Below, piece after piece: positions 1 to 64,000 of a stretch of DNA of 64,000 nt. The number at the start of each line of letters is the position of its first letter. The first letter of the stretch is position 1. The position numbers and the translations under genes were made by a program. The notes beneath the pieces are model-generated. The model worked only from the letters and a program-made list of their open reading frames with translations. It had not been told where the DNA came from and made no database searches. Source of the stretch: Acidobacteriota bacterium (lineage in GTDB: Bacteria > Acidobacteriota > Thermoanaerobaculia > Gp7-AA8); assembly GCA_021325515.1 (NCBI GenBank), contig JAJPHC010000014.1:1-64000 (forward strand). The letters are read 5' to 3'.

Positions 1-211
1 AAATTCAGAATGCAGAATCGCAGAATTCAGAATGAAGAATGGGGGCGGCGCTCAGGCGTCGGATCCGGCCTTCAATTTTTCATTCTGAATTCTGAATTCT
101 GAATTCTGAATTTCGCTTTTGACGTTCTCGTCGAGAAGCCACGAGCGAGCGAGGGGGCGGGGAAAAGCGAAATTCAGAATGCAGAATCACAGAATTCAGA
201 ATGAAGAATGG
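1..211. repeat. Heptamer (ATTCTGA) inverted tandem array upstream of thiolase
   Basis: Positions 1-40 and 172-211 are near-identical 40-bp direct repeats (one difference seen) built from AGAATTC-like words. Between them, 82-113 carries at least four head-to-tail copies of ATTCTGA in the opposite sense, so the flanks can pair with the centre. Each flank is followed by a related GATCCGGCCTT word (near 61 and 230). I see no credible gene in 1-334. The element probably lies in the leader or promoter region of the thiolase gene. It resembles the other short-unit inverted arrays in this window in design, but not in sequence. Confidence 0.8.
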
Positions 212-334
212 CTGCCGCGCCCGCTGCGCGATCCGGCCTTTCTCTGAGCTCCCCGCCAGTCACCCGCCCGAATTTCGTACAAACGGGGCCGGAGTGGTAG
301 AACCTCCCCTGATTTGACACTCCAAGGAGCACTC

Positions 335-1513
335 ATGAAAGACATCGTCATCCTCGGCGGCGCCCGTACGCCGATCGGATCATTTCTCGGGACACTTTCC
401 TCACTCTCCGCGCCGAAGCTCGGCTCGATTGCCATCCGCTGTGCGCTGCAGAACGCCGGCGTGAGTCCGGAGCAGATCGAGCAGGTGATCATGGGCAACG
501 TGCTGCCGGCTGCGATCGGTCAGGCGCCGGCGCGGCAGGCGGGCATCGGTGCCGGCATTCCGGTCAGCGCCGGCGCGGTCACCGTCAACAAGGTCTGCGG
601 CTCCGGCATGAAGGCGGCGATGTATGCCGCGAATGACATTCGCTGCGGCGAATACGACATCGCGATCGCAGGCGGCATGGAGTCGATGTCCAACGCGCCG
701 TATGCGCTCACGCAGGCTCGCAGCGGTTACCGCATGGGCAACGGCAAGATGATCGATCTCATGATCCACGACGGTCTCTGGGATCCCTACGGCGACAAGC
801 ACATGGGCAATTGCGCAGAGCTCTGCGTGTCGAAGTTCAACTTCACGCGCGAGGCGCAGGACGATTTCTCACGCGAGTCCTACAAGCGCGCGCAGGACGC
901 GACGCGCGAAGGCCGCTTCCGCAAAGAGATCGCCGTCGTCGAGATCCAGGGCAAGAAGGGGACGTCGTCGGTGGTCGACGACGAAGAGCCGTTCAGCGCG
1001 CCGCTCGACAAGATGGGAACGTTGAAGCCCGCATTCCAGAAGGATGGCGGGACGGTTACCGCCGCCAATTCGTCGAAGATCAATGACGGCGCCGCGGCGC
1101 TCGTTCTCACGTCGGCGGAATACGCGGAGAAACATGGACTCAAGCCGATGGTGCGCATCGTCGCGCAGGCGACGGCGGCGCATGAGCCGGACTGGTTCAC
1201 GACCGCGCCGGCGAAGGCGATCGACATCGCCCTCAAGCGCGCCAGCATGAGCGTCGATGACATCGACCTCTTCGAGATCAACGAGGCCTTCGCCGCGGTG
1301 GCGATGGCGGCAATGGCCGATGCGAAGATCCCGCACGACAAGCTGAACGTGAATGGCGGTGCCGTCGCGCTCGGCCATCCGATCGGTGCCAGCGGAGCGC
1401 GCATCCTCGTCACGCTGATGCACGCACTCGAGGCGCGCAATCTGAAGCGCGGACTCGCCGCGATCTGCATCGGCGGCGGCGAAGCTGCCGCGATGATCAT
1501 CGAGCGGGTGTAA
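335..1513 (+). CDS. Acetyl-CoA C-acyltransferase (thiolase)
   Basis: This 392-residue enzyme condenses two acetyl-CoA or cleaves 3-ketoacyl-CoA in the cytoplasm. The family's catalytic residues are all present: nucleophilic Cys88 in NKVCGSGMKA, His348 in ALGHPIGASG, and Cys378 in CIGGGE, almost the numbering of biosynthetic thiolases. The length is normal. ATG 335 is chosen because AAGGAG lies six bases upstream; an in-frame TTG at 314 has no such support. The last motif reads CIGGGEAAAM where CIGGGQG is usual, a small deviation. It stands alone between a repeat array and a convergent HAD gene. Biosynthetic and degradative roles cannot be separated from sequence, but fadD and fadJ elsewhere in the window make acyl-CoA degradation plausible. 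Confidence 0.95.
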   Translation: MKDIVILGGARTPIGSFLGTLSSLSAPKLGSIAIRCALQNAGVSPEQIEQVIMGNVLPAAIGQAPARQAGIGAGIPVSAGAVTVNKVCGSGMKAAMYAANDIRCGEYDIAIAGGMESMSNAPYALTQARSGYRMGNGKMIDLMIHDGLWDPYGDKHMGNCAELCVSKFNFTREAQDDFSRESYKRAQDATREGRFRKEIAVVEIQGKKGTSSVVDDEEPFSAPLDKMGTLKPAFQKDGGTVTAANSSKINDGAAALVLTSAEYAEKHGLKPMVRIVAQATAAHEPDWFTTAPAKAIDIALKRASMSVDDIDLFEINEAFAAVAMAAMADAKIPHDKLNVNGGAVALGHPIGASGARILVTLMHALEARNLKRGLAAICIGGGEAAAMIIERV

Positions 1514-1532
1514 TCCTGCCCCTCACCCCTGG

Positions 1533-1561
1533 CCCCTCTCCCCGCGTCGCGGGGGGAGGGG
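1533..1561. terminator. GC-rich hairpin between convergent genes
   Basis: CCCCTCTCCCCGCG (1533-1546) pairs with CGCGGGGGGAGGGG (1548-1561), 13 of 14 positions. It lies between the thiolase stop and the stop of the opposing HAD gene, so it could end transcripts from both sides. There is no T-tract, so intrinsic termination is uncertain. Confidence 0.5.
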
Positions 1562-1572
1562 ACGTGGGTGCG

Positions 1573-2235
1573 TTAGCTGATCGCGTCGGCGAGCTCCTTC
1601 AGATTCCTGAGCTCCATCGTCGGAGTGCCGCCGGGCAGCGCATGTTCGTTGCGGCGATTGATCCATGCGGTCGGGATCCCCAGTGCGTTCGCCGGGATCA
1701 CATCGTGAAAATTGCTTTGCGCGGCGTGAAGCCACTTCGCGTCGCCGATGCGCTCGCGTGCAGCGAGAAAGTGCGCGTGGCCCGGTTTGTACGAGTGCAC
1801 CTGCTGCGCGGTGATGATCAGATCGAAGCTGACGGTGAAGTGCCTGCGCGTTGCCGCGAGCAGATCGTCGTCGATGTTGGAGAGAATGCCGAGGCGGATG
1901 CCGGCGGCCTGCAGGCGCTGGAGTGCGGCGTTGGTGTCGGCGAACGGTTGCCAGGACGGCAGGCTCGCGACGAGAAACATCGCGCGCTCATAGTCGAGAC
2001 GCCAGCCGAGTGCGTGAGCAACGCGTCCGGCCGTCTCGGTCAGCACATCGCGATAGCGGCGATAGTCGCGCTCGACGATCGGCTCGATCTCGCTGTACAG
2101 GCGAATGACATCATCGGCGTTGATCGTGATGCCGTTCTCCGCGGCTGCGCGTGCAAACGCTTCACGGATTCCGGTGACCCAGTCGATGAGTGTCCCGTAG
2201 CAGTCGAATGTGACGACATCGTAAGAGCGTGTCAT
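1573..2235 (-). CDS. HAD-superfamily hydrolase, haloacid dehalogenase type II-like
   Basis: A cytoplasmic 220-residue HAD hydrolase. The N-terminal motif VVTFDCYGTLIDW supplies the nucleophilic Asp (residue 11). ILSNID is motif II. The Lys is in SYKPGHAHFL, and the late acidic loop reads SNFHDVIPANALG. This set fits the L-2-haloacid dehalogenase/epoxide-hydrolase-N-terminal branch of the family, which acts through an aspartyl-ester intermediate. Many relatives act on phosphates instead, so the substrate is unproven. The start is at MTRSYD because the fold begins at residue 5; a 10-residue upstream extension in frame is unlike the family. It converges on the thiolase gene and is divergent from the PilZ gene across 75 bp. 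Confidence 0.85.
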   Translation of the reverse strand: MTRSYDVVTFDCYGTLIDWVTGIREAFARAAAENGITINADDVIRLYSEIEPIVERDYRRYRDVLTETAGRVAHALGWRLDYERAMFLVASLPSWQPFADTNAALQRLQAAGIRLGILSNIDDDLLAATRRHFTVSFDLIITAQQVHSYKPGHAHFLAARERIGDAKWLHAAQSNFHDVIPANALGIPTAWINRRNEHALPGGTPTMELRNLKELADAIS

Positions 2236-2310
2236 CTCCGGTTCCTTTCTCGTGATCCAGCTCACAACCGAGCGCCGGCCGTGGAGGCGTAAGCTTATTG
2301 CCTCGCATCC

Positions 2311-3276
2311 ATGCCGGAAGCCTCAGCTCGAAATCTGCGCACGGCCGAGCGATTTCTCCTCGCTCCTCCGATCAGCGGCAACTTCGGCGCCGCCGACGTC
2401 GCCATCTGCGACATCTCCGCGCGAGGCGCGCGCTTCCGTCATGTGCGCCCGCTGGAGACCGGCAGCAAGGGAATCTTACGAATGCCGATCGATGGGCGGC
2501 CAGCTCCTGTGTCACTCGAGGCGGTGATCGTCTGGACCTCGTCCGATCGAACGCAGCCGGGGAAGTTCGAGTCGGGAGTGCGCACGTATGCGGCGCCCGA
2601 GCTGATGACCTCCGTTCTGCAGCAACTGCGCGCGTCGAAGCGGACGAATCGCATCGAGGAGCTGCGGCAAAGCGACCGGTTCCTCGTCAATCCGCCATTC
2701 GATGCGGTGTTCGGCGATCGCGCAGTGATGATCGAGGACCTCTCGGCGCATGGGGCGCGCATCGCGCTGTCCGAGATGCCGGAGGTGGGAGAGGCGGCGA
2801 TGCTCGCGATGGCCGGCATCGCGGTGACCGGTGTCGTCGTCTGGACAGCGGTGCGCTCCGTTGGAGTGCCGAGTTACCGCGCCGGCTTGAGGATCGACGA
2901 GAAGCCGGAGCTGCTGCGGCTCGTGATCGGGCAGTTGTGCGAGAGCAATCGCGCGACGCTCGATACGCATTCGCTGAGCCTGAAGCTGAAAGTCATTCGC
3001 GCGCGGGCGCGGCAGCTCGCGCCGTCGTACGCGGCCATCGAAGCGTCGGGCATTCCGGCCGAGCAATATCTCCTGATCCAGGGAGTGCGGGAGGAGCTGC
3101 GACTGAATCCGGAGGAAGCGCAGCACTGGTACCGCCGCGCGCGGATCAGCATCGCCGATCCCGCAACCCGTGCCGCAGCGCCGCCGATCGCCGATCACCC
3201 CGATGCGCTCGCGGTGTGGGAGTACCTCGACCGCTCCATCGATCCGAGCCTCGTAGGACGGGCGTTCTCGTTGTAG
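2311..3276 (+). CDS. Tandem PilZ-domain protein (predicted c-di-GMP receptor)
   Basis: A 321-residue soluble protein with two PilZ domains in series. Domain 1 has RTAER (10-14) and DISARG (34-39). Domain 2 has RQSDR (119-123) and DLSAHG (143-148). Both match the RxxxR plus [D/N]xSxxG c-di-GMP-binding signature, so both sites look competent. About 120 further residues, mostly helical in character, follow the second domain with no recognised fold. PilZ receptors usually change conformation on binding c-di-GMP to control motility, polysaccharide secretion or transcription. No partner gene is adjacent: queG follows on the other strand after 7 bp. ATG 2311 starts just ahead of the first motif. Confidence 0.85.
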   Translation: MPEASARNLRTAERFLLAPPISGNFGAADVAICDISARGARFRHVRPLETGSKGILRMPIDGRPAPVSLEAVIVWTSSDRTQPGKFESGVRTYAAPELMTSVLQQLRASKRTNRIEELRQSDRFLVNPPFDAVFGDRAVMIEDLSAHGARIALSEMPEVGEAAMLAMAGIAVTGVVVWTAVRSVGVPSYRAGLRIDEKPELLRLVIGQLCESNRATLDTHSLSLKLKVIRARARQLAPSYAAIEASGIPAEQYLLIQGVREELRLNPEEAQHWYRRARISIADPATRAAAPPIADHPDALAVWEYLDRSIDPSLVGRAFSL

Positions 3277-3283
3277 CCAGGCC

Positions 3284-4213
3284 CTAGCGCCCCAGCGCCC
3301 CGGAATTCCTCTCCTCCAACACCTTCCTAACGTTTCGCTGCATCCCGCTCAGTTTGGCCCGTTTCACCGCGCTCTTCGTGAACAGCGAGGAGAACTGCGC
3401 CTGCTCGTAGCGCAGGAGATCGGTGACCGGTGTGGCGCGATATGCCTCGCGAGGCTCGAATGCAGCGTGTGGTTGAGGTGCGTCGCGATTCCAGGGGCAG
3501 ACCTCCTGGCAGATGTCGCAGCCGAACGCGTTCGTGCCGATTTCGATCTCCAGGGGGCCGCGATGCTCGATTGTCGCGTAGCTGATGCAGTGCGCGGAGT
3601 CGAGCGTGCGGTCGGGGAGGATCGCGTTCGTCGGACAGGCGTCGATGCAGCGCGTGCAGGTGCCGCAGCGATCGGCGGCCGGCTGCGGAGCGAGGTCGTT
3701 CTCGAGTGCCGTGACCAGCGTCCCGATGAACGTATAGGAGCCGATCTCCTGGTCGATCAGCATCCCGTTCTTCCCAATCCAGCCGAGGCCGGCCTGCGCG
3801 GCGTAAGCGCGATCGGAGAGCGGGCCGGTGTCCACGTAGCGCCACGTCTTGCCATGAGGACCGATAACCGATTCGAGCTCGCGAAGGATGCGGTCCAGCA
3901 CGTCGTGATAGTCGTCGCCGAGCGCGTACCGTGCGATGTGATGCGAAAGCGCCTCGGGCGCTGCGCCGGGACGCGCCGGAGAGTAGGGGACGAGAATCGT
4001 GATGACCGACTTCGCCCAGGGAAATCGCGCGTGAGGATCCTTCCGGATCGCGGCGTTCTTCGCGAGGTACGACATCGAAGCGTGGCCCCCGCGCTCGATC
4101 CATTGCGCGAAGAGCTCCGCATGCGCGTCATCGAGCGTCGAGGCGCCGAGACGGATCACGCCGTGGGTGCGGGCGATGCGCTCGATGTCGGACCAGAGCT
4201 CGGATAGCTTCAT
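3284..4213 (-). CDS. queG: tRNA epoxyqueuosine reductase QueG
   Basis: Catalyses the last step of queuosine synthesis, reducing epoxyqueuosine in the tRNA wobble position with cobalamin and two [4Fe-4S] clusters. The 309-residue protein has the diagnostic ligands: CGTCTRCIDACP (Cys183, 186, 189, 193), Cys209 in HCISY, and CDICQEVCPWN (Cys232, 235, 239). The catalytic-loop Asp134 is in PLSDRAYAAQAGLGWIGKN. The length is near the short end of the family because the C-terminal HEAT-like extension is reduced. The start is the ATG at MKLSELW; a 12-residue in-frame extension lacks support. No other queuosine gene is adjacent. The 3' end nearly touches the PilZ stop. Confidence 0.93.
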   Translation of the reverse strand: MKLSELWSDIERIARTHGVIRLGASTLDDAHAELFAQWIERGGHASMSYLAKNAAIRKDPHARFPWAKSVITILVPYSPARPGAAPEALSHHIARYALGDDYHDVLDRILRELESVIGPHGKTWRYVDTGPLSDRAYAAQAGLGWIGKNGMLIDQEIGSYTFIGTLVTALENDLAPQPAADRCGTCTRCIDACPTNAILPDRTLDSAHCISYATIEHRGPLEIEIGTNAFGCDICQEVCPWNRDAPQPHAAFEPREAYRATPVTDLLRYEQAQFSSLFTKSAVKRAKLSGMQRNVRKVLEERNSGALGR

Positions 4214-4269
4214 GTTCAGGCGAAAGGCAACAGGACTCCCGGCCGCCATTCCTGCTGTCTAATGTGAGA

Positions 4270-4977
4270 ATGCGACGCTTTATTTTCCTCTGCTGGTTCG
4301 CAACGGCTGCGCTCGGTCAGAATCTCGTCGACATCCGGAGCGTCGATCCGACGATCGCCGTCGAGATGCGCTACGCGACGAGCCACAATTTCATCGGCCG
4401 TCCGATTCGCGGCTATCTCGCGGAGCGGTGCATGCTCACGCCAGAGGCTGCGATGGCACTCGGCAAGGTGCAGGGCGAGCTGCGGCAGTTCGGCATGTCG
4501 CTGCGCGTCTACGACTGCTATCGCCCGCAACGCGCCGTGAACGATTTCATGGAGTGGGCGAAGGATGTCTCCGATCAGAAGATGAAGCAGGAGTTCTATC
4601 CGTTCATCGACAAGCGCGATGCGTTCAAGCTCGGCTACATCGCGGAGAAATCAGGCCACAGCCGCGGAAGCACGGTCGACCTGACCATCATCGGCCTCGA
4701 TTTCGGGACGGCGTACGACTACTTCGACGAGCTCGCGAACACGGCGAATCCGAACGTGCCGTTCGAGGCGAAGGTCCACCGCCTGCTGTTGAAGTCCGTG
4801 ATGGAGAAGTTCGGGTTCCGGAACTACGAGAAGGAGTGGTGGCACTTCACGCTGGCGAACGAGCCGTATCCGGATACGTACTTCGATTCCCAAATCAATC
4901 CTGAGGAGCGAAGCGACTCCGCTTCGCTCAGGAGATCCGCTCGAGGATCTTTCCGATCACACTCTCCGGCACCTTGA
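4270..4977 (+). CDS. Exported D-alanyl-D-alanine dipeptidase (VanX/DdpX, M15D)
   Basis: Zinc peptidase that cleaves D-Ala-D-Ala. An N-terminal signal peptide (RRFIFLCWFATAALG, cut near GQ) sends it to the periplasm, where DdpX-type enzymes recycle peptidoglycan dipeptide; cytoplasmic VanX enzymes lack this. Metal and catalytic residues are visible: SGHSRGSTVDLT (His130, Asp137) and EWWH (Glu189, His192), plus the conserved YDCYRPQRAV arginine loop. An in-frame GTG at 4264 is an alternative start. The last ~17 codons run antisense into the PHP gene, a 50-bp 3' overlap that includes a hairpin, so the C-terminal tail is probably not functional. No vanHA genes are nearby, so glycopeptide resistance is not suggested. 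Confidence 0.88.
   Translation: MRRFIFLCWFATAALGQNLVDIRSVDPTIAVEMRYATSHNFIGRPIRGYLAERCMLTPEAAMALGKVQGELRQFGMSLRVYDCYRPQRAVNDFMEWAKDVSDQKMKQEFYPFIDKRDAFKLGYIAEKSGHSRGSTVDLTIIGLDFGTAYDYFDELANTANPNVPFEAKVHRLLLKSVMEKFGFRNYEKEWWHFTLANEPYPDTYFDSQINPEERSDSASLRRSARGSFRSHSPAP
4901..4931. terminator. Hairpin at overlapping convergent 3' ends
   Basis: CTGAGGAGCGAAGCG (4901-4915) can pair, with small bulges, with CGCTTCGCTCAG (4920-4931). It uses the CTGAGCG-AGCGAAG core also seen near 8973 and 29266, so it may be a copy of that palindromic family serving as a terminator. It overlaps the stop of the PHP gene and the tail of the dipeptidase gene. Confidence 0.5.
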
Positions 4978-5746
4978 TCGTGCCGAGCGTCTCGCTGGTC
5001 TTCACGGTGCCGTGATCGTCGGAGCCGCCGGTGACGAGGCAGCCGCGGAAGCGTGCGACGTTGAGGTATCGCTCGCGCTCCTGCTCCGGCACGTCGGGAT
5101 GGAAGACTTCGATGCCGTCGATGCCCTGGTCCAGCAGGCGAGGCACGAGCTCGGGATGATTCGGATAGTGGATGGGGTGGGCAATCGACGTGACGCCGCC
5201 CGCGCTGTGGATCAGCTCCACCGCTTCTGAAATGCGGAAGCGCTCCTTGTCGATATACGCCGGCTTCCCGGTCCCGATCAACTTGTCGAACGCCTCGGAC
5301 ACCGACGCGACATGACCGCGCTCGACGAGTGCGCGCGCGACGTGCGGCCGGCCGAGCGCACCGCCGGCCGCGAGCTCCTCGACGCGCTCGATGCTGATGT
5401 CGTAGCCGAGCTCGCGCAGGCGCGCGACCATGTCGTGTCCGCGGCGCTGGCGCGTGGCGCGGAACCCGCGCAGGCGATGTTCGATCCGTTCGTCCGTCGG
5501 ATCGAAGGCATAGGCGAGAATGTGAATGTCGATGCCTTCGTAGATGCAGGAGAGCTCGATGGCCGGGATGAGCGTGACGCCGGCTGCATCGGCGTGGGAC
5601 TTGATCTCGAAGTAGGCGGCGGTGTTGTCGTGGTCGCTGATGGCGACGATTTCGAGGCCGCGTTCGCGCGCGAGATCGATGACCTCGCGCGGCGAGCGTG
5701 TGCCGTCGGAGTGATACGTGTGGAGGTGAAGATCGGCGAAACGCAC
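4928..5746 (-). CDS. PHP-domain phosphoesterase (RNase AM/TrpH-like)
   Basis: A 272-residue PHP phosphoesterase. The metal-binding motifs are DLHLHTYHSDG (His7, His9, His12, Asp14), SDHD (Asp38, His39), Glu64, His75, IAHPIHY and GGSDDHG. This layout matches the YciV/TrpH group, whose studied members hydrolyse 3',5'-nucleoside bisphosphates and trim 5' ends of RNA; that activity is inferred here. The start is GTG at 5746. Its first base is the last base of the upstream gene's TAG (TAGTG), which implies translational coupling to the histone-like gene. The 3' end overlaps the convergent dipeptidase gene. Confidence 0.9.
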   Translation of the reverse strand: MRFADLHLHTYHSDGTRSPREVIDLARERGLEIVAISDHDNTAAYFEIKSHADAAGVTLIPAIELSCIYEGIDIHILAYAFDPTDERIEHRLRGFRATRQRRGHDMVARLRELGYDISIERVEELAAGGALGRPHVARALVERGHVASVSEAFDKLIGTGKPAYIDKERFRISEAVELIHSAGGVTSIAHPIHYPNHPELVPRLLDQGIDGIEVFHPDVPEQERERYLNVARFRGCLVTGGSDDHGTVKTSETLGTIKVPESVIGKILERIS

Positions 5747-6087
5747 TACAGAGACTTGGCGGCCTTCTTCAGCTTGTCCGCCGAGGCCTCGAGGCCGTCC
5801 TTCAGGATTTCTTTCGCTTCTTCGGCAGCGGCTGCGATCTGCTCACCGGCTTTCTTCTGCAGTTTTGCAGCGGCCTTCTTCGCTTCCTTGATCCTGGGCT
5901 CCGCCGCTTTCGCGACTGCCTTCTTGATCTCCTTGACCTTCGGAGCCACGGCCTTCTTGATTTCCTTCACCTTGGGAGCAGCCGCCTTCTTGAGGTCCTT
6001 CACCGTCTTCTTCACGGCCTTCTGACCATCTTTCATCGCGGCCTTGGCGACCTTTGCGACTTTCTTCTTGATCGCTTTTGCTTTCAT
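5746..6087 (-). CDS. Lysine/alanine-rich histone H1-like protein
   Basis: A 113-residue, highly basic protein made almost wholly of Lys, Ala, Val, Glu and Ile. The block APKVKEIKKAV occurs twice in a row, followed by diverged copies. It is predicted to be one long amphipathic helix. Such proteins resemble the H1-like or PhaF-type DNA-binding tails of bacteria and may compact DNA or bind granules. The more acidic C-terminus (EEAKEILKDGLEAS) could instead allow a phasin-like role. The ATG at 6087 is preceded by AAGGAGG, an excellent ribosome site. The TAG stop overlaps the GTG start of the PHP gene by one base. Confidence 0.75.
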   Translation of the reverse strand: MKAKAIKKKVAKVAKAAMKDGQKAVKKTVKDLKKAAAPKVKEIKKAVAPKVKEIKKAVAKAAEPRIKEAKKAAAKLQKKAGEQIAAAAEEAKEILKDGLEASADKLKKAAKSL

Positions 6088-6106
6088 TGCTCCTCCTTGA
6101 ATTGCA

Positions 6107-6175
6107 GTGTAGGACAGGCGCCCTCGCCTGTCGATCTGCGTTTGATGCAGGACAGGCGAGGCGCCTGTCCTACAC
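6107..6175. repeat. Long GC-rich inverted repeat downstream of ileS
   Basis: The left arm (6107-6132, GTGTAGGACAGGCG then CCTCGCCTGTC) and right arm (6151-6175) pair over about 25 bp with one bulged base, around an 18-nt loop. It lies just after the ileS stop and before the histone-like gene, on the same strand, so it may end ileS transcripts or set read-through. The outer word GTCCTACAC recurs at the hairpin near 26801-26810 and near 22510, suggesting a dispersed REP-like family. Confidence 0.7.
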
Positions 6176-6176
6176 G

Positions 6177-8954
6177 CTACGCCGTCGGAACCTCTGCAAT
6201 CGACAGGCCGCTCACGATGTCCGCACATCGCGCGCAGAGATCACCATCGGAAACCACTTCCTCGCGATAGTGCCAGCAGCGGCCGCACTTCTTCCCGCGC
6301 GCCCTGCTCATCGCGATGCCGACTTTGCCGACTCCTTCGATCTCGATCGCATCGGCCGGCGTCTCGTTGCGGATGTCGACGTGCGACACGATGAAGATCT
6401 TGGAGAGGTCCGTCTCGAACGCCGCATCGGTGAAGAGCGTGATGTCGGCCTCGAGTGACTGGCCGATCTCTTTCGCCGCACGCGCGTTCTCCAGCACCTT
6501 CGTCACTTCCTCACGCAGACGGAACACTCGGTCCCACGCCGGATCCTCGGCGATCGGCGCGTAGATCGGGAAGTCCGTCGCATGCACCGACTTCGCCTTC
6601 GCACCCGGAATCGCCTCGTAGATCTCGTCCGCGGTGAACGACATGATCGGCGCCATGTACGCGGCGAGGCCGCGCAGGATCAGATCCATCGCCGTCTGCG
6701 CGGAACGCCGCTTCTGCGAATCAGGCGCTTCGACGTACATCGTGTCCTTTGAGATATCGAGATAGACCTGCGACAGGTCGACCGTGCAGAGGTCGAGGAT
6801 GCGGTGATAGACGACGTGAAACTGGTATTCCTCGTACGCCTTGCGGCAGCGCTCGAAGACGCTGATCGCGCGCGCCAGGATCCAGCGGTCGATCGGCTGC
6901 AGGTCGTTCACGTTGACCGCGTTCTTCGCCGGATCGAAGTCGCTGAGGTTCGCCAGCAGGTACCGCGCCGTGTTGCGGATCTTGCGGTACGAATCGCCGA
7001 TGCGCGACAGCAGTTGCGGCCCGAATGGAATGTCCGTCGTGTAGTCGACCGACGCGACCCACATGCGGAGGATGTCCGCGCCGCTCTGTTTGATCACATC
7101 CTGCGGCGAGAGCGCGTTGCCGCTCGACTTCGACAGCTTCTCGCGCTCCTCGTTCACGATGAAGCCGCAGGTGACGACGTTCCGGTAAGGCGCGCCGCCT
7201 TCGATTCCCGTGCCGACGAGGAGCGATGACTGGAACCAGCCGCGATGCTGGTCGTGACCTTCGATGTAGAGATCCGCCGGCCACGTCAGCTCCTCGCGCG
7301 TCTTCAGCACGGCGATGTGCGAGCAGCCGGAATCGAACCAGACATCGAGGATGTCCGTCTCGCGGCGGAACTCCGCCGTGCCGCACTTCGCGCACTGGTA
7401 GCCGTCGGGAAGGAAGTCCTTCGGCGAGCGGTCGTACCAGGCATCGGCGCCCTCTCTCGCGAAGACCTCGACGACCTTGTCGAAGAGCTCCTGCGAGGTC
7501 ACCGGCTCCGCGCACGAGTCGCAGTAGAGAACGGTGATCGGCACGCCCCACAGCCGCTGCCGCGAGATGCACCAGTCGGGACGATTCTCGACCATCCCTG
7601 CGATGCGATCCTCGCCCCATTGCGGATACCACTTCACCTTGTGCACTTCTTCCAGCGCCTTTGGACGGAGACCCTGATCCATCGCGATGAACCACTGTTC
7701 CGTCGCGCGGAAGATGATCGGATGCTTGCACCGCCAGCAGTGCGGATAGGAATGCGTGATCTGCTCGTGTGCGATCAGCGCGCCGTTCTCGCGCAGCAGC
7801 TCCACGATCTTCGGATTGGCCTTGAACACATGCAGGCCGGCCCACAGCGGCACGTCCGGCGTGAACTCGCCGCGGTGATTCACCGGCGTGTAGATCTCGA
7901 GCCCGTAGCGGCGGCCGGTGTTGAAGTCATCGGCACCATGTCCCGGCGCGGTATGCACGAGGCCCGTGCCTGCTTCCAGCGTCACATAGTCGCCGAGGAC
8001 GATGATGCCTTCGCGATCGAGAAAGGCGTGGCGGTAGCGAAGGTGCTCGAGTGATGAGCCCTTGTAGGTCTTCACGACTTTGTAGTCGTCTCCCCAGCCC
8101 GCCTTCGACGTGACGCTCTTGAGCAGTTCTTCCGCGATGATGTAGTTCGCGGCGTCATGCTCGGCGATGACGTAATCGAAGTCGGGCTTGACGGCGATGG
8201 CGAGGTTCGCGGGCAGCGTCCAGGGCGTCGTCGTCCAGATGATCGCGTAGAGCGGCTTCTCGATCGGGAGATCGAGCTGCTTCACCGATTCCTCCGTCAG
8301 GCGGAAGCGGACATACACGGACGGCGACGTGTGGTCCTTGTACTCGACCTCCGCTTCGGCGAGCGCGGACTGATCGTAGGTACACCAGTGCACCGGTTTG
8401 AGGCCCTTGTAGACCATGCCGGTGCGGATGAAGCGGCCGAGGGCTCCGGCGATCGTCGCTTCGTAGTCGTACGACATCGTCGAGTACGGATGGAACCAGT
8501 CGCCGAGGACGCCGAGGCGGATGAAGTCATCGCGCTGGATGTCGAGGTACTTCGCGGCGAACTCGCGGCAGGCGCGGCGGATGTCGCCGGGGCTCATCTC
8601 CTTGATCTTCGAGCCGAGCTCTTTCTGCACGGCGAACTCGATCGGCAGGCCGTGGCAGTCCCATCCCGGAACGTACGGCGAGTCGAAGCCGGCCATCGTC
8701 TTCGACTTCACGACGATGTCCTTGAGGATCTTGTTGAGCGCGTGACCGACGTGAATGCGGCCGTTCGCGTAGGGCGGGCCATCGTGCAGCACGAACTTGG
8801 GGCGGCCGGCCGACTTCTCGCGAATCAGGCGATAGAGATCGATTTCACGCCACGCATCGAGCCGCTTCGGCTCGTTCTGCGGCAGGTTCGCCTTCATCGC
8901 GAACGTGGTCTGAGGAAGGTTCAGCGTTTTCTTGTAATCGCTCGATTCGGCCAT
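6177..8954 (-). CDS. ileS: Isoleucyl-tRNA synthetase
   Basis: Class I aminoacyl-tRNA synthetase, 925 residues. The HIGH motif appears as HVGH (68-71) within [14 protein letters not shown], and the KMSKS motif as [10 protein letters not shown]. The large CP1 editing insertion follows the N-terminal Rossmann half. The C-terminus has a four-cysteine zinc finger ([11 protein letters not shown], then LCARCADIV), as in bacterial-type IleRS. The start is at MAESSDYKK; an in-frame ATG 14 codons upstream lies in a repeat (CCTGAGCGAAGCGAAGGAT) and is unlikely. The gene is followed by a long inverted repeat and then the histone-like/PHP gene pair. Confidence 0.97.
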
Positions 8955-8971
8955 GGTGACGCGGGAGTGTA

Positions 8972-9088
8972 CATCCTGAGCGAAGCGAAGGATCAACCAA
9001 GGCGCCGGAGAGTTGGAATGTCAGGGGCGCGGCCCGAAGGACAAGCGGCGTGACGCCATGGTTGACGCTTCGCTGCGCTCAGCGTGAC
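8972..9088. repeat. Inverted pair of CTGAGCGnAGCGAAG elements
   Basis: TCCTGAGCGAAGCGAAGGAT (8973-8992) followed by CAAC faces GTTGACGCTTCGCTGCGCTC (9061-9080) followed by AGCGTGAC, so the two can fold across the region between mltD and ileS. Genes on both sides are on the minus strand. A third palindromic family; related copies are at 4901-4931 and 29266-29350. Confidence 0.7.
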
Positions 9089-9095
9089 GGGGAGC

Positions 9096-10460
9096 CTACA
9101 TGCCGCCGGCGGTCAGAGCGCGGGGCACGGTCACGCGCAGCTTCTCGCCGGCGTGCAGCTTGTGCCCCTTGCGGAGGTCATTCAGATCCATCAGCTCCTC
9201 GACGCTGAGGTGATGCCTCTTCGCGATCGAGTAGAGCGTGTCGCCGCGGCGCACGGCGTAGTAGACGTTGTCGTCTGCATGCGCGAGCAGTCCGCCGAGC
9301 TCGCGCGCGCGCACCGGCAGGTAGAGCGACACGCCTTCGCGTGCGCGCTTCGGTGAGGACATGTTGTTCATCGCGAGAATCGTGTCGATGTCGGTTCCGA
9401 TCGCGCGGGCGAGGCGCTTGAGCGAGTCGCCCTGGCGCATCGTGAACGAGCAGATCGCGATGTTCTCGTCTTCGTTCTTCAACGTCGCACCCCGTGCCGC
9501 GACGGCTTCGGCGGACTTCGCCGGAATGCGCACCGTGGAGCGTCCCGGCGGAAGCACGCCGCGGCGATACTCGGGATTCAGCTCCTTCATCGTCGCTTCA
9601 TCGACCTTCGCAACGCTTGCGAGGTAACGGAGCGAGACCGGTCCCTGCACTTCGACCGCCTTCGCGTCCGTGACCACGGAGGGACCGAGGCGGAAGCCGT
9701 AGGAGGAGGGATCGGCGGCGATGATGATGGTGGCGTAGAACGTCGGTACGTAGCCGCGCGTCTCTTTCGGAACGGCGCCCTGATCGGCGAGCTCCCAGAA
9801 GGATGTCGCGCCGGTGTCGGCGAGCGCGCGTCGGACGCGGCCCGGTCCGCAGTTGTACGCCGCGAGCGTCAGAGGCCAGTCGTTGAACTGGTGATAGAGA
9901 TCCTTGATGTATTGCGCCGCCGCGCGCGTGGAGAGCTCGGGATCGGCGCGCTCGTCGACCCACCAGTCGACGCGCAGTCCGTATTCGCGCGCGGTGTCGG
10001 GCATGAACTGCCAGATGCCGTGCGCGCCGCTGCGCGAGGTCATCGCCGGCGAGTAGCCGCTCTCGATCACCGGCAGATAGGCGATGCCCATCGGCAAGCC
10101 GAGATCGGCGAGCGTCTTTTCGATCAGCGCGCGATATTTTCCCGAGCGCGTGAGGTAGGTCTGGATGTCGCTCTTCAACTCGTTGGAGAAGAGCGAAACG
10201 GCGGAGCGGATCGCGCGCTGATCGGGGACGGGAATCGACTTCGCGGCATCGACGTCGACGACGGGAAGATCCGCCGGCTTCTGCTCATGAGCGAGGATCT
10301 GCGCGTAGACCTCGTCGTAATCGCGCTTCGCGCTGTCGAAGTCCGCGTGCATCGTGCTCGCGGGAACGGCGGGAAGCGGTGCGGGCTTCGGCGGCGGAGT
10401 GGTCGCGCATGCGACCGACAACAGCGTCGCAGACAGCAAATAGCCGCGCAACAGCTTCAT
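9096..10460 (-). CDS. mltD: Membrane-bound lytic murein transglycosylase D-like lipoprotein
   Basis: A 454-residue exported lipoprotein that cleaves peptidoglycan glycan strands. A signal peptide ends in the lipobox SVAC (MKLLRGYLLSATLLSVACATT). A proline-rich stretch and the SLT lysozyme-like domain follow, with the catalytic Glu in YLPVIESGYSP and the SGAHGIWQFMPDTAREYGL and AYNCGPGRV motifs. Two C-terminal LysM modules bind peptidoglycan (MRQGDSLKRLARAIG and VRRGDTLYSIAKRH). This is the classic MltD layout. ATG 10460 is chosen; an in-frame GTG two codons upstream is possible. The MglA-like gene lies 31 bp upstream on the same strand, so the two may be co-transcribed. Confidence 0.93.
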   Translation of the reverse strand: MKLLRGYLLSATLLSVACATTPPPKPAPLPAVPASTMHADFDSAKRDYDEVYAQILAHEQKPADLPVVDVDAAKSIPVPDQRAIRSAVSLFSNELKSDIQTYLTRSGKYRALIEKTLADLGLPMGIAYLPVIESGYSPAMTSRSGAHGIWQFMPDTAREYGLRVDWWVDERADPELSTRAAAQYIKDLYHQFNDWPLTLAAYNCGPGRVRRALADTGATSFWELADQGAVPKETRGYVPTFYATIIIAADPSSYGFRLGPSVVTDAKAVEVQGPVSLRYLASVAKVDEATMKELNPEYRRGVLPPGRSTVRIPAKSAEAVAARGATLKNEDENIAICSFTMRQGDSLKRLARAIGTDIDTILAMNNMSSPKRAREGVSLYLPVRARELGGLLAHADDNVYYAVRRGDTLYSIAKRHHLSVEELMDLNDLRKGHKLHAGEKLRVTVPRALTAGGM

Positions 10461-10491
10461 CCGCACCCCCGCTCACATGACCGTTTCTGGC

Positions 10492-11922
10492 TTACGAGAT
10501 CTTGAGATCGACCGATAGAGACTGAACCGCTTCGCTGACCTCGATCGACTGCGCCTCGGTCTGCATGGTTCCGTCTTCCGATTCAAAGGATACCGTAACT
10601 CGCAGCGTGCGGGTGCGGTTGAGGATGCCGGGAGCGGCCTGCATCGAGAGCGAGCGGCGCAGCTCACGGGGAGAGTCTTTCGGTTTCGCGGCCGCCGCCG
10701 TGGCGAGTGCGAGGAGCGACGGCTCTTTTTTCGGCGCGGCAGGTTTCGGCGTCGTCGCTTTCTTTCGCAGCGACTCCAGCTCCGCCATGATGTCCACCGA
10801 CGAGCGGACCTTGACGTGCTTCACTTCCGCCGCAGGTTTGGCCGGCTTGTCCGTCTGGACGAAGTCGATCTCCGGCTCCGCGGCTTTCACCGGCTCGGGT
10901 GCTGGCGGTGCTGCGGGCGGCGGTGGGGCCGGTGCCGGCAGCGGCTGCGCGGCTTCCTCGAACGGAGGCTCGGCGACCGGCGCGCTGGAGATGATGTCGG
11001 AAGCCACTTCTGCGGTGCGCGCGAGAGGCGAGTCGGTGAAGACTTCGTCCTCCGCCCCGACGGTCTCGATCTCCGGTTCCGGCTCGGCGACGGCGGGTGC
11101 AGCGACTGGTTGGGCGATGATCTCCGGCGCGATCGTGGCGGCGATCGTCGCGCCGGGATTGAAGGCCGGCATTTTCGCCGTGGCCAGCGGCGGAGGGGCA
11201 GGTGCAGCCGGTGGTTGGGCTGCCGAGGGGAGTGCGACCGTTCCTGCGACCGTGCGGTTCGGGCTCGCGTCTTCGCCTCGAACACGGAACGCTCCCGTGT
11301 CGCGCTTCGCCGGCTTCTGATCTTCCGCACCGGTCATGCGGCGGCGCAGCGTGCGCAGCGTTGCCTTCGAGATCATCTTCAGCGTCTCGAATACGCCGTC
11401 GCCTTTGGCGGCGACCGCCTCGCACCACTCGTACTTTCGTTCCGGATCGAGCGTGTTGAGCAGCGTATCGACCGTGGCGATGTTGGGGAGGTCGCGCTTG
11501 TTCAGTTGCAGGACCAGCGGGACCTCGTCCACCGACAAGCCGATTTCAGCGAGGTTTTCCCTCAGATTCTTGAAGGATTCGACGTTGGCGTCGAGCATCG
11601 CGGTCTGCGAATCGGCGACGAAGACGACGCCGTCGACGCCCTTGAGCACGAGCTTGCGCGTCGTGTTGTAGAAGACCTGGCCGGGAATTGTGTAGAGCTG
11701 CAGGCGAGTCTTGAAGCCGCCGATGACGCCGACGTCGATCGGAAGAAGATCGAAGAAGAGCGTGCGGTCCGTCTCGGTTTCGAGACTGACCATCTCGCCG
11801 CGGCTCTGCGGCGAGGTCTTCGAATAGATGTGGTGCAGATTGGTCGTCTTGCCGCACAGACCGGGACCGTAGTAGACGATCTTCGCGGCCATCTGCATCG
11901 TCGCGTAGTTGAAGAAGACCAT
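10492..11922 (-). CDS. MglA-like Ras-family GTPase with long C-terminal extension
   Basis: The N-terminal ~200 residues are an MglA-type small GTPase: P-loop GPGLCGKTT (19-27), switch region with TIPGQ (78-82), and NKRD (141-144). MglA sets cell polarity and drives gliding or type IV pilus motility in Myxococcus. Here the GTPase continues through a Pro/Ala-rich linker (about 215-375), likely disordered, into a distinct C-terminal segment (about 380-476, RTLRVTVSFESEDG). At 476 residues it is more than twice MglA's usual length of about 195. No mglB/roadblock gene is adjacent. Role in polarity is inferred from the family; the extension may localise the GTPase or bind partners. Confidence 0.85.
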   Translation of the reverse strand: MVFFNYATMQMAAKIVYYGPGLCGKTTNLHHIYSKTSPQSRGEMVSLETETDRTLFFDLLPIDVGVIGGFKTRLQLYTIPGQVFYNTTRKLVLKGVDGVVFVADSQTAMLDANVESFKNLRENLAEIGLSVDEVPLVLQLNKRDLPNIATVDTLLNTLDPERKYEWCEAVAAKGDGVFETLKMISKATLRTLRRRMTGAEDQKPAKRDTGAFRVRGEDASPNRTVAGTVALPSAAQPPAAPAPPPLATAKMPAFNPGATIAATIAPEIIAQPVAAPAVAEPEPEIETVGAEDEVFTDSPLARTAEVASDIISSAPVAEPPFEEAAQPLPAPAPPPPAAPPAPEPVKAAEPEIDFVQTDKPAKPAAEVKHVKVRSSVDIMAELESLRKKATTPKPAAPKKEPSLLALATAAAAKPKDSPRELRRSLSMQAAPGILNRTRTLRVTVSFESEDGTMQTEAQSIEVSEAVQSLSVDLKIS

Positions 11923-11983
11923 CGCTGTTAATTAGCTCCCGGCTCTATTACTCGGCGCAAGGGGTCACCGATCGTAGCATCCG

Positions 11984-12736
11984 CTACTCGGCAGGAGCAA
12001 GGCGCGTGCTGGCGATGTGATCGGCCAGAAGTTCGTAGATCGACGCGAGTTGCGGGTCGGAGGCGAGCGCAGCTTTGTGTCGCTCGAGCGTCTTCGCATC
12101 GCCGCGCGCCGCGGGGCCGGTGAAGCGATCGGAGCCTTCGTGCAGGCTCCAGTTGCGGATCGCCGACTCGGCCAGCGCGACGAGGTCGGGACGGACATCT
12201 TCGACTCCGGCGCGGCTCATGAGCTGCTGCGCGATGTCGAGAACTGCGGCGACGTAGTTCGATCCGAACACGGCCGCTGCGTGGTACAGCGCCTTCTGTT
12301 TCGCGTCGACCACCGCGAAGCGTGCGCCGATGGCTTCTGCGATGCCCGCCGCGACATCCTGATGATTTCCTTCGAACACGAGCAGCGCATCGGAGAGATC
12401 GGATGGAGAGCCGGCGGGCGGCAGTGCGCGCAGCGGGTGCAGCGAGAATCCGCCGCGAACCGCGGTGAGCGCGCCGCTCGCGTGGAAGATGATCGCGTTG
12501 GTATCGGGGATGCGGCCCGCGACTTCTTCGATCGCGCCGTCGCTGACCGCGATCAGCAGGAGATCCGTGTGATCGGCGAGATCGGCGAGGTTGCGGCGCG
12601 GGGTCTCGAGGAGGTCCGCCAGCCTGCTCTGCGACTCGTCGCGAAGCCAGACGCCGGCGATCGGCCAGCCGATTCTTCGCCATGCGGTACCGAAAGCCCA
12701 TGCGGCACGACCGCCGCCCGCGATCCCAAGTCGCAT
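11984..12736 (-). CDS. Rossmann-like/DUF2520 domain protein
   Basis: A 250-residue predicted cytoplasmic dehydrogenase-like protein. The N-terminus MRLGIAGGGRAAWAFG is a GxGxxG-type NAD(P)-binding loop. The body has SGALTAVRGGFSLHPLRAL and the KALYHAAAVFGSNYVAAV helix typical of the DUF2520 half, related to F420-dependent NADP oxidoreductases and ketopantoate reductase-like folds. In other bacteria such genes often sit beside pantothenate genes; here they do not. It starts at ATG 12736, only six bases from the start of a divergent TPR gene, so the two share a promoter region or overlap each other's leaders. Substrate unknown. Confidence 0.85.
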   Translation of the reverse strand: MRLGIAGGGRAAWAFGTAWRRIGWPIAGVWLRDESQSRLADLLETPRRNLADLADHTDLLLIAVSDGAIEEVAGRIPDTNAIIFHASGALTAVRGGFSLHPLRALPPAGSPSDLSDALLVFEGNHQDVAAGIAEAIGARFAVVDAKQKALYHAAAVFGSNYVAAVLDIAQQLMSRAGVEDVRPDLVALAESAIRNWSLHEGSDRFTGPAARGDAKTLERHKAALASDPQLASIYELLADHIASTRLAPAE

Positions 12737-12742
12737 AATGGT

Positions 12743-13090
12743 GTGGTGCGTTACGTTGCCATTGTCGCATTCCTCGCCGCCGCGGCAAGCGCCGCTCCGC
12801 CGACGACCTGCGGACGGAGCGATCCGTACTCGAAGGCGTTATGCGCGTACCAGCATCGCGATTTCGCCGGCGCCGAGGCGCTGCTCTCCGGCCTCGTGGA
12901 GAAGAATGCAGAGGATCCGCAGACGCTGCGTGCGCTTTATTTTCTGGCGAGGACGGAGATGAAACTCGGCCGCTTCGACGAGGCGTCGACGTACCTGATC
13001 AGAATCTACCTTCTCGACAAGCCGTTCTATCACGCATGGAACTGCGATTTTCTGCTGGGGGAGTGCAGGAAGGCCGGGGGGAAGGGGTGA
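12743..13090 (+). CDS. Small exported TPR-like protein
   Basis: A 115-residue hypothetical protein. The N-terminus (VVRYVAIVAFLAAAASAAPP) is a signal peptide, and the rest looks like two TPR helix pairs (DFAGAEALLSGLVEKN, then QTLRALYFLARTEMKLGRF and EASTYLIRIYLLDK). Cysteines near the cut site and the C-terminus (TCGRS, LCAY, NCDFLLGEC) could form disulfides in the periplasm. The start is GTG 12743 or the next codon, GTG 12746; both are very close to the divergent DUF2520 gene. Its 3' end runs straight into the GC-rich octamer repeat array. Function unknown. Confidence 0.6.
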   Translation: MVRYVAIVAFLAAAASAAPPTTCGRSDPYSKALCAYQHRDFAGAEALLSGLVEKNAEDPQTLRALYFLARTEMKLGRFDEASTYLIRIYLLDKPFYHAWNCDFLLGECRKAGGKG

Positions 13091-13091
13091 T

Positions 13092-13430
13092 GGGGTACTG
13101 GGGCGCTGGGGTGCTGGGTGGGTTTGCGGGCTCGCGGGCGCGCGGGCTCGCGGTGCTGATTGGTTACGCGGACACGCGGGCACCGATTGGTTACGCGGAT
13201 ACGCGGGCTCGCGGGCTCGCGGTGCCTGGGCCCAGGTCACGCTGCTTTGCCGAAGCTCTCGAGAACTGCACCGAGTACCGCGAGCCCGCGAGCCCGCGAG
13301 CCCGCGTATCCCACTGCGAGCCCGCGAGCCCGCGAGCCCGCGTATCCCACTGCGAGCCCGCGAGCCCGCGAGCCCGCGTATCCCACCGCGAGCCCGCGAG
13401 CCCGCGAGCCCGCGTGACCAATCGACACCG
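13092..13430. repeat. GC-rich inverted array with 36-bp higher-order units
   Basis: Fills most of the 354-bp gap between the TPR gene and the sigma-54 activator. The right arm has four adjacent 36-bp units (13280-13315, 13316-13351, 13352-13387, 13388-13423). Each is three copies of GCGAGCCC plus a 12-base end word such as GCGTATCCCACT. The left arm (about 13132-13230) carries the complementary words GGGCTCGC and GGTTACGCGG. The loop is near 13231-13279. Positions 13092-13115 add a separate GGGGCGCTGGGGTGCTGG stretch. The arms could form a very long stem. No coding function is evident. Confidence 0.85.
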
Positions 13431-13444
13431 CGAGAAGACACACG

Positions 13445-14974
<1,530 letters not shown>

Positions 14975-15180
14975 TAAGTCACTCATTTGTAGCCAGTTAC
15001 GGATAGTTAACGCGTAACTAGTTCAGGTTCGTCTCGAAATGATACAGATGGGCGTCGCGGTTGCAGCGCTGCAGGTTTGTTGTAAACTACGCGCCATCAA
15101 GAGGTTACGAGAGTTGCAAGCGATCTGGCAGCGGTGGCAGTGGGGTTGCTCTTGGGATGGCCCGACAGAAGGGGGCATCC
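14975..15180 (+). other. Intergenic leader upstream of small membrane protein
   Basis: A 206-bp gap with lower GC than its surroundings. AGTTACG (14995-15001) and CGTAACT (15013-15019) form a short inverted repeat just after the activator gene, a possible operator or weak terminator. TTGCAG (15061) and TAAACT (15083) with a 16-base spacer make a weak sigma-70-like promoter candidate for the downstream genes. No sigma-54 site (TGGCAC-N5-TTGC) was recognised here. Confidence 0.3.
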
Positions 15181-15351
15181 ATGAACAACATCGCAGCGCA
15201 GAGCAACACCAACATCGAATCCACCCTCCCGGTGAGCTGGGCTTTGCCGGGGATCCTGGCCGTGAACACGTTCGCGCTTCTCGCCCTCGACCAGATCGGC
15301 GGCATTCCTTCCTGGATCAAGACCGCCACCGCCGTCTTCCTCTCCTTCTAG
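15181..15351 (+). CDS. 56-residue hypothetical membrane protein
   Basis: A small protein with one hydrophobic stretch (SWALPGILAVNTFALLALDQI) and a second short hydrophobic end (TATAVFLSF). It could cross the membrane once or twice. ATG 15181 is preceded by GAAGGGGG at ribosome-site distance. It is the first gene of a same-strand run (RsbW-like kinase 25 bp downstream, then STAS and DUF2007 genes), so it may be a membrane anchor or signal peptide of that module. I do not recognise the family. The coding case rests on its ribosome site, clean frame and position. Confidence 0.5.
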   Translation: MNNIAAQSNTNIESTLPVSWALPGILAVNTFALLALDQIGGIPSWIKTATAVFLSF

Positions 15352-15376
15352 TTCGTCGCTCGAGGAACTTTGCGCC

Positions 15377-15811
15377 ATGACCGCAACCGCCGAGCGGCAA
15401 ATGGAGCTGACGCTCCCCATGGTCCCGGACATCGAGATTGCCGCAGCGCGCGCTGCCGGCAACATGGCCCGGGAGCTTGGCCTGTCGACGGAGCTGGTTG
15501 ACGAGATGACCTCGGCGATCATCGAGGCCTGCATCAACGCCTGCGAGCATTCGCGTAGCGCCGACAACCGCATCTATGTAAGATGCGTCGGCGTCTCCAG
15601 CGACGGTAATCCGCGCATCGATATCTGGATCTCGGATCACGGCCGTGGCTTTGATCTGACTGAAGTGCGCGCTCGCCGTCAGCAGTTCGGCGCGCTGCAC
15701 AAGCGCGGCCGCGGACTTCAGATCATCGAAGCGCACATGGACGAGGTGGAGATCAACTCCACGCCGGACGGAACGACGATTCACATGGTGAAGTACGGGA
15801 AGAAATCATGA
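15377..15811 (+). CDS. RsbW/SpoIIAB-type anti-sigma serine kinase
   Basis: A 144-residue GHKL ATPase of the anti-sigma kinase family. The N-box is EACINACEHS, the G1 box DHGRGFD and the G2 box KRGRGLQIIEAHMDEV. In partner switching, such kinases phosphorylate a STAS antagonist on serine and release or hold a sigma factor or other target. The partner STAS gene follows immediately: its ATG overlaps this stop (ATGA). No group B sigma-factor gene is nearby, so the output may be a non-sigma target, as in many non-Firmicutes. A SpoIIE phosphatase 3.3 kb away could complete the switch. Confidence 0.88.
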   Translation: MTATAERQMELTLPMVPDIEIAAARAAGNMARELGLSTELVDEMTSAIIEACINACEHSRSADNRIYVRCVGVSSDGNPRIDIWISDHGRGFDLTEVRARRQQFGALHKRGRGLQIIEAHMDEVEINSTPDGTTIHMVKYGKKS

Positions 15812-16167
15812 CGGACGAATTGAGACTCGCGGTCGAGCGCCGCGGCAATGACGGCGCCATCCTCCATACGAAGGGCTACATCAACAACGTCGGAGGAGAG
15901 GAGATCGCCACCCGCGCCTACGAGCTGCTCGATGGCGGCGTGCGCACTCTTCTGCTCGACCTCCGCGAAACCAAGATCGTCAACTCCATCGGCATCAGCA
16001 TCCTGATCGAGATCATCGAGAAGGCCATGGAGCGCAATGGCCGTGTCGCCTTCTGCTGCCTCACCCCCGTCATCCACAAGACCTTCCACATCATGGGTCT
16101 CGCGAACTACGCGAAGATCTTCGACTCCGAGGAGAGTGCGATCGCCGAGCTGGGCCTCGCGGCGTAA
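15808..16167 (+). CDS. STAS-domain anti-sigma factor antagonist (RsbV/SpoIIAA-like)
   Basis: A 119-residue STAS protein. The motif around the expected phospho-acceptor is VNSIGIS, with Ser60 at the position of the regulatory serine in SpoIIAA (usually D-S-x-G). This fits a substrate of the RsbW-like kinase encoded just upstream, with which it overlaps by four bases. The Asn before the serine and Ile in place of Thr are mild departures. When unphosphorylated, such proteins bind the kinase and free its target. The SpoIIE-type phosphatase at 19.1 kb is the obvious candidate for dephosphorylation. Confidence 0.88.
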   Translation: MTDELRLAVERRGNDGAILHTKGYINNVGGEEIATRAYELLDGGVRTLLLDLRETKIVNSIGISILIEIIEKAMERNGRVAFCCLTPVIHKTFHIMGLANYAKIFDSEESAIAELGLAA

Positions 16168-16189
16168 GATGGGGGTCTGACCCCATCCG

Positions 16190-16834
16190 ATGTCTGTCAG
16201 CCGATTTCGCCTTCTCGTCTTTCTCTGGATCGTTGCCTACGGCTGGGTCGTGTCTCTTCCCGTCGGGCATGACAAGCAACCGTCCTATGTCGCCCAGGCG
16301 CTGCAATTCTCACAGCGCGGTGCAATGCTCCCGCTGCCGGCCAGCGCGGAGTTCCTGCTTCTCTTTGCCGGAATCGTTTCCGCGCTCGGTCTCGTCTTCT
16401 TCAGCCGCATCGCGCGCGGCGTGTTCACTCTCTTCACCGTCACTGCGATCGCGCTGAAACTGTTCGGCGGAGTGAGTGTGATGCCGCCGTTCGAGAGCAT
16501 GCTCCTGTCGATCACGATGCTGCTGCAGGGTGTCGTGCTCGGCGCCGCGTTCTCTTCTCCGCTGCGTGAGCGGTTCGAGGTCAGCGAAGAAATCGACGGC
16601 TCGGACGCGCCACCGGTAGAGGAAGAGGAAGGCGAAGTCGAAGCCGAGGCCGAAGAAGAGCTCGTCGAGCTGTTGGAGACGAGCAGTGCCGACGTCGCGA
16701 CGGCGATCGCGTCCCGGCTGGCCGCCGCGGACATCGAGTTCACGACGGCGGGCGTCGACTCCGTGCGGTTCCTCGTATTGGAAGGCGATCTGCCGCGGGC
16801 GAAGATCGCCATTCAGGAAGAGATCATCAACTGA
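16190..16834 (+). CDS. Membrane protein with acidic linker and C-terminal DUF2007-like domain
   Basis: A 214-residue protein. Three predicted membrane helices lie at about 6-25 (LLVFLWIVAYGWVVSLP), 52-75 (FLLLFAGIVSALGLVFF) and 100-122. A strongly acidic linker follows (EEEEGEVEAEAEEE). The C-terminal ~60 residues (ELVELLETSSADVATAIASR, then RFLVLEGDLPRAKIAIQEE) resemble the DUF2007 'putative signal transducing' fold. It follows the STAS gene by 22 bp and may be the membrane part of that module. Its last eight bases overlap the convergent kinase gene. Function unknown. Confidence 0.7.
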   Translation: MSVSRFRLLVFLWIVAYGWVVSLPVGHDKQPSYVAQALQFSQRGAMLPLPASAEFLLLFAGIVSALGLVFFSRIARGVFTLFTVTAIALKLFGGVSVMPPFESMLLSITMLLQGVVLGAAFSSPLRERFEVSEEIDGSDAPPVEEEEGEVEAEAEEELVELLETSSADVATAIASRLAAADIEFTTAGVDSVRFLVLEGDLPRAKIAIQEEIIN

Positions 16835-19055
16835 GCCCCATGTGGCTGAGCACCGCGACGTACCGCGGATGCTCCTGCACTTCGTCGAACCACGGCGGCC
16901 ACGTGGCGTACGTCGCGTTCGCGCTGCAATGGGGATCGTGCACCGTCTTCTCCAGCCAGGTCAGCGCGCTCTCGTAATCGCGCAGCGCCGCGTCGACTCC
17001 TGCGCGGCACATCGGAGGGACGTCGTCGCGTTGCGACAGCTCCGCGAGGATCTCCTTCGCACGATCGATCTGGCCTCCGCGCCCGCAATAGAACGCGAGA
17101 TTCGCCAGAGCGAGGTTGCCCCGATTCGTGATCGATACGCAGCACTCCTGTTCCGCGATCGCGCGCTCGTGCTGGCCGTCGGCGAAGTACGCATACGCGA
17201 GCCATTGATGCAGCATCGGAATGCCGGGATCCGTTTCCGCCAGCCGCTCCAGCTCCTTCACCCCTTCTTTGACGTCGCCGTTCATCACCTTGAACGTCGC
17301 GAGATGCGACGCGATCGGCGCGGACAGAGGATCGAGCTCATGCGCGCGCTGCACGGACTCGACCGCTTCCGGGATGCGGCGCCGCGTCACGAGATAGATG
17401 CTGTACCAGTAATGTGCGGTGTCGTAATTCGGATTCAGTGCGATGGCACGCCGGAACTCGCGCTCCGCTGCATCCCAGTTCCACTGGTTGAACTCCGTCA
17501 TCGCCAGCGACGTGTGCGCCTCGGCTACCGAATCGTCGATCTGCAGCGCGCGCATCGCGGCGGCGCGCGCTTTCGACAGCGAGCCGCGGATCTGCGATTC
17601 CGAGTAGCGGTCGAACATCAGATAGGCATCGGCGAGTCCCGCGAAACCGAGGGCGAACGTCGGATCGCGGTCGATGGACTCGCGGAAGGACTGAATCGCC
17701 GAGCTGAGCGCCTGCTGCGTCGACTTGTTCATCGCGTAGCGGCCGCGCAGATACAGCTTGTGCGCCTCCGAATCGAGCGCCGGCCGCGAGGTGCGGAAGT
17801 GGTCTCCCGCGTCGAGCGCCTCCGCCGCTTCGCGCGCGATCTGCTCATCGATCGTCCTCGCTTCGGCATCGGCGTAAACGCGCCCCCAGATGTGTGCGCC
17901 TTTCTTCGTGTCGACGAGCTCCACGGAGATCGTGACCGAGCCGCGGCGGATGTTGAGCTCACCGGTCAGCACTGCCGGCACGCGCAGCTCCCGTCCGACC
18001 GCAACCGGGTCCGGATTGTCCCTGTAGCGGAAGGTCGTGCTGCGCGCGAGCACGCGCAATGTGCTCGATTTCGAGAGTTGGTGCAGAACGCCTTCGGCGA
18101 TTCCGTCGCTGAGGTAGTTCAGACTCTCGTCGCCCGATGTGTTGGTGAAGGGAAGCACCGCGATGGAGTCGAACCGCGTCTTCTTCGACTTCGGCGGCAG
18201 ACGCTCGCGCCTGCGCCGTTCGGGCTCGTTCGCATTCTTCAATTCGCTGAGGACTGCGGAGGCCGTCGGGAAACGGTCTTCCGGCATGCGAGCCATGCAG
18301 CGTTCGATGAGGCGCGCGAGGCGCGGCGGCACATCGGGGCGCAGGTCCTGAACCGGCGGCGCGGAGCCCATGAGCAGCTTCGCTCCGATCTGCGCCGGCG
18401 TCCCGTCGAACGGGCGGCTGCCAGTGACCATCTCGTACAGCAGCACGCCGATGCTGAAGATGTCGGAGCGATGATCGATCGGCGCTCCGGAAGCCTGTTC
18501 GGGACTCATGTAGGCGAGCGTTCCGATCATCATTCCCGCGCCGGAGTGAACCGCGGTCACGTCGTCCGCGTGCGCCTCGGCTCGCGTCGCGAGACCGAAG
18601 TCGAGCACCTTCACGCGGCCGCGCGGAGTGACCATGATGTTCGCCGGTTTCAGATCGCGATGCGTGATGCCGAGGATGTGCGCTTCCTGAACGGCTTCGA
18701 TGATCTGCGCGCCGATGGAGAGAATCGATTCCACCGGCATCGCTCCGGCGGCGAGCATACGCGCGAGTGTTTCGCCTTCGACGAACTCCATGACGAGATA
18801 GTCGAATCCGCTGTCGCTGCCGATGTCGAAGAGGGCGCAGATGTTCGGATGATTCAGTGCGGAGACGCTTCTCGCTTCGCGTTGCAGCCGCGCGCGGATC
18901 TGCTCATCGCCCGCGAGGCGCTCGGCGATCACTTTGATCGCCACGCCGCGTCCGAGGCGGCTGTCGGTCGCACGCCAGACCTCTCCCATGCCGCCCGCCC
19001 CCAGACGTGTGACGAGCTCGTAAGGTCCGAGATGGGAACCCTGGACCAATGACAT
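16827..19055 (-). CDS. Ser/Thr protein kinase with TolB/FlgO-like and TPR domains
   Basis: A 742-residue Hanks-type kinase with no membrane helix. The kinase domain (11-270) is complete: GAGGMGEV (19-26), Lys41, HRDLKPAN (from His132) and DFG (152-154), with GTLAYMSPEQ in the activation segment. After a basic linker, residues ~293-400 match the TolB-N/FlgO-like domain (SIAVLPFTNTSGDESLNYLS, then TGELNIRRG). The remainder (about 420-742) is a run of TPR-like helix pairs. This kinase-TolB-TPR layout is common in Acidobacteriota. Substrates are unknown. It is divergent from the SpoIIE phosphatase gene across 43 bp, suggesting linked control. Confidence 0.92.
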   Translation of the reverse strand: MSLVQGSHLGPYELVTRLGAGGMGEVWRATDSRLGRGVAIKVIAERLAGDEQIRARLQREARSVSALNHPNICALFDIGSDSGFDYLVMEFVEGETLARMLAAGAMPVESILSIGAQIIEAVQEAHILGITHRDLKPANIMVTPRGRVKVLDFGLATRAEAHADDVTAVHSGAGMMIGTLAYMSPEQASGAPIDHRSDIFSIGVLLYEMVTGSRPFDGTPAQIGAKLLMGSAPPVQDLRPDVPPRLARLIERCMARMPEDRFPTASAVLSELKNANEPERRRRERLPPKSKKTRFDSIAVLPFTNTSGDESLNYLSDGIAEGVLHQLSKSSTLRVLARSTTFRYRDNPDPVAVGRELRVPAVLTGELNIRRGSVTISVELVDTKKGAHIWGRVYADAEARTIDEQIAREAAEALDAGDHFRTSRPALDSEAHKLYLRGRYAMNKSTQQALSSAIQSFRESIDRDPTFALGFAGLADAYLMFDRYSESQIRGSLSKARAAAMRALQIDDSVAEAHTSLAMTEFNQWNWDAAEREFRRAIALNPNYDTAHYWYSIYLVTRRRIPEAVESVQRAHELDPLSAPIASHLATFKVMNGDVKEGVKELERLAETDPGIPMLHQWLAYAYFADGQHERAIAEQECCVSITNRGNLALANLAFYCGRGGQIDRAKEILAELSQRDDVPPMCRAGVDAALRDYESALTWLEKTVHDPHCSANATYATWPPWFDEVQEHPRYVAVLSHMGLS

Positions 19056-19098
19056 GGACGTGGGAAAATCGTAGCACCAACCGCGATATCCTCCTTAC

Positions 19099-20694
19099 GT
19101 GCTCCTGCTCTCCCGGTTCATCGCCGATTTGCAGCATCTCGAACGTGCGGCGCAGTCCGCGCACGGGCCGCTGATTCTCGACGCGTTCACGCGCAACACC
19201 GCGTTCGACAGCGGTGCCGTCTATCTGCGTGAAGGTGACTGCCTGCGACTGGTGGCGAAATCGGAGACGTGTATTGCGCCGGACCTCCTGCAGATCGACT
19301 TTCCGCTGGAGCCGGTCACCGATCTCGTGCTGCCTCTCGAACCGCGCCCGATGCTCGTCATGCCGATGCGCGCGCACCGCGATTACGCCGGCGTCGTCGT
19401 GCTCGGTTCCAGCGCGGAAGTGCGTGATGAAGATCTCCAGTTCGCGCGCGCGGCGGGTGCGTACCTCAACTCATTGCTGACGAATCACCGTCTGATGCAC
19501 GAGATGCGCGAGGGCGACTTCCAGTTGAAATCGCGGCTGTGGGAGCTCGAGTCGCTGTATGACATCGGCCTCTCGATCGCAGCGACGTTGAACGTCGACG
19601 AGCTCGCGGACGAAGTGTTGTCGCGGATGATCTCGCTGACGAATGCGCGCCGCGCGTCGCTCTTTCTGCGTGAAGGCGATGCCTTCCGGCTCTATCGCGC
19701 ATTCGGTGATCCGCCGGAACTGGATGGCGGGCTGACGGCGCAGTTGATGTCGAGCGCGGACGCCGTCGCGCTCGACGGCGGCATGGTCGTGCTGTTGCCG
19801 ATCAAGGGGAACAACGCGACGATCGGCGTGCTGGCGGCGGCCGATCGCGAGACTCGTGAAGGCGTCGGACGATTCGAGCCCAACGAGCTGCGGCTGCTGT
19901 CGCTGTTCGCGAATCAGGTTGCGATCGCGCTCGAGAATGCGCGCCTGCATCGCGATGCGCTGGAGAAGCAGGCAATGCAGCGCGAGCTCGATCTCGCGGC
20001 CACGATCCAGCGCGACATCCTTCCGAAGTCGATTCCCAACGTGCCGGGGCTGCCGATCGCCGCGCTCTCGAAGCCGGCGAAACAGGTCGGCGGCGACTAC
20101 CACGCCTTCTTCGAGCGTGATGGCGTCGTCAGCCTCGTCGTCGCCGACGTGGCGGGGAAGTCGATGCCCGCTGCGCTGCTCGTCTCCGCGCTGCACGCCG
20201 CGGTGCAGTTGCTGTTTGCGGAAGAGCGCGAGCTCGGTGACATCGCGACGGAGCTCAACAAGCACATTCATCGCTGGTCGGCGGAGAACAAGTTCGTGAC
20301 TCTGGCGATGGTGTCGATCGATCGGGAGCATCAGACGATCGAGTTCATCAATGCCGGCCACAATCCTCAGTACATCGTCACGGATGGCGAGATCGAGACG
20401 CTGCGGTCGCATGGGCTTCCGGTCGGCATTCTCCCCAACTCCCGCTACATGACGCAGCGGCGCATGTTTCCGAAGGGCTCGCTCGTCGTGCTCTACAGCG
20501 ACGGGATCACGGAGGCGGAGAATCTGGCGGGCGAGGAGTTCGAGAACGAACGGCTCGAGGCGGTGATTCGCTCTCATGGCGCCGAGACACCGCACGAACT
20601 GCGGGACCGGATCGCCGACGCTGTCGAGTCGTTCGCGGCGGGTGCGCCGCAGAAGGATGATCAGACGCTCGTCGTGGCGCGCTTCGTCGAATGA
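19099..20694 (+). CDS. GAF-GAF-SpoIIE (RsbU-like) serine phosphatase
   Basis: A 531-residue PP2C-family phosphatase. Two GAF-like sensor domains (about 5-135 and 155-290) precede a helical linker (EKQAMQRELDLAATIQRDIL) and the SpoIIE catalytic domain, with metal-site motifs VGGDYHAFF, VADVAGKSMPAALL, INAGHNPQYI and YSDGITEAEN. Such enzymes remove phosphate from STAS antagonists; the likely substrate is the STAS protein at 15.8-16.2 kb. The start is GTG 19099 (VLLLSRF). The following lipoprotein gene overlaps its stop by four bases (ATGA), so the two are translationally coupled. Confidence 0.9.
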   Translation: MLLLSRFIADLQHLERAAQSAHGPLILDAFTRNTAFDSGAVYLREGDCLRLVAKSETCIAPDLLQIDFPLEPVTDLVLPLEPRPMLVMPMRAHRDYAGVVVLGSSAEVRDEDLQFARAAGAYLNSLLTNHRLMHEMREGDFQLKSRLWELESLYDIGLSIAATLNVDELADEVLSRMISLTNARRASLFLREGDAFRLYRAFGDPPELDGGLTAQLMSSADAVALDGGMVVLLPIKGNNATIGVLAAADRETREGVGRFEPNELRLLSLFANQVAIALENARLHRDALEKQAMQRELDLAATIQRDILPKSIPNVPGLPIAALSKPAKQVGGDYHAFFERDGVVSLVVADVAGKSMPAALLVSALHAAVQLLFAEERELGDIATELNKHIHRWSAENKFVTLAMVSIDREHQTIEFINAGHNPQYIVTDGEIETLRSHGLPVGILPNSRYMTQRRMFPKGSLVVLYSDGITEAENLAGEEFENERLEAVIRSHGAETPHELRDRIADAVESFAAGAPQKDDQTLVVARFVE

Positions 20695-21155
20695 TCTCCA
20701 TGCGAATCGCGATTGCAGCAATGCTCGTGTCGATCGCGCTCTTTTCCTGCCGTCATCGCGAACGGCAGGCGGAACTGCTGCAGAAGGCGCAGGCCGCGAA
20801 TGAGGAGGCCTCCGGTCCGTCCACCACGAGCCCGATGGAAGTGCAAGCCGATCCCGGCTCTTCCCATGTGAAGGGCGTGACGATCGATTACGTGCGGACC
20901 GACAAGGCGGCCGCCGGAATGCTGAAGCTGATCATCGTCGTCCGGAATGACACACCCTACGCGTTCAGCAGAATCGATGGCGTCGTTGCCATCGTCACCT
21001 CGACGCCTCAGTCCCAGCTCCAGTTCCAGCTTCCGATTCGCATTGGACCTCATGAAAGCCGCGACTACTCCATGGACCTGGAGCCGAGATGGCCGGAGTC
21101 CGATGCAGTCACCGCCGCGCATTTCGAAGTTCGCAACGCTGTCGTTGCGGAATAG
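20691..21155 (+). CDS. Hypothetical lipoprotein coupled to SpoIIE phosphatase
   Basis: A 154-residue protein. The N-terminus MISMRIAIAAMLVSIALFSC looks like a lipoprotein signal with Cys20 as the modified residue. A short helix (RERQAELLQKAQAANEE) follows, then a beta-rich domain (GVTIDYVRTDKAAAGMLKLI, ending in RDYSMDLEPRWPESDAV) resembling small Ig-like folds. The start is ATG 20691, overlapping the phosphatase stop; ATG 20700 is also possible. The overlap suggests a shared task, perhaps envelope sensing for the phosphatase, but that is inference. No family recognised. Confidence 0.65.
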   Translation: MISMRIAIAAMLVSIALFSCRHRERQAELLQKAQAANEEASGPSTTSPMEVQADPGSSHVKGVTIDYVRTDKAAAGMLKLIIVVRNDTPYAFSRIDGVVAIVTSTPQSQLQFQLPIRIGPHESRDYSMDLEPRWPESDAVTAAHFEVRNAVVAE

Positions 21156-21204
21156 CTAACCGATCCGGTTGCGCGCCGTCCAATGCGGACAAGGAGGCTG
21201 TTCC

Positions 21205-21711
21205 ATGAAGAAGCTCGGATTGGTTTTCGCGATCATCATCGTTGCCGCGGCGGCGTATGCGTCGACGGCGATCACGGTGACGCCATCGACGATGAAGAGC
21301 GGCGAGACGAAGACGCTGACGGACGGCGGCACGACGATCAAGGTGACGCGCGACGGCGAGAACGTCGACGTGAAGATCGAGGGCGCCGGCGAGGCGAAGC
21401 ACATTACCGTGACCCGATCCGGCGACGGAGATATCCGCATCAACCACGGCGGCCGCATCGTCATCAACGGCAGCGATTTCACGATGCCGGAGATTCACGT
21501 GCCGGAGATTCGAGTACCTCGCATGCACGAGCGCCGCATGAAATCGGTGTTCGTCTGCCCCAAGGATGGGACGACGCTGTCGGTTCCCGAAGGGAAGGAC
21601 GAGCAGACGTACAAATGCCCCGTCGACGGCACGGCGATGGAGAAGAAGAAGGGGAAAGGGTTCGCCTTCTACTTCGACGACTCCGATTTCGAGGCGTTCG
21701 ATTCGTTGTGA
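21205..21711 (+). CDS. Exported protein with paired CPxDGT motifs
   Basis: A 168-residue hypothetical protein with signal peptide MKKLGLVFAIIIVAAAAYAS. The middle is a beta-rich, Thr/Gly-heavy region (GGTTIKVTRDGENVDVKIEG). Then VFVCPKDGTTLSV and YKCPVDGTAMEKKK form a paired CPxDGT unit, like a zinc ribbon or metal-binding knuckle facing the periplasm. ATG 21205 is preceded by AAGGAGG twelve bases upstream; an in-frame upstream start lacks support. It ends six bases before the convergent isomerase gene. Function unknown. Confidence 0.65.
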   Translation: MKKLGLVFAIIIVAAAAYASTAITVTPSTMKSGETKTLTDGGTTIKVTRDGENVDVKIEGAGEAKHITVTRSGDGDIRINHGGRIVINGSDFTMPEIHVPEIRVPRMHERRMKSVFVCPKDGTTLSVPEGKDEQTYKCPVDGTAMEKKKGKGFAFYFDDSDFEAFDSL

Positions 21712-21717
21712 GGTGCG

Positions 21718-22494
21718 TCAGGATCCTTGAAACTCCGCTGGCCGTTTTTCGAAGAATGCAGCCATGCCTTCGCGCGCGTCATTCGATTGGAATGCGCGGA
21801 GCTGGTGCTCGCTCTCGAGGTCGATCTGCGAGCGAAGGTCATTCGATGCGGATGCGGCCAGCGCGCGCTTGATGCCGGCGAGAGGAATCGGCGGGCCGGC
21901 GGCGAAAGCAGCGGCGAGCTTTTCGGTTTCCGGCAGCAGCTCCGCGGCGGGCACGACTCGATCGACGATTCCGATCGCGTGCGCTTCCTTCGCGTCGACC
22001 ATGCGGCCCGTCATCAGCATCTCCAGCGCGCGGCTGCGGCCGGCGAGGCGGGGCAGGAGCCAGGTACCGCCCCAGTCGGGATGCAGCCCGATCTTCACGA
22101 ACGATTCGCTGAACTTCGCGCTGTCGGCGGCGATGCGGTAATCGCAGGCTAACGCGAGATTGCAGCCGGCGCCGGCAGCGACGCCGTTCACCGCGGCGAT
22201 GACCGGTACCGGCAGTTCCGCGATCGTCGTGATGATGTCGCGCCCGGCATCGAGCAGTTTGCGAAATGCCGTCACGTCGCCGTTCTTCTGCAGCCCGGCC
22301 ATGAACTCGACGTCGCCTCCGGCGCAGAATGCACGGCCGGCGCCGGTGATGATCACCGCGCGAGACGCCGTGGTGGCGCGAAGGGCGGCGAGGAGATCCT
22401 CACGCATCGACCCGGCGAAGGCGTTCAGCTTGTCCGGCCGATTGAGCGTGATCGTGGTGATTTGATTGCTGGTGGTGCTCTCGATGAACGGCAT
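21718..22494 (-). CDS. Enoyl-CoA hydratase/isomerase family protein (PaaG-like)
   Basis: A 258-residue crotonase-fold protein. The CoA-binding motif AFCAGGDVEFMA and oxyanion loop AVNGVAAGAGCNLALACDYR are clear. The usual first catalytic Glu of hydratases (GGCE) is Asn112, while FVKIGLHPDWGGTWLLPRL keeps an Asp (140) as in PaaG-type ring isomerases and delta-enoyl-CoA isomerases. That favours isomerase chemistry, for example epoxyphenylacetyl-CoA or unsaturated fatty acyl-CoA, over simple hydration. It is divergent from the CaCA exchanger gene across 32 bp. No other paa genes are present, so the pathway is uncertain. Confidence 0.88.
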   Translation of the reverse strand: MPFIESTTSNQITTITLNRPDKLNAFAGSMREDLLAALRATTASRAVIITGAGRAFCAGGDVEFMAGLQKNGDVTAFRKLLDAGRDIITTIAELPVPVIAAVNGVAAGAGCNLALACDYRIAADSAKFSESFVKIGLHPDWGGTWLLPRLAGRSRALEMLMTGRMVDAKEAHAIGIVDRVVPAAELLPETEKLAAAFAAGPPIPLAGIKRALAASASNDLRSQIDLESEHQLRAFQSNDAREGMAAFFEKRPAEFQGS

Positions 22495-22526
22495 TGCGCG
22501 AGTGTAACGTGTCCTACACTACGCGG

Positions 22527-23615
22527 ATGCGAACCGCACTTCGGTGGATGGTTTACGCCACGATTCCGGCCGCGCTCTTTCTGCAGTTCACGCACTCCAG
22601 CCTCGTCTGGCAGTTCGTCGTCTCGTGTGCTGCGGTGCTGCCTCTCGCTGCCTGGATCGGCGGAGCGACGGAGCACCTTGCGCATCGCATGGGCCCGACC
22701 TACGGCGCGCTGTTCAATGCCACGTTCGGAAATTTCGCGGAGATGATCATCGCGTTCTTCGCGATCCGCGCCGGCCTGCCGGACGTCGTCCGCGCATCGT
22801 TCGCCGGCTCGATCGTCGGCAATATCCTGTTCGTCGCCGGACTCTCGATGGTCGTCGGCGGACTCCGGCACGAGACGCTGAAGTTCAACGCGCTTTCCGC
22901 CGAGTCGCAGGCGGGACAGATGATCCTCGCCGTCGCCGCAGCACTCGTGCCGGCGCTCTTTTTTCGCTCGGCGATCCGTGCCCATCACGCGGAGCTCATT
23001 CATCCGGTTTCGATCGGCACGTCGGTCATTCTGCTGATCACCTACATCTGCGGCCTCATCTTCTCGTTCAAGACGCATCGCTCGCGTCTGCAGGCGGCAG
23101 TCGAGCCACCCGATTTCGAGGACGCAGCGGTCTGGCCGGTTCCGAAGGCCATCGGCCTCCTCGCCTTCGCGAGCGTGCTGATGGGGTTCATCGCGGAAGC
23201 GCTCGTGCACGCGGTTGGCGAGGCCGGCCGCGCCTGGGGCATGAATGAAGTCTTCCTCGGCTTCGTCGTGCTGGCGATCGTCGGCAACGCCGCGGAACAT
23301 TCGACAGCGGTGCTCCTCGCCGCCCGCAATCAGATGGATACGGCGCTCAACATCTCGATGCAGTCGAGCGTGCAGATCGCGCTCTTCGTGATGCCGGTGA
23401 TGGTGTTTCTCTCGTATCCGCTCGGGCATCCGCTGGATCTGATCTTCTCCCCCTTCGAGATTCTGGCGAGCGCGATCGGTGTTGCGATCTTCGCGTATCT
23501 GGTCATGGACGGCGAGACGAACTGGTATGAGGGGATTCAGTTGCTCGCCGTTTACGCGATCATCGCCATCGCACTCTATTTCCTGCCCATGGAGACGAAA
23601 GCAGTCGCGCACTGA
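22527..23615 (+). CDS. Ca2+/H+ antiporter (CAX/CaCA family)
   Basis: A 362-residue inner-membrane antiporter with about ten to eleven membrane helices. Both alpha repeats carry the family's acidic motif: ATFGNFAEMIIAF in the first half and IVGNAAEHSTAV in the second. The Glu residues are expected to coordinate Ca2+ exchanged for protons. The start is ATG 22527, since in-frame upstream TTG codons would overlap the divergent isomerase gene. Its stop shares a base with the next start (TGATG), so it is coupled to the PAP2-family gene. Confidence 0.93.
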   Translation: MRTALRWMVYATIPAALFLQFTHSSLVWQFVVSCAAVLPLAAWIGGATEHLAHRMGPTYGALFNATFGNFAEMIIAFFAIRAGLPDVVRASFAGSIVGNILFVAGLSMVVGGLRHETLKFNALSAESQAGQMILAVAAALVPALFFRSAIRAHHAELIHPVSIGTSVILLITYICGLIFSFKTHRSRLQAAVEPPDFEDAAVWPVPKAIGLLAFASVLMGFIAEALVHAVGEAGRAWGMNEVFLGFVVLAIVGNAAEHSTAVLLAARNQMDTALNISMQSSVQIALFVMPVMVFLSYPLGHPLDLIFSPFEILASAIGVAIFAYLVMDGETNWYEGIQLLAVYAIIAIALYFLPMETKAVAH

Positions 23616-24625
23616 TGATGAACCACCGCGTTTACTGGAGGCCTCACCTCTACGAGTTGTTCATCGCCGCGAACCTCGCCATCGTGTTCCTGATGCTGAT
23701 TAAGCACACGTATGCCGTGGCGACGACGCTTCCCGGCATCTTTCAAACGCTGGGGCTTTCGTTCGTGCTGCAGGCGGCGGGAGGCATTCTTGCGAGGCTG
23801 ATCATCGCGGCGCTGACGGGGAAGTTGCGCGCGTATCTATCCATTGTGAGGAGGCCGGCGTGGCTCATCGAGACGGTGCGGCTTCTCGTCTTCAGCACAC
23901 TCGCAGTGCATGTGTACGTCTGGATCAAGACCGTCGTGCCGCTGCTTCATCCGCGGTTGTTTGATCAGCAGCTGTGGGATCTCGATCGCGCCATGTGTTT
24001 CGGCGTCTCGCCCAACATCCTCGCTTTGAGCCTCTTCTCGAATCACGCCGTGTTGCGATTCGTCGATGCGACCTACGGCGATCTCTTCCTCTGGAGTCTC
24101 TCCATCGCCATCGGCTATTTCCTCTCCGCACCGAGCAATCGCCTCCGCGTGGCATTCGTGACCGCGAACGTTCTCATGTGGACGGTTGGTGCATGGCTCT
24201 ATCTGCTGATTCCGTCACTGGGCCCGGCGTATCGCTTTCCGGATATCTGGTTCCAGTACTCACACGTGTTGAGCCACACGCAGGAACTGCAGGCCGGGTT
24301 GTGGCACAACTACTCCGCGGTGATGAAGATGCAACTGCCGGGAGCAAAAGACAGCTCGGTGAATCTTCTCTTCGGCATTGCTGCATTCCCTTCTCTGCAC
24401 GTCGGGATGCAGACCCTGGTCTACTTGTGGTTCAGACGTCTCTGGACGTGGGGCGAAGTCATCTTTGCCATCTTCGTCCTCGTTATTTTTCTCGGCGCAC
24501 TCATCACCGGCTGGCATTACCTCATCGACTTGTTCGCGGGCATTCTCCTGGCCTGGGGCTCGTGGGTGTTCGCGGCAGAGCGTTTCAGAATTCTGCGCTT
24601 TGTCCATCTGCGCCGGATTCTGTGA
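23615..24625 (+). CDS. PAP2-superfamily membrane enzyme, inositol-phosphoceramide-synthase-like
   Basis: A 336-residue integral membrane protein with about eight helices. The phosphatase-type motifs FPSLHVGMQ and GWHYLIDLFAG place it in the PAP2_3 branch, which includes the AUR1/IPC synthases that transfer phosphoinositol from phosphatidylinositol to ceramide. Lipid phosphatase activity is the main alternative. The first PAP2 motif (KxxxxxxRP) is not obvious, as is usual in this branch. It begins at ATG 23615 within the preceding stop (TGATG), implying co-expression with the Ca2+/H+ exchanger. The substrate is unproven. Confidence 0.82.
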   Translation: MMNHRVYWRPHLYELFIAANLAIVFLMLIKHTYAVATTLPGIFQTLGLSFVLQAAGGILARLIIAALTGKLRAYLSIVRRPAWLIETVRLLVFSTLAVHVYVWIKTVVPLLHPRLFDQQLWDLDRAMCFGVSPNILALSLFSNHAVLRFVDATYGDLFLWSLSIAIGYFLSAPSNRLRVAFVTANVLMWTVGAWLYLLIPSLGPAYRFPDIWFQYSHVLSHTQELQAGLWHNYSAVMKMQLPGAKDSSVNLLFGIAAFPSLHVGMQTLVYLWFRRLWTWGEVIFAIFVLVIFLGALITGWHYLIDLFAGILLAWGSWVFAAERFRILRFVHLRRIL

Positions 24626-24657
24626 ATTTCCAGAGTTTCAGGCGTGTTTTTCACCGC

Positions 24658-25776
24658 ATGCCCAGTCTCAAGGAATCGACGCTCGGCGAGGTGTTGTCCG
24701 CCCGGACCACCGAAGGTGAGCTGTACGAGAAGCTGGAAAACAACGCGGTCCGCTGCTTCGCCTGCGGACATCGCTGCAAGATCCTGAACGGACTGCAGGG
24801 CATCTGCAAAGTCCGCTACAACGAGGATGGAGTGCTGCGGGTGCCGCGTGGTTACGCGGCCGCGCTGCAAGTCGATCCGATCGAGAAGAAACCGTTCTTC
24901 CACGCCTACCCCGGCGCACTCGCGCTTTCGTTCGGTATGCTCGGTTGCGATTACCACTGCGGCTACTGCCAGAACTGGGTGACGTCGCAGGCGTTGCGCG
25001 ATCCGGTCGCCGGCGCACCGCCGGCCGATCTCGAGCCGGCGGATCTCGTCCGTCTCGCGAAGCGTCATGGTGCGAAGGTGATCACCTCGACTTACAACGA
25101 GCCGCTCATCACATCAGAGTGGGCCGTTGAAGTCTTCCGGGAGGCGAAGGACGCCGGCCTCGTCTGCTCCTACGTATCGAACGGCAACGGCACTCCGGAA
25201 GTACTCGACTACATCGCCCCTTATGTCACGCTCTACAAAGTCGATCTGAAGGGATTCACGCAGAAGGCCTATCGCGATCTCGGCGGCCAGCTCGAGCCGG
25301 TGCTGGAGACGATCAAGGGTCTGAAGCAGCGCGGCATCTGGGTGGAAACCGTCACGCTCGTCGTGCCCGGCTTCAACGACTCGGACCAGGAGCTGACGGA
25401 CATCGCCGAGTTTCTCGCGTCGGTCGATCGCGATATCCCGTGGCACATTACTGCATTCCACCAGGATTACAAGATGACGTCGAATGCGAACACGGATGTC
25501 CGCACGTTGCTGCGCGCGTACGAGATCGGCAGGCGCGCCGGACTCCGCTACATCTATCCCGGCAATATCCCGGGAGCGTTCGGCGATCGCGAAGGAACGC
25601 ACTGCCCGAGCTGCGATGCGGTCGTGATCGGACGCACCGGCTTCCGCGTGACGTCGTACCACATCACCGCAGACGGGACGTGCGGGCGCTGCGGGACCGC
25701 GATCCCCGGCCGCTGGGATGGGGACGCCGCTGTCGGCCGCGACGGCGTCCCGCGGCCGGTATTCTTCCAGCCATGA
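24658..25776 (+). CDS. amrS: AmmeMemoRadiSam radical SAM enzyme AmrS
   Basis: A 372-residue radical SAM protein of the AmrS/PflA-like family. The [4Fe-4S]/SAM motif is CDYHCGYC (Cys97, 101, 104) in a CxxxCxxC pattern. A cysteine-rich N-terminal region precedes it (Cys33, 36, 40 and 50 in RCFACGHRC and GIC), and a C-terminal zinc-ribbon-like part has HCPSCDA and CGRCGTA. ATG 24658 matches the family start (MPSLKESTLGEVLSART). AmrS usually occurs with Memo and AMMECR1 proteins; neither is adjacent. The product of the system is still unknown, so no substrate is assigned. Confidence 0.9.
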   Translation: MPSLKESTLGEVLSARTTEGELYEKLENNAVRCFACGHRCKILNGLQGICKVRYNEDGVLRVPRGYAAALQVDPIEKKPFFHAYPGALALSFGMLGCDYHCGYCQNWVTSQALRDPVAGAPPADLEPADLVRLAKRHGAKVITSTYNEPLITSEWAVEVFREAKDAGLVCSYVSNGNGTPEVLDYIAPYVTLYKVDLKGFTQKAYRDLGGQLEPVLETIKGLKQRGIWVETVTLVVPGFNDSDQELTDIAEFLASVDRDIPWHITAFHQDYKMTSNANTDVRTLLRAYEIGRRAGLRYIYPGNIPGAFGDREGTHCPSCDAVVIGRTGFRVTSYHITADGTCGRCGTAIPGRWDGDAAVGRDGVPRPVFFQP

Positions 25777-25787
25777 GAGCGGCCTGA

Positions 25788-25823
25788 TTCTGCTGCCTGT
25801 TGTCTGCTGCCTGCTGCCTCTTC
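25788..25823. repeat. CTGCTGCCTG microrepeat
   Basis: TTCTGCTGCCTGTTGTCTGC followed by TGCCTGCTGCCTC. The same word or its complement appears near 34774 (GCAGCAGACAGCAGGCG), 49580 (GGCAGCAGACAGCAAGCGG) and 51953 (GTCTGCTGCCTGCTAG), each time close to a gene boundary. It is a dispersed short element, possibly of the same kind as the longer arrays. Confidence 0.55.
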
Positions 25824-25842
25824 ATGTACAGTACGCGCCTTC

Positions 25843-26148
25843 ATGTCCGATTTCACTGATGTTGGCTGTATCGACGAGTTGCCGGTTGGCCGCACGAAGC
25901 TCGTGATCGTCGAGGATCATCGCCTCGCGTTGTGCCACACGCGCGCGGGTTTCTTCGCGCTCGACAACGCCTGTCCGCATCGCGGCGGACCGCTGGCGGA
26001 AGGCGACATCATCGGCGAGGAGATCGTCTGTCCCTGGCACCTGTGGGGGTTTGAGGTCGCGACCGGAACCTGCGGCGGGAACGCCAGCCTTTCGGTCGGC
26101 ACGCATGAAGTTCGCATCGAAGGCAATCGCATTCTGGTGAAACTGTGA
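25843..26148 (+). CDS. Rieske [2Fe-2S] ferredoxin-like protein
   Basis: A 101-residue electron-transfer protein with the Rieske ligands CPHRGGPL (Cys44, His46) and CPWHLWGF (Cys63, His66). It resembles the NirD or dioxygenase ferredoxin type: soluble, with no signal peptide. The redox partner is not evident. The next gene's GTG start overlaps this stop (GTGA), so it is coupled to the alpha/beta hydrolase. It follows amrS after 66 bp and a microrepeat. Confidence 0.9.
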   Translation: MSDFTDVGCIDELPVGRTKLVIVEDHRLALCHTRAGFFALDNACPHRGGPLAEGDIIGEEIVCPWHLWGFEVATGTCGGNASLSVGTHEVRIEGNRILVKL

Positions 26149-26780
26149 ATCCGAGACCGTTACGTCACGTTGATCTCTTTGGCAGCGCGGGCCGACTCGA
26201 GGCGCTTTATCGCGACCTCCAGGACCCTGCTGCAATCGCCGTCGTCTGCCATCCTCATCCGCTGGGTGGCGGCACGCTGCACAACAAGGTCGTGTTCCGC
26301 GCTGCTCGCGGCCTCGAAGCGGCGAACGTCGCCACTCTGCGCTTCAACTTCCGCGGCGTCGGCACGAGCGCAGGCACCCACGCAAACGGTGAAGGGGAAC
26401 AGCAGGATGTGCTCGCCGCGATCGAATGGTGCCGGCGCAAGCATCCCGGCCTCAAGCTCTTCGTCGGCGGGTTCTCGTTCGGAGGATGGGTTGCGTCGCG
26501 CGTCGCGTGCGAACAGCCCGATGTGAACGCGATCTTCATCATCGGTACGCCGGTGAACAAATACGACTTCGGCTATCTGCGCCACTGCGAGAAGCCGATG
26601 CTGTTTCTGCACGGAACGCAGGACGAGCATGGCGATTACGAGAAAGTCGAGAAGCTCGTCGGCAACGTGCGCAATGCCGAGAGCGTGGTCGTGACCGGGG
26701 CCGATCACTTCTTCACGAAGCAGTTGGATGCCGTCGAGGAGACGCTCCGCTCGTGGGCTGAAGAACGCCTGGAAGCGTAG
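26145..26780 (+). CDS. Alpha/beta hydrolase
   Basis: A 211-residue hydrolase of the small CPHPLGGG-type family (YfhR/DUF-like alpha/beta hydrolases). The oxyanion stretch VCHPHPLGGGTLHNKV is typical. The nucleophilic Ser111 is in VGGFSFGG, the Asp is likely in HGTQDEHGDY, and the His in TGADHFF. Substrate unknown. The start is GTG 26145, overlapping the Rieske stop by four bases. A hairpin follows before the convergent BtuF-like gene. Confidence 0.88.
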   Translation: MNPRPLRHVDLFGSAGRLEALYRDLQDPAAIAVVCHPHPLGGGTLHNKVVFRAARGLEAANVATLRFNFRGVGTSAGTHANGEGEQQDVLAAIEWCRRKHPGLKLFVGGFSFGGWVASRVACEQPDVNAIFIIGTPVNKYDFGYLRHCEKPMLFLHGTQDEHGDYEKVEKLVGNVRNAESVVVTGADHFFTKQLDAVEETLRSWAEERLEA

Positions 26781-26783
26781 ACG

Positions 26784-26806
26784 AGGGCAAGCTCTCAGCT
26801 TGTCCT
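26784..26806. terminator. Short hairpin between convergent genes
   Basis: AGGGCAAGCT (26784-26793) pairs with AGCTTGTCCT (26797-26806) over ten bp with one wobble and a 3-nt loop. It lies between the hydrolase stop and the BtuF-like stop, which it overlaps. It ends in the GTCCTACAC word shared with the ileS hairpin. Confidence 0.55.
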
Positions 26807-27509
26807 ACACGCGCCGGCTTTCGCACGCGGCTCGCAGGAATCGCAGGCCTTCGATCGTCCTCGCCCCGTGCCAGGTGAAGAGATGGCCGGGGAAGGGACC
26901 CACCGTCGTCGCCTCGATCTCTTCCGCATCCTCGGCCGTGAACGGGAAGGGTTCATCGGGCAGGAAGATCAGCTCGGGATTCAGCGCGAGGATCTCCTCG
27001 AGCTCGAGCGATGGATAGCGCTCCCGTTCCGCGATCACGTTGACTCCGCCCGCCGCGCTGACGAGATGCGAGACATACGTATCTCCGCCGCACCACATCC
27101 ACGGTTTCTTCCAGATCGGAACCGCGAAGGTGAATGAGCGCTGCGGCAGCGCGTCGAGCTCGCGTTGCAGCGCGTCGAGGAGCGGCCGTGCATCCTTCTG
27201 ATGAATACCGGCGAGGAGCTCGAACAACGCTCGCACGTCATCCATCGTCTTCGGTTCCGTCGCGACGACACGCGCGAACTCCGCGATCGCATCCGCGTGC
27301 TTCTTCAGGTTCTCTTCGACGTTGACGTAGACGATGTCCGGCTTCAGCGCGCGAATCTCGTCGATGCGCGGATTCTTCGTTCCACCCACGCGGGGGAGTG
27401 CGAGATTCTCAGGAAAAATGCACCAGTCGGTGATGCCTGCGACGCTTTCGCCGGCGCCGAGTGCGAAGAGAGTCTCGGTCAGCGAGGGAACGAGGGAGAC
27501 GACGCGCAT
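26805..27509 (-). CDS. BtuF-like substrate-binding (helical backbone metal receptor) protein
   Basis: A 234-residue protein with the fold of periplasmic cobalamin- or siderophore-binding proteins. VVSLVPSLTETLFALGAG, GGTKNPRIDEI and LKPDIVYVN are typical of the BtuF/FepB family. It starts at MRVVSL with no signal peptide, so it is probably cytoplasmic. Similar 'cobalamin-binding protein' genes without export signals occur in many genomes, and their role is unclear. It directly follows the DppC-like permease (start 27509, permease stop from 27510), so the three genes form an operon. No BtuC/BtuD genes are here. Confidence 0.82.
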   Translation of the reverse strand: MRVVSLVPSLTETLFALGAGESVAGITDWCIFPENLALPRVGGTKNPRIDEIRALKPDIVYVNVEENLKKHADAIAEFARVVATEPKTMDDVRALFELLAGIHQKDARPLLDALQRELDALPQRSFTFAVPIWKKPWMWCGGDTYVSHLVSAAGGVNVIAERERYPSLELEEILALNPELIFLPDEPFPFTAEDAEEIEATTVGPFPGHLFTWHGARTIEGLRFLRAACESRRV

Positions 27510-28337
27510 CTACGACATCATCTTCCGATATTTCGGATCGAGTGCGTCGATCAGACCGTCGCCGAGGAAGTTGAGGCCCATGACGGCGAGCATGATTGCG
27601 AGGCCGGGGTAGATCGCCAGGTGATTCGCATGTCCCAGGTAGCGGCGGCCCGCGGTCAGCATGGCGCCCCAGGACGGTGTCGGCGGCTGCACGCCGAGTC
27701 CGAGAAACGAAAGCGCCGCTTCGGCGAGGATCGCGCCGGCGAGGCCGAGCGTCGCCATCACGATCACCGGATTGATCACGTTCGGCAGCACGTGCAGGAT
27801 GATCACGCGCGGAGACCGTGCGCCGAGTGCCTTTGCCGCCGTGACGAACTCCATCTCGCGCACCTTCAGCACCTGCCCTCGCACCAGCCGCGCGTAGCCG
27901 ACCCAGCCGATGGTGGCGAGCGCGAGCACGACGTTGTTGAGGCTCGGGCCCAGCACGGCGACGAGCGCGATCGCCAGCAGGATGCCGGGAAATGCGAGCA
28001 GGATGTCGGTGATCCGCATGACGATCGTATCGACCGCGCCGCCGAAGTAACCGGCCATGGCGCCGAGCGCGATGCCGATCACCGACGCGAGGATGACCAC
28101 GCTGAAGCCGACGCGCAGCGATACTCGCGCGCCGAAGAGGATTCTTGAGAGCACATCGCGTCCGAGATCGTCGAGGCCGAGAAGATGTTCGCGCGAGGGA
28201 GGCTCGAGGCGGCGAAAGGTGTCCTGCGCGTTCGGGTCGAATGGCGCGAGCAGCGGCGCCGCGAGCGCGGTCACGATCAGCACGATCGTCAGCAGCGCTC
28301 CCGACGTGAAGGCGAAGTTGCGGAGAAGGCGCTTCAT
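27510..28337 (-). CDS. Dpp/Opp-type ABC transporter permease (DppC-like)
   Basis: A 275-residue inner-membrane permease of the peptide/nickel uptake class. It has an N-terminal helix (FTSGALLTIVLIVTALAAPL), the ADP-type permease loop around TAAKALGARSPRVIILHVLPN, and GVQPPTPSWGAML near the end, as in DppC/OppC. The start is ATG 28337, which overlaps the DppB stop (ATGA). No ATPase or extracytoplasmic solute-binding gene of this class is present in the visible neighbourhood, so these may be encoded elsewhere. Confidence 0.92.
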   Translation of the reverse strand: MKRLLRNFAFTSGALLTIVLIVTALAAPLLAPFDPNAQDTFRRLEPPSREHLLGLDDLGRDVLSRILFGARVSLRVGFSVVILASVIGIALGAMAGYFGGAVDTIVMRITDILLAFPGILLAIALVAVLGPSLNNVVLALATIGWVGYARLVRGQVLKVREMEFVTAAKALGARSPRVIILHVLPNVINPVIVMATLGLAGAILAEAALSFLGLGVQPPTPSWGAMLTAGRRYLGHANHLAIYPGLAIMLAVMGLNFLGDGLIDALDPKYRKMMS

Positions 28338-29257
28338 TCGAGCTTGATCCGCGGATCGACGACGCCGTACAGCAGATCCGATGCGAAGTTCACGAAGATG
28401 TAAGTCAGCGCGATCACGAGTATCGATGCCTGCACCTGCGGATAGTCGCGCGTGTTGATGGACTGAATCAGCAGGCGGCCGAGTCCCGGCCAGGAGAAGA
28501 TCTGCTCGGTGATGATCGCGCCCGTCAGCAGCGATCCGAATTGCAGCGCGATGATCGTGATGACCGGAATCAGCGCGTTCTTCAGCGCATGGCGGAAGAT
28601 CGCCTTCGCGCGCGTGACTCCTTTCGCGATCGCCGTCGTCACATACAACTGATTCAGCTCTTCGGCCAGCGACACGCGGATCATGCGGGTGAGGATGGCG
28701 GCCAGCGCGAGGCCCATCGTCAGCGACGGCAGGACGAGCGAGCGCAGACCTTCTTCCCGTCCCGAGACCGGAAACCACTCGTGATTGATCGCGAAGGCGA
28801 TGATGAGCAGCGGTCCGAACCAGAAGCTCGGCATCGACACGCCGATGAGCGCGAAGAAGCGCGCCACGTTGTCGATCCAGGAGTTGCGGTAGATCGCGGA
28901 GATGATGCCGAGCGGAAATGCGACGAGCAGCGCGACGAACATCGCGCCCAGCGCCAGCTCGATCGTCGCCGGATACCGCTCGGCGATCGCCTGCACTACC
29001 GGATCGCCGGTGTGAAACGAGCGGCCGAGATCGCCGTGCGCAATGTTCTTCAGGTACGTCACGTACTGCGTCAGCAGCGGCTGATCGAGTCCGAGCGACT
29101 TCCGGACGTTCTCGATGTCCTCCGGCCGCGCTCCCTCGCCCGCGATCTGCGCGGCGGGATCTCCCGGGATCAGATGAATCAGGGAGAAGACGAGCGTCAG
29201 GATCCCGAAGGTAATCGGAATCATCTGCAGCAGGCGGCGGATGATGTACTGCGTCAT
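28334..29257 (-). CDS. Dpp/Opp-type ABC transporter permease (DppB-like)
   Basis: A 307-residue permease starting MTQYIIRRLLQMIPITFGIL, a standard DppB N-terminus. The GDLGRSF motif of the periplasmic loop and the cytoplasmic EAA-type loop (TAIAKGVTRAKAIFRHALKN) are clear. It is the first gene of the dppB-dppC-btuF-like operon and overlaps dppC by four bases. It should import peptides, nickel or similar solutes with a binding protein that is not visible here. A palindromic repeat pair lies immediately upstream. Confidence 0.92.
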   Translation of the reverse strand: MTQYIIRRLLQMIPITFGILTLVFSLIHLIPGDPAAQIAGEGARPEDIENVRKSLGLDQPLLTQYVTYLKNIAHGDLGRSFHTGDPVVQAIAERYPATIELALGAMFVALLVAFPLGIISAIYRNSWIDNVARFFALIGVSMPSFWFGPLLIIAFAINHEWFPVSGREEGLRSLVLPSLTMGLALAAILTRMIRVSLAEELNQLYVTTAIAKGVTRAKAIFRHALKNALIPVITIIALQFGSLLTGAIITEQIFSWPGLGRLLIQSINTRDYPQVQASILVIALTYIFVNFASDLLYGVVDPRIKLE

Positions 29258-29265
29258 TTGCGAAC

Positions 29266-29350
29266 GAACTCTGAGCGCAGCGAAGAGTCAACCGGAGCGG
29301 AGCGAGTGTCGTGCCATATGCGCTGATCCTTCGCTCCGCTCAGGATGAGG
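29266..29350. repeat. Second inverted pair of CTGAGCGnAGCGAAG elements
   Basis: CTCTGAGCGCAGCGAAGAG followed by TCAAC (about 29269-29292) faces GATCCTTCGCTCCGCTCAGG (29325-29344) followed by ATGA. It lies between dppB and tldE (both minus strand). The right element provides the tldE stop codon: tldE ends GTG TCC TCA TCC TGA. Related copies are at 8973-9088 and 4901-4931. Confidence 0.65.
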
Positions 29351-30695
29351 ACACTCCCGTGATGTTCCATCCCTTTACTTTGACCGTCGGCGCGATCGTT
29401 CCGCCGAACATGTTGAACCACGTCGCGACGCGGCGGCGCTCCTTCGTCAGCCCTTCGATGTTCGACATCGCTTCGACGATCGATTGCGTCCAGCGGAGAT
29501 TCGGGAGGCGGGCGGCGACTTCGCCGTCGCGGATCAGGAACGTGCCGTCGCGAGTCGTACCGGTCATCAGCGCCGTCCTCGGCTCGAGGAGTCCGTTCAC
29601 GTAGTTGAAACGCGTCACCCAGATGCCGAGCTTCGTCGAGCGGATGAGCTCTTCGCGCGTGGCGTTGCCGCCGGCCACGTCGATGTGAAACGCGCTGCCA
29701 TGCTCGGGCGATCCGAGGTGCCATGCGTTCGCAGTGGGCTGGAGGTGAAGGCGATCGGCCCACGCCTTGTCGACGACGGGTCCCCGCACGATGCCGTTCT
29801 CGATCAGTGGCGTGCGCCGTTTCGGCAGACCTTCGAGATCGAACGGGAAGGGGAGGAACTCGGGATCGAGTGCGTCATCGGCGATGGTGACGTTCTCGCC
29901 GGCCATTCGCTTGCCGATGTTGCCGACGAAGAATGACGAGCCGTCTTCGTAAGCCTGGCCGGTGAACGAGATCATGTTCATCCATTCGAACACCTCGGCG
30001 AGTGCGGGAGGCTCGAGGATGACGTCGAAGGTGCCCGGCGCGATCTCTTCGTGCGATCCAAGGGCGAGGGTCGCCTTGAAGGTCGCTTCTTCGCCGAGGG
30101 AGAGGATGTCGACTTCGCGGGCGCGGCGGGCGCAGCGCGTGGCGTAGCCCGACGAGTGATCGCGCAGCGCGATGACGGTCGCGTCGGAGAACGTCATCTC
30201 CGCGAAGCGGCGCACGCCGTGCGAGTTGGCAGTCGCGACGGAAGCGGCGCATGTGAGCCATGAGCCGGCGAACTGTACGCCGGCCTCGCGCCCGCGCTCG
30301 AACATCACCTTGAGCTCGTGCGCCTTCGCCATCGGCGAGAGCGCGGCGGTGTCGGAATCGAACGTCGAGAGCTGCGGGACCGGCTCGTTCTCTTTGTAAA
30401 GGCCGGAGAAATTCTGCAGTGGATCCGCGTGCCGCGCCGCTTCGCGCGCGAGCTCGGCCGTGCGCGCCAGCTCGGCGTCATCGAACGAACTGGTCGACGC
30501 GATTCCCATCGAGCCGTTCACGATGACGCGCAGCGTGAGGCCCGCGCTGATCTCCGACATGTTCTGGTGGAGGTTCGAGTTCGCGAAGCGGCTGATGTTC
30601 TGGTCGACGGAGATGAGCACCGCGTCGGCCTCGCCGGCGTTCGCGGCAGCGAGGGCACGGGAGAGGATGTCGTGCGATTGTTCCTGGCTAAGCAT
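29340..30695 (-). CDS. tldE: TldE/PmbA-type metalloprotease subunit
   Basis: A 451-residue partner of TldD. TldD/TldE form a heterodimeric protease that degrades unfolded peptides and matures microcin B17 and CcdA in E. coli. TldE lacks the metal motif itself. The fold is recognised from GLTLRVIVNGSMGIASTSSF, FDVILEPPALAEVFEWM and the C-terminal GLLEPRTALMTGTTRDGTFL region. It follows tldD by 23 bp on the same strand. The last codons fall inside a palindromic repeat, which provides the stop. Length is normal for the family. Confidence 0.92.
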   Translation of the reverse strand: MLSQEQSHDILSRALAAANAGEADAVLISVDQNISRFANSNLHQNMSEISAGLTLRVIVNGSMGIASTSSFDDAELARTAELAREAARHADPLQNFSGLYKENEPVPQLSTFDSDTAALSPMAKAHELKVMFERGREAGVQFAGSWLTCAASVATANSHGVRRFAEMTFSDATVIALRDHSSGYATRCARRAREVDILSLGEEATFKATLALGSHEEIAPGTFDVILEPPALAEVFEWMNMISFTGQAYEDGSSFFVGNIGKRMAGENVTIADDALDPEFLPFPFDLEGLPKRRTPLIENGIVRGPVVDKAWADRLHLQPTANAWHLGSPEHGSAFHIDVAGGNATREELIRSTKLGIWVTRFNYVNGLLEPRTALMTGTTRDGTFLIRDGEVAARLPNLRWTQSIVEAMSNIEGLTKERRRVATWFNMFGGTIAPTVKVKGWNITGVSSS

Positions 30696-30718
30696 CCGTC
30701 AGCCCTCTGCCTTCATGA

Positions 30719-32161
30719 TCACGCCATCTCCACGTTGCGGAATCGTGCCGCGGGTGCGCCGTGCGCGACGCGCATCGTCTGCAGAGGATCGCCCTTCCCG
30801 CAGTTCGGCAGTCCCCAGATCTGCCAGCTTGCACGGTCACCGACTGCATCGCAGGAGCGCCAGAACTCCGGAGTGATTCCGGTGTAGAGCGGATTGCGCA
30901 GCAGGCGTCCCAGCTTTCCGTTCTCGATCTCGTAGGCCACCTCGCATCCGAACTGGAAGTTGAGACGCACATCGTCGATCGACCACGACTTGTTCGTGTC
31001 GACATAGATGCCTCGCTTCGTGTCGGCGATGATGTCGGCGAGCGGCGTCGTGCCCGGCTCGAGATTGATGTTCGTCATCCGGATGATCGGAATGCGCGCC
31101 GCGCTCTCCGCCCGCACGGTTCCGTTCGAGCTGCGGCCGATCGCCGGCGCGGTGTCGCGGCCTGTTAGATAGCCGGTGAAGATGCCGTTCTCGATGAGAT
31201 GGAAACGCTGCGCCGGTACTCCGTCGTCGTCGAATCCGAACGAGCCGATGGAGCCGGGGATCGTCGCGTCGGCGACGATGTTGACGAGCGGGGAGCCGTA
31301 GCGGAACGTGCCGAGCATGTCCGGCTGCATGAACGAGCCGCCGGCGAGCGAGATCTCGAGTCCCATCGCGCGATCGAGCTCCGTCGGATGGCCGCACGAC
31401 TCGTGCACCTGCAGTGCGAGCTGCGAGGAGCCGACGATCAGGTCGAATCGTCCGGCCGGCGCCTTCGGTGCGGTGAGCAGCGCAATGGCTTCGTCGCGGA
31501 TCTGCCGCGCTTTCTTCGCAAGGTCGAGCTCTTCGATGAACTCCCAGCCGGCAGCCTGATAGTCGCCGCCGAATGGATTGGGATACGTGCGCCGCTGAAA
31601 CTCGCCGTTCTCCAGAGCGGCCGCTTCGATGCCGCCTCCCATTTCCGTCGTCGTCTGCTCGATGAAACTGCCCGCCGTCGACGCGAAGATCTTTTCCTGG
31701 CGGTAGCAGGAGACCTCGCCGCTGACCTGATGAATGCGATGGTCGCCGCGCATCGGTTCCGTTGCGGCGAGCAGATGCTCGATCTTCTTCTGCAGCGGAA
31801 TCGACCAGGGATCGATGCGATAGGAGGAGGCCCACTTCGCGACATGCGGGTCGACGTCGCTGAGAACGACCTCGGCGGTCGAGGCCATGTTGCTGGCCGC
31901 GGCGACTTCGAGCGCGCGCTGTGCGGTCTGCAGGATCGCTTCCTCGCTGACGTGCGAGGTTGCGGCGAAACCCCAGCCGTTGCCGGCGAGCACGCGCACG
32001 CCGATCGCGCGGTCGACGGTCGCGGTCAGCGCATCGACCTCACCGTTGCGCACCCGCACGTGCTGCTGATGCGTCGCGGTCCAGCGGATGTCGGCGTAAC
32101 GGAGTGACGGATTGCGAAGGGATCGCAGCGCATGCTCGAACTGCTCGCGCGTCGGAGTCAT
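30719..32161 (-). CDS. tldD: TldD-type zinc metalloprotease subunit
   Basis: The catalytic half of the TldD/TldE protease, 480 residues. The metal-binding motif is HESCGH (His253, Glu254, His258) in QVHESCGHPTELDRAMG, the HExxxH pattern of the family. A third ligand is expected in the C-terminal half. The start is ATG 32161 (MTPTREQFEHALR), divergent from pth by 40 bp. An in-frame extension into the pth sequence is only an artefact of the opposite strand. It is followed by tldE and acts in the cytoplasm on unfolded peptides. Confidence 0.93.
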   Translation of the reverse strand: MTPTREQFEHALRSLRNPSLRYADIRWTATHQQHVRVRNGEVDALTATVDRAIGVRVLAGNGWGFAATSHVSEEAILQTAQRALEVAAASNMASTAEVVLSDVDPHVAKWASSYRIDPWSIPLQKKIEHLLAATEPMRGDHRIHQVSGEVSCYRQEKIFASTAGSFIEQTTTEMGGGIEAAALENGEFQRRTYPNPFGGDYQAAGWEFIEELDLAKKARQIRDEAIALLTAPKAPAGRFDLIVGSSQLALQVHESCGHPTELDRAMGLEISLAGGSFMQPDMLGTFRYGSPLVNIVADATIPGSIGSFGFDDDGVPAQRFHLIENGIFTGYLTGRDTAPAIGRSSNGTVRAESAARIPIIRMTNINLEPGTTPLADIIADTKRGIYVDTNKSWSIDDVRLNFQFGCEVAYEIENGKLGRLLRNPLYTGITPEFWRSCDAVGDRASWQIWGLPNCGKGDPLQTMRVAHGAPAARFRNVEMA

Positions 32162-32201
32162 TCGGCGGGATTGTATCGTCACGTAGTACCCTTCGCCCCC
32201 G

Positions 32202-32774
32202 ATGAAACTCATCGTCGGCCTCGGCAATCCGGGAGAGGGATATGCGCAGACCCGCCACAACGCGGGGTGGATGGTTCTCGACGCGTTTGCCAGGAAGTTC
32301 CGCATCGGCATCGACAGGCATGAGAAGGAGTCGATGACGGGCGAGGGACGCGTGGCGGGCGGCACGGTGAAGGTCGCCAAGCCGCTGACGTACATGAATC
32401 TCTCCGGCAACGCGGTGAAGCTCCTCGTCAACGCTTATCTCGATACGACCGAAGACCTGATGGTCGTCTTCGATGAGATCGATCTGCCGCTGGGGAAGCT
32501 GCGCATCAAGCCGAGCGGCTCGGCGGGGACGCACAACGGCATGCGGTCCATCGTCGAGTCATTGGGAACCGAGCGCTTCCCGCGGCTGCGCGTCGGCGTA
32601 CGCGGCGAGACGCATCAGGAGTATCGCCTGCGCGATTACGTGCTCGACGAGTTCGCGCCGGAAGAGAAGCCGCTGCTCGAGCAGACGATCGATCGCGCGG
32701 TCGACGCGCTGGTGCTGTTCGCGCGTGGCGACCTCAAGCGCGCAATGAACGAGTTCAATCGCGATCCAACGTAA
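32202..32774 (+). CDS. pth: Peptidyl-tRNA hydrolase
   Basis: A 190-residue enzyme that recycles peptidyl-tRNA released from stalled ribosomes. Family motifs are complete: LIVGLGNPGEGYAQTRHNAG with the catalytic His, KPLTYMNLSGNAV, VVFDEIDLPLG, and GSAGTHNGMRSI (usually GGHNG). The Thr in GTHNG is a common variant. ATG 32202 is chosen. The stop TAA is followed after two bases by the first unit of a 68-bp repeat array, so the gene's 3' end lies at the array boundary. Confidence 0.95.
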   Translation: MKLIVGLGNPGEGYAQTRHNAGWMVLDAFARKFRIGIDRHEKESMTGEGRVAGGTVKVAKPLTYMNLSGNAVKLLVNAYLDTTEDLMVVFDEIDLPLGKLRIKPSGSAGTHNGMRSIVESLGTERFPRLRVGVRGETHQEYRLRDYVLDEFAPEEKPLLEQTIDRAVDALVLFARGDLKRAMNEFNRDPT

Positions 32775-32776
32775 GA

Positions 32777-33077
32777 GGAGCGCGGAGGTCCCCGTCCGCG
32801 AGCTGTGGGCCGAAATGTGCGGACGAGGCGTCCGCACTCCACGTGGAGCGCGGACGTCCTCGTCCGCGAGCTGTGGGTCGAGATGTGCGGACGAGACGTC
32901 CGCACTCCAAGTGGAGCGCGGAGGTCCCCGTCCGCGAGCTGTGGGCCGAGATGTGCGGACGAGGCGTCCGCACCCCACGTGGAGCGCGGACGCCCTCGTC
33001 CGCGAGCTGTGGGCCGAAATGTGCGGACGAGGCGTCCGCACTCCAAGTGGGGCGCGGACGTCCTCGTCCGCGAGCTG
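32777..33077. repeat. Array of 68-bp palindromic units downstream of pth
   Basis: Four adjacent units of exactly 68 bp (32777-32844, 32845-32912, 32913-32980, 32981-33048) and a partial fifth to about 33077. Each unit has two palindromes: one around GCGGACGTCCTCGTCCGCG and one around TGCGGACGAGGCGTCCGCA, separated by AGCTGTGGGCCGAAA-like spacer. Units differ mainly by paired changes within the stems. This fills the space between pth and the ChlI-like gene (32775-33175). The remaining 100 bp before that gene are not recognised as coding. The repeat recurs, in the other orientation and with the same period, at 47972-48083. Confidence 0.92.
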
Positions 33078-33175
33078 CTGCCGTCGAGGCAGCAGTGCCC
33101 TGTGGGTCGAGCTGTGCGTCGACCGTGCGTCACTCGTGATACCAGCAAACCCCTGTGTCAGAATGCCCGCAGACC

Positions 33176-34771
33176 ATGAACATTCATACCCTCGGTGAGT
33201 TGCGCGGCTCCGGTTATCGCCTTCGTTCGGTCAAAGATGAGATGCGTGAGAACCTGCTGGCGAAAATCGCGGCAGGGGAGAACACCTTTCCCGGCATTCA
33301 TGGATACGAACGAACCGTCATCCCGGCGATTCACAACGCCATCCTCTCGAAGCACGACATCATCCTCCTCGGTCTCCGCGGGCAGGCGAAGACGCGGATC
33401 CTCCGCTCGCTGACGATGCTGCTCGACGAGCGCATTCCGGTGATCGAAGGATGCGAGATCAACGACTCGCCGCTCGCTCCCATGTGCAAGCACTGCCGCA
33501 GACTCGCGGCGGAGAAGGGGGAAGACCTCCCCGTCGCGTGGATGCAGCGCGATGAGCGCTATCGCGAGAAGCTGGCGACGCCGGACGTCACGGTCGCCGA
33601 TCTCGTCGGCGACATCGATCCGATCAAGGCTGCGAATCAGCGGCTCACGTATGCGGACGAAGAGGTCATTCACTACGGGATCATTCCGCGGACGAACCGC
33701 GGCATCTTCGCGATCAACGAAGTCCCCGATCTCGCGCCGCGTATTCAGGTCGCGCTGCTGAACATCCTCGAGGAGCGCGATCTGCAGATCCGCGGATTTC
33801 CGGTGCGCATCCCGATGGACATCGTGCTCGTCTTCAGTGCGAACCCCGAGGACTACACGAGCCGCGGCAACATCATCACGCCGCTCAAGGACCGCATCGA
33901 CTCGCAGATCCTGACGCACTATCCGCAGGACATCGCGACGGCGAGGCGGATCACGGAGCAGGAGGCGTGGCTCGATCGCCCCGAGCAGGCGAAGATCGAG
34001 ATCCCCGAGTACGTGAGGGAGCTGATCGAGAACATCGCGTTCGTTGCCCGTGGCTCGGAGCTCGTCGATCAATCGTCGGGCGTTTCCGCGCGGCTCACCA
34101 TCTCGGCGATGGAACTGCTGCACTCGAACATGGAGCGCCGGGCGGCGCGTAACGGCGACAAGCGTGTCTTTCCGCGCCTCTCGGATCTGGCGATGCTGCT
34201 TCCGGCGATCACCGGAAAAGTCGAGATGGTGTACGAAGGGGAGCAGCAGGGAGCGGAGGTCGTCGCGCGCAAGCTCGTCGGCGAGGCGGTTGCGAAGCTC
34301 TATGCGACGAAGTTGCCGCCCGTCGAGCGCGCCGGTGCGGGCGCCGGCTCCGCGCGGGCCAATGAGCGCGAACGCCGCGGATACGGCGAGATCGATCAGG
34401 ATGACTTCGACACCGCGTTCCAGATCCGCGGCAAGAAACAGAAGGCGCAGCCCCCGCGCGAGGAAGAGCGCGCCGCTCCGAAGGAGCCGGCGTACGAGAC
34501 GATTCTCGCGTGGTTCGCATCCGGCAACCGTGTGACCGTTTCCGACGAACAGCCGTTCCAGGAATACTTCGCCGAGTTGAACCGTGTGCCGAAGTTGGCG
34601 GAGACTGCACAGAAATACGTGCAGCCGACGAGCGAGTTCGAGCTCGCGTTCTGGATGGAGATGATCCTCGAGGCCCTGCATCAGTCGCTGCGGCTGGCGC
34701 GCGAAGACCTCGACTCGACGATCACGTTCCACGAGCTGATGAAGTTCAATGTCCTGCGAACAGTGAGATGA
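33176..34771 (+). CDS. ChlI/MoxR-like AAA+ ATPase
   Basis: A 531-residue ATPase of the magnesium chelatase I-like family. The P-loop is GLRGQAKT (66-73), with Ala before Lys instead of Gly. The Walker B region reads GIFAINEVPDL (177-187), with Asn in place of the usual Asp before Glu; both may be subfamily traits. A zinc-knuckle-like CKHC (104-107) lies between them. The C-terminal third (after about 400) is basic and then helical. The gene is followed at 31 bp by an RHH-TPR gene and then a VWA gene, the arrangement of MoxR-VWA chaperone systems. No tetrapyrrole genes are nearby, so chelation is not proposed. Confidence 0.88.
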   Translation: MNIHTLGELRGSGYRLRSVKDEMRENLLAKIAAGENTFPGIHGYERTVIPAIHNAILSKHDIILLGLRGQAKTRILRSLTMLLDERIPVIEGCEINDSPLAPMCKHCRRLAAEKGEDLPVAWMQRDERYREKLATPDVTVADLVGDIDPIKAANQRLTYADEEVIHYGIIPRTNRGIFAINEVPDLAPRIQVALLNILEERDLQIRGFPVRIPMDIVLVFSANPEDYTSRGNIITPLKDRIDSQILTHYPQDIATARRITEQEAWLDRPEQAKIEIPEYVRELIENIAFVARGSELVDQSSGVSARLTISAMELLHSNMERRAARNGDKRVFPRLSDLAMLLPAITGKVEMVYEGEQQGAEVVARKLVGEAVAKLYATKLPPVERAGAGAGSARANERERRGYGEIDQDDFDTAFQIRGKKQKAQPPREEERAAPKEPAYETILAWFASGNRVTVSDEQPFQEYFAELNRVPKLAETAQKYVQPTSEFELAFWMEMILEALHQSLRLAREDLDSTITFHELMKFNVLRTVR

Positions 34772-34802
34772 TTCACGCAGCAGACAGCAGGCGAGGCGTG
34801 CG

Positions 34803-35237
34803 ATGGTGAAGATCACTGCTGAACTTACCCCGGAGCTTTCCCGCTCCATCGAGCGGATCATCCGCGATGGATGGTTCCCCGATCAGGAGACGATCGTCCG
34901 TGAGGCGCTCGAGCAGTTCGTCGACGGGAAGTCGTTTCTCGGCGACTCCCCGCGCATGCTCCACCGGTTCGCCGCGGATGCGCTGAACGAATCGAAGCCG
35001 GAAGTCGCTCTGAAATTCGCCAACCGCGCCGTGTCGCTCCTCGGCGGACAGCACATCACCGACTTCACGCTCTACCAGTCCATCATCGAGCTTCGCGTGC
35101 AGATCTTTCTCGTTCTCGGCCGCGACGAGGATGCGCTGGCGTCGCTGGAGGAAGCACGCGAAGTGCTGCCCAACAATCCGTCGATCGCGAAATGGATCGA
35201 GAAGCTGAAACGGAGAAAGCCGCGCGGCGAGGCCTGA
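34803..35237 (+). CDS. Ribbon-helix-helix protein with C-terminal TPR-like domain
   Basis: A 144-residue protein. Residues ~1-45 (MVKITAELTPELSRSIERII, QETIVREALEQFV) resemble a ribbon-helix-helix or antitoxin-type DNA-binding domain. Residues ~55-140 form TPR-like helix pairs (PEVALKFANRAVSLL, ALASLEEAREVLP). It lies 31 bp after the ChlI-like gene and 7 bp before the VWA gene, so it belongs to that operon and might regulate it or act as an adaptor between the two. No toxin gene is adjacent. I do not recognise a named family for the fusion. Confidence 0.75.
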   Translation: MVKITAELTPELSRSIERIIRDGWFPDQETIVREALEQFVDGKSFLGDSPRMLHRFAADALNESKPEVALKFANRAVSLLGGQHITDFTLYQSIIELRVQIFLVLGRDEDALASLEEAREVLPNNPSIAKWIEKLKRRKPRGEA

Positions 35238-35244
35238 TCATCCC

Positions 35245-36339
35245 ATGCGCCACCGGTACTCCCATCTCGATCCCGATCTGATTCAACGGCTGCTCGCTGA
35301 GATGGGGCTGCGGCGTCTCTTCAATCAGCTGCTGCTGCAGAGCGGCGGCGACGTCGAGGAGGCGATGCGCTGGATGCGCATGCTGCAGCAGCGCGGCTTC
35401 ATCGACGAGAATGTCGATCTCGATGCGTTCTTCGCGCAGCTCACCGATGAGAACCTGATCGGGCAGGATGCGAATGGCAATCTGACTCTCTCCGCGGGCG
35501 GCGAACGGCAGATCCGCCGCGATGCGCTCGACGAGATCTTCGGCGGTTTGAAGAAGTCGATGAGCGGCTATCACTCCGTGGCGAATGCCGGGCAGGGCAC
35601 GGAGCGGCTGACGGAGACGCGGCCCTATCACTTCGGCGACGATCCGATGTCGATCGACTCGATCCGATCCCTGCAGAACGCGATGAAGCACAACGATCCC
35701 GCCGGTGCGATCGCGATCACGGAAGAGGATCTCGAGGTGTTCGAGACGGAGCACAACTCGAGTTGCGCGACGGTGGTGATGATCGACATCTCGCATTCGA
35801 TGATCCTCTACGGCGAGGATTGAATCACGCCGGCGAAGAAGGTCGCGCTCGCGCTGACGGAGCTCATCATGACGAAGTATCCGAAGGACACGATCGATGT
35901 CGTGTTGTTCGGCGATGAGGCCACAGAGGTGCCGATCAGCGAGATCCCGTACGTGAAGGTGGGGCCGTTTCACACGAATACGAAAGCGGGACTCGAGCTC
36001 GCGCAGCGCATTCTGCGCAGGCGCAAGCACAACAACAAACAGATCTTCATGATCACCGACGGGAAGCCTTCCGCGCTCTTCGAGAACGGCCATCTCTACA
36101 CGAACTCCTTCGGTCTCGATATGAAGATCGTGAACCGCACGCTCGAAGAAGCCGATCGCTGCCGCCGCGCAGGCATCCCGATCACGACGTTCATGCTGGC
36201 GACGGATCCGATGCTGGTGAATTTCGTGGAGCAACTGGGCCAGATCAATCGCGGCCGCGCCTTCTACGCCTCCCCCGACCGCCTCGGCGAATACATCCTC
36301 GCGGACTACATCCGCAACCGCCGCAAGTTCGTCCATTAG
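35245..36339 (+). pseudogene. VWA-domain protein interrupted by an in-frame TGA
   Basis: The reading frame would encode a 364-residue protein but has a single TGA at codon 193 (35821-35823). The N-terminal half is helical. The VWA domain begins before the stop with the MIDAS motif DISHS (181-185) and continues in the same frame after it: PAKKVALALTELIMTKYPKD, VLFGDEATEVP, and FMITDGKPS with the later metal-site residues. The break falls inside the domain, right after ILYGED. A CGA arginine changed to TGA by one transition would explain it. Sequencing error, real inactivation or read-through all remain possible. It would pair with the ChlI-like ATPase upstream. Its TAG stop overlaps a REP element. 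Confidence 0.85.
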
Positions 36340-36387
36340 GAGCGCGGGCGTCTCGCCCGCAGTCATCGGGCGTCCCGCCCGATGACT
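36338..36387 (+). repeat. Left REP element of the RAYT locus
   Basis: A 50-bp element with two palindromes, GCGGGCGTCTCGCCCGC and TCATCGGGCG-TCCCGCCCGATGA. It is the inverted counterpart of 37024-37073: 45 of 50 positions match. Several of the differences are paired and keep the stems intact. The VWA stop codon TAG shares its first bases. Confidence 0.85.
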
Positions 36388-36426
36388 ACAAGGCGTAGAA
36401 CAGGAGACCCGAGGTAAACCTCGGTC

Positions 36427-37085
36427 ATGGAAATCAGAAAACGGGCGCGCCTCCCGCACTGGGATATCGAACAAGGAACTTACTTCGTGACGTTCTGTCT
36501 GTTTGATGCCTTTCCTGCTGAAGAACGACGACACATCGAAGAACAACGCAAAGCACACATTGCGCTGATCGAGAAGGAGCGCGGACGTATGACGCCGGCC
36601 GAAGCCGCCGCCTTGAATCGGACCATTCGAACGGAGACAGAGAGGGTGCTGATCGTGGCGCCGGATCGTGTCTGATGAGGGACCCGAGAATTGCGGAGAT
36701 CGTCGCAAACGCGCTCGCTCACTTCGATGAGAAGCGGTATCTGCTTTACGCATGGGTGGTGATGCCGAATCACGCCCACCTCGTTCTCTCCCTCGCCGCG
36801 GGTGAGCGTATCGATCGCGTCATGCAGTCGATCAAGGGTTTCTCTTCACACACCGTCAATCGCCTGCTTGGACGGGCAGGATCGCTTTGGTTATCCGACT
36901 ACTTCGATCGTTCGATTCGGGGGGCGGAGCAGCTTGCTCGATGTATACGGTACGTAGAACGGAATCCCCTGAAGGCGGGAATGTGCGACTGGCCGTGGGT
37001 GCGGTCTCATTGGTCGCGCGTCGAGTCGCCGGGCGGGACGCCCGGTGACTGCGGACGAGACGTCCGCGCTCCTCGGTCGTCATAG
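36427..37085 (+). pseudogene. REP-associated tyrosine transposase (RAYT), frameshifted
   Basis: A Y1/HUH-type transposase of the REP-associated family, in two frames. The first part (36427-36675) begins MEIRKRARLPHWDIEQGTYF, a typical RAYT start. The second part (from about 36645 in the other frame) reads DRGAGSC, then LMRDPRIAEIVANALAHF, WVVMPNHAHLV (HUH motif NHAH), and LWLSDYFDRSIR with the candidate catalytic Tyr. Adding one G near 36650 would restore a single frame, so a one-base deletion is likely. The end runs into the right REP element. RAYTs are thought to mobilise REP sequences; this copy is probably inactive. Confidence 0.88.
37024..37073 (-). repeat. Right REP element of the RAYT locus
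   Basis: Reverse complement reads AGGAGCGCGGACGTCTCGTC followed by CGCAGTCACCGGG. It matches the left element in 45 of 50 positions and carries the same two-palindrome design. The outer core TGCGGACGAGACGTCCGC also occurs in the 68-bp array at 32.8 kb, linking the transposase locus to that repeat family. Confidence 0.85.
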
Positions 37086-37089
37086 AAAC

Positions 37090-37443
37090 ATGATCATTGC
37101 GGCGATTCTCTTTGCGGGACAGCGCAATATTTTCGAGTTTGTCGAGAAGGCGAAACCGGTCCGGAAAGTGGCGGCCGTGCGCACGGTGACGGCGGCTCCG
37201 CTTCCCCAACCATCCGCTGCACCCGCCGTTCCGGCCAGGCCGGCGCCTCCGCTCTTTCCCTATCGCTGCCTCGGCCGCTTCGGTCCCGACTCCGACCCGT
37301 TCGCCGTCTTCGAGGCCGGCGGCACGATCCTCAACGTCCGGCGAGGGCAGACGATCGATGACAAGTTCCTCGTGAAATCGATCGGAATCGAGAGCATCAC
37401 GATCGAAGTGGAGGGACAGGAGCAGCGGATTCCGATCGGATGA
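37090..37443 (+). CDS. Short GspC/PilP-like hypothetical protein
   Basis: A 117-residue protein. A hydrophobic start (MIIAAILFAGQRNIFEFVEK) is followed by a proline/alanine-rich linker (PLPQPSAAPAVPARPAPP) and a small beta domain (RCLGRFGPDSDPFAVFEAGG, NVRRGQTIDDKFLVKSIGIE). The last part resembles the HR/pilus-associated domain of GspC or PilP-type secretion proteins. The N-terminus is short for a membrane anchor and lies beside the RAYT right REP, so a 5' part could have been lost. Start ATG 37090. Function unknown. Confidence 0.6.
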   Translation: MIIAAILFAGQRNIFEFVEKAKPVRKVAAVRTVTAAPLPQPSAAPAVPARPAPPLFPYRCLGRFGPDSDPFAVFEAGGTILNVRRGQTIDDKFLVKSIGIESITIEVEGQEQRIPIG

Positions 37444-37480
37444 GGAATGAGCGGCGGAGGCGGGGAGTTACGACTCGCCG

Positions 37481-39064
37481 ATGCGCAAGTTATTTGCGTT
37501 AGTCGCGATCCTCTCGCTCCCTCTTCTTGCGAATGAACAGTCGGTCACCTCGCTGCAGGCCGGCTGGCAGATCGCGCGCACTCCGCTCTTCGACCACGGC
37601 CTTCATGGCGAAGGGCAGATCATCGCCGTGCTCGACACCGGCCTCGACTACGACAACTGTTTCTTCGCCGAGCCCGATGGCGCCGCGCCTCCGATCAACA
37701 CCGGCTCGCCATCCGGCGGCTTCGACTGGACGAACGTGATTCCATCGCGCCGCAAGGTGATCGCGTACGACTTCCTCTACTCCTGCGCGCAGTTCCCCGG
37801 CGCGCCCGATTGCGAGAATCCCTCCGATCCGAAGGCGTTCGACAACCAGGGACATGGGACGCACGCCGCAGCATCGGCCGCTGCGGATCGCGGCACGCCG
37901 ATCGTTCACGACTACGGCGATGCGATCGCGCCCGGCGCGAAGCTCGTGATTCAGGACGCAGGCCTCAGCGCCACGGACTTCTGTACGTCGCGCCCCGGCA
38001 TCGGCTGTCCCGTCAAGCTCACGCCGATCCTCGATCAGGCGTACAAGCAGGGAGCGCGCATTCACTCGAATTCATGGGGCGATCATGGCGCACCAACCGC
38101 GAGCTACTCGCAGGCGGCGCACGATCTCGACGCCTTCGTCTATTCGCATCCCGACATGCTCGTCGTCTTCAACACGGGCAACTATCAGACGACCGACAAT
38201 CCGCCCGCGAGCTCGCTCTCGTCGCCCGGTTGCGCGAAGAACTCGCTGCAGGTTGGCGGCACGCGCCAGCAGAATCGCGATGACGGAGTGCTGCCGAGCT
38301 ATTCGCTGCATGGTCCCGCGCGCGACGGCCGCATCAAGCCCGATGTGGTCGGTCCCGCGTTCGTTCTCGCGGGCGACACGGATGGCGATGTGACTTCGAA
38401 GAAGTGCGACATGAGCTACCAGGGCGGCACATCGTGGGCAGCGCCGACGATCGCCGGCGCCGCCGCGCTCGTGCGCCAGTACTACACCGACGGCTACTAT
38501 CCGAGCGGGTATCCGACACCTGCGGATCGCCGCACGCCGAGTGCCGCGCTGCTGAAAGCGACGATCATCTCGGCGGCGCGACAGGTGCCGCTGAAGTGGA
38601 CGCCCGCGGGCGACGTCGCCGCGCTGCCCGTTCCCTCGGTTGAACAGGGATGGGGCTTTCCGGTTCTTGATGACGCGCTCTACTTCCCCGGCGATCGGTC
38701 GAAGCTGCGCGTCGTCGAAGGGAGTGTCGCGCAGGGAGAGACCGCGACGCTCCGGCTGCAGGTGAATGCAGGGACTCCGCTGAAGGCCGTGCTGGTGTGG
38801 ACCGATCCTGCCGGCGCGGTGACGACAGGCACGTCGCCGAACCTCGTGAACGATCTCGATCTGCGCATCGGCGCACTGCCCGTGACCGCGGATCACACGA
38901 ACAATGTCGAAGTCCTCTCGATCGCCGCCCCCGCCTCGGGCATCTACGCGATCGACGTCACGGGCTATCGCCTGAATTCGGGCTCGCGGCAGGACTATGC
39001 GCTCGTGGTGACGGGCGACGTGTCGAGCGCGCCGGCGCTCCGCGCGCGCGCGGTGAGGCATTAG
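37481..39064 (+). CDS. Secreted subtilisin-like serine protease (S8)
   Basis: A 527-residue exported protease. A signal peptide (MRKLFALVAILSLPLLA) precedes the S8 domain. The catalytic triad is visible: Asp52 in AVLDTGLD, His125 in GHGTHAA, and Ser318 in GGTSWAAP, with the oxyanion Asn231 in FNTGN. After ~375 a beta-sandwich C-terminal domain (VVEGSVAQGETATLRLQVNA, then VLVWTDPAG and NDLDLRI) resembles the P-domain-like modules of bacterial subtilases. There is no obvious long propeptide. It lies 12 bp upstream of serS but is unlikely to be functionally linked. Probably degrades extracellular or periplasmic protein. Confidence 0.93.
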   Translation: MRKLFALVAILSLPLLANEQSVTSLQAGWQIARTPLFDHGLHGEGQIIAVLDTGLDYDNCFFAEPDGAAPPINTGSPSGGFDWTNVIPSRRKVIAYDFLYSCAQFPGAPDCENPSDPKAFDNQGHGTHAAASAAADRGTPIVHDYGDAIAPGAKLVIQDAGLSATDFCTSRPGIGCPVKLTPILDQAYKQGARIHSNSWGDHGAPTASYSQAAHDLDAFVYSHPDMLVVFNTGNYQTTDNPPASSLSSPGCAKNSLQVGGTRQQNRDDGVLPSYSLHGPARDGRIKPDVVGPAFVLAGDTDGDVTSKKCDMSYQGGTSWAAPTIAGAAALVRQYYTDGYYPSGYPTPADRRTPSAALLKATIISAARQVPLKWTPAGDVAALPVPSVEQGWGFPVLDDALYFPGDRSKLRVVEGSVAQGETATLRLQVNAGTPLKAVLVWTDPAGAVTTGTSPNLVNDLDLRIGALPVTADHTNNVEVLSIAAPASGIYAIDVTGYRLNSGSRQDYALVVTGDVSSAPALRARAVRH

Positions 39065-39076
39065 AATGCGCGCGCC

Positions 39077-40345
39077 ATGCTTGCACGTGAATACCTACGC
39101 GAACACGCCGACGACTATCGCGAGGCGCTGAAGCGCCGGGGCGCGAGCGTCGACATCGAGCGCTTCATCGAGATCGACGCCGACCGCCGCCGCACGATCG
39201 CGCGCGTCGAACAGCTCAAGAATCAGCGCAATGTCGCGTCGCAGGAAATCGCAGCGCTGAAGAAGAACAAAGAGGATGCGACCGCGCAGATCGAGGCGAT
39301 GAAGCGCGTCGGCGACGAGATCAAGGAGCTCGACGGCCGCCTGGCGCAGATCGAAGAAGAGCTGAGCAGTCTCGAACTGTATTTCCCCAACGTCCCACAC
39401 GAGAGCGTCCCCGTCGGCCCCGACGAGTCGGCGAATCGCGTGGAGCGCACGTGGGGCGAGAAGCCGAAGTTCAACTTCACTCCCAAGCCCCACTGGGACC
39501 TCGGCGCGGACCTCGGCATCATCGACTTCGATCGTGCGGCGAAGATCACGGGAACGCGCTTCGCGATCCTCTCCGGCGCCGGCGCGCAGCTCTCGCGCGC
39601 GCTGATGGCGTTCATGCTCGACACGCACACCGAGAAGGGCTACCGCGAGATCCTCACGCCCTTCATGGTGAACGCCGACTCGATGCGCGGCACAGGCCAG
39701 CTTCCGAAGTTCGAAGCCGATCTCTTCAAGCTCGCCGGCGAGAAGCAGTTCTATCTGATTCCGACGGCCGAAGTGCCGGTCACGAATCTCTATCGCGACG
39801 AGATCCTCGACGGCGCCACGCTCACGCAGTCGTTCTGCTCCTATTCGCCATGTTTCCGCAGCGAAGCGGGCGCCGCGGGGAAGGACACGCGCGGTCTGAT
39901 CCGCCAGCACCAGTTCGAGAAGGTCGAGCTCGTGAAGTTCACGACGCCGGAGAAATCGTGGGAAGAGCACGAACGCCTCACCAATGATGCGGAAGCGATT
40001 CTGCAGGCGCTGAATCTTCACTATCGCGTCGTCACCCTCTCCACCGGCGACATGGGTTTCACCTCGGCGAAGACCTACGACATCGAAGTGTGGCTGCCGG
40101 GACAGGATGCCTATCGCGAGATCTCCTCCTGCTCGAACTTCCTCGACTTCCAGGCGCGGCGCGCAAACATCCGCTACCGCGATGCGAACAAGAAAGTGCA
40201 GTTCGTGCACACGCTGAATGGCTCGGGACTGCCGCTGGGCAGGTCGCTGATCGCGGTGCTGGAGAACTACCAGCGCGAGGATGGATCGATCGAGATTCCG
40301 ACGGCGCTGCGGCAGTACATGAAGGGGAAGAGCGAGATTAGATAG
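39077..40345 (+). CDS. serS: Seryl-tRNA synthetase
   Basis: Class II synthetase of 422 residues. The N-terminal coiled-coil arm that grips tRNA-Ser spans about 25-105 ([16 protein letters not shown]). The catalytic core has [10 protein letters not shown], motif 2 with [20 protein letters not shown], and motif 3 [16 protein letters not shown]. The length is standard. Start ATG 39077. It is followed by a long nonamer inverted repeat that separates it from the convergent DUF4388-FHA gene. Confidence 0.97.
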
Positions 40346-40500
40346 GACGAATGGGACGGATGGGACGGATAGGACGGATGGGACCTATAGGACCTATAGG
40401 ACCTATAGGACCTATGGGCGGAGCGGGGCTTTTCAGGGCTTCTGCGCAGCGGTTCTGCCTATAGGTCCCATAGGTCCTATCCGTCCCATTCGTCCCATCC
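40343..40500. repeat. Nonamer inverted array between serS and FHA gene
   Basis: The left arm (about 40343-40417) has tandem nine-base words GGGACGGAT and then GGACCTATA. The right arm (40458-40500) has the complements, TATAGGTCCC and CCGTCCCAT. The two can fold around a ~40-nt loop. It begins at the serS stop and ends two bases before the stop of the convergent gene, so it can act as a two-way terminator. The same word family recurs at 60271-60625. Confidence 0.85.
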
Positions 40501-40501
40501 T

Positions 40502-41680
40502 TCAACTGAACAGGATCTGATACTGCAGGTCCGTCGCTCCCATCCTCACGCGATCGTTCTGCTTGAGCACCGCGTGGAAGATGCGGGTGTTGTTCACCCA
40601 GGTGCCGTTGCGGCTCTTGAGGTCTTCGATCACGTATCCCTCGGGGCCGCGATAGATCCGTGCGTGGAAGCCGGAGACGCCGAGGTCGGCGATGCGGATC
40701 GTGCTCTCGCGGTGGCGGCCGACGAGATACTCCGCTTCTGACAGCGGGATCACGGTTCCTTCGCCTTCTCCGTTGACGATCGTCAGTTGCGCGATGGTCG
40801 GCTTCACCACGTCGGCGTAGGAGAGATGCGCTTCGTCGGAGATCAGCAGGTTGGTGTCGTCGCGTTTCTCCGGGATCGACTCCGCCGCAACCGTCGCGTT
40901 GGTCTCGTTCGCCGCGGAGACCGGCCCGGTCTGGCGCACGGTCGCGTCTTCGTGTGCGTCATGGACTTCCTGCGGAATCGGCTCGATCAGCTTGCTCGCC
41001 AGCAGGCCGTAGACGATGCGGTAGACGTTGAACGGATCTTCTTCGGCGTCGTGACAGAGGTCTTCGAGCGTGCGCGCGGCGTTGATGAGAAAGAGAATCC
41101 GCCACTCGTCCGCCTTGAGCGTGATCTTCTCTTCGCTCGGATTGGCGACGACGCGATACACCGCCTTCTTGTCCGGCAGCAGTTGCAGGCACTGCTCCCA
41201 CTCTTCGATGCGGCGCGCGCCTTCCATGATCAGGTTCGACAGGTCGATGGAGATCGTCACTGCATAGTTCGGCAGGTCCATCTGTTCGGCGAAGGAGAAC
41301 GTCCCGCCGTTCCAGACGAAGGAGTCGTAGATGATCTCCGACACCTGAACCTTGAGGAAGTCCTGCAACTGGGTGCTGGTCAGGAAGCCCTGCTGGACGG
41401 CGATCTGTCCGAAGCGGCCTCCTTCGCTGCGCATCAACTGGTCGATGCGCGCGCAGTCGGCGGCGCCGATTTTTTTCTTTCGCAGCAGAATGGCGCCGAG
41501 GCGGAACTGCTCCTGGTTGGAGCCGGCGTAAACGAGCTCGCCCTGGTCGAAGAAGACCCACGTCTCGCGCGATTCGTTGCTGAGCGTGAGCGTACCGCTC
41601 TTGCGTGCCGTGTGCAGGAACGTCAGCACCTCCGGCAGTTTGAACGAGGCGAGACTCCCACTCAGGACGGCATCAGCCAT
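40502..41680 (-). CDS. DUF4388 (PATAN-like) and FHA domain protein
   Basis: A 392-residue cytoplasmic protein. The N-terminal ~240 residues hold a DUF4388/PATAN-type domain (LSGSLASFKLPEVLTFLHTA, SGTLTLSNESRETWVFFDQG), common in proteins of polarity, motility and response regulation. A charged linker follows. The C-terminal ~100 residues are an FHA domain (AEYLVGRHRESTIRI, VSGFHARIYR, DLKSRNGTWVN), which binds phosphothreonine. It could read the output of the TPR kinase at 17-19 kb, but they are not adjacent. It is divergent from the MFS gene across 35 bp. Confidence 0.9.
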   Translation of the reverse strand: MADAVLSGSLASFKLPEVLTFLHTARKSGTLTLSNESRETWVFFDQGELVYAGSNQEQFRLGAILLRKKKIGAADCARIDQLMRSEGGRFGQIAVQQGFLTSTQLQDFLKVQVSEIIYDSFVWNGGTFSFAEQMDLPNYAVTISIDLSNLIMEGARRIEEWEQCLQLLPDKKAVYRVVANPSEEKITLKADEWRILFLINAARTLEDLCHDAEEDPFNVYRIVYGLLASKLIEPIPQEVHDAHEDATVRQTGPVSAANETNATVAAESIPEKRDDTNLLISDEAHLSYADVVKPTIAQLTIVNGEGEGTVIPLSEAEYLVGRHRESTIRIADLGVSGFHARIYRGPEGYVIEDLKSRNGTWVNNTRIFHAVLKQNDRVRMGATDLQYQILFS

Positions 41681-41715
41681 TGCTCAATGGCCGGAGTTTA
41701 CAATGCGGCCGGATC

Positions 41716-42912
41716 ATGCAGACCAACAAATCTCACCATGCGGTAGCCGCCGGCTACCTCGGCTGGACTCTCGACGCCTTCGATTTCTTCGTGGTCACGT
41801 TCATGCTCGACGTGCTGGCGCAGCACTTCCACGTGACGAAGGGCCACATCATCAACACGTTGACCATCACGCTGTTCTTCCGTCCGGCCGGCGCGGTGAT
41901 CTTCGGTCTGCTGGCGGATCGCTACGGCCGGCGCGTGCCGCTGATGGCGAACGTCGTCTACTTCTCCCTGATCGAGCTTCTCTCCGGGTTCTCGCAGACC
42001 TACACGCAGTTCTTCATCCTCCGCGCGCTGTTCGGGATCGGGATGGGAGGCGAGTGGGGTGTCGGCGCCTCGCTGGCGATGGAGCAGGCGCCGCGCAAGT
42101 GGCGCGGTGTGCTGAGCGGAATCCTGCAGAGCGGTTACTCGTGCGGGTATCTCCTCGCTGCGCTGGCCGCCCGATTCGTCCTGCCCAATCCTCACCTCGG
42201 CTGGCGCTGGATGTTCTGGCTCGGTGCTCTCCCTGCGCTGCTGGCCCTCTACATCCGCTTCGGCGTGCCGGAGTCGAAGGCCTGGGAGGAACACCGCGCG
42301 GGAACGCTGCGCGAGATGCGCGACGCCGTGCGCGGCCATGGCGCGACGTTCGCCTATCTCGTGCTGCTGATGACGTTCATGATGTTCCTCTCCCACGGAA
42401 CGCAGGATCTCTATCCCGATTTTCTGAAGGAGTCGCGGCACATCGCGGCGAAGACGGTGCCGGCGGTGATCATCATCATGAACATCGGCGCGATTGTGGG
42501 AGCGGTCATCTTCGGCCAGCTCTCGCAGCGCATCGGCCGCCGTTACAGCATGATCGCGGCGATGATGCTCTCCCTCGCCACGATTCCCTTCTGGTCGTTC
42601 GGAGGAACGCTCGGTCTGCTGATGATCGCGGCGTTCGTGATGCAGATGGGTGTGCAGGGCGCCTGGGGCATCATCCCCGTGCATCTCAACGAGCTCGCGC
42701 CCGATTCCGTCCGCGGGCTCATCCCCGGCCTCGCCTATCAGTTCGGAATTCTCATCGCCTCGCCGGTGAACACGATTCAGCACAAGCTGCGCGATCTCTT
42801 CGGCTACTCATGGGCCCTGGCGGGATTCGAGATCATGACGATCCTCGTGCTGACGATCGTGTTGCTCAGCGGGCGCGAGGAAATGGGGAAGTCGTTCCAC
42901 TCGGGGGATTGA
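41716..42912 (+). CDS. MFS transporter, sugar/carboxylate-type
   Basis: A 398-residue major facilitator with about 12 helices. The signature loop LADRYGRRVPL lies between helices 2 and 3, with the related loop QRIGRRYSM in the second half. The start MQTNKSHHAVAAGYLGWTLD, with the segment WTLDAFDFFVVTF, is like the sialate/lactate (SHS/NanT-like) carboxylate symporters, so an organic acid substrate is likely but not shown. ATG 41716 is chosen because 12 in-frame upstream codons lie in the divergent gene's leader. It converges on the YeiH gene, 14 bp away. Confidence 0.9.
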   Translation: MQTNKSHHAVAAGYLGWTLDAFDFFVVTFMLDVLAQHFHVTKGHIINTLTITLFFRPAGAVIFGLLADRYGRRVPLMANVVYFSLIELLSGFSQTYTQFFILRALFGIGMGGEWGVGASLAMEQAPRKWRGVLSGILQSGYSCGYLLAALAARFVLPNPHLGWRWMFWLGALPALLALYIRFGVPESKAWEEHRAGTLREMRDAVRGHGATFAYLVLLMTFMMFLSHGTQDLYPDFLKESRHIAAKTVPAVIIIMNIGAIVGAVIFGQLSQRIGRRYSMIAAMMLSLATIPFWSFGGTLGLLMIAAFVMQMGVQGAWGIIPVHLNELAPDSVRGLIPGLAYQFGILIASPVNTIQHKLRDLFGYSWALAGFEIMTILVLTIVLLSGREEMGKSFHSGD

Positions 42913-42926
42913 TTCGGTCTGCAGCA

Positions 42927-43811
42927 TCAGACCGTGTGCAGTACCGCGTACAACGACACGGTCGAGATTGCGATCCACAGCAGCACGCCGAGGACGAGCG
43001 GTTTCACGCCGACCGCGGCGAGGCTCTTGCGCGAGAGGCCCGCGCCGATCAGGAACAGCGTGATCGTCAGGCCGATCTTCGCTGCGCTCACCGCATAGCC
43101 CCAGGCCGGCACGTTCACATACGTGCGGATCAGCGAGGCCACGAGAAACCAGAGGATGAACCAGGGAATCGTGATCTTCGCCGACTTGCGGCGGAACGCC
43201 GCAGCGGTGCCGAGTGTCAGCGGCACGATCCACAGCGCGCGCGTCAGCTTCACGGTCGTTGCGATCTGCAGCGCCTCTGCGCCGTAGCTCTTCGCGGCGC
43301 CGACGACGGAGCTCGTGTCATGAATCGCGATCGCGGACCAGACGCCGAACTGCGTCTGCGTCATCGCGAAATGATGCCCGATCACCGGAAAGACGAAGAG
43401 CGCGATCGAGTTGAGGATGAAGACGGTGCCCAGCGAGACGGACATCTCTTCGTCGGACGCATTCAGCACGGGGCCGACTGCGGCGATCGCGCTGCCGCCG
43501 CAGATCGCGGTACCCGACGAGATCAGATGCGAGGTCGTGCGTGCGATCTTCAGCGCGCGTCCGATCACGAAGCCGAGGGCGAGCGTCCCGATGATCGTCG
43601 CGATCGTGAAGAGAATGCCGGTGCGTCCGGCGGCGACGACCTTCTGCAGATCCATGCCGAAGCCGAGGCCGACGACCGAGGCCTGAAGGAGATACTTCGT
43701 CAGTTTGGCGGACTTCTTCGCGAACGGATTTCCGACGGTCAGCGCGATGACGATGCCTAGGAGCAGCGCGCCGGGCGGCGAGGTGAAGAACTCGAAGACT
43801 GCGCGAATCAC
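42927..43811 (-). CDS. YeiH-family (UPF0324) putative sulfate exporter
   Basis: A 294-residue membrane protein with about ten helices. Family landmarks include VVGLGFGMDLQKV, ISSGTAICGGSAIAAVGPV and HDTSSVVGAAKSYG. The family is annotated as putative sulfate exporters, but biochemical evidence is thin. The start is GTG 43811, which overlaps the preceding hydrolase stop (GTGA), so the two genes are translationally coupled. No sulfur-metabolism genes are adjacent. Confidence 0.9.
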   Translation of the reverse strand: MIRAVFEFFTSPPGALLLGIVIALTVGNPFAKKSAKLTKYLLQASVVGLGFGMDLQKVVAAGRTGILFTIATIIGTLALGFVIGRALKIARTTSHLISSGTAICGGSAIAAVGPVLNASDEEMSVSLGTVFILNSIALFVFPVIGHHFAMTQTQFGVWSAIAIHDTSSVVGAAKSYGAEALQIATTVKLTRALWIVPLTLGTAAAFRRKSAKITIPWFILWFLVASLIRTYVNVPAWGYAVSAAKIGLTITLFLIGAGLSRKSLAAVGVKPLVLGVLLWIAISTVSLYAVLHTV

Positions 43812-44458
43812 TGGACGTTCGTGCGGAAGAAATCGAGCGTCATCCGCCACGCATCGGCTGCAGCCTCCGCGTTGTAAACCTCGGGACGCGTGTCGTTGAG
43901 GAACGCGTGGTCGGCGTTCGGATACGACTTGAACTGCACGTTCTTCCCCATCGACTGCAGTTTCGCGGCGAGCTCGCGCTCGCTGGCATCGAGACCTTTG
44001 TCGTTCTCGCCGGTGATGAGGATCAGCGGCGCCTTCAGGTTGTTCCAGTTCGTGTCGACCTTCTTGAAACCGCCGTAGAAGCTGACGGCCGCGCCGGCGT
44101 TCGCGTCGCGTGTCGCGACGAACTTCGCGAGGCCGCCGCCCATGCAGAAGCCGACGACGCCGTAGGTCTTCGAGGTGCACTCCGGACGTGAGAGCAGGTA
44201 GGCGCCTGCGGCCGCGATCTCGTTTGCGGCGCGCTCGGCATCGAGCTCCATCAGCATCTTGCCTGCGGCGTCGGGCGAGGTCGTCGTCTTGCCGTGGTAG
44301 AGGTCGGGAGCGCAGGCGAGAAACCCTTCCGCCGCGAAGCGATCGCAGAGATCTTCGATGTGCCGGACGAGTCCCCACCACTCCTGAATGACGACGACGG
44401 CAGGTCCTTTGCCGGACGGAGGTGTCGCGAGATAGCCGAGCTCGATGCGCTGTCCCAT
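43808..44458 (-). CDS. Dienelactone hydrolase family protein
   Basis: A 216-residue alpha/beta hydrolase. Nucleophile Cys in GVVGFCMGGGLAKF, Asp likely in ITGENDKGLD, His in YPNADHAFLND; this Cys-type triad is the DLH signature. QEWWGLVRHIEDLCDRFA is also typical. Family members hydrolyse dienelactone, but many act on other lactones or esters. The start is ATG 44458 (MGQRIELGY); an upstream in-frame extension is repeat DNA. It is coupled to the YeiH gene by a four-base overlap. Confidence 0.9.
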   Translation of the reverse strand: MGQRIELGYLATPPSGKGPAVVVIQEWWGLVRHIEDLCDRFAAEGFLACAPDLYHGKTTTSPDAAGKMLMELDAERAANEIAAAGAYLLSRPECTSKTYGVVGFCMGGGLAKFVATRDANAGAAVSFYGGFKKVDTNWNNLKAPLILITGENDKGLDASERELAAKLQSMGKNVQFKSYPNADHAFLNDTRPEVYNAEAAADAWRMTLDFFRTNVQ

Positions 44459-44502
44459 GGCGCGGGATTGTAATACGAGGGAGAGGGCGAGGGCTGAGGG
44501 CT

Positions 44503-44625
44503 GTGCTGAGTGCCGAGTGCTGAGTGCTGAGTGCTGAGTGAAGAATGATGAATCAAGGGCGCAGGGGCTTTCTGACTCAGCACTCAGCACTCAGCACTCA
44601 GCACTCGTCACTCGTCACTCGTCAC
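44503..44625. repeat. Heptamer GCTGAGT inverted array in a divergent promoter region
   Basis: GAGTGCTGAGTGCTGAGTGC then TGAGT (44515-44539) pairs perfectly over 25 bp with ACTCAGCACTCAGCACTCAG then CACTC (44575-44599), around a 35-nt loop. Extra GTCACTC words continue to about 44625. The array sits in the 211-bp gap between the divergent dienelactone hydrolase gene and the small zinc-ribbon gene, inside their leaders or promoters. Confidence 0.85.
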
Positions 44626-44669
44626 TCTGTGACATTTCGGGCGTGAGCTTCGTATAGTGATGAGGAGAG

Positions 44670-44918
44670 ATGGATAAGGACCAGCTCGTCGCGCTCGCGA
44701 GGAGGGCACGTTGCCCGCGATGTGACCTCAACAAGACGGTCGGTGCCGCGCTCTGCCGTACGTGCCGGAGCAAGCTGCCGGCGCAGATGCGTGCTGCGCT
44801 CGAAGCAAACACGCGGCACGACAGCTTCACCGTGAACCGCGCGCTGCGCGCCGCCGCGAACTACTTCAACGTGCACTTCCAGTCGATCCGCAACTTCGGC
44901 GGCGGGAAGAAGCGGTGA
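44670..44918 (+). CDS. Small zinc-ribbon protein, 82 residues
   Basis: A hypothetical protein with two CxxC pairs (RARCPRCDLNK and ALCRTCRSK) spaced like a zinc ribbon, followed by a basic, mostly helical tail (AALEANTRHDSFTVNRALRA, ending FGGGKKR). It may bind RNA or DNA. ATG 44670 is preceded by GAGGAGAG at a good distance. It is divergent from the dienelactone hydrolase gene, with the heptamer array between them. No named family recognised. Confidence 0.6.
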   Translation: MDKDQLVALARRARCPRCDLNKTVGAALCRTCRSKLPAQMRAALEANTRHDSFTVNRALRAAANYFNVHFQSIRNFGGGKKR

Positions 44919-45027
44919 TGTTTTTGGGGCGCTGGTGCGCGTGGTGATGGTCTAACGTTTCGCTACACCACCGAGCGCGAGCGGAGCCCTGGCGGCTGTG
45001 GGGACAGGCCGCGGCCGCATCACAAAC

Positions 45028-45066
45028 TCACCCAGCGCCCCAGTACCCCAGCGCCCCAGCGCCCCG
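45028..45066. repeat. AGCGCCCC octamer repeat
   Basis: Tandem CAGCGCCCC/CAGTACCCC words downstream of the zinc-ribbon gene and next to the stop of the VWA-N protein gene. Related words occur at 3287-3303 and, complemented, at 13092-13115. The rest of 44919-45068 shows no gene. Confidence 0.6.
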
Positions 45067-45068
45067 AA

Positions 45069-46436
45069 TCACCGCGCACTTCCCGACGCCGGCGAATGCA
45101 ACTGCGAGGTCGCGTTGGCGGCGTTTGCGAGCTCGCGCGCTTTTTCGTCATTCGGCGACTGCGCTGCGAGCTCTTCGGCGCGGCGCGCGACGTCGTTCGC
45201 TCCGGCCATTCCTTTCAGCGTCTCGCCCCACACCGCGCCGAGCGATGCGAGGCGATGGCGATGCGACGCGGCGAGCCATGTCGGTGCGAGGTCGCGGCGG
45301 TGCAGCGTCTTCTCGATCGTGTGCTCCCTGCCCTCCGTCGAGCGATACGTCAGCCGCACCGTCGCCACGCGCTGCCACGAGGCTCCGCGCGGCGCGAGCT
45401 CGACGTCGTAGATCGCGGTGACCGAAGTGTTCCTCGCCAGTGATCCCTCGCGCGAGGGTGCGTCGGCGCCGATCATGTGATGTGCGACGACCGTCGTGTC
45501 GTCGAATGCGACATCGATCGACGCATCCGTCGCGACGACACCCGGCGCTTCGGCAGTCGCCGTGTCGACGGTGACGCGAATCATGCGGCGCATCGGATTG
45601 CCGGCCACGGGCGCAGGGGATCCTTCCGCCTCCAGCTTCACGTCGTGCGATTCGCGTTTTGCCGGCCCGGCGAAGTAGTTCACCAGCGCGGCGACGTCGA
45701 TGTTCTGCGACTCCGGCTGCTCGCCGCGCTCGATCGCGTTCTTGATGCGCTCGAATGCATGCTGGTCGACGGAGATGCCGAAGAGGGTGCTCGCTGGCTG
45801 CTGCTCTTTCGCGAACTCCGCCGTGAGCCCCTCATGCCTGGCCGCTCTCGCCGCAAGTGGGGCGAGGGCGACCGCGGTTGCTGCAGGAGGGGGAGCGGCA
45901 GCAGGTGCTTCTGCCACGGCGGACACAGGCTTCGCTTCGATGCGCTCATCCTTCACATCCAGCTTGTCGGTATCGCGGCGCACCTGTTCTTCCGCCACGA
46001 GCGTGCTCGCCGCCGGCTTGGTCTTCAGCGCCGGTACGGCTTCGTCCGCCTGCGCGGCCGGCACGTAGTTGTTCGCGACTTCCACCGGACCGGAGCTGCC
46101 CGCATTCTGCGCGGTGAGCGTGAGAGGAACCGCGTGCGGGATCGCGCGCGGATCGGGCGCCTGCGCCTTTGCCATCACCGATGCGACGCGCTCATGATCG
46201 GCGCGCGAGAAAAACTGCAACACGAGGAATGCCGACGTCACCATCATCAGCACGGCGGCGGCGACGCGCGTGTTGAAAAATACCGAGCGCGAGAAACGAT
46301 CGCGTTCCGTCGGCGAGCCCATCACGAGGTGGGAAGGGATGTCCTTCTTGATCTTCTCCAGCAGATCCGCCGGAGGTTTTGGGACCTGAGCCAGCGTCAA
46401 CTTCCGCTGGAGGTCAGCTCTCTTCTTCTGATTCAT
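45069..46436 (-). CDS. Predicted membrane anti-sigma factor with YfbK-N-like domain
   Basis: A 455-residue protein. A short N-terminal cytoplasmic part (KRADLQRKLTLAQVPKPPAD) fits a zinc-free anti-sigma domain. One membrane helix follows (AAAVLMMVTSAFLVLQFF), then a long Ala/Pro-rich linker. The C-terminal half includes FGISVDQHAFERIKNAIERG and VAALVNYF, matching the region that precedes VWA domains in YfbK-type proteins, and a beta-rich end. It starts at ATG 46436, overlapping the ECF sigma gene by 23 bp, so it is almost surely the cognate regulator. Its VWA domain proper is missing. The periplasmic part may sense envelope signals. Confidence 0.78.
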   Translation of the reverse strand: MNQKKRADLQRKLTLAQVPKPPADLLEKIKKDIPSHLVMGSPTERDRFSRSVFFNTRVAAAVLMMVTSAFLVLQFFSRADHERVASVMAKAQAPDPRAIPHAVPLTLTAQNAGSSGPVEVANNYVPAAQADEAVPALKTKPAASTLVAEEQVRRDTDKLDVKDERIEAKPVSAVAEAPAAAPPPAATAVALAPLAARAARHEGLTAEFAKEQQPASTLFGISVDQHAFERIKNAIERGEQPESQNIDVAALVNYFAGPAKRESHDVKLEAEGSPAPVAGNPMRRMIRVTVDTATAEAPGVVATDASIDVAFDDTTVVAHHMIGADAPSREGSLARNTSVTAIYDVELAPRGASWQRVATVRLTYRSTEGREHTIEKTLHRRDLAPTWLAASHRHRLASLGAVWGETLKGMAGANDVARRAEELAAQSPNDEKARELANAANATSQLHSPASGSAR

Positions 46437-47040
46437 CGTTGTCCTCGGCACCCCCGATGGCCACCTCGAGGATGGTGAATGCTTTGTGGAGGCGTTTTCT
46501 GATGGCTACGGTCGTGATCTGTTCGACCGCAGCGATCTCCCTGACTGCGAGTCCTCCCCAGAAGTGCGCCGTCACTGTGAAGCGCAGATCCTCGGGCAAC
46601 TGCAGCACCGCGGCGCGCAGCCGCTCTGCCTCCTCCTGCTCGCTCAGCAACTGATCCGCCGAAGGACTCGTATCGCAGATCTCGAGTGCATTCGGTTCGT
46701 CGAGCGAGGTCATCCGCCGCGGCCGGCGGATGTGATTGAGAAACGTCGTATAGGCGATACGGTAAAGCCATGTGAAGAGTTGCGAGCGCCCGTCGAAGTT
46801 CGGCAGAGCGGCCCACGCTTTCTGAAACGTCTCCTGAGTCAGATCCGCAGCGAGGTCGCTGTCTCCACAAAGGCGGTAGACGGATGCGAAGACGGCGGAG
46901 TACGTCCGCTCGACCAGCTCCTCTGCGGCGCGTTCGTCGCCCGCCCTGATGGCCGCGAGCAGACGCCGCTCCTCCCCGAAAGGAGCCACTTCGTCATCCT
47001 GCTCCGCCGCCCTGGCCGGAAACGGCGCAACCCTCGACAT
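46414..47040 (-). CDS. ECF-family RNA polymerase sigma factor
   Basis: A 208-residue sigma-70-family ECF factor. Region 2 has SVYRLCGDSDLAADLTQETF and FLTWLYRIA-like (LFTWLYRIAYTTFLNHIRR). Region 4 has LPEDLRFTVTAHFWGGLAVR and the helix-turn-helix EIAAVEQITTVAIRKRLHKA. The linker between regions is normal. The anti-sigma-like gene starts inside its 3' end. Its target promoter could not be identified in the window. It is divergent from the DUF1684 lipoprotein gene, which might be a regulon member. Confidence 0.95.
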   Translation of the reverse strand: MSRVAPFPARAAEQDDEVAPFGEERRLLAAIRAGDERAAEELVERTYSAVFASVYRLCGDSDLAADLTQETFQKAWAALPNFDGRSQLFTWLYRIAYTTFLNHIRRPRRMTSLDEPNALEICDTSPSADQLLSEQEEAERLRAAVLQLPEDLRFTVTAHFWGGLAVREIAAVEQITTVAIRKRLHKAFTILEVAIGGAEDNDESEEES

Positions 47041-47099
47041 GACCGTTGGACACTCCTTCGTTTCAGAAAGAAACCGGGAGCTCCATTATCCTACCGGTC

Positions 47100-47948
47100 G
47101 TGAAACGCCTCACCATCGTCGCACTGTTCGTCCTCATGAGTTGTCAGCATCGTGACCCCGCATACGAGAAAAGCATCATGGAGTGGCGGGCAAACCGCCT
47201 GAAGAGCCTCACCTCGGAGACGAGCTGGCTCTCGCTCGTCGGGCTGCAATGGCTGGCGCCGGGCGACAACGCGATCTCGAATCCGCCCGACTCGGGGAAA
47301 GTCGTTCTCGACAACGGCAGGGTGACGCTGGTGCCGAACCCGGCCGCCGGACTTCAGATCAACGGCGCGCCCGTGACCGCTCCCGTGGAACTTCGCAGCG
47401 ACGCGGATCCGGCGGGACCGACGATCGTGCAGAAGGGAAGCGTCCGCTTCAACGTCATCAAACGCAGCGACAAGTACGCGTTGCGCATCAAGGACGCGAA
47501 CAGCCCGGCACGCACCGGCTTCAAGGGACTCGACTACTTTCCGATCGACGAGAAGTGGCGCATCCAAGCGCGCTTCGAGAAATATCCCACCATGCACAAA
47601 GTCCCGATCACCAACGTTCTCGGCATGACCGGCGACGAGCTGTCGTCAGGCGAGCTGGTGTTCGACGTCGACGGCCATACGTACCGCATCCAGCCGATTC
47701 ATGAAGACGGCGATCTCAAGGTTTGGTTCGTGATCTTCAAGGATGCGACGGCAGGGAAGGAAACTTACGGCGCCGCCCGCTATCTCTACGTCGATCCTCC
47801 GGGCCCTGACGGCACGACGTACATCGATTTCAACAAGGCCTACAACCCGCCGTGCGCCTTCACGCACTTCGCGACGTGCCCGCTGCCGCCGCCGCAGAAC
47901 AAGCTGCCGTTCCGGATCGAGGCGGGGGAGAAGAAGTACGGGCATTAG
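47100..47948 (+). CDS. DUF1684 lipoprotein
   Basis: A 282-residue protein. The start VKRLTIVALFVLMSC carries a lipobox (LMSC), so it is likely a lipoprotein. The DUF1684 domain fills the rest: WLSLVGLQWLAPGDNAI near the start, and DFNKAYNPPCAFTHFATCPL, PPPQNKLPFRIEAGEK near the end. The cysteine pair in NPPCAF and FATCPL is typical. Function of DUF1684 is unknown. GTG 47100 is chosen over an in-frame upstream TTG at 47046 because the signal peptide starts there. It is divergent from the ECF gene by 59 bp. A 68-bp repeat array follows. Confidence 0.82.
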   Translation: MKRLTIVALFVLMSCQHRDPAYEKSIMEWRANRLKSLTSETSWLSLVGLQWLAPGDNAISNPPDSGKVVLDNGRVTLVPNPAAGLQINGAPVTAPVELRSDADPAGPTIVQKGSVRFNVIKRSDKYALRIKDANSPARTGFKGLDYFPIDEKWRIQARFEKYPTMHKVPITNVLGMTGDELSSGELVFDVDGHTYRIQPIHEDGDLKVWFVIFKDATAGKETYGAARYLYVDPPGPDGTTYIDFNKAYNPPCAFTHFATCPLPPPQNKLPFRIEAGEKKYGH

Positions 47949-47971
47949 GGTTTCGCGGGCACGCGGCAGGT

Positions 47972-48083
47972 GGGGTGCGGACGTCTCGTCCGCACGTTTC
48001 GCCCCAAAGCTCGCGGACGAGGACGTCCGCGCCCCACTTGGAGTGCGGACGTCTCGTCCGCACGTTTCGCCCCAAAGCTCGCG
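47972..48083. repeat. Second 68-bp-period palindromic array
   Basis: The word GTGCGGAC starts at 47975 and again 68 bp later at 48043. Units contain TGCGGACGTCTCGTCCGCA, a spacer TTTCGCCCCAAAGCTCGC, and GGACGAGGACGTCCGCG. They are the reverse complement of the family at 32777-33077. The array lies between the convergent stops of the DUF1684 and M20 genes. Confidence 0.88.
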
Positions 48084-48137
48084 CCGGGGTGGTGCAGCGG
48101 CATGTTAGAACCGCGTACCCGCGCTACCAGCGCAGCG

Positions 48138-49550
48138 CTACCGCGCCGCTTTTCGTTCGTCGGCCAGCACCTGCGCCACGCACATCGTCACGTTCTTCGC
48201 TGCATTGATGTGCAGGAACTCGTTCGGGCCGTGCGCGTTGCTGTGAGGGCCGAGGACGCCGGTGATCAGGAACTGAGCTTCGGGGTAGCGGCTGCCAAGC
48301 ATTCCCATGAAGGGGATCGAGCCGCCTTCGCCGAGGGTCATCGCGCTCTTGCCGAAATAGGTCTTCGACGCGCGGTTGACTGACTCCTCCAGCCATGGCG
48401 CGATCTTCGGAGCTTCCCACCCTGCGCCGCCTTTTTCCGGCTCGAAGGTGACCTTCGCGCCGTACGGCGGCTCGCTCTCGAACAGCTCCTTCAGCTTCTG
48501 ATCGATGTTCGTGGCGTCGAGTGTCGGCGGCACGCGAAGCGACAGCTTGAGCGATGTTTTCGGGCGCAGCACGTTGCCGCCCTGCACGAGATCGGGGAAG
48601 CCCGCTTGTCCCGTGTACGCGAGCGCCGGACGCCAGGTGCGGTTCAACAGCAGTTCGACGTTGTCCTTCGATACCGGACCGGCGCCATTCACCCAGGGGA
48701 ACTTGCTCCAGACGTCATCGCCGAGGACTTCGGCGGTCCTCTTCGCTTCTGCGATGCGTTCCGCAGGAATGTCGATGTGCAGCCACTCCGGCTTGATGTG
48801 GCCGTTGCTCGCATCCTCGAGACGATCGAGGAGCATGCGCATGATGCGGAAGCTCGACGGCACGATGCCGCTCGCATCGCCCGAGTGAACTCCCTCGGTG
48901 AGGATCTCGACATTCAGATTGCCTACGATCGAGCCGCGCAGAGACGACGTCGTCCACAGCTGGTCGTAATTGCCGCAGCCGCTGTCGAGGCAGACGACGA
49001 GGCCCGGCGTGCCGATGCGTTTCGCCAGCATGTCCATGTATGCCGGCAGATCGACCGACCCGCTTTCCTCGCAGCACTCGATCATCACCACGATGCGCGA
49101 GTGCGGAAGCTTCTGTTCTTTCAGTGCGCGGATGGCGGCGACGGTCGCGAAGATCGCGTAGCCGTCATCGGCTCCGCCGCGGCCGTAGAGGCGGCCGTCG
49201 CGGCGCACCGGAGTCCACGGACCGAGGCCGTCTTCCCATCCGACCATCGCCGGCTGCTTGTCGAGATGTCCGTACATCAGCACGGTCGACGACGCATCGC
49301 CCTCGAGCTCCATGAAGATGAGCGGAGTCCGTCCGAGGACCTCGTGCACTTCGATGGTGAGCCCTTCGACGCCCTGCTGTTCGACCCAGTACTTCGCAAG
49401 GGCGACTGCACGATGCATGTGTCCATGCTTCTTCCAGTCGGGATCGAAGAGCGGCGACTGATTCGGAATGCGAATGTAGTCGTGAAGGGTGGGAAGGATG
49501 GACGACTCCCACAAGCCGTCGACAAACGTCCGGGTTTGATCGTTGTTCAT
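48138..49550 (-). CDS. M20-family metallopeptidase (dipeptidase-like)
   Basis: A 470-residue di-zinc peptidase. Metal ligands are visible: the first His in VLMYGHLDKQP, Asp in YGRGGADDGYAI, Glu pair in IECCEESGSVD, Asp in VCLDSGCG, and a C-terminal His in GPHSNAHGPNEF. The dimerisation lid domain lies between. The architecture fits CNDP/PM20D-like dipeptidases, which remove amino acids from short peptides. The start is ATG 49550 (MNNDQTRTF). Upstream in-frame codons read as a signal-like stretch but arise from the CTGCTGCCTG microrepeat and are rejected. It is divergent from the ABC gene. Confidence 0.9.
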   Translation of the reverse strand: MNNDQTRTFVDGLWESSILPTLHDYIRIPNQSPLFDPDWKKHGHMHRAVALAKYWVEQQGVEGLTIEVHEVLGRTPLIFMELEGDASSTVLMYGHLDKQPAMVGWEDGLGPWTPVRRDGRLYGRGGADDGYAIFATVAAIRALKEQKLPHSRIVVMIECCEESGSVDLPAYMDMLAKRIGTPGLVVCLDSGCGNYDQLWTTSSLRGSIVGNLNVEILTEGVHSGDASGIVPSSFRIMRMLLDRLEDASNGHIKPEWLHIDIPAERIAEAKRTAEVLGDDVWSKFPWVNGAGPVSKDNVELLLNRTWRPALAYTGQAGFPDLVQGGNVLRPKTSLKLSLRVPPTLDATNIDQKLKELFESEPPYGAKVTFEPEKGGAGWEAPKIAPWLEESVNRASKTYFGKSAMTLGEGGSIPFMGMLGSRYPEAQFLITGVLGPHSNAHGPNEFLHINAAKNVTMCVAQVLADERKAAR

Positions 49551-49615
49551 GGCAGCGGCTGCGGAGGATAGCACGACGGTCAGGCAGCAGACAGCAAGCG
49601 GAGTGGGGACCCTCA

Positions 49616-49647
49616 ATTTGTGCGGACGAGGCGCCCGCACTCCACCT
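49616..49647. repeat. Single REP-like palindrome upstream of ABC operon
   Basis: TTTGTGCGGACGAGGCGCCC followed by GCACTCCACC. One half-unit of the 68-bp family. It lies in the 121-bp divergent gap between the M20 and ABC ATPase genes, so it could affect either leader. Confidence 0.65.
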
Positions 49648-49671
49648 CTTCCAGAAACTACAATGTCGCGG

Positions 49672-50583
49672 ATGGAAATCCTCTCCGTTCGCAACATCGT
49701 CAAGACGTTCGACAAAGTTCGTGCCGTCGACGGCGTCTCCTTCTCCGTCCACCGCGGCACGATCACGGGTCTCCTCGGGCGCAACGGCGCGGGGAAGACG
49801 ACGACGATCCGGATGATCACCGGCATCTTCTATCCCGACTCCGGCTCGATCGACTGGGCGGGAGACGGCGTCACCGACTTCCGCGATCGCGTCGGATATC
49901 TGCCGGAAGAGCGCGGGCTCTACAAGCAGATGAACGTCATCGAGCTGCTGCTCTTTCTCGCGGAGATCAAGGGAGTCCGCGGCGGGGAAGTGAAGAAGCG
50001 CATCGATCGCTGGATGGAGCGCTTCGAGCTGACGGACAAGAAGCAGGCGAAAGTCGAAGAGCTGTCGAAAGGGAATCAGCAGAAGGTGCAGCTCATCGGC
50101 ACGCTGCTGCACGAGCCGGAGCTGATCATCCTCGACGAGCCGCAGTCGGGACTCGATCCCGTGAACATGGTGCTCGTGCGCGAGCTGCTCATCGATCTGC
50201 GAAACGAAGGGAAGACGATTCTCCTCTCGACGCACATGATGGCCGAGGCGGAGATGATGGCGGATCACATCATCCTGATCGACCGCGGGCGCGTCGTGCT
50301 CGATGGCCGCCTCGACGAAGTGCGCCGGGCCGAGGGCAACAACACGGTGAAGATCGAGTTCGACGGGAACGGCGAGTTCCTCCGGTCCCTGCGCGGCGTG
50401 GAGGCCGCAAACGTGAAGAGCAATGCCGCGGAGCTCGACCTTGCGGCCGGCGAAGATCCGCAGAGCGTTCTCGAGGCGGCCATCGGAAAACTGCGCGTGC
50501 GCCACTTCTCCGTCGGCGCGCCGTCACTCGAACAGATCTTCATCAAGCGGGTCGGCACCGAGACTCTTCCGGAGGTGGCGTGA
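49672..50583 (+). CDS. ABC transporter ATP-binding protein (NatA-like)
   Basis: A 303-residue ABC ATPase. Walker A GRNGAGKTTT, the Q-loop region, signature LSKGNQQKVQ (usual LSGGQ), Walker B LIILDEPQSGLDP, and the switch His in LLSTHMM are all present. The C-terminal extension (NNTVKIEFDGNGEFLRSLRG) is of the NatA/DUF4162 type. The LSKGNQQK signature is typical of Na+-exporter-like ATPases. ATG 49672 (MEILSVRN) is chosen; ATG 49663 is in frame. The stop shares a base with the permease start (TGATG), so both form one exporter. Confidence 0.93.
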   Translation: MEILSVRNIVKTFDKVRAVDGVSFSVHRGTITGLLGRNGAGKTTTIRMITGIFYPDSGSIDWAGDGVTDFRDRVGYLPEERGLYKQMNVIELLLFLAEIKGVRGGEVKKRIDRWMERFELTDKKQAKVEELSKGNQQKVQLIGTLLHEPELIILDEPQSGLDPVNMVLVRELLIDLRNEGKTILLSTHMMAEAEMMADHIILIDRGRVVLDGRLDEVRRAEGNNTVKIEFDGNGEFLRSLRGVEAANVKSNAAELDLAAGEDPQSVLEAAIGKLRVRHFSVGAPSLEQIFIKRVGTETLPEVA

Positions 50584-51866
50584 TGAGCAAGATGCTCGCG
50601 GTGCTGAAGCGTGAGTATCTCGCCGGTGTGCGGAAAAAGATGTTCATCATCATGACGATCGGCTTCCCGATCTTCATGGGTGCTGTCTTCTACGTGCCGG
50701 TGATGATGATGAGCCGCGGACTGGGTGAGAAGCACGTCGTGGTCATCGACGGCACCGGCAGTCTGCGCAGCGGATTCGAGAAGAGCGAGAGCTCGAAGAT
50801 CGGCGACGAGCGTGCGCCGATGCAGATCGAATACATCGATGCCAAAGCGCAACTCGACATCGACACGTTCGCGCGGCCCTATCTCGCGCGGCTGAACAAG
50901 GAGAAGAAGGAGAAGCTCGATGCGGTGCTGATCATCCCGTCGAAGGTGCTCGATCTGCCCGACACCCCGGCGCGTTTCTACAGCACCTCGGCGACGGACA
51001 TCATCACCGAAGCCACTCTCCGCGCGATGGCGACGAAAGGGCTGCACGTCTATCGCCTCGGGCTTCACGGCATCGAAGGTGCGGAGATGGAGAAGATCCT
51101 CGCGCCGGCGAACGTGAAGGCCGTTCAGCTTTCGCGTACCGGGGAGGAGAAGCAGGGCGGCGGCAGCAACTTCCTCGTCGGCATCCTTCTCACCGGGCTG
51201 CTGATGGTTCCGTCATTCGTTTACGGGATCGAGATCATGCGCGGCATCATTCAGGAGAAGAACGACCGCGTCGTCGAAGTGATCGTGTCGTCGATGACCG
51301 CCCGGCAGTTCCTCACCGGCAAGATCCTCGGCAACGCACTCACGGGACTGACGCAGGTCGCCGTCTGGGTCGTGATGGCGTCGCTGGCGACGGGCTATTT
51401 CGCGGCGGGTGCAGCGCTCGGTGGGGAGAACATCCTCCGCTTCCTGCGTCCCTCGACTTTCGCCTACTTCATCCTCTTCTTCCTGCTCGCGTACTTCACG
51501 TACGTCTGCATCTACGCGATCGCCGGCGCCGTCTGCAATTCCGAGAAGGAAGCGCAGCAGATGATCGCGCCGATCACGATGCTGATGATGTCGCCGTGGT
51601 TCTTCGTCGCGGTGCTGATCACGAATCCCGACTCGTCGCTGGCGGTCGGCTTCTCGCTCGCGCCGGTCTTCGGCCCGATGACGATGTTCCTCCGGACGCT
51701 CGTCGCGGATCCGCCGCTGTGGCACATCGTCCTCACGGTCCTCGTCTCGATCGCGACCATCACGCTCTTCTTCCGGGTGACCGCGAAGATCTTCCGAGTC
51801 GGGATTCTGTCGTACGGCAAGCGGCCGACGATTCCCGAGCTCGTGCGGTGGTTGAAGGTGGCGTAA
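50583..51866 (+). CDS. ABC-2 type permease (NatB-like)
   Basis: A 427-residue membrane protein. One N-terminal helix (FIIMTIGFPIFMGAVFYVP) precedes a large extracytoplasmic domain (~60-200). At least five helices then follow from about residue 200 (FLVGILLTGLLMVPSFVYGI, with the family motif EIMRGIIQEKNDRVVEVIVS). This matches NatB/ABC-2 exporters. Paired with the upstream ATPase it should export a small molecule or ion; substrate unknown. Start ATG 50583 overlaps the ATPase stop by one base. Confidence 0.92.
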   Translation: MSKMLAVLKREYLAGVRKKMFIIMTIGFPIFMGAVFYVPVMMMSRGLGEKHVVVIDGTGSLRSGFEKSESSKIGDERAPMQIEYIDAKAQLDIDTFARPYLARLNKEKKEKLDAVLIIPSKVLDLPDTPARFYSTSATDIITEATLRAMATKGLHVYRLGLHGIEGAEMEKILAPANVKAVQLSRTGEEKQGGGSNFLVGILLTGLLMVPSFVYGIEIMRGIIQEKNDRVVEVIVSSMTARQFLTGKILGNALTGLTQVAVWVVMASLATGYFAAGAALGGENILRFLRPSTFAYFILFFLLAYFTYVCIYAIAGAVCNSEKEAQQMIAPITMLMMSPWFFVAVLITNPDSSLAVGFSLAPVFGPMTMFLRTLVADPPLWHIVLTVLVSIATITLFFRVTAKIFRVGILSYGKRPTIPELVRWLKVA

Positions 51867-51876
51867 ACGGCGGTGA

Positions 51877-51951
51877 TCGGGCGTTCTCGCCCGATCACTT
51901 TCCGGGCGCCGGGCGAGACGCCCCGGCTGCGGACGAGACGCCCGCGCTCCC
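51877..51951. repeat. REP-like palindrome cluster between ABC and fadD
   Basis: TGATCGGGCGTTCTCGCCCG followed by ATCA forms one palindrome. It is followed by GCCGGGCGAGACGCCCCGGC and TGCGGACGAGACGCCCGCGC, closely related to the RAYT-flanking elements. It may terminate the ABC transcript. Confidence 0.75.
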
Positions 51952-51998
51952 GTCTGCTGCCTGCTAGAATCCCCGCCACTAGCAATTCAGGGGGTTCG

Positions 51999-53828
51999 AT
52001 GGAGATCACGACTCTCACCGACATCTACGCGGCCACGTGCGAGCTGCAGCGTGACGCGGCGATGATGTACAAGAAGAACGGAGCCTGGGCGAAGATCACC
52101 GTCCCCGAGTTCCGCGACACCGTGCGGTGGCTCTCCACAGGTCTTCGCGTTCTCGGCGTCAAGCCCGGCGATCGAGTCGCGATCCTTTCCGAGAACCGCC
52201 CCGAGTGGACGATGGGCGACTTCGCCATCCTCTGCGCGGGCGCCGTCACCGTCCCCGTTTATCCGACGCTTCTTCCGCATCAGATCGAATACGTCCTCAA
52301 GGATTCCAATTCGGTGCTGGTCCTCTGCTCGACCGAAGAGCAGATGAAGAAGATCCTCGAGATCAAGCCGCACTGCCCGAGCGTGCACAACATCCTCGTC
52401 TGCGATCCGCCGCCGCGGCTGCCGGACGGCGTGATGACGTTCGAGCAGATGGTGGAGAGCGGGAAGAAGGAAGAGGCAGTCTCGGGCCGCGCCCGTTTCG
52501 ACGAGCTGCGCACGTCGCGCAAGCCGGATGACCTCGCGACGCTCGTCTACACATCGGGCACCACCGGCGATCCGAAGGGCGCGATGCTCACGCACGGCAA
52601 CATCGGCAGCAACGTGAATTGCGTGACGAAGGTGCTCAAGCTGCAGCAGGGGTGGATTGCTCTGTCGATCCTTCCTCTCTCTCACATCCTGGAGCGCACC
52701 GCCGACTTTGCGTATCTATCGATGGGCGGAACCGTGGCCTACGCGGAGAACGTGAACAAAGTCCGCGACAACCTGCAGGAAGTGAAGCCGGATGTCTTCG
52801 CCGCCGTGCCGCGTCTGTTCGAGAAGATGCGGATGGGCGTGATGGACGGCATCGCGGCGAAGCCGCCGGTCCTGCAGAAGATCTCGCACTGGGCGCTGAA
52901 GGTGGCCGCGGAACGGCTGCCGTATCGCGTCGATCCGGCGAAGTCGATGCCCCTCGGTCTCGCGGTTCGCTCCAAGATCGCGGAGAAGCTCGTCTTCAGC
53001 AAGATCATGGAGAGGCTCGGCGGGCGGGTGAAGTACGTCCTCTCCGGCGGCGCGCCGCTCTCGCCGGAGCTCGCCGCGTTTTTCATCGGCGCAGGTCTCG
53101 AAATCCTCGAAGGCTACGGGCTGACGGAGACGTCGCCGGTCATCGCCGTGAACACGCCGGACCGCCGGCGCATCGGCTCGGTCGGCCCGCTGATTCCCGG
53201 CGTCGAAGTGAAGATCGCCGAAGATGGCGAGATCCTCACGCGCGGCCCGCACGTCATGAAGGGCTACTGGAACAAGCCGGAAGCGACGGCGCAGGCGATC
53301 GATCCCGATGGCTGGTTCCACACGGGCGACATCGGTGAGCTCGACAAGGATGGCTTCCTCAAGATCACCGATCGCAAGAAGGACATCATCATCAACGCGT
53401 ACGGCAAGAACATCGCGCCGCAGCCGCTGGAGAACGACCTCAAGAGCTCGCCGTACATCGCGACGCCGGTGATTCTCGGCGACCGCCGCAAGTTCCTCAC
53501 GGCGCTGCTGATCCCGAACTTCGAGAAGCTGGAGCGCGACGTGGCGGCGCAGGGCGTCGTCTGGAAATCGCGCGAGGAGCTGGTCAGCAATCCGAAGGTG
53601 CAGGCGATCTTCCAGTCCGAGATCGACAAGTTCAACAAGAACCTCGATCGCCAGGAGAAGATCCGCCGCTTCACGATCCTGCCGAACGATTTCACGATCG
53701 ACAACGACGAGATCACGCCGTCACTCAAAGTGAAGCGCAAGGTCATCGACAAGAAATACAAAGATGTGATTGATGCCATGTACATCGACGAGAACGTCGA
53801 GGAAGAGAAGGAACGAGCACGCGCATGA
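51999..53828 (+). CDS. Long-chain acyl-CoA synthetase (FadD-like)
   Basis: A 609-residue AMP-forming ligase that activates fatty acids with ATP and CoA. Motifs: TLVYTSGTTGDPKGAMLTH (P-loop-like AMP motif), EGYGLTETSPVIAVN, GWFHTGDIGELDKDGFLKI, and DRKKDIIINAYGKNIAP with the C-terminal lysine region. ATG 51999 is preceded by CAGGGGG. The stop overlaps the start of the fadJ-like gene by four bases (ATGA), so the two form an operon for beta-oxidation. It probably acts at the membrane or in the cytoplasm. Confidence 0.93.
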   Translation: MEITTLTDIYAATCELQRDAAMMYKKNGAWAKITVPEFRDTVRWLSTGLRVLGVKPGDRVAILSENRPEWTMGDFAILCAGAVTVPVYPTLLPHQIEYVLKDSNSVLVLCSTEEQMKKILEIKPHCPSVHNILVCDPPPRLPDGVMTFEQMVESGKKEEAVSGRARFDELRTSRKPDDLATLVYTSGTTGDPKGAMLTHGNIGSNVNCVTKVLKLQQGWIALSILPLSHILERTADFAYLSMGGTVAYAENVNKVRDNLQEVKPDVFAAVPRLFEKMRMGVMDGIAAKPPVLQKISHWALKVAAERLPYRVDPAKSMPLGLAVRSKIAEKLVFSKIMERLGGRVKYVLSGGAPLSPELAAFFIGAGLEILEGYGLTETSPVIAVNTPDRRRIGSVGPLIPGVEVKIAEDGEILTRGPHVMKGYWNKPEATAQAIDPDGWFHTGDIGELDKDGFLKITDRKKDIIINAYGKNIAPQPLENDLKSSPYIATPVILGDRRKFLTALLIPNFEKLERDVAAQGVVWKSREELVSNPKVQAIFQSEIDKFNKNLDRQEKIRRFTILPNDFTIDNDEITPSLKVKRKVIDKKYKDVIDAMYIDENVEEEKERARA

Positions 53829-55963
53829 CGGCTCTGGAGGCAGTCCCCACCACGGCGAAGGCATTCACTCTCGAACGGGACGGCGAACTGGCAGTCCTCT
53901 GGTTCGATCTCCCCGGCGAGAAGGTCAACAAATTCTCGTCGCATGTCATGCAGGAATTCTCCGCGGTCGTCGACGAGCTCGCGCGCGCAACGGACATCAA
54001 GCGCGTGGTCGTCGCATCGAAGAAGCCGGGCATCTTCATCGCCGGCGCGGACATCAACGAGTTCACGAAGGTCGTCTCCGCGGACCAGGCGAAGGAATTC
54101 GTCCGCTTCGGCCAGCAGGCGTTCCATCGTTTCTCGAAGCTGCCCCAGACCACGGTCGCCGCAATCGATGGCGTCTGCCTCGGCGGCGGCTGCGAGCTCG
54201 CGCTCTCCTGTGACTATCGCGTGATCTCCGATTCGCCGAAGGCCAAGATCGGGCTGCCGGAGACCAACCTCGGCATCTTCCCGGCGTGGGGCGGAACGAC
54301 GAAGCTGCCGCGCCTCATCGGCATTCAGAACGCGCTGGACATCATCCTTCGCGGCAAGCAGCTCAGCGGCAGGAGCGCGAAGCGGGTGAATCTCGTCGAT
54401 GAAGTGGTGCCGTCGCCGATTCTCCTCGATGTCGCAAAGGACTTTGCGAAACGGAGCAAGCGCAGGGGAGGTACCGCGACGAAGTTCTACATCGAAGGCA
54501 ATCCGATGATGCGGAACTTCATCTTCGGCCAGGCGCGGAAGCGGACGCTGGCGGCGACGAAGGGTCACTACCCCGCGCAGATCAAAGCGATCGAAGTGAT
54601 GAAGGAAGGCTTCGCGGGCGGCGTAGAGCGCGGCCTGCAGAAGGAAGTGGACGAAGTCGTGTCGCTGATCAGCGATCCGGCCGCGCAGAATCTCGTCCGG
54701 CTCTTCTTCCTCATCGAGGAGTCGAAGAAAGATCCGTACAACGCGAAGGCGCTCGAGATTCACAACGCCGGCGTGCTCGGCGCGGGAGTGATGGGGGGCG
54801 GCATCGCGCAGCTCGTCGCGGACAAGACGGACGCGAACGTCCGCATGCGCGACCTCAACTGGCAGGCGATCGGCGGCGGACTCAAGGCCGCGTCGAAGAT
54901 CTGGAAGCGGAAGGTGGAGTCGCGCCGGATGACTCGCGGCGAGATGCAGCGCAAGCTGGCGCGCATCACGGCGACGACCGACTGGAGCGGCTTCTCGCGC
55001 ATGGATACCGTCGTCGAAGCCGTCGTCGAGAATGTCGCGGTCAAGCGGCAGGTGCTCGCGGAGTTCGAAGCGCTGGCGAAGCCCGGCGCGATCTTCGCGA
55101 CGAACACCTCCACGATTCCCATCACGCAGATCGCGGCCGAAGCGAAGCATCCGGAAAACGTCGTCGGGATGCACTTCTTCAATCCTGTCGACAGGATGCC
55201 GCTCGTCGAAGTCATCCGCGGCGAGAAGACCTCGGAGCAGGCGATGGTCACCATCGCGAAGTTCGCACGCGACATGGGCAAGTACGTCGTCTTCTGCAAC
55301 GACGGACCCGGCTTTGTCGTGAACCGCATTCTTGGGCCCTACATGAACGAGGCGGGATTCCTTCTCGAAGAGGGCAATTCGATCGACTCGATCGACAAGG
55401 CGATGCTCGACTTCGGGATGCCGATGGGGCCGATGGCGCTGCTCGATGAAGTCGGAATCGACGTCGCCGCGAAAGTCGCGGGCATTCTCGGCGAAGCCTT
55501 CGGCGCACGGATGGAGACGTCGACGGTCGTCGACAAGCTCTACAAGGACGGCCGCCACGGAAAGAAGAACGGGAAGGGTCTATATATCTATAAGGAAGGG
55601 AAGCGGCAGGGCGCTGATTCGTCCGTGTACAAGGTGATCGGCGTTTCGTCGCCGCGGCCGGCCGATGCGCGGTCGGTGGTCGAGCGCACGACGCTGGCGA
55701 TGATCAACGAGGCCGCGCTGATTCTCGAGGAGAAGATCGTCGCTTCGGCGGGCGAGCTCGATCTCGCGATGGTGATGGGCACAGGCTTCCCTCCCTTCCG
55801 CGGCGGACTGCTGCGCTACGCAGACTCTCTCGGGCTTCCGTATGTCCTGGCGAGACTCGATGAGCTGACGACGAAGCTCGGCGCGCGCTTCTACGCAACC
55901 GAGCCGCTGCGCAAGCTCGTCGAAGGCGGCAAGACGTTCTACGAGGCGTATCCGCGGAAGTAG
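53825..55963 (+). CDS. fadJ: Bifunctional enoyl-CoA hydratase/3-hydroxyacyl-CoA dehydrogenase (FadJ-like)
   Basis: A 712-residue fused beta-oxidation enzyme. The N-terminal crotonase domain keeps both catalytic glutamates, Glu124 in GGGCELAL and Glu146 in GLPETNLG. The NAD-binding motif is GVLGAGVMGGG (316-326). The dehydrogenase catalytic His450 is in MHFFNPVDRMPL. A C-terminal helical domain (FGMPMGPMALLDEVGIDV, GTGFPPFRGG) completes it. No thiolase is in this operon; the stand-alone thiolase gene at 0.3-1.5 kb could supply that step. Co-translated with fadD. Confidence 0.95.
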   Translation: MTALEAVPTTAKAFTLERDGELAVLWFDLPGEKVNKFSSHVMQEFSAVVDELARATDIKRVVVASKKPGIFIAGADINEFTKVVSADQAKEFVRFGQQAFHRFSKLPQTTVAAIDGVCLGGGCELALSCDYRVISDSPKAKIGLPETNLGIFPAWGGTTKLPRLIGIQNALDIILRGKQLSGRSAKRVNLVDEVVPSPILLDVAKDFAKRSKRRGGTATKFYIEGNPMMRNFIFGQARKRTLAATKGHYPAQIKAIEVMKEGFAGGVERGLQKEVDEVVSLISDPAAQNLVRLFFLIEESKKDPYNAKALEIHNAGVLGAGVMGGGIAQLVADKTDANVRMRDLNWQAIGGGLKAASKIWKRKVESRRMTRGEMQRKLARITATTDWSGFSRMDTVVEAVVENVAVKRQVLAEFEALAKPGAIFATNTSTIPITQIAAEAKHPENVVGMHFFNPVDRMPLVEVIRGEKTSEQAMVTIAKFARDMGKYVVFCNDGPGFVVNRILGPYMNEAGFLLEEGNSIDSIDKAMLDFGMPMGPMALLDEVGIDVAAKVAGILGEAFGARMETSTVVDKLYKDGRHGKKNGKGLYIYKEGKRQGADSSVYKVIGVSSPRPADARSVVERTTLAMINEAALILEEKIVASAGELDLAMVMGTGFPPFRGGLLRYADSLGLPYVLARLDELTTKLGARFYATEPLRKLVEGGKTFYEAYPRK

Positions 55964-56004
55964 CGAGCGGAAGTTCACGCGTAACGGACGAATCGCTGTG
56001 AAGG

Positions 56005-56050
56005 TGGAGTGCGGACGCCCAATGTGCGGACGAGGCGTCCGCACTCCGCC
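56005..56050. repeat. Short REP-like palindrome upstream of GT-C gene
   Basis: GTGGAGTGCGGACGCCCA, then ATGTGCGGACGAGGCGTCCG and CACTCCGCC. A shortened unit of the 68-bp family lacking most of its spacer. It lies 25 bp upstream of the next gene. Confidence 0.7.
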
Positions 56051-56074
56051 TATATACTCCCGCCAGACTCCCGG

Positions 56075-57856
56075 ATGGATCTCTCCGCACCTCCACCTCC
56101 ACTCACGCGCAACGAACGAATCGCCTTCTGGTCGATGGCGGTCGTTTGCGCAGCGTCGCGGTTTCTCGCGATGGCGAAGTCGCTGTGGGACTGGGATGAG
56201 GCGCTCTTCTGTCTCGGTATGCGCTCGTACGACGTCACGAGCCACCATCCGCATCCGCCCGGCTTTCCGGTCTACATCGCGCTCGGACACCTCGCGAGGT
56301 TCTTCATCCACTCGGACTTTCGCGCGCTCCAGGCTGTGAATCTCGCCGCAGGGATGCTGCTCTTTCCGGCGATGTTCATGCTGTGCCGCGAGTTGCGATT
56401 CCGATTCGATGTTGCGCTGCTCGCATCGGCGCTGCTGCTCTTCTTCTCCAATATCTGGTTCTTCGGCGGCGGCGCGTTCAGCGACATTCCTTCGCTCACA
56501 CTCGTCGTCTTCGCCGCGGCGCTCTTTTTCCGCGGATGCCGCGACGCCGAGGCGTATCTGATGGGCGCGTTCGTGCTGGCGCTCGCGATCGGCATCCGCC
56601 CGCAGAATCTCGCCGTCGGTCTGTTTCCGGGCATCGTTGCCACCTGGCATCGCGCTCGCGCGAACTGGCGTGACGTCGTATTCGCCGCGCTCCTCGGCAT
56701 CACCATCACCGCGATCGCATTCGGCGAAGCGGCGTGGGTGACGGGAAGCACCGCGCGCTATCTCGACGCCATTCGCGTGCACAGCGATTACATCGCGCGC
56801 ATCGATTCCTTCCGCGCGCCGAACCGCCCGCCGCTGTGGCGGCTCTTCGATCGCTTCTTCATCAAGCAATACGGATCCCCTCTGCTGAGCGTGCTCACGT
56901 CCGTTCTTGTGCTCGTGTCGATCATCGGATCGGTTCGGAATCGCGATCGGAGAATCGCCTTTCTGGCGATGACGTTCGGGCCGGTCGCGGTAATGGCGTG
57001 GCTGATGCTCGACCGGTTCAGCGTCACGCGCTTCTCGCTCGCCTACATGCCGCTGTTCGCTCTGCTCGCGATCGACGGCGTGAGGTACCTCGTGCGCGAT
57101 CGGCCGAAGCTCGTGGTGGCAGGCAGCGCGGCTCTCATCGCTGCATTCGCCGTCTGGACCCTGCCCGCTCTCACAGCAGTGCGCCGCGAGGCCTCTCCTC
57201 CCGTGCTCGCAGTCGAAGCGGCGCGCGGACGAATCGAGCCGTCGAAGCAGCATCTCTTCGTCGCGTTCAACATGGTGCCCTTCGTCGAGTACCTCGATCC
57301 TGCGATTCCTTTCACGCGCGTGCTCGATGATCGTGCAATGCCGCTCTCCGCAGGGGATCGGCAACCCTGGCTGCTGGCCGAGGATGAATCGACGCCTCGC
57401 AGCGGATTCGTTTTCCGTCGCGAGCGCGGGCGCCTGTGGAACATCGCGCGCCGCCATTACTTCGAATGCGGTCTCGAGCCGATGACGAGGCTGCCTCAGT
57501 TCGGCGATGGGTGGTACGCGCCGGAGCGGAATGGCGCCGACGAATGGCGGTGGATGGGAAAGCACTCGACGACGACGCTGCCTTCCGCCGAAGGGATGAT
57601 GAAGCTGCGGCTGAATCTGAATCTGCCGGGGGAATTGATCTCCAGACATCCGGTGATCACCGTGCGGCTGAACGGAGCCGTCCTCGACCGCGTTTCCACG
57701 GTCACGCACTTCGAGCGCGATTACAAAGTCAGCCCCGCGGCGGGAAACCGCGCGAATGTGCTCGAACTGGAGACGACGGAAGTTCTGCAGCAGCCGGACG
57801 GCGATCCGCGCGCGCTCGGAATCCAGGTGCGCTATCTGTCATGGGGGCCGGATTGA
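56075..57856 (+). CDS. Multi-spanning membrane protein, GT-C/ArnT-like glycosyltransferase candidate
   Basis: A 593-residue integral membrane protein with about ten helices in the first 370 residues, then a soluble, beta-rich C-terminal domain (~440-593). The first loop (SLWDWDEALFCLGMRSYD) has an acidic DWDE patch as in GT-C transferases that use polyprenyl-phosphate sugars. HHPHPPGFPVYIALGHL resembles related mannosyltransferase-like families. No specific acceptor is suggested. ATG 56075 is chosen because upstream codons lie in a REP element. The stop is just before the AT-rich hairpin that carries the next gene's start. Confidence 0.75.
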   Translation: MDLSAPPPPLTRNERIAFWSMAVVCAASRFLAMAKSLWDWDEALFCLGMRSYDVTSHHPHPPGFPVYIALGHLARFFIHSDFRALQAVNLAAGMLLFPAMFMLCRELRFRFDVALLASALLLFFSNIWFFGGGAFSDIPSLTLVVFAAALFFRGCRDAEAYLMGAFVLALAIGIRPQNLAVGLFPGIVATWHRARANWRDVVFAALLGITITAIAFGEAAWVTGSTARYLDAIRVHSDYIARIDSFRAPNRPPLWRLFDRFFIKQYGSPLLSVLTSVLVLVSIIGSVRNRDRRIAFLAMTFGPVAVMAWLMLDRFSVTRFSLAYMPLFALLAIDGVRYLVRDRPKLVVAGSAALIAAFAVWTLPALTAVRREASPPVLAVEAARGRIEPSKQHLFVAFNMVPFVEYLDPAIPFTRVLDDRAMPLSAGDRQPWLLAEDESTPRSGFVFRRERGRLWNIARRHYFECGLEPMTRLPQFGDGWYAPERNGADEWRWMGKHSTTTLPSAEGMMKLRLNLNLPGELISRHPVITVRLNGAVLDRVSTVTHFERDYKVSPAAGNRANVLELETTEVLQQPDGDPRALGIQVRYLSWGPD

Positions 57857-57860
57857 GGAA

Positions 57861-57945
57861 AAATTGAAAATTGAAAATTGAAAATTGAAAATGGGGCGAG
57901 ATGGTCTCTTCCAATTTTCAATTTTCAATTTTCAATTTTCAATTT
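57861..57945 (+). promoter_or_regulatory. AT-rich 32-bp perfect hairpin with start codon in its loop
   Basis: Tandem GAAAATT heptamers (57861-57892) and their complement (57914-57945) form a perfect 32-bp stem, with a 21-nt loop 57893-57913. The loop reads GGGGCGAGATGGTCTCTTCC then A, holding a purine-rich GGGGCGAG and the metalloprotease ATG (57901). In RNA, the stem is all A-U and G-U-free, weakly melting per pair but long. The right arm is also translated. This layout could gate translation, for example with temperature, or simply present the start site. Confidence 0.75.
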
Positions 57946-60276
57946 CGCCTCTTGCCGGCACTTCTCTTCGTTGCCTGCGCAACGACGCATCCCGCGGGCG
58001 TGGCGCCGGCGGTGAAGGGCGAGGCGATCAACGGGTACCTGAACCTCACCTGGGACGCCGAGAACGCGCGTCTCTATCTCGAGCCGCGGCTCAACGAGCC
58101 GATGATCTATCAGACCTCGCTTCCCGCGGGCGCCGGCTCCAATCCTCTCGGTCTCGATCGCGGTGAGCTGGGCGGGACGCACCTCGTTCACTTCGAACGC
58201 GCCGGTTCGCGTGTGCTGCTCGTGGAAGAGAACACGAAGTTCCGCGCGCTGACGAATGACGAGAACGAGCGGCGTGCGGTGCGCGACTCGTTCGCGCAGT
58301 CGGTCCTTGCCGGCTTCGACGTGAAGTCGGAAGAGAACGGCCGTCTGATCGTCGACGCGACCGACTTCCTCCTGAGTGACGTGCACGGCGTGGCCCGCCG
58401 TCTGCGCGACAACCAGCAGGGCTCGTATTCGCTCGACAAGTCGCGCAGCGCGTTTTTCATGGAGCGGACGAAGGCGTTTCCGCGCAACACGGAGATCGAA
58501 GCGACTCTGACGTTCGCGGCGGGCGATCAGCCTGGTGCGCTCATCAGTGGTGTGACGCCCTCGCCGGAGAGCGTGACCGTGCGCGAGCATCATTCGTTCG
58601 TCGCGCTGCCGCCGCCGGGATACACGCCGCGCAGGCTCGATCCGCGCGTCGGCTCGATCGCGCTCGAGTTCTACGACTACGCCACGCCGTTCACCGCACC
58701 GCTCGAGCGCCGCTGGATCCTTCGGCATCGCCTGCAGAAGAAAGATCCGGGCGCGGCGGTCTCCGATGCCGTGGAGCCGATCGTCTACTACCTCGACTCC
58801 GGCGTGCCGGAGCCGATCCGCAGCGCGCTGATCGAAGGAGCGTCGTGGTGGAACGATGCGTTCGAAGCGGCAGGCTTTCGCAATGCATGGCAGGTGAGAC
58901 TGCTGCCGCCGGGCGCCGACCCGATGGATGTCCGCTACAACATGATCAACTGGGTGCATCGTTCGACGCGCGGCTGGTCGTACGGCGAATCGGTGATCGA
59001 TCCGCGCACTGGTGAGATCATCAAGGGCAACGTCCGTCTGGGATCGCTGCGCATCCGCCAGGATCTGCTCATCGCGCGCGGTCTCAGCTTCGATGTCGAG
59101 AAAGGCGGCGACGCCTTCGCACTGGCGCGCATTCGACAGCTCGCCGCGCACGAAGTCGGACACACGCTCGGTTTCGATCACAACATGGCGGCGTCGAGCG
59201 ATGGGCGCGCCTCGGTGATGGACTATCCCGCGCCGTACGTGACGATCACGCCCGAGGGGAAGCTCGATCTTTCCGCCGCCTACGCGAAAGGCCTCGGCAG
59301 CTACGACCTCGCCGCGGTTCGCTACGCCTACGCGCAGTTCGCGCCGGGCGTGGACGAAGAGCGCGAGCTCAATCGCATCGCACGCGAGGCTCCGCTGTTC
59401 GTGAAGGATGCCGATGCGCGTCCGGTGAGCGCGGCACATCCGCGCGCGTCGGTGTGGGACAACGGCGCGGATCCCGTCGCGATGCTCGCGCATGAGATCG
59501 AGGTGAGGCGCATCGCGCTCGAACATTTCGGCATCGACAACCTTCGCACCGGCGAGCCGCTGTCATCGCTCGAGGAAGTGCTGCTGCCGCTCTATCTGCA
59601 CCATCGTTATCAGCTCGAAGCCGCCGCGAAATCGATCGGCGGTCTGAACTACAGCTATGCGGTGAAGGAGGCGGATGGCATCGTGCCGCAGCCGGTGCGG
59701 GAGATCGTTCCTGCGGCAAAGCAGCGCGAGGCTTTGGCGCTGCTCCTCTCGACGCTCGATCCGAAGTTCCTGGCTCTGCCGCAGCGCATCATCGATCTCA
59801 TTCCGCCGCGTGCCTTCGGCTACGAAGGCGGCATCGCGGAGCTCTTCGAGAAAAAGACTGCGCCGGCCTTCGATCCCGTCGCCGCCGCCGAGACCTCGGC
59901 GGACATCACGATCGCGGCGCTGATGGAGCCTCATCGCTGCGCGCGTCTCTTCGAGTTCCATGCCGAGAATGCCGACAATCCGTCAATGGCCGAGGTCGTC
60001 GATCGATTGATCGATTCGGCGATGCGCAGTTCGATCGTGCGATCGCTCATCGCACAGCGGATGATGGATCTTGCCGCGAATGAGAAAGCGAGTGCGGCCG
60101 TGCGCGCCGAAGCCGCCGAGGGGCTGCGCCGCTTCAGCGCGCGGCTGGCGGAAGGAAAAGCGGATCTCGCGAGCTGTCACCTGGTTCGCGACGAGATCGA
60201 ACGATTTCTGGCGCGCCCCGCGGAGATGAGAAAGCCGGCCAGGCTGCCCGAGATCCCGCCCGGCCCGCCAATCTGA
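57901..60276 (+). CDS. Exported zinc metalloprotease (metzincin-type, DUF5117/DUF4953-like)
   Basis: A 791-residue lipoprotein-like protease. The zinc motif HEVGHTLGFDH (His417, Glu418, His421, His427) is the metzincin signature, with SVMDYP as the following Met-turn-like segment. Flanking regions match large DUF5117/DUF4953 proteins of Bacteroidota and Acidobacteriota. A hydrophobic stretch RLLPALLFVAC with lipobox FVAC suggests lipid anchoring. The first ~15 residues (SNFQFSIFNFQF) come from the heptamer repeat, so the repeat provides part of the signal region. The stop TGA lies in the first bases of the next repeat array. Substrate unknown. Confidence 0.88.
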   Translation: MVSSNFQFSIFNFQFRLLPALLFVACATTHPAGVAPAVKGEAINGYLNLTWDAENARLYLEPRLNEPMIYQTSLPAGAGSNPLGLDRGELGGTHLVHFERAGSRVLLVEENTKFRALTNDENERRAVRDSFAQSVLAGFDVKSEENGRLIVDATDFLLSDVHGVARRLRDNQQGSYSLDKSRSAFFMERTKAFPRNTEIEATLTFAAGDQPGALISGVTPSPESVTVREHHSFVALPPPGYTPRRLDPRVGSIALEFYDYATPFTAPLERRWILRHRLQKKDPGAAVSDAVEPIVYYLDSGVPEPIRSALIEGASWWNDAFEAAGFRNAWQVRLLPPGADPMDVRYNMINWVHRSTRGWSYGESVIDPRTGEIIKGNVRLGSLRIRQDLLIARGLSFDVEKGGDAFALARIRQLAAHEVGHTLGFDHNMAASSDGRASVMDYPAPYVTITPEGKLDLSAAYAKGLGSYDLAAVRYAYAQFAPGVDEERELNRIAREAPLFVKDADARPVSAAHPRASVWDNGADPVAMLAHEIEVRRIALEHFGIDNLRTGEPLSSLEEVLLPLYLHHRYQLEAAAKSIGGLNYSYAVKEADGIVPQPVREIVPAAKQREALALLLSTLDPKFLALPQRIIDLIPPRAFGYEGGIAELFEKKTAPAFDPVAAAETSADITIAALMEPHRCARLFEFHAENADNPSMAEVVDRLIDSAMRSSIVRSLIAQRMMDLAANEKASAAVRAEAAEGLRRFSARLAEGKADLASCHLVRDEIERFLARPAEMRKPARLPEIPPGPPI

Positions 60277-60625
60277 ATGGGACTATGGGACCTATGGGAC
60301 CTATGGGACCTATGGGGGGAGCCGCCCATTGGTCCAAAGATCTCTGCGAAATCTGAATGGGACCTATGGGACCTATGGGGGGAGCCGCCCATTGGTCCCA
60401 TAGATCTCTGCGAGATCTGAATGGGACGATGGGACCTATGGGACCTATGGGACCTATGGGGGGAGCCCACCGATTGGTCCCATAGATCTCGGCGAAATCT
60501 GAATGGGACGATGGGGCCCCACCGATAGGGCTCATAGATTCTGCGAAATCTGAATGGAACGATGGGACCTATGGGGGGAGCCACCCATAGGTCCCATAGG
60601 TCCCATAGGTCCCATCGTCCCATCA
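60271..60625. repeat. GGGACCTAT nonamer array in five diverged units
   Basis: Units begin with (A)ATCTGAATGG near 60271, 60351, 60413, 60498 and 60548. Each has one to three GGGACCTAT words, then GGGGGGAGCC and a complementary segment ending TCTGCGAAATCTGAATGG. The last unit ends in TAGGTCCCATAGGTCCCATA, pairing with its own left words. It occupies most of the 504 bp between the metalloprotease and the glutamate dehydrogenase genes. The final 155 bp (60626-60780) hold no gene; TATGAT at 60743 could be a -10 element. Confidence 0.85.
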
Positions 60626-60780
60626 ATCACACATCAGCGAACGGGATATCACATCCGCCGGGCTTCGCCGCCAGTGCAATGGTCGCGCGCGGAGGGTCTG
60701 CTCCGATGATCCTCACTGCGCTCGGGATAAACTCAAAAACGATATGATTCCGCCCCGCTGAACGCCAACCAGGAGCATCC

Positions 60781-63700
60781 ATGGCATTGACCGCAGAACA
60801 ACGGAAGGCCGACTTAGTCGACCGGCTCGCGAGTGAGGCCCGCTCGCGCGTAGCAAATCATCTCGCCGACAGCGTCGAGCACTTCGTGCGCCGCTTCTTC
60901 GCGCACGTCGCGCCCGACGACATCATCTACACCTCCATCGACACGCTGCTCGGCAGCGCCCTCTCGCTGTATGAGTTCGGTGCGGAACGGACGCCGGGCC
61001 ACGCCAAGGTGCGTCTCTTCAATCCGTCCGCGGAGAAGAACGGCTGGGATCTCGAGCATACGGTGATCGAGATCGTGAACGACGACATGCCGTTCCTCGT
61101 CGACTCCGTCACCGCCGAGATCAACCGCCGCGAGCGCACGCTCCACCTTCTGCTGCATCCGATCCTCCGCGTCCGCCGCAGCCAGGAAGGTGCGCGGGTG
61201 GAGATCACGGACACGCTGAATGCGCCGACCGACGTCATGGTCGAGTCGTACATGCACATCGAGATCGATCAGGAGACCGAGCCGGCAGAGCTCGAGAACA
61301 TCAAGGCCTCGATCGAAAGCGTGCTGGCCCAGGTACGCCTCGCCGTTCAGGACTGGCGCGCGATGCGCGACAAACTGAAGGAAGACATCGCCGAGATCAC
61401 GTCGGACGCCTATCCGATGATGCCTGCCGACGAAGTCGAGGAAGCGCGCCGCTTCCTCGAGTGGCTCGATGACGGCAACTTCATCTTCCTCGGCTATCGC
61501 CGCTACGGATTCGAAACGCGAGAGGGGAAGGATTTTCTCCCGCCCGATGCCTCTTCAGGCCTCGGCATCCTGCGGCAGATGAGCGCCGACGCCACGCAGC
61601 GCGGCAGGGAACCGCTGTCCGAGAAAGACAGCGAGTACGCGCGCCGCAGAGATCTGCTGATCATCACCAAGGCCAACAGCCGCAGCGTGATTCACAAGCC
61701 GGTGCAGATGGATCGCATCGGCGTGAAGCACTACGACAAGGACGGCAATCTCATCGGCGAGGATCGCTTCCTCGGTCTCTTCACGTCGGCGGCCTACAGC
61801 CGCAGCGTGCGCGAGATTCCGATGCTGCGCCTCAAGTTCAATCGGGTGATGGATCGCTCGGGACTCGATCCGCACACTCACAACGGCAAGGCGCTCGTCG
61901 ACATCCTCGAGAATTTCTATCGCGACGAGTTCCTGCAGATCACCGACTCCGATCTGTTCGAGATCTCGCGCGGCATCCTGCTCCTGCAGGAGCGCCAGCG
62001 CCTCGCGCTCTTCACGCGCAAGGATGTCTTCGAGCGCTTCGTCTCCTGCTTCGTCTTCGTTCCGCGCGATCGCTACACGCCGGAGTTCAAGGAGAAGGCG
62101 AAGCAGATTCTGCTCGACGCCTTCGACGGGCGCGAGGTCGCGGTGCACGACTACGTCACCGACTCGCCGCTGGCGCGCGGACTCTTCATCATCTGGATGA
62201 AGCCCGGCCAGCGCATTCCGGAAGTCGACATCAAGCGTGTCGAAGCGATCCTCTCCGACGCGGCACGCTCGTGGACCGACAAGCTCCTCGATGTGCTGAC
62301 GCAGGTACACGGAGAAGAGAAGGGCATCGATCTCCATCGCCGCTACAAGAAGGCGTTTCCGATGGCGTACGCGGCGAACTTCCAGGCCGACGCCACCTCG
62401 CATGACATCGAGCACGTCGAAGAAGTGCTGAACAGCGGCAACATGGTGGTCGATCTCTACCGCCATCGCGGCGATGAGCAGAAGCAGTTCCACTGCAAGA
62501 TCGTCCATGGCGGCGCGCCCGTGCCTCTCTCGGAGATCATGCCGCGGCTGGAGAACATGGGGCTGCGGGTGCAATCCGAAGTGCCGTACGAGGTGCAGCC
62601 GCTGGGAGCGGCGCTGCCGGTCCGCATCCGCGACTTCAGCCTCTCCGCGCAGGGAATGCAGGACGATCTCTCGCCGGTGCGTCAGAAGTTTCAGGATGCG
62701 TTCGTCCGCGTCTGGCGCCGCGATGCGGAAGACGACGGCTTCAATCGCCTCGTGCTTGCCGCGGAACTGGAGTGGCACGAGGTCGTCGTGCTTCGCGCGT
62801 ACTGCAAGTACATGCGCCAGATCGGCGTGAATCTGTCCGAGGCGTATGTGCAGCAGACGCTGGCGAACAATCCGGCGATTACGCGCCTGCTGGTGCAACT
62901 GTTCCGCAATCACTTCGATCCGGAGCTCGGCGCCGCGATGATGAAGGACGCGAAGGCTTCGGCATCGTCGGGCATGGGGCGGCAGGCCGCGGCACTCGGT
63001 ATTCGCGCGCAGATCGAAGACGCGCTGGAGGATGTGAAGAACCCGGATGAGGATCGCATTCTCAGGCTTTACGTGTCGCTGATCGAGTCGACGCTGCGCA
63101 CGAACTACTTCCAGCGCGATGCGGCCGGCGACCGCAAGCCGTACCTTTCGTTCAAGCTCGACTCGCGCTCGGTGCCGGATCTTCCGCTGCCGCGTCCGAT
63201 GTTCGAGATCTTCGTCTACGCGCCGTCGATGGAAGGCATCCATCTGCGCGGAGGCAAGGTCGCACGCGGCGGCATCCGCTGGTCGGATCGCCGCGAAGAC
63301 TTCCGCACCGAGATTCTCGGCCTGATGAAGGCGCAGAACGTGAAGAACGTCGTGATCGTGCCGATGGGCTCGAAGGGGGGATTCGTCGTGAAGAATCCTT
63401 CCGGCGATCGCGCGGCGTTCCAGCAGGAAGGAATCGAGGCCTACAAGACGCTTCTCCGCGGCATGCTCGACATCACCGACAACCTCAGCGGTGATGCCGT
63501 GATCCCGCCGAAGGATGTCGTGCGCCGCGATCCGGATGATCCGTATCTCGTCGTCGCTGCCGACAAGGGGACGGCCACGTTCTCCGATATCGCGAACGGG
63601 ATCTCCGCCGACTACGGTTTCTGGCTGGGCGATGCATTCGCGTCAGGCGGCAGCGTCGGCTACGACCACAAGGCGATGGGCATCACCGCGCGCGGCGGCT

Positions 63701-64000
63701 GGGAAGCAGTCAAGCGTCACTTCCGCGAGCTGGGGATGAACACCCAGGAGCAGGATTTCACGGTCGTCGGCGTCGGCGACATGTCGGGCGATGTGTTCGG
63801 CAACGCGATGCTGCTCTCGCCGCACATCAGGCTGCAGGCGGCGTTCAATCACTCGCACATCTTCCTCGATCCGAATCCGGATCCGGCGAAGAGCTTCGCG
63901 GAGCGCCGCCGGCTGTTCGATCAACGCCTCAACTGGAACGGCTACAACACGGAGCTGCTGTCGAAGGGCGGCGCGGTGTTCGAGCGCAGTGCGAAATCGC
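60781..64000 (+). CDS. NAD-dependent glutamate dehydrogenase, large type (partial)
   Basis: The frame from ATG 60781 is open to the window edge, giving 1073 codons without a stop. Early motifs NDDMPFLVDSVTAEINRRE and LLHPILRVRR match the long N-terminal region of the ~1600-residue bacterial NAD-GDH (Bac_GDH, GDH2 type). The catalytic domain is entered near residue 820 with KVARGGIRWSDRREDFRTEI and VIVPMGSKGGFVVK, the glutamate-binding lysine region. It deaminates glutamate to 2-oxoglutarate, with NAD+, in the cytoplasm. AGGAG lies six bases before the start. The C-terminus is outside the window. Confidence 0.95.
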   Translation, partial: MALTAEQRKADLVDRLASEARSRVANHLADSVEHFVRRFFAHVAPDDIIYTSIDTLLGSALSLYEFGAERTPGHAKVRLFNPSAEKNGWDLEHTVIEIVNDDMPFLVDSVTAEINRRERTLHLLLHPILRVRRSQEGARVEITDTLNAPTDVMVESYMHIEIDQETEPAELENIKASIESVLAQVRLAVQDWRAMRDKLKEDIAEITSDAYPMMPADEVEEARRFLEWLDDGNFIFLGYRRYGFETREGKDFLPPDASSGLGILRQMSADATQRGREPLSEKDSEYARRRDLLIITKANSRSVIHKPVQMDRIGVKHYDKDGNLIGEDRFLGLFTSAAYSRSVREIPMLRLKFNRVMDRSGLDPHTHNGKALVDILENFYRDEFLQITDSDLFEISRGILLLQERQRLALFTRKDVFERFVSCFVFVPRDRYTPEFKEKAKQILLDAFDGREVAVHDYVTDSPLARGLFIIWMKPGQRIPEVDIKRVEAILSDAARSWTDKLLDVLTQVHGEEKGIDLHRRYKKAFPMAYAANFQADATSHDIEHVEEVLNSGNMVVDLYRHRGDEQKQFHCKIVHGGAPVPLSEIMPRLENMGLRVQSEVPYEVQPLGAALPVRIRDFSLSAQGMQDDLSPVRQKFQDAFVRVWRRDAEDDGFNRLVLAAELEWHEVVVLRAYCKYMRQIGVNLSEAYVQQTLANNPAITRLLVQLFRNHFDPELGAAMMKDAKASASSGMGRQAAALGIRAQIEDALEDVKNPDEDRILRLYVSLIESTLRTNYFQRDAAGDRKPYLSFKLDSRSVPDLPLPRPMFEIFVYAPSMEGIHLRGGKVARGGIRWSDRREDFRTEILGLMKAQNVKNVVIVPMGSKGGFVVKNPSGDRAAFQQEGIEAYKTLLRGMLDITDNLSGDAVIPPKDVVRRDPDDPYLVVAADKGTATFSDIANGISADYGFWLGDAFASGGSVGYDHKAMGITARGGWEAVKRHFRELGMNTQEQDFTVVGVGDMSGDVFGNAMLLSPHIRLQAAFNHSHIFLDPNPDPAKSFAERRRLFDQRLNWNGYNTELLSKGGAVFERSAKS

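Follow-up and report, generated by a model that had tools for sequence, protein, structure and literature searches.

A heptamer-armed palindrome around the start codon of an exported Acidobacteriota protease gene: a probable satellite of IVP (PF05635) elements, with one arm likely read as protein

The palindrome that surrounds the start codon of an exported protease gene in a contig of a soil Acidobacteriota bacterium (the window: the whole stretch of 64,000 nucleotides that was analysed) is quite probably an IVP-less satellite copy inserted at a gene junction, the right arm of which is now read as protein. By analogy with REPINs, which are satellites of RAYTs, it would most likely be a satellite of the element in which AAAATTG arms enclose an IVP gene. 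The copy shares its architecture with a dispersed family, is absent from the same junction in syntenic relatives and leaves the protease frame intact, and the family is found in association with IVP genes. The features of the locus are as follows.

56009..57856, + strand: upstream gene, 615 aa, no Pfam match, stop TGA at 57854-57856; the same neighbour in genomes G002, G003 and G014
57847..57959, no strand: imperfect continuation of the pairing outside the arms, GCCGGATTGAGG / CCTCTTGCCGGC
57859..57892, + strand: left arm, AA + (AAATTGA)n, with a promoter-like TTGAAA-17-GAAAAT at 57864-57892
57893..57913, + strand: loop GGGGCGAGATGGTCTCTTCCA, with a weak SD-like GGGG/GAG and the ATG at 57901
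57914..57945, + strand: right arm, (AATTTTC)n, complement of 57861-57892, encodes NFQFSIFNFQF
57901..60276, + strand: exported lipoprotein-type Met-zincin, DUF5117 + DUF4953, 791 aa, HEVGHTLGFDHN motif

The claim of the sequence-only reading that the two arms are perfect complements holds exactly: 57861-57892 and 57914-57945 are reverse complements at 32 of 32 positions, both made of GAAAATT/AATTTTC heptamers on either side of a 21-nt loop. Imperfect pairing continues outward (57847-57901 with 57905-57959, 85%), a flank complementarity past the AAAATTG arms that is visible in the window copy but not significant overall (p = 0.15). With one mismatch allowed, the heptamer dimer GAAAATTGAAAATTG matches the window seven times, as compared with none in 100 dinucleotide shuffles, and the hairpin RNA is predicted to fold at -52 kcal/mol (z = -8.8 against shuffles). 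Read directly, the 7-nt unit gives the left arm a TGA in every frame within 21 nt, and leaves the right arm with no stop in any of its three frames. The best matches of an Rfam search fell far under the gathering scores and were mostly miRNA models lying on the long stem. A comparison with phages gave zero matches.

The same heptamer dimer occurs 78 times (40 + 38) in the 5.38-Mb genome (G000), a reversed control pattern occurring not at all, and nearly all of the ~26 places read consist of a forward array, a loop and an inverted array between outer ends CGAAATT..AATTTCG. Within this AAAATTG family the arms are near-identical; the loops are unrelated to one another (mean identity 0.215 versus 0.200 when shuffled, a small excess) and host-like, with a GC content of 66%. 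The family is itself part of a broader class. A survey of 1.6 of the 5.38 Mb returned 124 long palindromes, where a Markov surrogate gave just one, periodic or not, and 90 of the 124 have periodic arms, of period 7 (n = 39), 9 (n = 38) or 8 (n = 13), with units that include GAGTGNN, GAANNNN, GCGGGCTC and ATRGGACNN. Several of these lie in the window itself.

2..215, no strand: two arrays of an ATTCAGA/ATTCTGA unit, same palindrome class, same CGAAATT..AATTTCG ends
13126..13424, no strand: 8-mer GCGGGCTC palindrome, same class as the hairpin
40341..40503, no strand: palindrome of the 9-mer ATRGGACNN, same class, flanked by convergent genes
44503..44627, no strand: 7-mer GAGTGCT palindrome, same class
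60277..60623, no strand: cluster of 9-mer ATGGGACCT palindromes directly past the protease stop

When placed against gene calls from a simple codon-model script, in which individual starts may be wrong, nearly all palindromes prove intergenic (2 of 88 placed lie inside genes), the 8- and 9-mers sitting shortly past stop codons. No target-site duplication was seen, and no further gene in the 1.6 Mb convincingly needs a start inside a palindrome, at a listing threshold that misses the window copy too. Matches of loop 12-mers elsewhere are confounded by repeat remnants. Nine contigs of this genome (L309-L317, first bases) break at a multi-copy GAACGCA/GAATTGA palindrome composite, and the true copy number is therefore probably above that assembled. 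Across genomes the units differ sharply in their distribution: among 149 genomes of the class, more than two AAAATTG matches occur only in G000, G011 and G013; ATGGGACCT is nearly confined to G000; GAGTGCT is present in 10 of 18 genomes; and TTTTGGA is found in only one of the 18 (G001, 481 matches), with an arm-loop-arm arrangement in the copies read.

Two 9-mer palindromes (G000:C51:576212-576293 and C55:69313-69406) are apparently translated in frame, in a helicase and a membrane protein, and DGT tails appear to derive from 9-mer palindromes at C61:78825 and C61:83741. A separate, non-periodic repeat, GTTAAGTTGGTTTTCGGGGGTCACACCTGGAAAATCAACTT..., has many inverted copies (G000:C40:142118, C51:153839, C55:39823 and others), and a further REP-like family reads GTAGGACAGGCGCC..GCCTGTC. 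At 32773-33077 of the window a 68-bp unit is repeated 4.5 times in tandem and contains hairpins of inverted GCGGAC..GTCCGC.

The palindrome family appears to be tied to the gene for IVP (or S23p; PF05635/TIGR02436), a four-helix-bundle protein of 23S rRNA intervening sequences with no known catalytic domain or activity. On contig C54 of this genome (region 69255-69545) an AAAATTG pair with a 360-nt "loop" encloses such a gene, which scores 79 bits against a TIGR02436 cut-off of 24, and IVP genes enclosed by AAAATTG arms occupy this same locus in three genera (L273, on C54, with L359 and L364). These copies (G000:C54, G011:C491, G013:C43) lie upstream of one shared protein gene, and the AAAATTG-armed IVPs of the three genomes are monophyletic (0.993). 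An AAAATTG-armed IVP is present in 3 of 3 AAAATTG-rich genomes versus 0 of 15 others, which would arise by chance once in 816 if relatedness is ignored.

The association extends well beyond one unit. Among the 51 IVP loci with enough flank that were first fetched from 18 related genomes, inverted arms above the 95% level of mispaired flanks border 50; the mean inverted-arm score is 29, as opposed to 10 for mispaired flanks, and the arms are nearly all periodic, with a best period of 7 in 42 loci and 8 in 9. Further IVP matches, mostly weaker or partial, mostly agree (failures at G016:C8, G007:C44, G006:C206 and G008:C56), and a weak match in G000:C28 has 9-mer arms. Distance between IVPs correlates with distance between their arm units (Mantel r = 0.53, p = 2e-4, 41 loci, the G000:C51 unit having been corrected by hand). 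Each of the 12 plasmid IVP genes examined, from cyanobacteria, Bernardetia, Treponema and Monoglobus, is likewise bordered by inverted arms. These score above the 95% level of the control in 11 cases and at that level in one (Treponema), with a best period of 7 throughout, weakly so in Nostoc UHCC0870. For TTTTGGA, the most abundant unit elsewhere, no IVP with matching arms was found. The palindrome loops do not have the look of internal deletions of an IVP element, and the loop of the window hairpin holds no ORF, so that this copy encloses no PF05635 gene. Separately, plasmid IVP genes were seen beside or between defence genes (cas2/cas1, drmD/pglX, hsdS/hsdR; L400, L404, L407, L408, L410), several of them separating the two members of a pair such as cas2/cas1 or hsdS/hsdR.

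The mechanism that we favour would involve a family of short dispersed palindromes with arms of 4-5 tandem, family-specific units (GAAAATT here) and a variable loop, the full element carrying the PF05635/TIGR02436 gene in that loop and the satellite form lacking it. One copy would have landed where the 615-aa gene and the gene of the exported Met-zincin closely adjoin, with an IVP acting in trans to move or build the arms, as co-occurrence and co-evolution suggest. The right arm, never encoding a stop, would be tolerated in a cleavable signal peptide, and the hairpin transcript may be cut by RNase III, a step suggested by the rRNA intervening sequences.

At the locus itself, the left arm begins just 2 nt past the stop of the upstream gene. 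The DUF5117 + DUF4953 Met-zincin has homologues in many Acidobacteriota and Bacteroidota, and in the syntenic genomes G002, G003 and G014 the 615-aa gene and the protease adjoin without the array, the protease starting in overlap with the upstream stop or up to ~21 nt after it; in G002 the ORF starts ATGAGAAATTTATGG, overlapping that stop. Here, the N-terminus of ORF 57901-60276 reads MVSSNFQFSIFNFQFRLLPALLFVAC... The earlier proposal that the start codon lies in the loop and the right arm in the n-region of the signal peptide is likely to be right: the arm is open, and no in-frame start downstream is better than ATG 57901, which ranks first under both reconstructions given below; ahead of the lipobox, TTG 57952 is the sole alternative candidate. 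The protease most likely begins at ATG 57901, with the right arm translated into a cleavable signal peptide.

Two ancestral junctions can be reconstructed. In one, the whole 87 bp (57859-57945) would have been inserted two codons into an old ORF; its removal joins GATTGAGG to CGCCTC and gives TTG AGG CGC CTC TTG CCG.., that is MRRLLPALLFVAC, a product equal in length to the MRNLWMLVIFVAC of G002. In the other, two arms would have been placed around a native SD-ATG; removing the arms only leaves an SD-like GAGG..GGCGAG followed by ATG GTC TCT TCC CGC CTC.., or MVSSRLLPALLFVAC, such that the right arm would be an in-frame insertion of 33 nt past codon 4 and an arm-less allele would keep GGGGCGAGATGGTCTCTTCC. 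We lean modestly toward placement of the arms around host sequence, because the loops resemble host DNA and because the pcnB locus described below fits it. Insertion is the inferred direction of change, and with the nearest relatives at ~65% protein identity its exact boundaries cannot be fixed.

A related observation comes from the junction of pcnB with a gene for a secreted protein of ~244 aa (L270, G000:C52:50500-55500). Here, pcnB ends within an AAAATTG palindrome (..NETRIEN*), which also supplies MHTSRRPGSLAVLLFSIFNFQFAICASAQ, read from a GTG in its loop; without the arms the secreted protein would begin with an ordinary-looking signal peptide, MHTSRRPGSLAVLLAICASAQ. All 18 genomes of the family have relatives of the secreted protein, and at this one junction (L270, L279-L295) about five different units occur across genera, several of them apparently read into the signal peptide: GAATTGA arms in G011 (..IAITAFSILNSQFSILLAQ), TTTTGGA arms in frame from an upstream ATG in G001, GTGCTGC-type arms in G016, degraded AAAATTG arms in G012 and G013 and untranslated 8-mer arms in G008 and G009, with several other genomes having no arms. 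In intact copies the paired arms match each other, while the unit varies by genus. In G000 and G011 the secreted protein has no start codon between arm and cleavage site, and translation of the arm is therefore needed if the protein is exported like its relatives. An in-frame reading of the arm is likelier at the pcnB junction than at the window hairpin. The backbone of the pcnB-junction tree is too weak to separate an old insertion with replacement of the unit from repeated insertion.

Placement relative to genes bears on a different explanation, in which the palindromes are transcript-end elements that behave as REP sequences or terminators past stops, shielding or ending the upstream mRNA. 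The 8- and 9-mers fit this description, lying a median of 10 and 4 nt, respectively, past gene 3' ends, and 9-mers between tandem genes are closer to the upstream stop in 22 of 23 cases. The 7-mers, to which the window copy belongs, show no such bias (13 of 22); moreover, no intrinsic terminator (a GC-rich stem plus a T run) was called within the window palindrome, which has no T tract after a GC stem, and the downstream gene would be silenced. As an account of the window copy, a transcript-end role is thus unlikely.

The left arm also raises the prospect of a portable promoter, its AT-rich sequence giving -35 and -10 boxes from which transcription would begin in the loop, producing a leaderless or nearly leaderless mRNA that lacks the hairpin. 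The TTGAAA-17-GAAAAT at 57864-57892 has 9 of 12 sigma70 matches (a consensus that may not be that of the host lineage), two such sites occur in the region where shuffles predict 0.2, and the -10 box ends 8 nt ahead of the ATG. As a source of the protease transcript this candidate promoter is a live rival. On the other hand, it is a consensus match and a by-product of the repeat, it is missing from the other unit families of the class, and as an explanation for the palindrome it is doubtful.

Growth in situ from a chance short palindrome, driven by slippage during replication and by templating on the hairpin rather than by a mobile element, would account for the shared irregularities of the two arms of one 9-mer element (22.6 versus 19.2 shuffled) and for the variation of the unit between genera at one orthologous junction. 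Such mirrored irregularities are clear in the 9-mers and not significant for the GAGTG 7-mers (p = 0.15). Slippage is nonetheless improbable, given that one unit recurs at tens of unrelated sites per genome, that arms hold a fairly uniform 4-5 units and that the class is linked to IVP genes.

The sequence-only reading had proposed a thermosensor or translation gate, that is, a selected RNA stem that occludes SD and AUG until it is opened by warming or by the arriving upstream ribosome. An SD-like GGGG and the AUG do lie within the loop of the -52 kcal/mol hairpin, as it had stated, and an upstream stop 2 nt from the left arm makes translational coupling conceivable; the loop is not open, however, the GGGG and AUG falling in or beside a predicted mini-hairpin, GAGAUGGUCUC. 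Nor does the predicted stem melt in the physiological range: it stays paired throughout 10 to 80 °C, with at least 83% of the right arm still paired at 80 °C. The hairpin, furthermore, has the form common to a whole dispersed family and recurs at ~25 other places that mostly have no need of a start codon inside, and three syntenic relatives carry the gene pair without it. A thermosensor or purpose-built gate is accordingly very improbable.

REPINs are inverted pairs of conserved arms around a variable loop, many such satellites accompanying a low-copy gene flanked by the same arms. That the hairpin belongs to a RAYT/REPIN system proper, in which a Y1 transposase (PF01797) mobilises REP doublets, is very improbable. 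The paired inverted arms and the variable loop would fit, and the genome has seven PF01797 matches, among them a RAYT-like one at 36723-36965 of the window that the palindromes do not flank. Against it, no PF01797 locus within the surveyed stretches is closely flanked by palindrome arms, the only near one lies ~1 kb from the IVP element at C54, and the arms are (GAAAATT)n with CGAAATT..AATTTCG ends rather than GTAG/CGTC hairpins. The gene here is IVP, not a Y1 transposase, and its arms are tandem arrays, whereas REPs are defined by a GTAG/CGTC tag and a short hairpin of their own (PMC3733652).

Among known systems, the closest likeness to the favoured IVP satellite is with the 23S rRNA intervening sequences of Coxiella and Leptospira, in which a long inverted-repeat stem has a PF05635-type ORF in its loop. 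Those sequences sit in 23S rRNA helix 25/45; the elements described here stand at protein-gene junctions, have regular 7-, 8- or 9-nt arrays as arms and, the window's included, mostly lack an ORF. Membership among the rRNA intervening sequences was considered and set aside, with the window copy at a protein-gene junction and the copies at G000:C54, G011:C491 and G013:C43 before a protein gene; the hairpin is related to IVP elements and is not filed as an rRNA intervening sequence. The C. burnetii sequence itself combines an S23p ORF with a 28-bp inverted-repeat stem and tandem GACAGAT heptamers beside the ORF, and RNase III is known to cut stems of this kind (PMC4990558).

Cyanobacterial STRRs are likewise intergenic, hairpin-capable heptamer arrays of unknown function (PMC2670836); they differ in that no tie to four-helix-bundle genes was found in the searchable literature, and the IVP genes of Nostoc and other cyanobacterial plasmids bear STRR-like heptamer arms here. 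Rickettsia palindromic elements, of ~150 bp, are inserted in frame and translated (PMC10969869), a likeness of behaviour only, since translation at gene starts is the exception among the present palindromes. The TAACTGA repeats of Beggiatoaceae are also intergenic heptamer arrays near start codons (PMC4679880), but these are direct and almost never inverted. In mainly non-subscription literature we found no report of IVP genes joined to heptamer palindromes at protein-gene junctions.

The biological role of intervening sequences and of S23p/IVP proteins is still open (PMC4990558), and the co-occurrence and co-evolution of IVPs with palindromes join this puzzle to that of the STRR heptamers. 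It is conceivable, at somewhat less than an even chance, that a widespread mobile-element system takes its specificity from IVPs, each IVP lineage recognising, building or spreading its own heptamer-arm palindromes. Its satellites would then include the window hairpin, the STRRs of cyanobacteria and many heptamer arrays that lack an explanation. Their arms would be added on either side of host DNA, the later loop, by a route involving no known transposase, and arms with open frames would let the satellites be translated into signal peptides and tails at the edges of genes. The link between IVP and unit makes binding of the cognate unit, and movement, directly testable. The findings also point to a way in which non-coding palindromes probably turn into protein, as signal peptides in two genes and as the stops or tails of upstream genes.
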